DNA of 21,761 nucleotides from a virus. Shown piece by piece: positions 1 to 21,761 of this stretch. Every line of letters begins with the position of its first letter. Position 1 is the stretch's first letter. The translations under genes were made by a program, and so were the position numbers. Below the pieces are notes generated by a model. That model was not told where the DNA came from and made no database searches. It worked only from the letters and a program-made list of their open reading frames with translations. The stretch is taken from IMG/VR virus record IMGVR_UViG_3300027763_000265, positions 1 through 21,761 of that record, one strand, 5' to 3'.

Positions 1-2
1 GC

Positions 3-380
3 AAAGTTTTGATTCACAGCAATTTTACGTTGACCCACGGAATCAAGAACAGCACCAAAACAAATAAAAAACGATGGGTTCCTTTAAATGGCAAATGCCA
101 AGCAATCCTGAACGTACTACCGCAAGACGATCAGTACGTGTTCCCATGGGACCGTGTGGCGTTCCAGAGTTATTTCCGAAAAAAGCTCAAGCCACTGGCT
201 GACGTGGGCATTTTGTCCCATGCGTACCGACCTTATGACTGCCGCCACACTGCCATCAGTCGCTGGATCGAAGCAGGAATACCAGTGCCGCAAGTCGCAG
301 CATGGGCTGGCAATACAGCTGAAGTCATCTTTAAGCACTACTGCAACACGACCCAGGAATACGAGATGCCCGAACTGTAA
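3..380 (+). CDS. Tyrosine recombinase (phage integrase), C-terminal part, cut by window edge
   Basis: This is the catalytic end of a tyrosine site-specific recombinase that would integrate or excise phage DNA. The reading frame is open to the left edge, so the N-terminus lies outside; the TTG at 9 is not a real start. Visible active-site parts are the TKTNKKRWVPL segment (the beta-hairpin lysine region), YDCRHTAIS (second catalytic Arg, with Tyr where HxxR proteins have His), WAGN (Asn where many relatives have His) and KHYC with the nucleophilic Tyr. The Tyr and Asn variants occur in some integrase branches, so they do not by themselves mean inactivity. It points to a temperate phage or prophage; an att site is expected nearby but I could not identify one. 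Family assignment is firm, subfamily is not. Confidence 0.9.
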   Translation, partial: KVLIHSNFTLTHGIKNSTKTNKKRWVPLNGKCQAILNVLPQDDQYVFPWDRVAFQSYFRKKLKPLADVGILSHAYRPYDCRHTAISRWIEAGIPVPQVAAWAGNTAEVIFKHYCNTTQEYEMPEL

Positions 381-399
381 TAAACCGTAAATCCCGAAC

Positions 400-428
400 T
401 TGGCCGCTACCAAAAATTACAGTACACT
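400..428 (+). promoter_or_regulatory. Sigma-70-type promoter for the gene at 450
   Basis: A -35 like TTGGCC (400-405) is followed by a 17-base spacer and a -10 like TACACT (423-428). Transcription would start near 435, leaving a leader of about 15 bases before the ATG at 450. It sits in the only gap between the integrase and the following gene cluster, where a promoter is expected. Seen by eye only; no weight matrix was run. Confidence 0.55.
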
Positions 429-449
429 CTAAAAACAAACCAAGATCCA

Positions 450-767
450 ATGGCAACCCTTAAAGCACCAGTCGTCGCCTGCATTTGGAAGGTGGCAAAT
501 TTGGAACGAAATACCCAAGACGGGAAGGTGGTAACGGTTCATTACACAGTGGCCGCCACTGATGACACCTACGCCGCAAGTGCATACGGCAGTCTCGGTT
601 TGGATGGCGATGTGACCACTCCTTACGCTGAGCTGACCGAAGATCAAATTGTTGATTGGGTCAAAGAATCCTTTGGCGTTGAGAAGGTTGCCGAAATTGA
701 AGAGGCACTTCAATCACAACTTGACGAGCAACGCGCTCCCACCAAAGCCGCTGGCGTCCCCTGGTAA
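450..767 (+). CDS. DUF7936-like small phage protein
   Basis: A 105-residue soluble protein with no signal peptide or membrane segment. The middle (YAASAYGSLGLDG, then TPYAELTEDQIVDWVKESFG) and the tail (IEEALQSQLDEQRAPTKAAG) match my memory of a short protein family common in cyanophages and other marine phages, annotated as DUF7936 or 'similar to Synechococcus phage protein'. Its function is unknown; in T4-like cyanophages relatives lie among structural or small early genes. The ATG at 450 follows a good promoter, and the stop is 3 bases before the next ATG, so the two are probably co-transcribed. The family name is from memory and should be treated as probable. Confidence 0.8.
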   Translation: MATLKAPVVACIWKVANLERNTQDGKVVTVHYTVAATDDTYAASAYGSLGLDGDVTTPYAELTEDQIVDWVKESFGVEKVAEIEEALQSQLDEQRAPTKAAGVPW

Positions 768-770
768 GCC

Positions 771-908
771 ATGGCAGTACGTGCAAAGGCTGGTGCATCA
801 CACATCACCCACCAGCCGGGGGCGCCGAAGCTGACCAACCAAGGTCAAGGCAAAAGATCACGGCCAAACCACGGCCGAAAGAAGCGCCGTGGCCAAGGCA
901 AAGGCTGA
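771..908 (+). CDS. Small basic phage protein (45 aa)
   Basis: An ATG 3 bases after the preceding stop opens a 45-residue frame that ends at 908. The protein is rich in Lys, Arg, Gly and Gln, and its tail KKRRGQGKG and the centre KLTNQGQGKRS resemble a short 'RQGxGK...RGQGK' protein I know from T4-like cyanophages, whose role is unknown. The basic charge suggests binding to nucleic acid, but that is inference. The close spacing to the DUF7936-like gene supports a real co-transcribed gene rather than a chance frame. Confidence 0.55.
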   Translation: MAVRAKAGASHITHQPGAPKLTNQGQGKRSRPNHGRKKRRGQGKG

Positions 909-942
909 ACCTTGCTAAAATAAGGGCACCTAATAGCCTGCC

Positions 943-1185
943 GTGTCAACCCCTGAGCCACAACCAGGGTTTTGGCGCGGCGTGCGGCAGGAAGCATTGG
1001 CTGGCATTGTCGTGCTTGCAGTCGGCAGTGCTGGCGCTGGTATTTTCTACCTCTGCTACACCGTCCCAACCAAGCTAGACGACGTGCTAAGCAACCAGCA
1101 GTTGATCCAGAAAAAGCTTGGTGACGTTGAAGACAAGGTTATGGATCATGATGTCCGCTTGATCAAGCTGGAACTACGGCGCTAA
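943..1185 (+). CDS. Small membrane protein of the lysis region (holin-like or spanin-like candidate)
   Basis: An 80-residue protein from a GTG start. Residues about 18-40 (ALAGIVVLAVGSAGAGIFYL) form one clear membrane span, followed by a charged, heptad-like C-terminal segment (LSNQQLIQKKLGDVEDKV) that could form a coiled coil. This single-span plus coiled-coil plan occurs in phage holin-like proteins and in other small membrane proteins, so the position two genes upstream of a C39-like peptidase makes a lysis role plausible but not proven. I do not recognise the exact family. The start is the only reasonable one in frame before the span. Confidence 0.6.
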   Translation: MSTPEPQPGFWRGVRQEALAGIVVLAVGSAGAGIFYLCYTVPTKLDDVLSNQQLIQKKLGDVEDKVMDHDVRLIKLELRR

Positions 1186-1210
1186 GCTGGGCAAAACCAC
1201 CTTCCCAGTC

Positions 1211-1357
1211 ATGGAAGCCATCCTTGCTAATCCAATCTTTTGGATCGCTGTTGCAGCTGCATCTGAGATTATCGGTCTCAATCCCAAGTGGAAAGCTAAC
1301 AGCATTGTTCAGCTTGTGTTCCAGATCCTGGGGACGCTGAAGCCAAAAAAGGGCTGA
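1211..1357 (+). CDS. Small hydrophobic phage protein (48 aa)
   Basis: From ATG 1211 the frame encodes 48 residues: a hydrophobic stretch (NPIFWIAVAAASEIIGLNP) and a second amphipathic or hydrophobic part (IVQLVFQILGTLKPKKG). It resembles a short 'NPxFWxAVAAASEIIG...SNSVVQLxxQ' protein that I recall from picocyanobacterial phages, of unknown role. It probably sits in or on a membrane and, given its neighbours, may help lysis. The last codons contain a slippery run directly before the TGA, and a well-formed -1 frame continues beyond it, so this may be the short product of a frameshift gene. Confidence 0.65.
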   Translation: MEAILANPIFWIAVAAASEIIGLNPKWKANSIVQLVFQILGTLKPKKG

Positions 1358-1381
1358 TCTGGCAGTTTGATACGCGATCAG
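1345..1381 (+). promoter_or_regulatory. Candidate -1 ribosomal frameshift signal
   Basis: In the frame of the gene starting at 1211 the codons CCA AAA AAG GGC TGA contain the heptamer A AAA AAG (1345-1351) in the correct X XXY YYZ phase. This is the same heptamer used by E. coli dnaX. A slip by -1 leads into the open frame that ends at 1620. A 6-base perfect stem, CTGATC (1354-1359) with GATCAG (1376-1381), follows with a 16-base loop; its spacing of 2 bases from the heptamer is shorter than usual. A weak purine-rich GGGGA lies upstream at 1330-1334. Confidence 0.45.
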
Positions 1382-1620
1382 ATTTTGAGCGGGCACAACG
1401 GTACATCGAACGCAAGAAGTTTGAAACCACCTTGCCCGCCAAGATTGATGTTGCTGTAGCTGAGGCCGCAGCCGTCATTGATCGCGAGATTGAACGCCAG
1501 AAGCCAAAGCCGATTTACACCGAGCAGCCGGTTAACGACGAGCTGCAAACAGGCGACAGCCGCGACCTTGGCGGTGAGATGCGCATCCAATCACCCTGGA
1601 CAATAAATGACTGGCATTAA
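1354..1620 (+). CDS. Hypothetical protein, possibly the -1 frameshift extension of the gene at 1211
   Basis: The frame is open from 1300 and encodes a protein-like sequence (IWQFDTRSDFERAQRYIERK, then an acidic, Ala- and Glu-rich helix and a polar tail ending in INDWH). No ATG or GTG is present before position 1432; the only other starts are CTG at 1354 and TTG at 1432, and the TTG would discard a well-coded stretch. Either a rare CTG start overlapping the preceding stop is used, or ribosomes enter by -1 frameshifting at 1345-1351, giving a fusion of about 135 residues. The end overlaps the next gene's ATG at 1607 by 14 bases. I do not recognise a family. Boundaries of the 5' end are uncertain. 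Confidence 0.45.
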   Translation: MIWQFDTRSDFERAQRYIERKKFETTLPAKIDVAVAEAAAVIDREIERQKPKPIYTEQPVNDELQTGDSRDLGGEMRIQSPWTINDWH

Positions 1621-2290
1621 GCTGCTTGACCTTTGTAAGCATTACAAGGGTCTGCCGTACCAGATGGCGGCAATCTCCGAACTGGAAGAGGCCATCAACA
1701 AGGCCAACCCGCACATCCTTGGCCGCGAGCAAGCGTGGTTCAAGACCTGGAGCCAGGTTGGTAAGCAGGCATCAGCCAACCCACTGCCTACGCCGTACCA
1801 GAGCCAGCGGGACAACTACCGCGACGCATGGCGGACATGCTTCAGCTCAAGCTGCGCCATGTTGCTGATGACGCTCAAACCGGGTGTAATCCACTCAGAT
1901 GATGAGTACATCAAGACCGTGTTCACCATCGGGGACACGACCAACTCAACGGTGCAGATCAAGGCGTTACAGCATTACGGTGTTTCAGCGCGTTTCAAGA
2001 CCAATGGCAATCGTGCCTTAGTACAGCAGCAGATTGACGCAGGTAAGCCGGTGCCGGTGGGTTTCCTGCACCATGGCACGGCCAACGCACCATCCGGTGG
2101 CGGCCACTGGCTTTGCATCATTGGGTACGACGCCACTGGCTACATCGTCCACGACCCATGGGGCGCTATGAACGTTGCAACCGGCGAGTACGGCAGCACT
2201 TTTGGTGCCAAGCAGCACTACGACTACAAGACCTTCGAGCCACGTTGGATGGTCGATGGACCCAGCTCAGGATGGTGCATCGTGGCTTAG
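1607..2290 (+). CDS. C39-like papain-fold peptidase, candidate endolysin
   Basis: A 227-residue protein whose C-terminal two thirds look like a Peptidase_C39_2 domain: PYQSQRDN (oxyanion Gln near 67), TCFSSSCAMLL with the likely catalytic Cys78, GGGHWLCIIGYD with His167 and VHDPWG with Asp183. Such domains serve as phage endolysins or virion-associated enzymes that cut peptide cross-links of peptidoglycan. The first 60 residues form a helical region of unknown fold that may bind the cell wall. There is no signal peptide, so release would need a holin, and small membrane-protein genes lie just upstream. The role as lysin is inferred from domain and position; a maturation protease is the alternative. 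The ATG at 1607 overlaps the upstream frame by 14 bases. Confidence 0.8.
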   Translation: MTGIKLLDLCKHYKGLPYQMAAISELEEAINKANPHILGREQAWFKTWSQVGKQASANPLPTPYQSQRDNYRDAWRTCFSSSCAMLLMTLKPGVIHSDDEYIKTVFTIGDTTNSTVQIKALQHYGVSARFKTNGNRALVQQQIDAGKPVPVGFLHHGTANAPSGGGHWLCIIGYDATGYIVHDPWGAMNVATGEYGSTFGAKQHYDYKTFEPRWMVDGPSSGWCIVA

Positions 2291-2315
2291 GCTGCGGTGC
2301 GCTTAATTTTTATCA

Positions 2316-2831
2316 GTGCTGATTCCTGACCACGAGATCCGCCGCCTCTGCCAAATGCGGGAAATGGTGTCACCTTACGTTGAGGCGCACCTGAACCCAG
2401 CATCACTGGATGTAACGCTGGGTGATCGAATCATGATTGAAGTCACCGGCACCCGTGAGCTGGAGATTACCGGCATCCATAACTACAGCGAGGAGCAGCC
2501 GTACTGGATCAAGCCGGGTGAATTCTTCCTTGCTGAAACCAGGGAAATCTTCCACCTGCCTGATTACGTCGGTGCCCAGTTTGTATTGAAGTCGAGCCGC
2601 GCCCGTGATGGTTGGGACCACGCCGAGGCTGGCTGGTGTGATCCAGGTTGGTATGGGTCACGGCTGACCATGGAACTGAAGAACAGCAGGCGATTGAATG
2701 CGCTGCCAATCTGGCCTGGGATGCGGATTGGACAGATGAAATTCATCTTGGTGTCAGGCACACCAGAACGCACATACGCCCAAACTGGCCGCTACAACGC
2801 TGATCTCGGCGTCACGGCGAGCAAAGGTTGA
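2316..2831 (+). CDS. dcd: dCTP deaminase family protein (Dcd/DUT-like)
   Basis: A 171-residue protein from a GTG start, 25 bases after the lysin gene. It carries the family's landmarks: NPASLDVTLGD (27-37), KSSRARDGW (92-100), AGWCDPGWYG (105-114), TMELKN with Glu120 at the place of the catalytic Glu of E. coli Dcd (Glu138), PIWPGMRIGQMKF (131-143) and a C-terminal GRYNADLGVTASK that resembles the nucleotide lid. The likely reaction is deamination of dCTP to dUTP, feeding dTTP synthesis for phage DNA, or dUTP hydrolysis, as the two activities share this fold. It is somewhat shorter than bacterial Dcd (about 190). Its position beside lysis genes rather than replication genes is odd. Confidence 0.88.
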   Translation: MLIPDHEIRRLCQMREMVSPYVEAHLNPASLDVTLGDRIMIEVTGTRELEITGIHNYSEEQPYWIKPGEFFLAETREIFHLPDYVGAQFVLKSSRARDGWDHAEAGWCDPGWYGSRLTMELKNSRRLNALPIWPGMRIGQMKFILVSGTPERTYAQTGRYNADLGVTASKG

Positions 2832-2837
2832 AGTAAA

Positions 2838-3071
2838 TCATTGCGCATCCAGCTCGTCGGCGATGGCTAAAAGCTCTTCGCGGATGGTGCGGCGCTCACT
2901 CCAGATGCCCTTAAGCATGTCGGGATCGTCTTGCTCTGACTCGGGAGCTTCTGGCGCGACTTCATCAGCAGCAGCACGAAGAACGGCGGCAAGTACTGGA
3001 CCAATTAGGTCATCGTCAGTGCTGTAATACGCCTTACGCACTGCCCGCGCGGTGGGGGAGAGGTTAGTCAT
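2838..3071 (-). CDS. Hypothetical acidic protein (77 aa)
   Basis: A 77-residue acidic protein with N-terminal LSPTARAVRKAYYSTDD and a Glu/Asp/Ala-rich helical remainder ending in LLAIADELDAQ. I do not recognise a named family, although short proteins with the 'TARAVRxA' opening are frequent in phage early regions. The ATG at 3071 overlaps the stop of the upstream gene in an ATGA arrangement, which fixes the start and suggests coupled translation. It is the last gene of this minus-strand group and ends 6 bases from the converging dCTP-deaminase gene, with no clear terminator in between. Confidence 0.65.
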   Translation of the reverse strand: MTNLSPTARAVRKAYYSTDDDLIGPVLAAVLRAAADEVAPEAPESEQDDPDMLKGIWSERRTIREELLAIADELDAQ

Positions 3072-3238
3072 TTGCTATTTGCGAATTGCCTATAGATCAA
3101 ACCAGGCGCTTCTGCGGGGTCGTACAACTCAATCATTGAGTAGTTGTCAAAGCCGTTTTGTTCAGCAAAGACCGTGGCGGCAATGTGGGTCGTAAATGGA
3201 CCTACCTGGATGGCATCGATCAAAAGTGCGTAGGTCAT
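3068..3238 (-). CDS. Hypothetical protein (56 aa)
   Basis: I chose the ATG at 3238, giving MTYALLIDAIQVGPFTTHIA and 56 residues, because it begins 2 bases after the upstream gene's stop; a longer frame to 3289 would run into that gene. The C-terminal part is polar (NYSMIELYDPAEAPGLIYRQ). No motif or membrane span is seen. It is the middle member of a three-gene chain, and its stop overlaps the next ATG (ATGA). Function unknown. Confidence 0.6.
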   Translation of the reverse strand: MTYALLIDAIQVGPFTTHIAATVFAEQNGFDNYSMIELYDPAEAPGLIYRQFANSK

Positions 3239-3240
3239 GG

Positions 3241-3420
3241 TTAGTCGATCCAGCTGCTGATTGCTTTGACCATGCAGAAGCCTGCCCATGCGCCTTTGTC
3301 TGAGATTAGGTCAGCAAGGCGCTGGAAGTCTTCTTCTTTGATCTTGTCCCAGCCAGTTTTTGGTGCGATGTAGCGATTGATTAGATCCTCAGCGAGGCAT
3401 TCGCAGCGGTAGTAGGTCAT
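3241..3420 (-). CDS. Hypothetical protein (59 aa)
   Basis: The ATG at 3420 gives a 59-residue protein (MTYYRCECLAEDLINRYIAP at the start, SDKGAWAGFCMVKAISSWID at the end). A longer frame from a GTG at 3447 is unlikely, because that GTG lies inside the terminator-like hairpin at 3442-3457. The protein is soluble and has no recognised domain. It is the first gene after the hairpin, so its expression would depend on read-through or on a promoter I cannot see. Confidence 0.6.
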   Translation of the reverse strand: MTYYRCECLAEDLINRYIAPKTGWDKIKEEDFQRLADLISDKGAWAGFCMVKAISSWID

Positions 3421-3437
3421 TTGATTAGGTGGTAATG

Positions 3438-3457
3438 AAAAGGGCACCGAAGTGCCC
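3438..3457 (-). terminator. Intrinsic terminator-like hairpin with UUCG loop
   Basis: Read on the minus strand, GGGCAC pairs with GTGCCC around a TTCG loop (3442-3457) and is followed by TTTT (3441-3438) and then CATT. The stem is perfect and the tetraloop is an unusually stable one, but the T-run is short, so termination may be partial. It lies 8 bases after the stop of the small membrane-protein gene and before three further genes of the same direction. Confidence 0.6.
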
Positions 3458-3465
3458 CGTGGTTG

Positions 3466-3624
3466 TTAGGCGCCAAATGCAAGCAGCACGGTGAGGATGC
3501 CAACGATGGTCCAGAGGATCAACTGGCGTTCCTTGAGATCGTTGATCTGCTCGGCTTGGGTGTCGATCATCTCGCAGGATGCGTCGATGATGTCGGCCTT
3601 GGTGGAAGCGTGTGTGATGTTCAT
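3466..3624 (-). CDS. Small C-terminally anchored membrane protein (52 aa)
   Basis: The ATG at 3624 gives 52 residues. The first part is polar (MNITHASTKADIIDASCEMI, then a charged DTQAEQINDLKERQ helix), and the last 18 residues (LILWTIVGILTVLLAFGA) are one membrane span, so the protein is probably tail-anchored with its N-terminus in the cytoplasm. The longer frame to 3699 would translate through the promoter and hairpin and is rejected. It lies directly behind a strong-looking promoter with a structured leader and before a terminator, so it may be expressed as a one-gene unit. Function unknown; a role at the host membrane early in infection is a guess. Confidence 0.65.
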   Translation of the reverse strand: MNITHASTKADIIDASCEMIDTQAEQINDLKERQLILWTIVGILTVLLAFGA

Positions 3625-3699
3625 TGGATTTGATTTGATTTGATTGCGGGAGTTGCCTCCCGTAGGAACAGAATACACCGCAGACGGTGCGTCTGGCAA
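3625..3699 (-). promoter_or_regulatory. Promoter with 5'-end hairpin and CAAAT-repeat leader, copy 1
   Basis: On the minus strand TTGCCA (3699-3694), an 18-base spacer and TATTCT (3675-3670) form a promoter. The predicted start, near 3663, falls at a perfect hairpin CGGGAG-GCAA-CTCCCG (3662-3647) with a GNRA-type loop. It is followed by a repeat leader of CAAAT units ending in CCAATG, with the start codon at 3624. The same order of parts occurs at 6713-6785. No Shine-Dalgarno site is evident in the leader. Confidence 0.6.
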
Positions 3700-3761
3700 T
3701 GCTGTTGCATTTCTTTACGTTTGCCCGCGCTAGCTAGGCTGGTAGCAGCGGCAACTGCTCC

Positions 3762-3992
3762 GTGCAGCCATACCTATTCGAGATCACTGCCAAGGTGGTG
3801 ATTCGCTCGGATAGCGAACCGGAGGAGTTGCCAGCGGACGTGTACGCACGAATCTCTGAGTTCATAGGGAACGAAGAGGATCTGCTGTCGCTTGACATCG
3901 AAATGTTCCCCCTACCAGATGCCAACAGTGGATCATCAGATCGATGGAACGACGCTGATACCGAGGAAGGAGGCGAAGCGGCGGTGGCGTGA
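3762..3992 (+). CDS. Hypothetical acidic phage protein (76 aa)
   Basis: From a GTG start this plus-strand frame gives 76 residues: a strand-rich beginning (MQPYLFEITAKVVIRSDSEP) and a very acidic, disordered-looking C-terminus (about 20 Asp and Glu in total). The opening resembles short phage proteins of the 'FEVTxxVxIxAdSeeeA' kind, without a known function. The last 74 bases overlap the HNH gene in another frame. Together the two form the only plus-strand pair within a minus-strand block. Start choice is uncertain; confidence comes mainly from the coherent protein sequence. Confidence 0.5.
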   Translation: MQPYLFEITAKVVIRSDSEPEELPADVYARISEFIGNEEDLLSLDIEMFPLPDANSGSSDRWNDADTEEGGEAAVA

Positions 3993-4239
3993 TGCAGTGT
4001 TATTACGAAGTGATTACTGTTGCTCGTACTGCAACGAGCAGCTAGGACCTCGTAGCGCCACGCTTGACCACATCATCCCCAAGGTGCTTGGTGGGTTAAC
4101 CGTACCAGAAAACCTCTGCGGTGCCTGCATTACATGCAATGGCAGCAAGGGGCACCGTGATTGGCGCGACTGGTTCCGTGCTCAACCGTTCTACAACTTG
4201 ACCCGCGAAGAAGCTATTGACTCTTGGCTTACTCAGTAA
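3919..4239 (+). CDS. HNH endonuclease (106 aa)
   Basis: I chose ATG 3919, giving 106 residues; a TTG at 3892 would add nine. The protein has the HNH fold's signs: a zinc knuckle CSYC (35-38) and ACITC with Cys70/Cys73, the catalytic DHIIPKVLGG (Asp50, His51), ENL (Asn65) and NGSKGHRDW. HNH proteins nick or cut double-stranded DNA; free-standing ones in phages may be homing endonucleases or help the terminase. Here the gene is far from the terminase and stands alone on the plus strand within opposite-strand early genes, which fits a mobile homing-type gene better. It starts inside the preceding gene and ends 7 bases into the converging gene. Confidence 0.85.
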   Translation: MPTVDHQIDGTTLIPRKEAKRRWRDAVLLRSDYCCSYCNEQLGPRSATLDHIIPKVLGGLTVPENLCGACITCNGSKGHRDWRDWFRAQPFYNLTREEAIDSWLTQ

Positions 4240-4403
4240 TACTGCACGTAAATCTCGGCCTGCCACAGGTCGTTGGTGTACCGGCAAAGCGCACCGTTCT
4301 GGCCGCAGGCCCGATACACAGGCTCTTCGCCAAAACTGTGGTCTAACAGTTCAATCCAGCGACCAGGACCGCGATCCATCCGATCTAGCACTTTCCTTTC
4401 CAT
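4233..4403 (-). CDS. Hypothetical protein (56 aa), last gene of early operon
   Basis: The ATG at 4403 gives 56 residues, MERKVLDRMDRGPGRWIELL at the start and a Cys-containing middle (YRACGQNGALCRYTNDLWQ). It overlaps the end of the upstream gene by 53 bases in another frame; the internal ATG at 4379 would cut the overlap to 29. The sequence looks like a real compact protein, with aromatic residues and balanced charge, but I know no family. It converges on the HNH gene with a 7-base tail overlap and no terminator between them. Confidence 0.5.
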   Translation of the reverse strand: MERKVLDRMDRGPGRWIELLDHSFGEEPVYRACGQNGALCRYTNDLWQAEIYVQYY

Positions 4404-4731
4404 CGTCGTACAACCCGCAGCGTGCGGCAAAGCGCCCCCCATTCTGCCGTGCCTCGGGGAACCCAAGACTGCATTCGTTGCCGCGTGGTAACCAATGGAT
4501 ACAAGACCAGCACTTAGCTTTTCCATGAAATTCGGATTCAATTTCTTCAATTGGTTGGTTTTTGCGTAACGCCAAATAGTGGTACTGCGCACGGATGTAC
4601 GCCTCTCGCACGTCTGGCGTACAGAGATCAATAATTGTTTCAGCGCGGCCTGGCAGGCGAATTTTGGCACGCCAGTTGTCGGACAACCTCAAGCGTTCAA
4701 CAATTACCCTGCCGCTGTAGAGAACGATCAT
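4351..4731 (-). CDS. Protein with four-Cys zinc-binding-like motif (126 aa)
   Basis: A 126-residue protein. The first half is a mixed strand/helix region (VIVERLRLSDNWRAKIRLPG, then REAYIRAQYHYLALRKNQP). The second half has a four-Cys pattern: CWSC (74, 77), NECSLGFPEA (Cys87) and FAARC (Cys105). A closely similar pattern is found in the protein at 5883-6176, which suggests one shared metal-binding module. A role in binding nucleic acid or protein is inferred. The ATG at 4731 overlaps the stop of the upstream gene (ATGA), so the start is well supported. The last about 18 residues are Ser- and Asp-rich and overlap the next gene. Confidence 0.65.
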   Translation of the reverse strand: MIVLYSGRVIVERLRLSDNWRAKIRLPGRAETIIDLCTPDVREAYIRAQYHYLALRKNQPIEEIESEFHGKAKCWSCIHWLPRGNECSLGFPEARQNGGRFAARCGLYDDGKESARSDGSRSWSLD

Positions 4732-4964
4732 TCGCTTTCTCCATACGCTGGCTCGTGGTAAAGCCGCTCCAGTTGCATCGACAGCGGTTCTGGTTCCTCG
4801 GCCAGCTCCTGCATGATTGCGTCAACCTGCTTGTCCGTTGCGTCTTGCACAACGTACATGTGGTTAAAGCTGTGGTGCTTGACCGCAACAAAGCCAACCC
4901 GTGGACTAGACAGTAGAAAACGCACGGCGCAATTTTCAAGCCAGTTCAGGAATGGTGCGCTCAT
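4728..4964 (-). CDS. Hypothetical protein (78 aa)
   Basis: I chose the ATG at 4964 because it overlaps the stop of the DUF3310 gene in an ATGA arrangement; the frame continues upstream to 5042 but that would overlap more. The 78-residue protein starts MSAPFLNWLENCAVRFLLSS and has a strand-rich centre (VGFVAVKHHSFNHMYVVQDA) and an acidic helical tail (QVDAIMQELAEEPEPLSMQ). No motif is recognised and no membrane span is convincing. It is part of a chain of coupled early genes. Confidence 0.6.
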   Translation of the reverse strand: MSAPFLNWLENCAVRFLLSSPRVGFVAVKHHSFNHMYVVQDATDKQVDAIMQELAEEPEPLSMQLERLYHEPAYGESE

Positions 4965-5182
4965 GGTTTCAGTTTGGTAATAAGTCGATCGAGATACCAC
5001 TGTGCTTTGGCTGCATTGACGACTGAATCGCCCTTGTCCCACATGCGCAAAATGTAACGCAGGATGTGACCTTGGCAGTTGCCCAACACTGGGTCAGGCG
5101 CACGCAAGATGGCGGCCTCAATCACGTCGATGGCTTCCACCAGCCCGTGTTGATAGTAATCAGGGTTGATCTGATCAGTCAT
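4961..5182 (-). CDS. DUF3310 protein (phage nucleotide-kinase-like, T7 gp1.7 type)
   Basis: A 73-residue protein with the DUF3310 hallmarks: INPDYYQHGLVEAIDVIEA near the start, GHILRYILRMWDKGD in the middle and AKAQWYLDRLI at the end. The domain occurs alone or within T7 gp1.7, a nucleotide kinase, and is common in podo- and siphoviruses; the exact activity of short stand-alone versions is unclear. Its length fits the single domain. The gene overlaps the upstream gene's end by 8 bases and the next gene's ATG by 4, so it is embedded in the early operon. The link to nucleotide supply for phage DNA synthesis is inference. Confidence 0.88.
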   Translation of the reverse strand: MTDQINPDYYQHGLVEAIDVIEAAILRAPDPVLGNCQGHILRYILRMWDKGDSVVNAAKAQWYLDRLITKLKP

Positions 5183-5423
5183 TAGCGTCTAGCTCCAACT
5201 TGATCGCAGCTTGGAAATAACCGGCAATCTTCATCCGAGCAAACACAGTGCCGCCATCTGCGGTGGTTTTATCTTCAACCCGTGCGTACTGATACCGCGC
5301 TTCCTCAAGGGCAGCCATGGTCTCAATGTTCAGAGTATCTAGCTCTGCGTTGCTAAGGGTTTTGATGTCCTCAAGCAGGAAGTTGCGGCCAAGAAGATAG
5401 GACTTAAAAAACGGTTCATTCAT
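5175..5423 (-). CDS. Hypothetical protein (82 aa)
   Basis: An 82-residue, mostly helical protein (KTLSNAELDTLNIETMAALE in the middle, KIAGYFQAAIKLELDAND at the end). The ATG at 5423 follows a 30-base gap after the upstream gene, one of the few gaps in this operon. I see no motif. It overlaps the DUF3310 gene by 8 bases. The name of any family is unknown to me. Confidence 0.65.
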   Translation of the reverse strand: MNEPFFKSYLLGRNFLLEDIKTLSNAELDTLNIETMAALEEARYQYARVEDKTTADGGTVFARMKIAGYFQAAIKLELDAND

Positions 5424-5453
5424 GTTGATTTTGTGGATACCTGAAGCAGTGTA

Positions 5454-5717
5454 CTAGGCCCATTTGCCCAGGATGTAGCGGCGGACAACCTGGATAGCCT
5501 GCTGAGCGTGCTTCTCGACCAGCACCGACTGGGTGTCGCTCATGGCAAGGCACACAGCATTGAAAAGCTCCTCATACTCGACATCCCGCGTGTTACCCGC
5601 AAGGTCGTGGGCAAACTCGTCCCACAGCCCTGTGTAGGTGTTACAAGTGCGACCACTGCGTGCATAGAGCGCTTCCATCATTTGGTGGCGGCGGTTGTCT
5701 GGGTCGGCTTGCTTCAT
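5454..5717 (-). CDS. Hypothetical protein (87 aa)
   Basis: The ATG at 5717 overlaps the upstream gene's stop (ATGA) and gives 87 residues, so I prefer it to the longer frame from 5753. The sequence is helical and polar: DNRRHQMMEALYARSGR, TYTGLWDEFAHDLAG, then a C-terminal helix (HAQQAIQVVRRYILGKWA). No motif or family is recognised. It belongs to the long minus-strand operon. Confidence 0.65.
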   Translation of the reverse strand: MKQADPDNRRHQMMEALYARSGRTCNTYTGLWDEFAHDLAGNTRDVEYEELFNAVCLAMSDTQSVLVEKHAQQAIQVVRRYILGKWA

Positions 5718-5890
5718 TTGATGATGTTGTACAGGTTGCGGCACTCCTGCCACGCTATCGAATTGTGGTGCAGTTGATCCATGCGGACGCGGATCAAAGC
5801 CTTGACGTGTTCGCGCTCATGATCGCGGCCAGCCTTGAACAGGCCGGAATCGCTTACCAGTGCTTGTAGACGCTGAAGTGGATCAATCAT
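5714..5890 (-). CDS. Hypothetical protein (58 aa)
   Basis: The ATG at 5890 gives 58 residues, MIDPLQRLQALVSDSGLFKA at the start, with a charged helical centre (GRDHEREHVKALIRVRMDQL). Upstream in-frame codons to 6013 overlap the Cys-motif gene and are unlikely to be used. The start lies 8 bases inside the upstream gene's end and the stop overlaps the next ATG. Function unknown. Confidence 0.6.
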   Translation of the reverse strand: MIDPLQRLQALVSDSGLFKAGRDHEREHVKALIRVRMDQLHHNSIAWQECRNLYNIIK

Positions 5891-6176
5891 TGGATGCTTT
5901 GGTAAAGATGTTGCATTCCCCAGCAAAGAAAAGGTTCTGTGCTGGCTCGGGGAAATCAAGCGAGCATTTACCTTTGAGCCATAGGCCACAGCATTCGCAG
6001 GAGTGCTCGGCAAAGGAATTTCGCCGAGGAATCTCAGGGAATAACTTTTTATGACCTACGCCAAAACGTATTTGCTCAACGGTTTGGCGAGAAACACCAT
6101 GCCGCTCAGCCATGATCTTGTGGGTCTCAGGCGACAGAAGGATGTCGCGGACAGCCTCCGGGGAGATTTTGGTCAT
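5883..6176 (-). CDS. HTH plus four-Cys motif protein (97 aa)
   Basis: A 97-residue protein of two parts. Residues 5-42 (EAVRDILLSPETHKIMAERH, then GVSRQTVEQIRFG) look like a helix-turn-helix segment. Residues 60-88 hold CECC (60, 63), GKCSLDFPEP (Cys71) and FAGEC (Cys88), a likely zinc site shared with the protein at 4351-4731. The combination suggests a small DNA-binding regulator, perhaps acting on host or phage early genes; this is inference. The ATG at 6176 overlaps the stop of the upstream gene. Confidence 0.65.
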   Translation of the reverse strand: MTKISPEAVRDILLSPETHKIMAERHGVSRQTVEQIRFGVGHKKLFPEIPRRNSFAEHSCECCGLWLKGKCSLDFPEPAQNLFFAGECNIFTKASND

Positions 6177-6403
6177 CGCATCGCTTCTACTGTTGCGTTG
6201 GGCCAGCGGTTTTGGGCGTAGGTAATAGCCGCCGCTTTGTTTTCGGCACGCATCGTCATGGTCATTGGCATTGAGCCGGACTTGTAGACGATTAAGGTGT
6301 AAAGCTTGGTTTTGGCCTTAGCAACGGGGCGGCTGATTCCTTCTCCGTGGCGGCTTTGGTCTTCTTCGCGCCACAGAAGTAGTGCGCCTTGGATGTTAGA
6401 CAT
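6173..6403 (-). CDS. Hypothetical protein (76 aa)
   Basis: A 76-residue basic protein. The C-terminal half (KLYTLIVYKSGSMPMTMTMR, then AENKAAAITYAQNRWPNATVEAMR) has the look of a short beta-alpha domain found in small phage proteins with 'xxY.A..rWP.a.v' endings, similar to the preceding gene product's layout. The ATG at 6403 lies 8 bases inside the upstream gene. No function can be given. Confidence 0.6.
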   Translation of the reverse strand: MSNIQGALLLWREEDQSRHGEGISRPVAKAKTKLYTLIVYKSGSMPMTMTMRAENKAAAITYAQNRWPNATVEAMR

Positions 6404-6572
6404 TGGGAAGTTTTACTTGATGGTGGTCAGTAGGTGTAAGCCATTCAATCTGGTTCCAGTAGGGCAGCCATTCTTGAGTAGCAATGGCTTTAGCCTCTAG
6501 CCAGCTGGTGGCTTTGATGCACTCGTAAACGTTTGCTTCAGGAATGCGAAAGTAAAAATTGCGTAGGGTCAT
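6396..6572 (-). CDS. Hypothetical protein (58 aa)
   Basis: The ATG at 6572 overlaps the TGA of the upstream gene (ATGA), giving 58 residues beginning MTLRNFYFRIPEANVYECIK. The plan, a strand, then a helix with WLEAKAIATQEWLPYW, is like that of the next product (a strand followed by NKAAAITYAQNRWP), so these neighbours may be diverged relatives. Function unknown. Confidence 0.6.
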   Translation of the reverse strand: MTLRNFYFRIPEANVYECIKATSWLEAKAIATQEWLPYWNQIEWLTPTDHHQVKLPNV

Positions 6573-6712
6573 GGCTTGAGTACCTGCTGGCAAACGGGTT
6601 CGCTTTGGGCGGTAAGCACGGTTTGTTCACGTCCATTGCTGATGCCTGCGGCATAGACCGCAAACATCAAAGCAATGACGGCAAGGCGGTTGACAAATGG
6701 ATTGTTGATCAT
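6569..6712 (-). CDS. Small membrane or secreted protein (47 aa), first gene of early operon
   Basis: From the ATG at 6712 the frame gives 47 residues: a short basic start (MINNPFVNR), a hydrophobic span (LAVIALMFAVYAAGI) and a polar tail with one Cys (REQTVLTAQSEPVCQQVLKP). It could be an N-terminally anchored inner-membrane protein or a protein with a signal-like segment. The longer frame from 6769 would begin within the promoter and is rejected. It is the first gene behind the second structured leader and is followed by a chain of coupled genes. Like the gene behind the first leader it encodes a small single-span protein. Confidence 0.6.
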   Translation of the reverse strand: MINNPFVNRLAVIALMFAVYAAGISNGREQTVLTAQSEPVCQQVLKP

Positions 6713-6785
6713 TGGATTGGATTTGATTGGATGCAGGAGCGTTGCCCCTGTCTTGGTACTATACACCACCTGCGGCGTGGGTCAA
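6713..6785 (-). promoter_or_regulatory. Promoter with 5'-end hairpin and CAAAT-like leader, copy 2
   Basis: On the minus strand TTGACC (6785-6780), a 16-base spacer and TATAGT (6763-6758) form a strong sigma-70 promoter. Transcription would begin near 6751, directly at a hairpin CAGGGG-CAACG-CTCCTG (6750-6734, one G-T pair), and a leader of CAAT/CAAAT units ends in CCAATG at the start codon 6712. It drives the long early operon (6712 down to 4233). The same module occurs upstream of 3624. Confidence 0.7.
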
Positions 6786-6792
6786 TGGTGCG

Positions 6793-7095
6793 TTACAAAT
6801 CTTCGTCGTACTTGAGCGCTGTTTTTTTCTGGATCGCAGCATTGGCCTTGGCAAGGTTTTCCATCACGTCAGCAGCCTCGACAAAGCTTGGCTCCAGCGT
6901 GATCGGAGTCCGCAGCACCGGCTTGTGCTGGTGCCGATCAGACCAGCCAATGGCGTAGTCCGGCACACGCACCTCGACCGTAAACCACGTATGGCCGCAA
7001 GACCCACAGACCCGTTTGCGGACCACCTCATCAGGCAGGTGCCCGTTGGTCACTGGTGTCCGGTGGTTCTTGCTACGGCAATTCGGGCAATTCAT
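6793..7095 (-). CDS. NrdR-like zinc-ribbon protein (100 aa)
   Basis: A 100-residue protein opening with a zinc ribbon, MNCPNCRSKNHRT (Cys3, Cys6) and RKRVCGSCGHTWFTVE (Cys30, Cys33), as in the N-terminus of the bacterial repressor NrdR, followed by a mixed tail (VRTPITLEPSF-like, then a helical NLAKANAAIQKKTALK). It lacks the ATP-cone domain of NrdR, so it is a stand-alone ribbon protein, a frequent phage type thought to bind nucleic acid. Start at ATG 7095. A hairpin (GGAGCA/TGCTCC, 7107-7121) lies 11 bases upstream, but I cannot see a convincing promoter there. It may act as a small early regulator; this is inference. Confidence 0.75.
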   Translation of the reverse strand: MNCPNCRSKNHRTPVTNGHLPDEVVRKRVCGSCGHTWFTVEVRVPDYAIGWSDRHQHKPVLRTPITLEPSFVEAADVMENLAKANAAIQKKTALKYDEDL

Positions 7096-7148
7096 CGGGC
7101 ATCATGGGAGCAATCTGCTCCTCAAAAGTGGAACAATTTGGACAGTGG

Positions 7149-7334
7149 ATGATCCCCAAGGTGGCGACCGAGGATCAACTCAAGATTGAGGTAATGGCCC
7201 GGCGCCTTGAGATCACTCAAAACGTCGGACCACTTGCGGCAACGCTTTACCGCTCTTGGAATCTTCAACAGGCATTGCTCCAGCAGGCGACCAATGAGAT
7301 CGCCCGGCTGGAACTGCTACTGATGAAGCCTTAG
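7149..7334 (+). CDS. Hypothetical helical protein (61 aa)
   Basis: The frame encodes IPKVATEDQLKIEVMARRLE and then two helices rich in Leu, Gln and Glu (LAATLYRSWNLQQALLQQ, ATNEIARLELLLMKP). I chose ATG 7149; ATG 7104 is an alternative that would add 15 residues (MGAICSSKVEQFGQW) and leave only 8 bases to the divergent ATG at 7095. No motif is recognised. It ends with a 4-base overlap of the converging SSB-like gene. Function unknown. Confidence 0.5.
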   Translation: MIPKVATEDQLKIEVMARRLEITQNVGPLAATLYRSWNLQQALLQQATNEIARLELLLMKP

Positions 7335-7708
7335 AACAGGTCAGCCTCGCTCACTTCAACTACAGTGCCGCCTGTGGCTTTGGCCAAGCTGTCAGCAGCA
7401 CCAGCCGCAGCCATCTTTTCCTCAATGGCCTTCATGGTCTTGTAGTCAGGCTCAAAGGCAAGGCTCAGGTAGTTCTGGCCGCTAGCAGCTTGCTTGGTCC
7501 AACCACTGATCTTGATGGGGATCTCGCCACGATCATTGGGATTGGCGTTCATGACGTAGCTGGCAAACGCCATCCGGTCATCTTCCTTGATGCTGAACAC
7601 GCCATCAAATGCCGGGTAGTTGCGGCTGGGGTCGTAGCGATCCTTGAAGCGCTCTTGCAGCTTCTCAGGTGTGTTCTTGAACAGTGCGCCGTTTGCTTTG
7701 AAAGTCAT
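7331..7708 (-). CDS. SSB-like single-stranded DNA-binding protein candidate
   Basis: A 125-residue protein. The start (MTFKANGALFKNTPEKL) resembles the 'NGSLFKN' opening of a phage family with an OB-type fold, and the middle has strand-rich segments (YPAFDGVFSIKEDDRM, RGEIPIKISGWTKQAASGQN, YLSLAFEPDY). The C-terminus ends in an acidic, hydrophobic tip (VVEVSEADLF), as SSB proteins do (DDIPF type). It is the last gene of the RecE/RecT operon, where SSBs are common. The assignment is by gene order and tail more than by sequence, so it remains probable. ATG 7708 overlaps the upstream stop. Confidence 0.6.
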   Translation of the reverse strand: MTFKANGALFKNTPEKLQERFKDRYDPSRNYPAFDGVFSIKEDDRMAFASYVMNANPNDRGEIPIKISGWTKQAASGQNYLSLAFEPDYKTMKAIEEKMAAAGAADSLAKATGGTVVEVSEADLF

Positions 7709-7896
7709 TGGTTGTCAGGTGTGATGGTGTTGGCCTTTTCGTATTGCTCCACCTCGGCCAGGGGATAGAGCACGCGACCGTTGATCTTGGTAAAGGCAGG
7801 GCCAGTATTACTGGACCGCCACCTAATCAACGTCTGGCGGTGCAGATGCCACCGCGCAGCAAGTTGCAAATCAGTCAGAAATTCAGAAGAGGTCAT
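7705..7896 (-). CDS. Excisionase/MerR-type HTH_17 DNA-binding protein (63 aa)
   Basis: The ATG at 7896 gives 63 residues with the pattern of an HTH_17/excisionase domain: LTDLQLAARWHLHRQTLIRW (helices), SSNTGPAFTKINGRVLYPLA (the wing) and EVEQYEKANT. Such proteins act as excisionases or small regulators that bend DNA. It lies inside the recombination operon, overlapping the RecT-like gene's end by 14 bases and the SSB-like start by 4. A role in excision is possible since an integrase is present, but its location among recombination genes fits a regulator equally well. Confidence 0.8.
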   Translation of the reverse strand: MTSSEFLTDLQLAARWHLHRQTLIRWRSSNTGPAFTKINGRVLYPLAEVEQYEKANTITPDNQ

Positions 7897-8548
7897 CAGG
7901 TTCCTCAACCGGCTTGGCCGGTTCAGGTTCAACAACTGGTGCAGCCTGAACCTTTGCGTTAAGTTCGTCAATCCCAACGGAAACCTTGACGGATTCCACG
8001 TCGATCACTTCCTCCTGCGTCTGGAGGCCAACCAGCAAGTCACCGGCAAAAAGACGCCCCCAAAAAGCTGCTGCCCTGTACCTGATCATCAGCTCTGGCA
8101 TCGTGATCCACTTGGATCCACTTTTGGTGGCCCATCCTTCCTTCTTGGCCATCGCCATCGTGATGGTCGGCCCCTTCAACTCCTGGTCCGTTTTGATGTC
8201 AGTGGCAACTGCATAGCAGGCAAGGCTGTCACCTTCGCCGCTGACCTCAAACCGCAACGGCGTAAACCGGCCGCAGCCGTTGACCATGGCGATGATAAAA
8301 GCGCTGCTCCAGCTGGGGCGCCCGTGGATGATGTGTAGATGTTGCATACACAGAAACGGACTGATGTTCATCCGTCCTGCAATCTCCAGCGCAACCAAGC
8401 AGTTGGCAAAACCGTTTTGCCCTTGGAACTGCGGTGGAATCAGCGTGCTACTGGCCAAAGCTTTCGCAATGCGCTGGGCGTCCTCGAACGCCCGGATGCC
8501 CGAAAAAACAGAGTTGTTGGTCGTGGTCAGTGTTGTGGTTTCAGTCAT
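7883..8548 (-). CDS. RecT-like single-strand annealing protein
   Basis: A 221-residue protein with features of the RecT family: an N-terminal helix (FEDAQRIAKALASSTLIPPQ), NCLVALEIAGRMNISPFLCM, then a long beta-rich core (HIIHGRPSWSSAFIIAMVNG, ATDIKTDQELKGP) and ITMPELMIRYRAAAFWGRLF. RecT proteins bind single-stranded DNA and anneal complementary strands, working with a 5'-3' exonuclease. The RecE-like gene directly upstream (TAATG overlap) supports this. The C-terminal tail is Pro- and Glu-rich and ends in EEPDDLF, an SSB-like acidic tip, which is unusual for an annealing protein. Confidence 0.88.
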   Translation of the reverse strand: MTETTTLTTTNNSVFSGIRAFEDAQRIAKALASSTLIPPQFQGQNGFANCLVALEIAGRMNISPFLCMQHLHIIHGRPSWSSAFIIAMVNGCGRFTPLRFEVSGEGDSLACYAVATDIKTDQELKGPTITMAMAKKEGWATKSGSKWITMPELMIRYRAAAFWGRLFAGDLLVGLQTQEEVIDVESVKVSVGIDELNAKVQAAPVVEPEPAKPVEEPDDLF

Positions 8549-9390
8549 TAGAACGTTTCAATTTCATTAGGTGTGGGCATGGTGCCATCAGGTTTGGGCA
8601 GCATCCACGGCGGCAGATTGATCTGCTCAATGCAGTCGCTATACCCAGGCCAATAATCGGCGGCTTTGCATACGTTGAGCTTGTCAAGGTCGCGGCGTGC
8701 CGTGTCCCGTCCAATCTCAATCATCTGCTGGTCGGCAACGTAAACGGCGCAAATGTACGGCGGCTTTTTCTCGACTGCGATAAACACAAATTGCTCAGGG
8801 CGTTTGCCCGTTGCTTGCTCAAGGCCATCAAGATACCAGCTTGCCTGCACTTGGTAGCGCCATTTTGCAATCGACCGCTGGAACTCCTTTGGACTTGCAT
8901 CCTCGGTGGTTTTGAGATCCACGATCATGCTGCCATCATCGAGCAGCCAATCCGGGCGGCACTTGCACTGGAGGCCGCTGATCTCATCAATCCACATGTG
9001 GGTGGTCTCTGCCTTACCGGGTAAGGAAAGGAGATATGCCGCAGCCGGGTGGCTCAGGACTGATCGGCCAATGCGCATCACAAGGTCCGCATCCTCGCGG
9101 CTGATCACCGTCCGGGTGCCAATGGCCGTTTGAAACACGTCCCATTCAGCCTTGCCAATCTTGGTGCGTCGATCAATTCCGGCGGGTGCCACAACGTATT
9201 GAGCATCCCACTGGTCAAGCTCTAAGACGTGCGTATGCACAGCAGATCCGATGGCCATGGCAGCAGTAGGCTCCTGCGGCACACGGTTGGGATCGAGATA
9301 CCGGGACCAGTAATGCAGCGGGCTTTTGGCCACCAAGTCAAGGTGGCTTTTGCTGACGGCTGAATGGGCGTGATAGGTGGCGTTGTCCAT
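8548..9390 (-). CDS. RecE-like 5'-3' exonuclease (PD-(D/E)XK fold)
   Basis: A 280-residue protein with an N-terminal 'SHLDLVAKSPLHYWSRYL' segment typical of RecE/Cas4-like proteins. The PD-(D/E)XK site is LQCKCRPDWLL (Asp147), MIVDLKT (Asp158, Lys160) and a following motif with Gln180 and Tyr186 (YQVQASWYLDGL). It would degrade one strand of double-stranded DNA ends so the RecT-like partner can anneal the exposed strand. It is the first gene of the minus-strand recombination operon, read from the two-way promoter at 9394-9445. It is shorter than E. coli RecE (866) and matches the isolated nuclease domain. Confidence 0.87.
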   Translation of the reverse strand: MDNATYHAHSAVSKSHLDLVAKSPLHYWSRYLDPNRVPQEPTAAMAIGSAVHTHVLELDQWDAQYVVAPAGIDRRTKIGKAEWDVFQTAIGTRTVISREDADLVMRIGRSVLSHPAAAYLLSLPGKAETTHMWIDEISGLQCKCRPDWLLDDGSMIVDLKTTEDASPKEFQRSIAKWRYQVQASWYLDGLEQATGKRPEQFVFIAVEKKPPYICAVYVADQQMIEIGRDTARRDLDKLNVCKAADYWPGYSDCIEQINLPPWMLPKPDGTMPTPNEIETF

Positions 9391-9393
9391 GGC

Positions 9394-9445
9394 GGGTTGC
9401 GTGGAACTCCTGAATCCTATAGCATCAGCTCACACGATGCAACCC
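9394..9445. promoter_or_regulatory. Symmetric two-way promoter between RecE-like and helicase genes
   Basis: An inverted repeat, GGGTTGCGT (9394-9402) and ATGCAACCC (9437-9445), is centred exactly on CTATAG (9417-9422). Read rightwards it gives TTGCGT, 17 bases, TAGCAT (9420-9425); read leftwards TTGCAT, 17 bases, TAGGAT (9419-9414). The two -10 hexamers are adjacent, so polymerases would compete for one site. Leaders would be about 15 bases on each side. Only 56 bases separate the two start codons. Confidence 0.65.
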
Positions 9446-9446
9446 C

Positions 9447-10817
9447 ATGCAACTCAGGCCATATCAAGAGGCTCTGGTCGCGCAGATCAGATTCCAGTAC
9501 CAGCTCGGTCATTCCTCAGTCCTGGCCGTGCTTCCTACCGGCGGTGGCAAGACCGTCATATTCAGTCACATTGCCCAGTCCGCTGCTCGCAAGGGCAACC
9601 GCGTCTGCATCCTTGTCCATCGCGCCGAACTGCTGGATCAAGCCAGCCGCAGCCTTACAGCCATGGATGTGCCACACGGTTGCATCCGTGCCAACCGCAA
9701 AATGGACCTTACCCATTCAGTGCAGGTGGCCAGCGTTCAGACGCTTGCCCGCAGGTTGCACCTCATACCGCCTGACTTCTTTCAGCTGCTAGTGGTAGAT
9801 GAAGCACACCACACCAATGCCGGAACATGGCGGAACGTGGTCGAGCATTTCAGCGCTGCCAAGTTGCTAGGCGTTACAGCTACCCCAATTCGCGGCGATG
9901 GTCGTGGTCTTGGCGAGTGGTATCAAACAATGGTTTTAGGTCCATCAATTAAACAGTTGACTGATGATGGTTTTCTTGCTCCAGCCCAAGTTTTTGTACC
10001 TCCAGGTTTTGATACATCAAATCTGCGCAAACGGATGGGTGATTATGACTTGCGGCAAGCCGAGGAAGGTCTTAGGGCAATTGTTGGTGATTGCATAGGC
10101 CACTATCGGCAACACTTGGACGGAAAAACAGCCATTGCATTTTGCGCCACAGTTGCGCACGCAGAAGAGGTTGCCAAATCATTCAACTTGGCAGGGATAC
10201 AAGCAGAAAGCATTGATGGCACGATGAGCAATGATTGCAGGCAAGACCTGTTGCGGCGCTTGGGGTCTGGCGATATCAAGGTGCTGACCAGCTGTGCCCT
10301 TATCGGTGAAGGTGTAGATGTTCCCAGTGTTGGCGGTTGCATCCTGCTCCGCCCTACCGAGTCGGTTGGTTTGCACCTCCAGATGATTGGTCGCTGTCTC
10401 AGGCCAATGTATGGCAAGCGTGCCGTTGTATTGGATCACGTCGGCAACATGCTCAAACTTGGCCACCACCTTGAAGATCGGGACTGGACATTAGACGGAA
10501 TTAAGAAGAAAGATGGCAAGGCGCCACCCGTAAAAGTCTGTCCCTCCTGTTATGCCGCAAACTATGCAGCTGCTCGGGAATGTATTGAATGTGGTCACCA
10601 ATTTCAGGCAGAAGAGCGTGAAATCGATGTCATACCAGGACAGTTGGAAGAACTGCAAACTGGGTCATGGTTTGTTCAGTCAAGGCTCAAACGTGAGCAA
10701 CGCAACGCTCAGTCCCTTGAGGATCTCAAGAAGTTGGCGCATCAACGCGGCTACAAACCAGGCTGGGCAGAACGGGTACATCAGGCTAGGTTGGCTAAAA
10801 GACATGGCACAGCTTGA
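9447..10817 (+). CDS. SF2 DEAH-box helicase with C-terminal zinc ribbon
   Basis: A 456-residue superfamily 2 helicase. Motif I is PTGGGKT (30-36), motif II DEAH (118-121), motif III TAT (144-146), the C-terminal RecA-like domain runs through VLTSCALIGEGVDVP (near 279-293), and motif VI is QMIGRCLRP (312-320). After this comes a zinc ribbon CPSCYAANYAAARECIECG (365-383). It would unwind or remodel DNA for phage replication or recombination. The start at 9447 follows a short leader without a Shine-Dalgarno site. The last bases overlap the VRR-NUC start (TTGA). The middle third is more AT-rich than its neighbours. Confidence 0.92.
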   Translation: MQLRPYQEALVAQIRFQYQLGHSSVLAVLPTGGGKTVIFSHIAQSAARKGNRVCILVHRAELLDQASRSLTAMDVPHGCIRANRKMDLTHSVQVASVQTLARRLHLIPPDFFQLLVVDEAHHTNAGTWRNVVEHFSAAKLLGVTATPIRGDGRGLGEWYQTMVLGPSIKQLTDDGFLAPAQVFVPPGFDTSNLRKRMGDYDLRQAEEGLRAIVGDCIGHYRQHLDGKTAIAFCATVAHAEEVAKSFNLAGIQAESIDGTMSNDCRQDLLRRLGSGDIKVLTSCALIGEGVDVPSVGGCILLRPTESVGLHLQMIGRCLRPMYGKRAVVLDHVGNMLKLGHHLEDRDWTLDGIKKKDGKAPPVKVCPSCYAANYAAARECIECGHQFQAEEREIDVIPGQLEELQTGSWFVQSRLKREQRNAQSLEDLKKLAHQRGYKPGWAERVHQARLAKRHGTA

Positions 10818-11194
10818 GCGAGCAGCAGATCCAACAGCACATCCGACTTGCTTGCGGCAAAGGTAACTGTCGCCTGTTTCGCAACAACACGGGAACGCTG
10901 AAGGATGCCAACGGTCGCCCAGTGCAATTTGGATTATGCAAAGGCAGCGCTGACCTAATTGGCTGGCGGACCATCACCATCACGCCAGACATGGTTGGCA
11001 CCCAGCTGGCCGTCTTCACCAGCATCGAGGTCAAGAGCCCAACTGGCAGGGTTCGACCAGAGCAGCAGCAATGGTTAAACGCGGTGCAAGCAGCAGGTGG
11101 TGTGGCAGGCATTGCAAGGTCAGTGGAGGATGCCCAGCGGATTCTGTTGCAGACAGAACAATCGGACTTCAGTGTTGTTGATGGCAACAGTTAG
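10814..11194 (+). CDS. VRR-NUC domain nuclease (126 aa)
   Basis: A 126-residue protein with the VRR-NUC pattern: FGLCKGSADLIGW (Asp47), TSIEVKSPTGRVRPEQQQWL (Glu72, Lys74 and Gln86) and a helix AVQAAGGVAGIARSVEDAQ. Stand-alone VRR-NUC proteins in phages probably cut branched DNA (Holliday junctions or flaps) and often lie next to helicases, as here. Start is TTG 10814, which overlaps the helicase stop, so translation is likely coupled. The end overlaps the converging PD-(D/E)XK gene by 26 bases. Confidence 0.85.
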   Translation: MSEQQIQQHIRLACGKGNCRLFRNNTGTLKDANGRPVQFGLCKGSADLIGWRTITITPDMVGTQLAVFTSIEVKSPTGRVRPEQQQWLNAVQAAGGVAGIARSVEDAQRILLQTEQSDFSVVDGNS

Positions 11195-11918
11195 AGCACA
11201 ACACCCGCCACTCATTACTGCCGTTAGTAAATTCCACTTTGCGCAATGACCCTGTGCTTGCGTACACAAAAGTATTGCAACCAAAACAACCCTTGCTCCA
11301 CTTGGTTGGCCCAAGATGTTTGAACTGCAATGTCTCACGCACTTGGCGTTTTATTGCCTGACGGTTTAGTTCCTGCTGCTCCTTCCACACACGCTGTCGC
11401 TCAGCAGCCTCAGCCTCATATTGCAGTTGCTTACGCTGACGCTCTTTAGCTTTTTGCAAACCAAGCCAATTTACAAACGGATGATTTCTGCTAAACCGGA
11501 TCGAATCAGCGCACATTTCAATAGACAAAGAAGAAGTGCCACCAACTGTGCCAACGACTAAAACCGACTCACCCGTTAGTTCTGCTAAACGTTTTGGCTT
11601 CCAAAGTTCCTGCACCAAAAGATTTTGCAAATCTTTGGAATTGACGTTCTCGTGTTGAATCTCACCAGAAAAACGCTCGCCATGCCTGCGCGTTACGCCT
11701 AGCACGTCTCGCAAGTCATACAAAAATTGCTGTGGCTTGGCCTCGACCCATCGAGGCAAGTGGAGCGCCTGATCAGCGCTGTTGATCGTAAAGTCTGGTA
11801 GGTAGCGCACGGCTGGTCCATTAGGCAAGATCACTGGCTTTTCGTAGTCCCAGTCGATTCCATGCTCATCAAGCTCCTGAGCGACAAGCACTTCAAGATG
11901 CGACCGAAAAGCTGGCAT
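11169..11918 (-). CDS. PD-(D/E)XK nuclease with C-terminal zinc ribbon, inverted within replication genes
   Basis: A 249-residue protein. The N-terminus has a T7-endonuclease-I-like site order: SHLEVLVAQEL (Glu9), WDYEKP, VRYLPDFTI (Asp42) and WVEAKPQQF (Glu59, Lys61). A charged coiled-coil-like region follows (KAKERQRKQLQYEAEAAERQ), then a zinc ribbon CFGC (211, 214) and CSNC (241, 244). It could cut branched or specific DNA; a host-takeover nuclease is an alternative. It is the only minus-strand gene between 9391 and 21435, its own two-way promoter lies at its start, and its sequence is visibly more AT-rich than its neighbours, all of which suggest separate acquisition. Confidence 0.75.
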   Translation of the reverse strand: MPAFRSHLEVLVAQELDEHGIDWDYEKPVILPNGPAVRYLPDFTINSADQALHLPRWVEAKPQQFLYDLRDVLGVTRRHGERFSGEIQHENVNSKDLQNLLVQELWKPKRLAELTGESVLVVGTVGGTSSLSIEMCADSIRFSRNHPFVNWLGLQKAKERQRKQLQYEAEAAERQRVWKEQQELNRQAIKRQVRETLQFKHLGPTKWSKGCFGCNTFVYASTGSLRKVEFTNGSNEWRVLCSNCCHQQH

Positions 11919-11976
11919 GGGTTGGCAGTTGCAGATTTCACGCTATAGTAACCCCAGCAATCCGCTAGCGCAACCC
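11919..11976. promoter_or_regulatory. Second two-way promoter, between PD-(D/E)XK and RHH genes
   Basis: Rightwards: TTGGCA (11922-11927), 16 bases, TATAGT (11944-11949). Leftwards: TTGCGC (11973-11968), 17 bases, TACTAT (11950-11945). The two -10 hexamers overlap. Outer arms GGGTTGGC (11919-11926) and GCGCAACCC (11968-11976) match those of the site at 9394-9445. The plus-strand start that follows, GCAACCCATGCAACCTCAG, is nearly the same as at the helicase gene (GCAACCCCATGCAACTCAG). Confidence 0.6.
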
Positions 11977-12132
11977 ATGCAACCTCAGCGCCTCCAGCGC
12001 CGCACCATCACCCTTGACCTGCCACCAGAGCAAATTGCGTGGCTTGATCTTCAGGCTGGTCAGTTGATGTCCCGATCGGCTTTCGTCCGACAGATGATCG
12101 CCGCAGCAATGCAGCAACAGCCCACAGCATGA
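11977..12132 (+). CDS. Ribbon-helix-helix DNA-binding protein (51 aa)
   Basis: I place the start at ATG 11977, after the two-way promoter, rather than at 11917 inside it. The 51-residue product has the RHH plan: a strand RRTITLDLP (8-16), a helix PEQIAWLDLQAGQ and a helix SRSAFVRQMIAAAMQQQ. RHH proteins of this size (Arc/CopG type) bind as dimers through the strand and often repress their own promoter. The promoter arms at 11919-11976 and 9394-9445 are candidate operators; this is inference. The stop overlaps the primase start (ATGA), so the regulator and primase are coupled. Confidence 0.8.
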   Translation: MQPQRLQRRTITLDLPPEQIAWLDLQAGQLMSRSAFVRQMIAAAMQQQPTA

Positions 12133-14579
12133 GCAAAATTACAGATCTAGCCAACGGCCATTGGCCGTCAATTCTTGGCGCCCTTGCTGGCATCACAGCC
12201 GACCAGCTCACCGACAAACACCAACCGTGCCCCCTTTGTGGTGGCGAAGACCGCTACCGTTTTGATGACCGCGAAGGCAACGGCACTTGGTTCTGCAATC
12301 AATGCGGTGGCCCAAACTGCAACGGCGGTGCTGGCAATGGCATGACATTGCTGATGCGCCGCAACAACTGGTCATTCAAAGAAGCAGCTACTCGCATCGA
12401 ACACCACCTCGGCGTCGCCCCGAAGCGCCCACAGCCACCGATTAAAGGCGCTGAGTCCGTCTGGCACTACAGCCAAGATTTCATCGTTTGCCGCTTCCCT
12501 AATAAGCAGATCAGACCTCTGTGCTGGGATGGTTCCACATGGTGTTGGAAGGCACCACCTGCACCTCGGCCACTCCTCAACCTTAATGCACTAGCAACCA
12601 AACCCGACGCAACCGTACTGATTGTTGAAGGCGAAAAGACCGCTGACGCAGCCGCCAAGCTTTACCCAAAGGCAGTGGTCACCACCTGGCCATCAGGTTG
12701 CAAGGCCATCGATAAAGCCGACTGGTCGCCCATAGCCAATCGGCGGATCATCCTTTGGCCTGATGCCGATCAACCTGGCCGTCAAGCTATGGATCGGCTA
12801 TCGCGCAAGCTGCTGCAACTTGGCGTTGATCGCCTGCAAATTGCATCACCACCCCAAGACGCCACAGAAGGCTGGGACTTAGCCGATGCTCAATGGTCAA
12901 TCGAGGAAGCAGCCGCCTACATCAAGACCAACATCTCCCAACCACTGGAGCCCATTGCTCCACCGCCGCAGGATGGTGAGCCTGCCGATCCAGAACCAGA
13001 ACCCGAGCCATCAGAGCTTCCTTTCCGTTGCCTTGGTTTTGATCGCGGTTCCTACTTCTATCTGCCAACCGCTGGTGGTCAGGTCATTGAGCTAACAGCT
13101 AGCCAGCACACCAAACTCAACCTCCTGAATCTGGCGCCTCTCAAATGGTGGTTGGCTGCCTACAACAAAGGCACTGGTCCCAATTGGGATCAAGCAGCCG
13201 ATAGCCTCATGTCGCTCTGTTTGGGCCAAGGCGTCTACGACTCGGATCGCGTCCGTGGTCGTGGTGCCTGGTACGACCGTGATCGCGTCATCGTTCACCT
13301 TGGTAATCGCCTCATCGTTGATGGCATCGAGCACGACATCTCCTCCCCACCGCTTACCCACTTTTTCTACGAACACGCCAAGCAGCTAACCGGACCCGCA
13401 GCCACGCCACTTTCAGATGAAATGGCAATCAAGATCCGCAACATCGCCACACGTTTTCGCTGGGAGGTGCCAGTAAACGCCTACTTCCTTCTTGGCTGGA
13501 CCGTCCTCGCCCCAGTCTGCGGTGCTCTGGACTGGCGCCCGCACGCTTGGATCACAGGTGGTGCAGGCACCGGCAAAACCACCATCCTCAAGCACTTTCT
13601 GCGCCCTCTCCTTGGCGGGATCTATCAAGCCGCAACAGGTGGCACAACTGAAGCGGGCCTTCGCGGCACTCTGCGCTCTGATGCAATCCCAGTTGTCTTT
13701 GATGAGTTCGAGCAGAATGAACAACGCGACAAACAGATCGTTCAAAACGTCCTTGCACTTGCTCGAATTGCATCATCAGAAGGCGGCAAAATCTACAAAG
13801 GCACCACCTCAGGTGGCGCAAATGCCTTTGAAATTCGCAGCATGTTCTGCGTTTCTTCCATCAACGTTGCACTCATTCAAAAGGCAGACATCGATCGCTT
13901 TTGCGTCCTGGGTCTTCGTAAGGATCCACTTGACAAAGACGAATGGACTGCCTTTGAGCAAGACATCCTCGCAACCGTCACGCCCGAACGTGGTCGTGAA
14001 TTGATCGCCCGCACGGTCCAAAACATCCCCACCATCCGCAAGAACGCCCACACCCTTGCCAAGGCCCTAGCCATCCAATTCGGCCAGCGCTACGGCGATC
14101 AATACGGCACCCTCCTAGCTGGCGCTTGGTCGCTATCCCCAGGCGGTGGTGAGCCACTCACCGTTGAGCAGGCTCACGCATGGATCAAAACCATGAACTG
14201 GGAATCCCAGCAAACCGATCCATCCGACGCCGATGAGGTCAAGTGCCTCAACCACATCCTCAACACCATGGTCCTTGCCGACAACCAGCGCATCACCATC
14301 CGCGAACTATTTGCCCTTGCACGCACCAGCCTGCAACTCGGCAACGAATCACCAGCCGCCATCCTTGCCCGCTACGGCATCAAATACCACGATGGTGGCA
14401 TCGCCATCGCCAACACCCAATCCAACCTGCAAAGCCTGCTCCGGGACACCCCATGGAGCGGTGGTGCTCACCGCCAAGCGTTACGCCGTATTGATGGCGC
14501 CGTGACAACTAGCCCAATTCGCTTTGAAAAAATGGGCACCATGCGCTGCACCCTCATTCCCATCGACCTCCTAGCGTGA
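12129..14579 (+). CDS. Primase-helicase (zinc ribbon, TOPRIM, P-loop ATPase)
   Basis: An 816-residue replication protein. The N-terminus is a primase zinc ribbon, CPLCGGEDRYRF (34-45) with CNQC (56-59). A TOPRIM-like region follows (VLIVEGEKTADA, Glu168; LWPDADQPGR, Asp212 and Asp214). A long linker with an acidic, Pro-rich part (near 280-300) leads to an ATPase domain with Walker A GGAGTGKTT (477-485) and Walker B VVFDEFEQ (Asp525, Glu526), like phage and plasmid DUF927/DUF5906-type helicases. It would make primers and unwind the fork. It overlaps the RHH gene's stop, and the first copy of the 9-base repeat overlaps its own stop codon. The protein is full length. Confidence 0.9.
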   Translation: MSKITDLANGHWPSILGALAGITADQLTDKHQPCPLCGGEDRYRFDDREGNGTWFCNQCGGPNCNGGAGNGMTLLMRRNNWSFKEAATRIEHHLGVAPKRPQPPIKGAESVWHYSQDFIVCRFPNKQIRPLCWDGSTWCWKAPPAPRPLLNLNALATKPDATVLIVEGEKTADAAAKLYPKAVVTTWPSGCKAIDKADWSPIANRRIILWPDADQPGRQAMDRLSRKLLQLGVDRLQIASPPQDATEGWDLADAQWSIEEAAAYIKTNISQPLEPIAPPPQDGEPADPEPEPEPSELPFRCLGFDRGSYFYLPTAGGQVIELTASQHTKLNLLNLAPLKWWLAAYNKGTGPNWDQAADSLMSLCLGQGVYDSDRVRGRGAWYDRDRVIVHLGNRLIVDGIEHDISSPPLTHFFYEHAKQLTGPAATPLSDEMAIKIRNIATRFRWEVPVNAYFLLGWTVLAPVCGALDWRPHAWITGGAGTGKTTILKHFLRPLLGGIYQAATGGTTEAGLRGTLRSDAIPVVFDEFEQNEQRDKQIVQNVLALARIASSEGGKIYKGTTSGGANAFEIRSMFCVSSINVALIQKADIDRFCVLGLRKDPLDKDEWTAFEQDILATVTPERGRELIARTVQNIPTIRKNAHTLAKALAIQFGQRYGDQYGTLLAGAWSLSPGGGEPLTVEQAHAWIKTMNWESQQTDPSDADEVKCLNHILNTMVLADNQRITIRELFALARTSLQLGNESPAAILARYGIKYHDGGIAIANTQSNLQSLLRDTPWSGGAHRQALRRIDGAVTTSPIRFEKMGTMRCTLIPIDLLA

Positions 14580-14588
14580 CAAATCCAC

Positions 14589-14738
14589 TGTTACGCTCAC
14601 TTCCCTTGCGCCGCAACGTTTGTCACGCTTGTCACGCTTTTTTTCAGGTGTCACGCTTTTTTGATTTTGTTACGCCGACCGTAACGCTGAGATCGCCTGC
14701 ACCGCAACCGATGTCACGCTTGTCACGCTTGTCACGCT
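14589..14738 (+). repeat. Left array of 9-base direct repeats TGTCACGCT
   Basis: Exact copies at 14621-14629, 14630-14638 (tandem), 14649-14657, and 14712-14720, 14721-14729, 14730-14738 (three in tandem). Variants at 14589-14597 (TGTTACGCT), 14668-14676 (TGTTACGCC) and 14680-14688 (CGTAACGCT). Several copies are head-to-tail with no spacer, so a bound protein would sit on one DNA face at roughly one turn. The reading frame across this stretch is a by-product of the repeats. Confidence 0.85.
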
Positions 14739-14824
14739 TCCGGGGAAACATAACCCCATATAGACAGAGAACCCCCCTTACCCCCTCTCACCCCTCTCTA
14801 TCTATATCTTTATTTATAGAAAAA
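14739..14824. other. Pyrimidine- and AT-rich core between the two repeat arrays
   Basis: The core has a short GGGG/CCCC hairpin (14742-14757), a pyrimidine run of C and T from about 14772 to 14800, and then an A/T-rich stretch (TATCTATATCTTTATTTATAG, 14798-14818). Such asymmetry is typical of a DNA unwinding element, or of a transcription start region. No DnaA box was recognised. Confidence 0.45.
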
Positions 14825-14904
14825 GAGTAACAAGCGTGACAATGGCTGCGCTGCAAGGGATCTCGGCGTAACAAGGACCGTGACACAGCGTGACAAACGT
14901 GACA
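14825..14904 (-). repeat. Right array of inverted 9-base repeats (AGCGTGACA)
   Basis: Exact inverted copies lie at 14833-14841 and 14887-14895. Variants lie at 14865-14873 (GGCGTAACA), 14877-14885 (ACCGTGACA), 14896-14904 (AACGTGACA), and a partial one near 14825. All point opposite to the left array, so the whole region is an imperfect large palindrome. Confidence 0.7.
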
Positions 14905-14973
14905 AGCCTTGCAAGCACTGGAGTAGCCGGAAATCCCGGCCACGCTGCTAGACCGATGCCTTAACCTGTACCT

Positions 14974-15300
14974 ATGGCAAAGAAAGGAACCAACGTTGAA
15001 GTCGATGGCCGTGTAAATGCGGTCTACGATCTTCTTTTGCAGGCATACAACCGCACGCAAATTGTGCGTCACTGTGCGGAACAGTGGGATATAAGCGAGC
15101 GGCAGGCCGAAAATTACATTGCGAGAGCTAGAAAACTTCAGCAAGAGGTGGCCGATCAAAACCGCGATGAATGGTTTGTCAGTGCCCTTTCCCGCTTGCA
15201 GGATTGCGAACGTGAAGCCCGGAAACGGGGCAACATCGGCGTCGCCATCAAAGCCGTTGAAACTCAGGCCCGGCTGCTTCGCTTTGACCTGAACGGATGA
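14974..15300 (+). CDS. terS: Terminase small subunit
   Basis: A 108-residue protein that would bind the packaging start site on phage DNA and load the large subunit. An N-terminal helix-turn-helix is visible (VDGRVNAVYDLLLQAYNRTQ, then CAEQWDISERQAENYIARAR), followed by helices (WFVSALSRLQDCEREARK, VAIKAVETQARLLRF) for oligomer formation. Length fits small terminases. The stop overlaps the large-subunit ATG (ATGA), a usual arrangement. The 9-base repeat array just upstream might be its target. A small hairpin GCCGG/CCGGC (14926-14940) precedes it; no clear promoter was found. Confidence 0.85.
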   Translation: MAKKGTNVEVDGRVNAVYDLLLQAYNRTQIVRHCAEQWDISERQAENYIARARKLQQEVADQNRDEWFVSALSRLQDCEREARKRGNIGVAIKAVETQARLLRFDLNG

Positions 15301-16643
15301 GCCTGCTCACCGGCATTGTTGAGTCGTCACCCTTGCTTGGCTTTCTCGTAAAGGCTGGCGATGGTATGGATGACGTGCTCCAACGCATCCGCAGCGACCT
15401 CCACCCTGGGCAGCTTGCGTTTGTTGATGACCAGACCACCAGCATCCTTGGAGTCTCCGCTGGCTACGGCGCCGGTAAGACGCGGGCACTATGCGCCAAG
15501 GCTGTGCACCTTGCCATGGCCAACCAAGGCTTCATTGGCGTGGTCATGGAGCCCACGGGTCCGCTGATCCGCGACATCTGGCAGAGCGACTTCGATGATT
15601 TTCTTGAGATGTACGACATCCCGTACACCTTCAGGGCCTCCCCACTGCCGGAGTACAACCTGCACCTACCCGGCGGCGACACCAAGATCCTGTGCCGCAG
15701 CTTTGAGAACTGGCAGCGGATCATCGGCATCAACGGCGCCTGGATCCTGGCTGACGAGATCGACACAGTGAACCCAGCGATTGCAAACAAGGCATTTCCC
15801 AAGATCCTGGGCCGCTTGCGTTCTGGCAATGTGCGGCAGTTTGCAGCCGCTTCGACACCAGAAGGCTTTCGCTGGATGTGGCAGACCTTCGCCAGTGAAG
15901 ACGGCAAGGGCCGTGAGGATCGGCGACTGATCAGGATGCGGACGCAGGACAACCCATACCTACCGCCTGACTTCATCGAGCGGATGCAGGCCAACTATGA
16001 CCCGCAACTGCTTAAGGCTTACCTCGACGGCGAGTTCGTCAACCTGACAACAGGTCAGGTATATGACCGCTTTGATCGTGCCAAGCATGTGTCAGGACAA
16101 TGTCCAGACATCAGCCGCGAGCCGTTGCGGATCGGCGTGGACTTCAACGTGGGCAACATGTCCGCCGTGATCGCCATCCGCGTTGGCAAGAGCCTCTACG
16201 TCGTGGACGAGATCAGCGGTGCCCACGACACTGACGCACTGGCCCAGAAGATCAAGGCGCACTACCCAGATCACAAGATCTACGTTTACCCAGACGCCAG
16301 CGGCGGCAACCGCAGCACAAACGCAACACAAACCGATATTGCTATTCTTGAAAGCTATGGCATGTCTAACCAGTCACCTAAGGCTAATCCTCCTGTCCGG
16401 GATCGGGTGGCTGCTGTTCAGGCTTTGCTGGAAAATGGCAAAGGGGAAGTAAGGCTCAAGATCGCTGCATCATGCGTCAAAACCATTGAGTGCCTTGAGC
16501 TTCAGAGTTACACCGAGAAAGGCGATCCCGATAAAGATGCTGGCTACGACCACATGAACGACGCGCTGGGTTATCTCATCTGGCGTGAGTTCAACCCGCT
16601 ACACGCTGCTGCTGGCAGAGGAACGGGTATCAGGCTCTACTAG
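15297..16643 (+). CDS. terL: Terminase large subunit (packaging ATPase-nuclease)
   Basis: A 448-residue motor protein that pumps DNA into the procapsid and cuts it. The ATPase domain has Walker A GYGAGKT (56-62), Walker B WILADEID (149-156) and the coupling motif AASTPEG (184-190). The nuclease domain has RNase-H-like acids: IGVDFNVG (Asp282), VYPDASG (Asp333) and GYDHMNDALGYL (Asp418, Asp422). It is complete and slightly short for the family. ATG 15297 overlaps the small-subunit stop. Confidence 0.95.
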   Translation: MSLLTGIVESSPLLGFLVKAGDGMDDVLQRIRSDLHPGQLAFVDDQTTSILGVSAGYGAGKTRALCAKAVHLAMANQGFIGVVMEPTGPLIRDIWQSDFDDFLEMYDIPYTFRASPLPEYNLHLPGGDTKILCRSFENWQRIIGINGAWILADEIDTVNPAIANKAFPKILGRLRSGNVRQFAAASTPEGFRWMWQTFASEDGKGREDRRLIRMRTQDNPYLPPDFIERMQANYDPQLLKAYLDGEFVNLTTGQVYDRFDRAKHVSGQCPDISREPLRIGVDFNVGNMSAVIAIRVGKSLYVVDEISGAHDTDALAQKIKAHYPDHKIYVYPDASGGNRSTNATQTDIAILESYGMSNQSPKANPPVRDRVAAVQALLENGKGEVRLKIAASCVKTIECLELQSYTEKGDPDKDAGYDHMNDALGYLIWREFNPLHAAAGRGTGIRLY

Positions 16644-16668
16644 ACTGCGCGAATGATCTGGTAAGTAC

Positions 16669-17565
16669 ATGGCCCGCCGCTACTCCCGCGACAACCGAGG
16701 CCGCTTTGCAAGTGGTGGTAGCAGCAGCGGTGGCGGTGGAAAGGTTGGCGCTACAGCTCGTGGCGGCAGGCTTCGTACGGCAGCAGGTAATAAGCGGGCG
16801 ACTCAAACGACTATGGCAGCCCCTGCCAAACCATCTGGAACGATGGCAGGAAAGCTAAAACGGAATCCGACAGCCGCTAGCAAAATTAATGCGGCAAAAC
16901 CCGCAAAATCCAAACGCGTATTGGTCAAGGCAAATGCAAGACCTGAAAATTTATTCTCAAGAGCAACAAAATCAACGCCGGGTTATGGCACCGACGCAAA
17001 GGCAAACGTTGCAAATGCTAGAAAAACTGCCGAAGCAGCTGGCGCAAAAACAGCTGTAAAAAGCAATAAACGAAGTAGTGTTGTTGCTGGTGTAAGTTCA
17101 AAAACACCAAATCAAGTTGATTTCAATGCTTCGCATCCTTCGTGGGCAAACCCACGTCAGTCCGCAATTAAAGACAGAAGACGCAATCTCTTTTCAACAG
17201 CAAAAGCCGGTCACACAGTGCAACACGAGCTTGGTCACATCAGGCACAGTCCAATGAAAATGGCAAATAGTTTTGAAACGCAATTACGGAAGAAAGGGCA
17301 ACTTTATGCAGATGCAGACAAAATAGTCGGCACACAAAGACTGGCTAGGCGTGTAAGTCAGTACGCACGCACTAGTCCGGCAGAATTTACTGCTGAGACA
17401 AAAGCTGCATTGTCTCTTGGTAAGAAATATGACAACAAGGTAATGGGTCTATACCGAGAGATAACAGGTGAACGGTTGCCTTCAGTTAAGTCCCAGCAAC
17501 GGCAGCAAGGCGTTACAGGAAGTTATATATCCCCACGCGCCAAGCGCAAGCCCAAAAAGAAGTAA
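16669..17565 (+). CDS. Zincin-like metallopeptidase candidate with basic N-terminal tail
   Basis: A 298-residue protein. The first 130 residues are basic and low-complexity (MARRYSRDNRGRFASGGS start, then Gly/Ala/Lys-rich), probably disordered. The second half has VQHELGHIRH (HExxH at 186-190) and, about 50 residues on, QYARTSPAEFTAE, like the third-ligand Glu segment (Glu239 or Glu243) of gluzincin-type phage peptidases. It may cut a capsid or scaffold protein, or act on host targets. It lies between the terminase and portal genes, and its AT content is visibly higher than its neighbours', suggesting separate origin. The catalytic site is seen; the substrate is unknown. Confidence 0.6.
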   Translation: MARRYSRDNRGRFASGGSSSGGGGKVGATARGGRLRTAAGNKRATQTTMAAPAKPSGTMAGKLKRNPTAASKINAAKPAKSKRVLVKANARPENLFSRATKSTPGYGTDAKANVANARKTAEAAGAKTAVKSNKRSSVVAGVSSKTPNQVDFNASHPSWANPRQSAIKDRRRNLFSTAKAGHTVQHELGHIRHSPMKMANSFETQLRKKGQLYADADKIVGTQRLARRVSQYARTSPAEFTAETKAALSLGKKYDNKVMGLYREITGERLPSVKSQQRQQGVTGSYISPRAKRKPKKK

Positions 17566-17590
17566 GCTGACCAGGCCCAACTCCAATCCA

Positions 17591-17746
17591 ATGGAAGCCT
17601 TCCTAGACGCGCTGGACGACTTGATCGTTGACAGTGCCGAAGAACTGACTGCAATTGAACTGCTTGGCGCGTTGCAGCTCACGCAACAGCGCATCGCCTT
17701 GGACATCCTGACCGTTGGCGAAGAAGACGAAGAGGAAGCAGCATGA
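17591..17746 (+). CDS. Small acidic phage protein (51 aa)
   Basis: The ATG at 17591 gives 51 residues (MEAFLDALDDLIVDSAEELT at the start), helical and acidic, ending in EEDEEEAA. Longer in-frame upstream codons overlap the preceding gene and look like its shadow. The stop overlaps the next gene's ATG (ATGA). Function unknown; perhaps a head-assembly helper given its position. Confidence 0.65.
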   Translation: MEAFLDALDDLIVDSAEELTAIELLGALQLTQQRIALDILTVGEEDEEEAA

Positions 17747-17877
17747 CCTGCCCCATCGTTACCGCTGTCGGTCGTGCGCTCAAGCCCAAGGGTGACGAGC
17801 CACGCAAGCACCAAGTGATCAAGGTGGATTCAACCGGTCAGGCACGAATTACAATCGACCGCGTTCTCCCGCAGTAG
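17743..17877 (+). CDS. Small hypothetical protein (44 aa)
   Basis: An ATG overlapping the stop of the preceding gene opens a 44-residue frame (MTCPIVTAVGRALKPKGDEP at the start, a strand-like QARITIDRVLPQ end). The ATGA coupling supports it being translated. It ends 27 bases before the portal start. No family is recognised. Confidence 0.5.
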   Translation: MTCPIVTAVGRALKPKGDEPRKHQVIKVDSTGQARITIDRVLPQ

Positions 17878-17904
17878 ATTGTAAGAAAGTAGCGGCGCTG
17901 CATC

Positions 17905-19347
17905 GTGTATTCCGGCTTCAACCCATACAACATGCAGTTGACCCGCAAAGTTGCGGTTGTCAACGATCCCAACAGTGCCTGGGCCAATATGGAGCCCCAC
18001 TGGATCCTGATCGAGGATCTGATGGGTGGCACCTACGAGATGCGCCGTAAGCATCGCCGATACCTGCCACAGGAACCACGCGAGGAAGACGAGTCATATG
18101 ACAACCGGCTAGCACGCAGCGTTTGCCCGCCGTACTACCAGCGCCTTGAGCGGATGCTGGCTGGCATGTTGACCCGCAAGCCGGTACGCCTTGAAGAGGT
18201 GTCCGACGTGGTGCGTGAGCAACTGTTTGACGTAGACCTACAAGGCAACGACCTCAACATTTGGACCTATGAACTTGGACGCAAAATGGTTCGTTATGGC
18301 CACGCTGGCGTCCTTGTGGATGCTCCTGCTGCTGGTGAAAATGGACGACCATACTGGGTGACCTACACGCCACGGGACATCCTCGGCTGGCGTACCGAGA
18401 TGAGTGAAGGTGCCCAGAAGCTGACCCAGTTGCGGCTGATGGAACGCATCGTGGTTGCAGATGGTCTGTATGGCGAAAAACAGGTGGAACAAATCCGCGT
18501 GTTGACGCCTGGTGCGTTTGAACTGCACCAACGCAACGAGAAAGCAAGCTGGGAGATCGTTGATGAAGGCACCACCAGCCTTAGCGAGATCCCGTTCAGC
18601 GTGGCCTACTCCAACCGCGTTGGGATGTTTGAATCACGCCCGCCGATGGAAGACATCGCCGAGCTGAACCTTAAAACGTACCAGATCCAGTCCGACCTGG
18701 ACAACATGCTGCACATCAGCGGTGTTCCGATGCTGGCGTTCTATGGCTTCCCCACATCTGCCGAAGAGGTCAGCGCTGGCCCTGGTGAAGCGATCGCGTT
18801 CCCTGCTGATGGCCGCGCCGAGTACATCGAACCGGCTGGCAAGTCTTACGATTCTCAGTTCAAACGGCTGGAACAACTTGCTGGACAGATCAATGAGTTG
18901 GGTTTGTCCGCTGTCCTAGGCCAGAAGCTATCGGCTGAAACTGCCGAGGCCAAGCGCATCGATCGCAGCCAGGGTGACAGCACCATGATGGTGATCGCCC
19001 AGCAGGTGCAGGACACGATCGACAACTGCCTGCGGTTCCATGCCGAATACTTGAACATCCCGCAAGTGGGCAACAGCATCGTGAACCGCGACTTTGTTGG
19101 TGCGCGGCTTGAGCCAGCCGATCAGCTTGCCTTACTCCAGACTTACACCGCTGGTGTGATCAGCCAGAAGACGCTGCTGGAGCAACTAGCTAACGGTGAC
19201 GTGCTTGGCGATGACTTCGAGGTTGAGGAAGAACTGATGGCCACGCAAAACGGCGGTCTTATCGAAATGGCTGGCGGTCAGCAGCAGCAATCAGATCAAT
19301 CACAACCAGATCAGCAGATAATTCCTGAGGATCTCAGCACGCAATGA
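17905..19347 (+). CDS. Portal protein (DUF4055 type)
   Basis: A 480-residue protein that forms the dodecameric DNA channel at one capsid vertex. The N-terminal half matches the DUF4055 type: HWILIEDLMGGTYEMRRKHR, RLARSVCPPYYQRLERMLAG and MLTRKPV, with later YGHAGVLVDAPA and PFSVAYSNRVGMFESRPPME. The C-terminal quarter has an amphipathic part (QTYTAGVISQKTLLEQLANG) and a Gln-rich tail. The start is GTG 17905; ATG 17932 (MQLTRKVAVV) is an alternative. The stop overlaps the next gene's ATG (ATGA). Length is normal. Confidence 0.9.
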   Translation: MYSGFNPYNMQLTRKVAVVNDPNSAWANMEPHWILIEDLMGGTYEMRRKHRRYLPQEPREEDESYDNRLARSVCPPYYQRLERMLAGMLTRKPVRLEEVSDVVREQLFDVDLQGNDLNIWTYELGRKMVRYGHAGVLVDAPAAGENGRPYWVTYTPRDILGWRTEMSEGAQKLTQLRLMERIVVADGLYGEKQVEQIRVLTPGAFELHQRNEKASWEIVDEGTTSLSEIPFSVAYSNRVGMFESRPPMEDIAELNLKTYQIQSDLDNMLHISGVPMLAFYGFPTSAEEVSAGPGEAIAFPADGRAEYIEPAGKSYDSQFKRLEQLAGQINELGLSAVLGQKLSAETAEAKRIDRSQGDSTMMVIAQQVQDTIDNCLRFHAEYLNIPQVGNSIVNRDFVGARLEPADQLALLQTYTAGVISQKTLLEQLANGDVLGDDFEVEEELMATQNGGLIEMAGGQQQQSDQSQPDQQIIPEDLSTQ

Positions 19348-20654
19348 CCTATAGCGGCGGCGTCACCCAGCGGCTGCTTGACATTGATCAGTTCAAGCGG
19401 CGGATTAACCACAACGATCCTGTTGCGAACATTTACCGCAATGCGATTGACCTGAACCGCTACAGCAACGCTATAGCCAACCAAGTGGTCACGGCATATA
19501 ACGACGTGATCCTCAGCGCGGTGGATGATCTGCGCCGTATAGACATGGGTGTAGCTACAGCAGGTGGTGGCATCGTGTCCCCTGCCAGCTACCAGGCACA
19601 GCGCTTGCGGGTGATCCTGGCCCAACTGCGGGAATCACTGGACACCTGGGCAGGCACCAGCACGGCATTGGTATCGGGTGAACTGCAAGGCTTAGCCGAG
19701 CTACAAACGCAGTTTATCACCGATCAAATGCGGCTAGCCATCCGTGGTGGTGTGGCCGATACGCGTGAGCTGTTGCCATCCCAGGTGGATGCCTTGCAGG
19801 CGGTGCGCACGGTGCAGGTATCGCCCAACTTTGCAGCCACCGTGGTCAGCGTCGATCCCACCGCAATCAATTTCACGTTGCCCGGCACTGGCGCTTTCAA
19901 CCTCACCGCTGGTCAAGGTGCCGCCATCACGCTGCCAAATGGCCAGATCGTAGAGAAAGCATTCCGTGGTTTAGCCGAGTCTCAGGCGCAGATGTTCAAC
20001 ACTGTGGTGCGTAACGGCGTCCTTACCGGCGAACCAACGCCACAGATCGCACGACGCCTGGTCGGCAACCTTGATTTTGGGCAACAGGCCATGTCAGTCC
20101 GGCAACGTGCTCTGGCCGGTGGTGAGGTGACCAAGATGGCAAACAACCAAGTGCTAACCATCGTGCGAACCAGTGTGCAGGACGTAAGCAACCAAGCCAG
20201 TCAGCAGGTCTACCGCGCCAACCCAGACATCACTGGCAAATATCGGTACGTTGCCACGCTTGACGGTCGCACCTCACCAATCTGCCGCTCACTTGACGGC
20301 CAAGAGTTTAAGTATGGCGACGGTCCCACACCACCTGTCCACTTCAACTGCCGCAGCACCACCATCCCGATCATTGACTATCAGGCACTTGGCATCCCAC
20401 CACCGGACTGGGGCACTGGTCCCAGCAAGCGTGCATCAGCAGATGGTCCAGTAGCTGGCAGCCTGAACTACGGCGAGTGGCTCAAGCAACAACCGAAGGC
20501 ATACCAAGCTGAAGTGCTCGGTACAACTCGTGCCGCGTACTTCAACAAGATTGCCGAGAAGGTTGGCCCGCGTGATGCCTTGGCACGCATGGTCCGCGAG
20601 GACGGCAGCGAAGTAACGTTGAAGCAGCTACAGCAACGATATGGCGAACCCTAA
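19344..20654 (+). CDS. Minor head / head morphogenesis protein (SPP1 gp7-like)
   Basis: A 436-residue protein. The C-terminal part has the signature of Phage_Mu_F/SPP1 gp7 proteins: TSVQDVSNQASQQVYRANPD, TLDGRTSPICRSLDGQEF (305-322, Cys314) and PVHFNCRSTTIP (331-342, Cys336), the paired Cys/His pattern of this family. Such proteins lie beside the portal and help head assembly or DNA delivery. It overlaps the portal gene by 4 bases and its end overlaps the next start by 14. The N-terminal half is helical and variable. The assignment of the domain is firm; the exact role is not. Confidence 0.88.
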   Translation: MTYSGGVTQRLLDIDQFKRRINHNDPVANIYRNAIDLNRYSNAIANQVVTAYNDVILSAVDDLRRIDMGVATAGGGIVSPASYQAQRLRVILAQLRESLDTWAGTSTALVSGELQGLAELQTQFITDQMRLAIRGGVADTRELLPSQVDALQAVRTVQVSPNFAATVVSVDPTAINFTLPGTGAFNLTAGQGAAITLPNGQIVEKAFRGLAESQAQMFNTVVRNGVLTGEPTPQIARRLVGNLDFGQQAMSVRQRALAGGEVTKMANNQVLTIVRTSVQDVSNQASQQVYRANPDITGKYRYVATLDGRTSPICRSLDGQEFKYGDGPTPPVHFNCRSTTIPIIDYQALGIPPPDWGTGPSKRASADGPVAGSLNYGEWLKQQPKAYQAEVLGTTRAAYFNKIAEKVGPRDALARMVREDGSEVTLKQLQQRYGEP

Positions 20655-20934
20655 GATCCGCTACTACCTCGACGGTCGCGTTCATTCCGACTGGGTTGAG
20701 GTCGCAGTTGGCGAGGCTGTTGTAGTCGCACGGCTACAGAAGGTGGAAGACGGCACCATCCAATGGGTTGATCAGTCCGGCCTACCATTAGGACACACGG
20801 AATCTCTTACCCATGGCCAAGAAACCGACGAAAGCCGACAAAAAAGTGGCAAAGGTGATGGGGGAGTTCAAACGCGGAACACTGCAAAGCAGCAAGCCAG
20901 GCCCCGGCAAAGGTCCCAAGGTGAAAAGCCGTAA
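20641..20934 (+). CDS. Hypothetical protein (97 aa) with out-of-frame overlap
   Basis: The ATG at 20641 lies 14 bases inside the head gene and opens a 97-residue frame. The first 60 residues look genuine (MANPKIRYYLDGRVHSDWVE, then a strand-rich VVVARLQKVEDGTIQWVDQ). The last 40 are basic, Gln- and Arg-rich and overlap the DUF6496-like gene in another frame for 122 bases, so this tail may be a by-product of the overlap. No family recognised. Confidence 0.55.
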   Translation: MANPKIRYYLDGRVHSDWVEVAVGEAVVVARLQKVEDGTIQWVDQSGLPLGHTESLTHGQETDESRQKSGKGDGGVQTRNTAKQQARPRQRSQGEKP

Positions 20935-21007
20935 GCAGGCAATCGCCATTGCACTAAGCGAAGCAGGTAAGACACAGAAGCCCGCCAAGAAAAAAGGAAT
21001 GAAGTGA
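20813..21007 (+). CDS. DUF6496-like small basic protein (64 aa)
   Basis: A 64-residue Lys-rich protein. KKVAKVMGEFKRGTLQSSK and KVKSRKQAIAIALSEAGK match the DUF6496 pattern ('VMxEFKxGxLKS...xxxKQAIAIALSEA') common in phage head regions and some bacteria; its function is unknown. High charge suggests DNA or capsid binding. It overlaps the preceding frame by 122 bases, and its stop shares one base with the next ATG (TGATG). Confidence 0.8.
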   Translation: MAKKPTKADKKVAKVMGEFKRGTLQSSKPGPGKGPKVKSRKQAIAIALSEAGKTQKPAKKKGMK

Positions 21008-21177
21008 TGCCTAAGAAACCTGGCCTTTACGCCAATATCAACGCAAAGCGCAAGCGGATCGAAGCTGGCAGCGATGAGCGCATGGCGCGTCGTGGTGAAG
21101 AAGGTCGCCCCAGTGCAGCAGACTTCAAGGCCGCTGCCAAAACAGCCAAGCCACGGAAGCCGAAGAAGAAAAAATGA
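21007..21177 (+). CDS. Small basic phage protein (56 aa)
   Basis: A 56-residue, Lys- and Arg-rich protein: MPKKPGLYANINAKRKRIEA, then GRPSAADFKAAAKTAKPRKP. It matches my memory of a 'PGLYANIxAKRKRIxAGS' protein that is frequent in phage structural modules and has no known role. It lies one base after the DUF6496-like stop and overlaps the next ATG by 4 bases, so the three small basic genes form a coupled chain. Confidence 0.7.
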   Translation: MPKKPGLYANINAKRKRIEAGSDERMARRGEEGRPSAADFKAAAKTAKPRKPKKKK

Positions 21178-21446
21178 TCACCTATCGCGGCGAGCAATTT
21201 GACGGGTACAACCAACCCAAGCGGACGCCTAAGCATCCGAACAAGTCCCATGCCGTACTGGCAAAGGATGGTGAAACCGTCAAGTTGATTCGTTTCGGCC
21301 AGCAAGGTGTCAGTGGTAGCCCAGCAAAAAAGAACGAATCAGACGCTGATAAGGCACGACGCGACGCTTTCAAGGCACGCCACGCCGAAAACATTGCCAA
21401 AGGCAAAATGTCAGCCGCTTACTGGGCAAACAAGGTTAAGTGGTGA
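21174..21446 (+). CDS. Conserved phage protein (90 aa, 'YRGEQFDGYNQPKRTPKHP' type)
   Basis: A 90-residue basic protein opening MITYRGEQFDGYNQPKRTPK, with VKLIRFGQQGVSGSP in the middle and RHAENIAKGKMSAAYWANKV near the end. I recall this family from cyanophages and other phages, where it lies near portal or scaffold genes; its role is unknown, with proposals linked to DNA packaging or head assembly. It is complete, its ATG overlaps the previous stop, and its end overlaps the converging gene by 11 bases. Confidence 0.75.
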   Translation: MITYRGEQFDGYNQPKRTPKHPNKSHAVLAKDGETVKLIRFGQQGVSGSPAKKNESDADKARRDAFKARHAENIAKGKMSAAYWANKVKW

Positions 21447-21678
21447 TCTCTTGTTCATTGATCCATTCCTTCAGCGCCACCACATAGCCACGCAACAAGC
21501 TTGCTTGCCTGAGGTGCCACACGTCACCTGTGGCTAGATACAGCCGCACATGGTTGTCCACGCCATGAAGCGCTTCCTTGATCACCGGGTTCCAAGGCTC
21601 CCGAATCGGTGTGTTCCACTCGCGCTTGGCCACGACTGCAAAGCTGTCATACACTGAACGTGAACACCCTACGGGCAT
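21436..21678 (-). CDS. Hypothetical protein (80 aa), minus strand within head genes
   Basis: An 80-residue protein, with IREPWNPVIKEALHGVDNHV and RLYLATGDVWHLRQASLLRG, then YVVALKEWINEQE. The pattern resembles small phage proteins with '...YLxTGDxWxLxxAxxLRxYVxxLKxWI'. Its start codon lies 3 bases from the next plus-strand ATG and its tail overlaps the previous gene by 11, so it is wedged against the grain of the head operon. Function unknown; no membrane span. Confidence 0.65.
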   Translation of the reverse strand: MPVGCSRSVYDSFAVVAKREWNTPIREPWNPVIKEALHGVDNHVRLYLATGDVWHLRQASLLRGYVVALKEWINEQEITT

Positions 21679-21681
21679 TTC

Positions 21682-21761
21682 ATGACTGACGATGTGATCC
21701 AGGAACCTACGGTGACTGGTGGCGACGATACAGATGCACTCAAACGCAGTATTGAGGCACT
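21682..21761 (+). CDS. Start of probable scaffold protein gene, cut by window edge
   Basis: An ATG at 21682 opens a frame that runs off the right edge; the first 26 residues are MTDDVIQEPTVTGGDDTDAL and KRSIEA. An acidic, Thr- and Asp-rich beginning is typical of phage scaffold proteins, which follow the portal and minor head genes. Only position and composition support this. The start is 3 bases from the divergent ATG at 21678. Confidence 0.45.
   Translation, partial: MTDDVIQEPTVTGGDDTDALKRSIEA

Follow-up and report, generated by a model that had tools for sequence, protein, structure and literature searches.

Organization of the locus

The DNA analysed here, referred to as the window, is the whole stretch of 21,761 bases of one virus record, which is an incomplete linear contig. 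Between the stop codon of a primase-helicase gene (14579) and the start of a gene in the position of the small terminase subunit, TerS (14974), there is an intergenic stretch that carries an array of 9-bp repeats (iterons). The genes after the array encode the TerS-position protein, the terminase large subunit (Terminase_6N/6C), a DUF4055 protein in the portal position and a Mu F-like head protein. Synechococcus phage S-H1 is the nearest annotated genome found, the cyanophages KBS-S-2A and MED4-184 were matched through the terminase, and the relatives in bacterial genomes with more than 40% identity come mainly from Cyanobium, Synechococcus and uncultured cyanobacteria. Judged from these sequence relationships, the host is probably a picocyanobacterium. 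The features of the locus are as follows.

11917 to 12132, + strand: small ribbon-helix-helix-like (RHH-like) protein, upstream of the initiator gene (RHH_1 at E 0.24 only)
12129 to 14579, + strand: candidate initiator, an 816-aa primase-helicase (profile, PHROG, AlphaFold and PDB matches)
14573 to 14581, - strand: exact iteron, overlapping the primase-helicase stop codon (TGA)
14589 to 14597, + strand: variant iteron TGTTACGCT
14606 to 14616, no strand: palindrome-like second element TTGCGCCGCAA, module A (family pattern enriched in arrays)
14621 to 14638, + strand: two tandem exact iterons
14649 to 14657, + strand: exact iteron
14668 to 14688, + strand: two degenerate iterons, TGTTACGCC (14668) and CGTAACGCT (14680), read from the sequence
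14697 to 14707, no strand: second element CTGCACCGCAA, module B
14712 to 14738, + strand: three tandem exact iterons, innermost in the left arm and facing the core
14739 to 14832, no strand: core between the arms, a C-rich/pyrimidine part followed by an AT-rich part (31 A, 30 C, 10 G, 23 T)
14795 to 14834, no strand: predicted unwinding element, the least stable 40-mer of the window
14833 to 14841, - strand: exact iteron, innermost in the right arm and facing the core
14846 to 14856, no strand: second element CTGCGCTGCAA, module C (inverted)
14865 to 14873, - strand: degenerate iteron, TGTTACGCC on the - strand
14877 to 14904, - strand: three leftward iterons, TGTCACGGT, exact TGTCACGCT (14887) and TGTCACGTT
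14974 to 15300, + strand: small-terminase candidate by position, 108 aa (PHROG 34910, unknown function)

The array consists of two arms (14573-14738 and 14833-14904), and its repeats span -7 to +325 from the initiator stop codon. The exact repeat TGTCACGCT is present in six copies on the + strand (14621, 14630, 14649, 14712, 14721, 14730) and in three copies on the - strand (14573, 14833, 14887). An earlier sequence-only reading had described the six rightward copies and a pyrimidine/AT-rich core between the arms, both of which were recovered here. It had also described a mirror arrangement with at least two exact leftward copies; three were found, but the mirror is imperfect, with the copy at 14573 lying at the far left. 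The search for the motif elsewhere, which that reading had proposed, placed all nine exact copies inside the array and none in the rest of the 21.8-kb record. When one mismatch or fewer was allowed, there were 19 matches in the window against 6.4 expected from shuffles, a number reached by none of 100 shuffles; 12 of these lie in 14573-14904 and seven are scattered elsewhere. When the flank 3' of the gene was searched de novo for repeats in four near-identical loci (L010-L013), TGTCACGCT came out as the top word, scoring 21-23 compared with 4-5 for shuffled sequence.

The array is modular. A unit of approximately 50 bases occurs as a direct pair (14587-14639 and 14678-14730, 79%) and once inverted (14589-14642 with 14820-14873, 80%), and each module contains a lone repeat, the palindrome-like element TTGCRSYGCAA and tandem repeats. 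The family pattern TTGCRSYGCAA is present in 21 of 31 loci, at 4.4 per kb in the arrays of relatives versus 0.39 per kb outside them; as it is nearly palindromic, many sites are counted on both strands.

The primase-helicase

Four parts can be distinguished in the primase-helicase: a Zn ribbon (residues ~30-63), a TOPRIM-type primase (~100-274), an AAA+ helicase (~292-696) and a putative DNA-binding C-terminal domain (~700-816), in whose last beta-hairpin the model places Arg798. The protein matches Zn_Ribbon_Prim in Pfam (E 1.7e-14) and PHROG 35358, annotated 'DNA primase' (6e-125). Residues 299-815 match no curated Pfam or NCBIfam family above cut-off, and no named helicase family passed the cut-off when residues 299-696 were searched with profiles. 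The P4/D5 profiles (TIGR01613, D5_N) gave no match to the protein, with E values of up to 10 allowed in Pfam and of up to 1 in NCBIfam. No Pfam match to a Rep_3-type initiator, the kind found at classical iteron plasmid origins, was obtained, and DUF927, the family of the helicases Cch and SaPIbov1 Rep, is not among the Pfam matches at E up to 10, although Cch is the best fold match.

The full AlphaFold model has a pLDDT of 84.7. Its residues 292-696 align best in the PDB with the SCCmec Cch helicase (5dgk; Z 14.7 over 332 residues) and also with SaPI5 PriRep (Z 11.9), which suggests a helicase fold of the SaPI Rep/Cch type, at the level of the fold only. The region ~100-274 of the model aligns with the DnaG and T7 primases, and a sequence search against solved structures returned mostly matches to the primase part (T7 primase, E 2e-4). 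For a separate model of the last 122 residues (pLDDT 92), Foldseek alone gave no significant match, while the top VIA-align row of 747 chains was SaPIbov1 Rep 447-553 (8tch; Z 5.1 over 99 residues), and PriRep1 and Cch were also aligned at Z ~3. A Z of 5.1 is weak by itself; what gives the predicted similarity its weight is that the top match is the initiator of an element with the same genetic layout.

Conservation of the array beside the primase-helicase gene

The comparison drew on 80 viral relatives of the primase-helicase, most of which carry repeats of a single 9-mer type between roughly -7 and +340 relative to the stop codon of this gene. When all the 410-base stretches of a locus were ranked, the one that follows the gene had the highest repeat content in 45 of 76 viral loci (3.6 expected), in 22 of 72 loci from bacterial genomes (3.3 expected) and in 8 of 14 other loci (0.5 expected), counts that describe a trend and carry no probability, as related loci are not independent. 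In S-H1, seven of the 11 near matches of the repeat fall inside the array. Many relatives have just four to six degenerate repeats, some distant ones (L096-L099 and several proteobacterial loci) show no clear 3' array, and in one locus (L100) the repeat cluster lies upstream of the gene instead of 3' of it.

The DNA enclosed by the repeats is weak. The weakest 40-mer of the 21.8-kb window, in terms of nearest-neighbour duplex stability, starts at 14795 (40.8, compared with a mean of 57.6 and sd of 3.3). Of 83 loci, 68 have their weakest 40-mer inside the array region, and in 82 the weakest 40-mer of the array region is within the lowest 2% of its locus. As to orientation, among 28 non-redundant loci, the innermost left repeat faces the core in all 28 and the innermost right repeat in 26, the median distance between the two being 96 bases. 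The GC-skew check suggested by the sequence-only reading was run and was uninformative: the cumulative extremes of S-H1 are at 8280 and 32945, neither of which coincides with its array at ~17.7 kb, and skew within the window gives no support for an origin at the array.

Covariation of the repeat and the proposed initiator

The sequence of the repeat varies by lineage while the layout is kept, the types observed being TGTCACGCT, TGTTACGCT, TGTAACGGT, TGTGACGTT, TCTTACGCT, CATTACGGT and CCTAACGGT. Between lineages the copies within an array change in concert. Two loci with different repeats (L014 and L067), for example, have a common order of three left, three right, the core, left-facing inner copies, one right and three left.

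Residue 798, a column chosen post hoc from the whole protein as the best of the protein columns tested, agrees with base 2 of the repeat in all 31 non-redundant loci of the discovery set: 22 combine Arg with G, and nine combine His, Tyr or Trp with C or A. The window itself has Arg798 and TGTCACGCT, whereas Tyr goes with TCTTACGCT in L067, His with TCTTACGCT in L023 and Trp with CCTAACGGT in L070. With held-out loci of the same group added, all 93 alignable loci agree (69 Arg/G and 24 His-Tyr-Trp/C-A). On the tree, the residue and the base change five times each and all scored pairs are concordant; three independent pairs are situated on well-supported branches, all concordant, a number too small for significance in a sign test. 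The rule breaks in the most distant relatives, where Arg occurs with TATGACGC (L167) and Lys with G (L129, L094); the loci L167, L129 and L092-L094 either break the rule or are not reliably alignable. No clear partner column was found in the protein for repeat positions 4 and 8. Partial Mantel comparisons were mixed: iteron distance is more closely tied to the C-terminal domain than to the helicase, yet the primase part does no worse than the C-terminal domain. A contact between arginine and guanine is chemically ordinary, and it is inferred that Arg798 makes such a contact with the guanine at base 2.

These observations bear on the question of which protein reads the repeats. The array could be an origin that is read by a host initiator or by another phage initiator, with the primase-helicase merely loading there, and the second conserved element TTGCRSYGCAA could indeed serve another factor. 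However, the repeats differ between close phages and track residue 798 of the helicase itself, and the model of the C-terminal domain to which this residue belongs resembles the end of SaPIbov1 Rep; a separate reader is therefore improbable.

The array and the terminase

The sequence-only reading had left the choice between an origin and a packaging site. Pac sites are often located near terS, and in the window the TerS-position gene starts only 70 bp past the last repeat, as would be expected if the array were a pac site or a binding site of the small terminase. The relatives speak against this. Where terS is matched in these, it lies at +395, +1465, +1608, +1705, +3376 or some other distance from the primase stop, and in other relatives no terS match was detected, while the array stays at the primase stop; in the locus L011, whose initiator is 99% identical, the same array is in the same place and terS lies 1.07 kb further off. 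The array thus lacks the link to terS and terL that would mark a phage pac site, as the distance to terS varies from 0.4 to 3.4 kb and the distance to the initiator is fixed. A weakly paired core and covariation with the helicase are also unexpected of a pac site.

Small plasmids provide a second line of evidence. Four plasmids of Arsenophonus nasoniae, 8-12 kb in size, encode a relative of approximately 600 aa, which matches residues 299-815 or part of that range, i.e., the helicase and the C-terminus without the primase part. Three of the four are annotated as linear, and a protelomerase is annotated in three of the four. On all four, mirrored tandem repeats directly follow the helicase gene. 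In L094 the order is four copies of TTTGTTACC with a 12-base period, an inner inverted pair, an AT-rich core of ~100 bases, the same inner pair once more and four reversed copies. A gene annotated as terS is absent from one plasmid (L091) and lies several kb away on the other strand in the others (L092-L094), which again argues against packaging. Because these plasmids keep the array and no other replication gene is annotated on any of them, the array appears to belong to replication. Packaging is thus strongly disfavoured as the function of the array, and the TerS-position gene is a neighbour that lies outside the origin.

RHH proteins bind short repeats, and many relatives have an RHH-like gene either before the initiator gene or shortly after the array, but it is very doubtful that the array serves as operator or segregation site for the RHH protein encoded before the primase, which is probably not the reader of the iterons: its strand RTITLDLP is identical in loci with TGTCACGCT, TGTAACGGT and TGTTACGCT repeats (the window, L032 and L068), diverged RHH proteins (49% over 45 aa) accompany the same repeat as in the window in L012 and L013, and no RHH-like protein was detected on the Arsenophonus plasmids.

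The array as a probable replication origin

Because the array follows the initiator gene from locus to locus, surrounds the weakest-melting DNA of the record and covaries with the C-terminal domain, we propose, with a probability of about 0.88, that it is the replication origin of the phage and that the adjacent upstream primase-helicase is its initiator, acting through the C-terminal domain. Of the two functions considered in the sequence-only reading, the origin is strongly supported. As possible binders it had put forward the N-terminus of the primase, TerS and the RHH protein, whereas the part indicated here is the C-terminal domain of that same primase-helicase. As the record is an incomplete linear contig, the phage genome may have a second origin elsewhere.

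A mechanism can be outlined on this basis. The C-terminal domains would bind the 9-bp iterons in both arms, as suggested by their predicted fold and by the covariation of residue and base. Two helicase rings could form facing each other across the core, a geometry to which the convergent innermost repeats and the analogy with SaPI Rep point. The AT-rich half of the core, the weakness of which is computed, would melt; the helicase would then self-load on the single strands, where the first primers would be made by the TOPRIM primase fused to it, both of these steps being deduced from the domain content of the protein.

A broader proposal has, in our estimate, an even chance of being correct. 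According to it, the protein represents an unclassified and widespread family of initiator-helicases that is tied to an origin code which evolves fast: the 9-bp repeat would be read by the C-terminal domain, Arg798 would contact the guanine at base 2, and the repeats of an origin would change whenever the residue does. Cyanobacterial phages and prophages would thus carry a natural series of origins that exclude one another, with a looser relationship on small linear plasmids.

Comparison with known systems

No paper on the origins of this cyanophage group was found in a literature search. The alpha protein of satellite phage P4 combines primase, helicase and origin recognition in one polypeptide. 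According to annotation and sequence, the alpha gene of P4 is immediately followed by the crr repeats, which occur in both orientations, and this resembles the window. The cis sites of P4 are two and lie apart, ori1 and crr, and one cluster is seen in the window, an incomplete record; the iteron of P4 is TGTTCACC-like and differs from that of the window, and no P4-family profile (TIGR01613, D5_N) matches the window protein.

The likeness to Cch and Cch2 of SCCmec lies in the predicted fold of the helicase core (Cch 5dgk, Z 14.7), whereas the fused TOPRIM primase is lacking on the SCCmec side. Cch2 binds repeats downstream of its own operon (PMC7581432). In the Cch2 case there are three 5-nt repeats, and SCC elements are not known to have been shown to replicate in vivo. 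The primase-helicase-winged helix protein ORF904 of pRN1 also has its origin 3' of its gene (PMC4234260), but that origin is a stem-loop without iterons and the primase is of the archaeo-eukaryotic type.

The closest layout is that of the pri-rep-ori modules of SaPI/PICI satellites (SaPIbov1, EcCICFT073). In these elements a self-loading AAA+ initiator helicase has a C-terminal DNA-binding domain and an origin immediately 3' of its gene (PMC7581432, PMC6092414); PICI origins always have two iteron sets around an AT-rich region, and PICI pri-ori plasmids have been tested for maintenance (PMC6092414). Correspondingly, the putative origin of the window is directly 3' of the initiator gene, two iteron sets flank an AT-rich region, and the best structural match of the modelled C-terminal domain is SaPIbov1 Rep. 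Three differences should be highlighted. First, a PICI satellite lacks its own capsid and large terminase genes and depends on a helper, whereas the window encodes its own large terminase (Terminase_6N/6C), portal-position (DUF4055) and Mu F-like head proteins, so that identification of the element as a satellite was rejected. Second, the primases of SaPIbov1 and SaPI5 are of the AEP type (PMC7581432), but the window has a TOPRIM-type primase preceded by a zinc ribbon like that of T7. Third, no Pfam or NCBIfam family matches the helicase region of the window protein above cut-off.

A layout known from SaPI/PICI satellites is thus found here in non-satellite phages with an unclassified helicase. 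Its presence in non-satellite cyanophages, in Cyanobium and Synechococcus genomes and on small plasmids with protelomerase genes makes it look like a general replicon design. It also offers a rule for finding origins in unannotated phages, namely converging repeats around the weakest DNA, 3' of this primase-helicase gene, and the pair of residue 798 and base 2 provides a concrete, testable case of co-evolution between an initiator and its origin.

The helicase region of the probable initiator

The helicase region of the 816-aa initiator (window 12129-14579, residues 299-696) is common to phages, plasmids and many bacterial genomes. Residues 299-696 gave no match above the cut-off among the Pfam or NCBIfam families, and this region is a candidate new family.

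Elements and small genes at the probable origin

Besides the mirrored iterons, the array next to the initiator gene carries a second conserved element, and an RHH-like small gene lies nearby:

11917-12132, RHH-like small gene, upstream of the initiator gene
14606-14616, 14697-14707 and 14846-14856, TTGCRSYGCAA

TTGCRSYGCAA, which GAGATC frequently adjoins, is enriched in the arrays of relatives. RHH-like small genes occur next to the origin: in the window's clade they precede the initiator gene, and in the clade of Synechococcus phage S-H1 they come after the array; in loci L006 and L070 they are found just 3' of it. The proteins they encode could possibly serve as copy control or accessory factors.

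Lifestyle and related loci

The left edge of the window, where the record is cut, holds one further feature:

3-380, phage integrase, C-terminal part

This partial integrase suggests that the phage is temperate. A contig labelled as part of a beta proteobacterium MAG (CAIMHL010000316.1, L102) encodes an initiator 96% identical to that of the window and has the same TGTCACGCT array; it is probably a phage contig mis-binned into that MAG.

Compared with the window, locus L011 has about 1.07 kb of additional DNA (roughly 2950-4100 in L011) separating the array from terS, despite which its small and large terminase genes, terS and terL, are 97-99% identical to those of the window.

In Acinetobacter phage Acjo_20 (L100), the GTGTAACAC repeat cluster precedes the initiator gene, about 180-580 b upstream, and is not 3' of it. 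The Arsenophonus nasoniae plasmids (L091-L094; 7.9-11.6 kb), three of four annotated as linear and three of four with annotated protelomerase genes, encode a primase-less relative of the initiator, and directly behind its gene comes an array of repeats that is close to symmetric. From plasmid to plasmid the core looks similar in parts and the repeats are unlike; in L094 the order is four forward, two reverse, core, two forward and four reverse.
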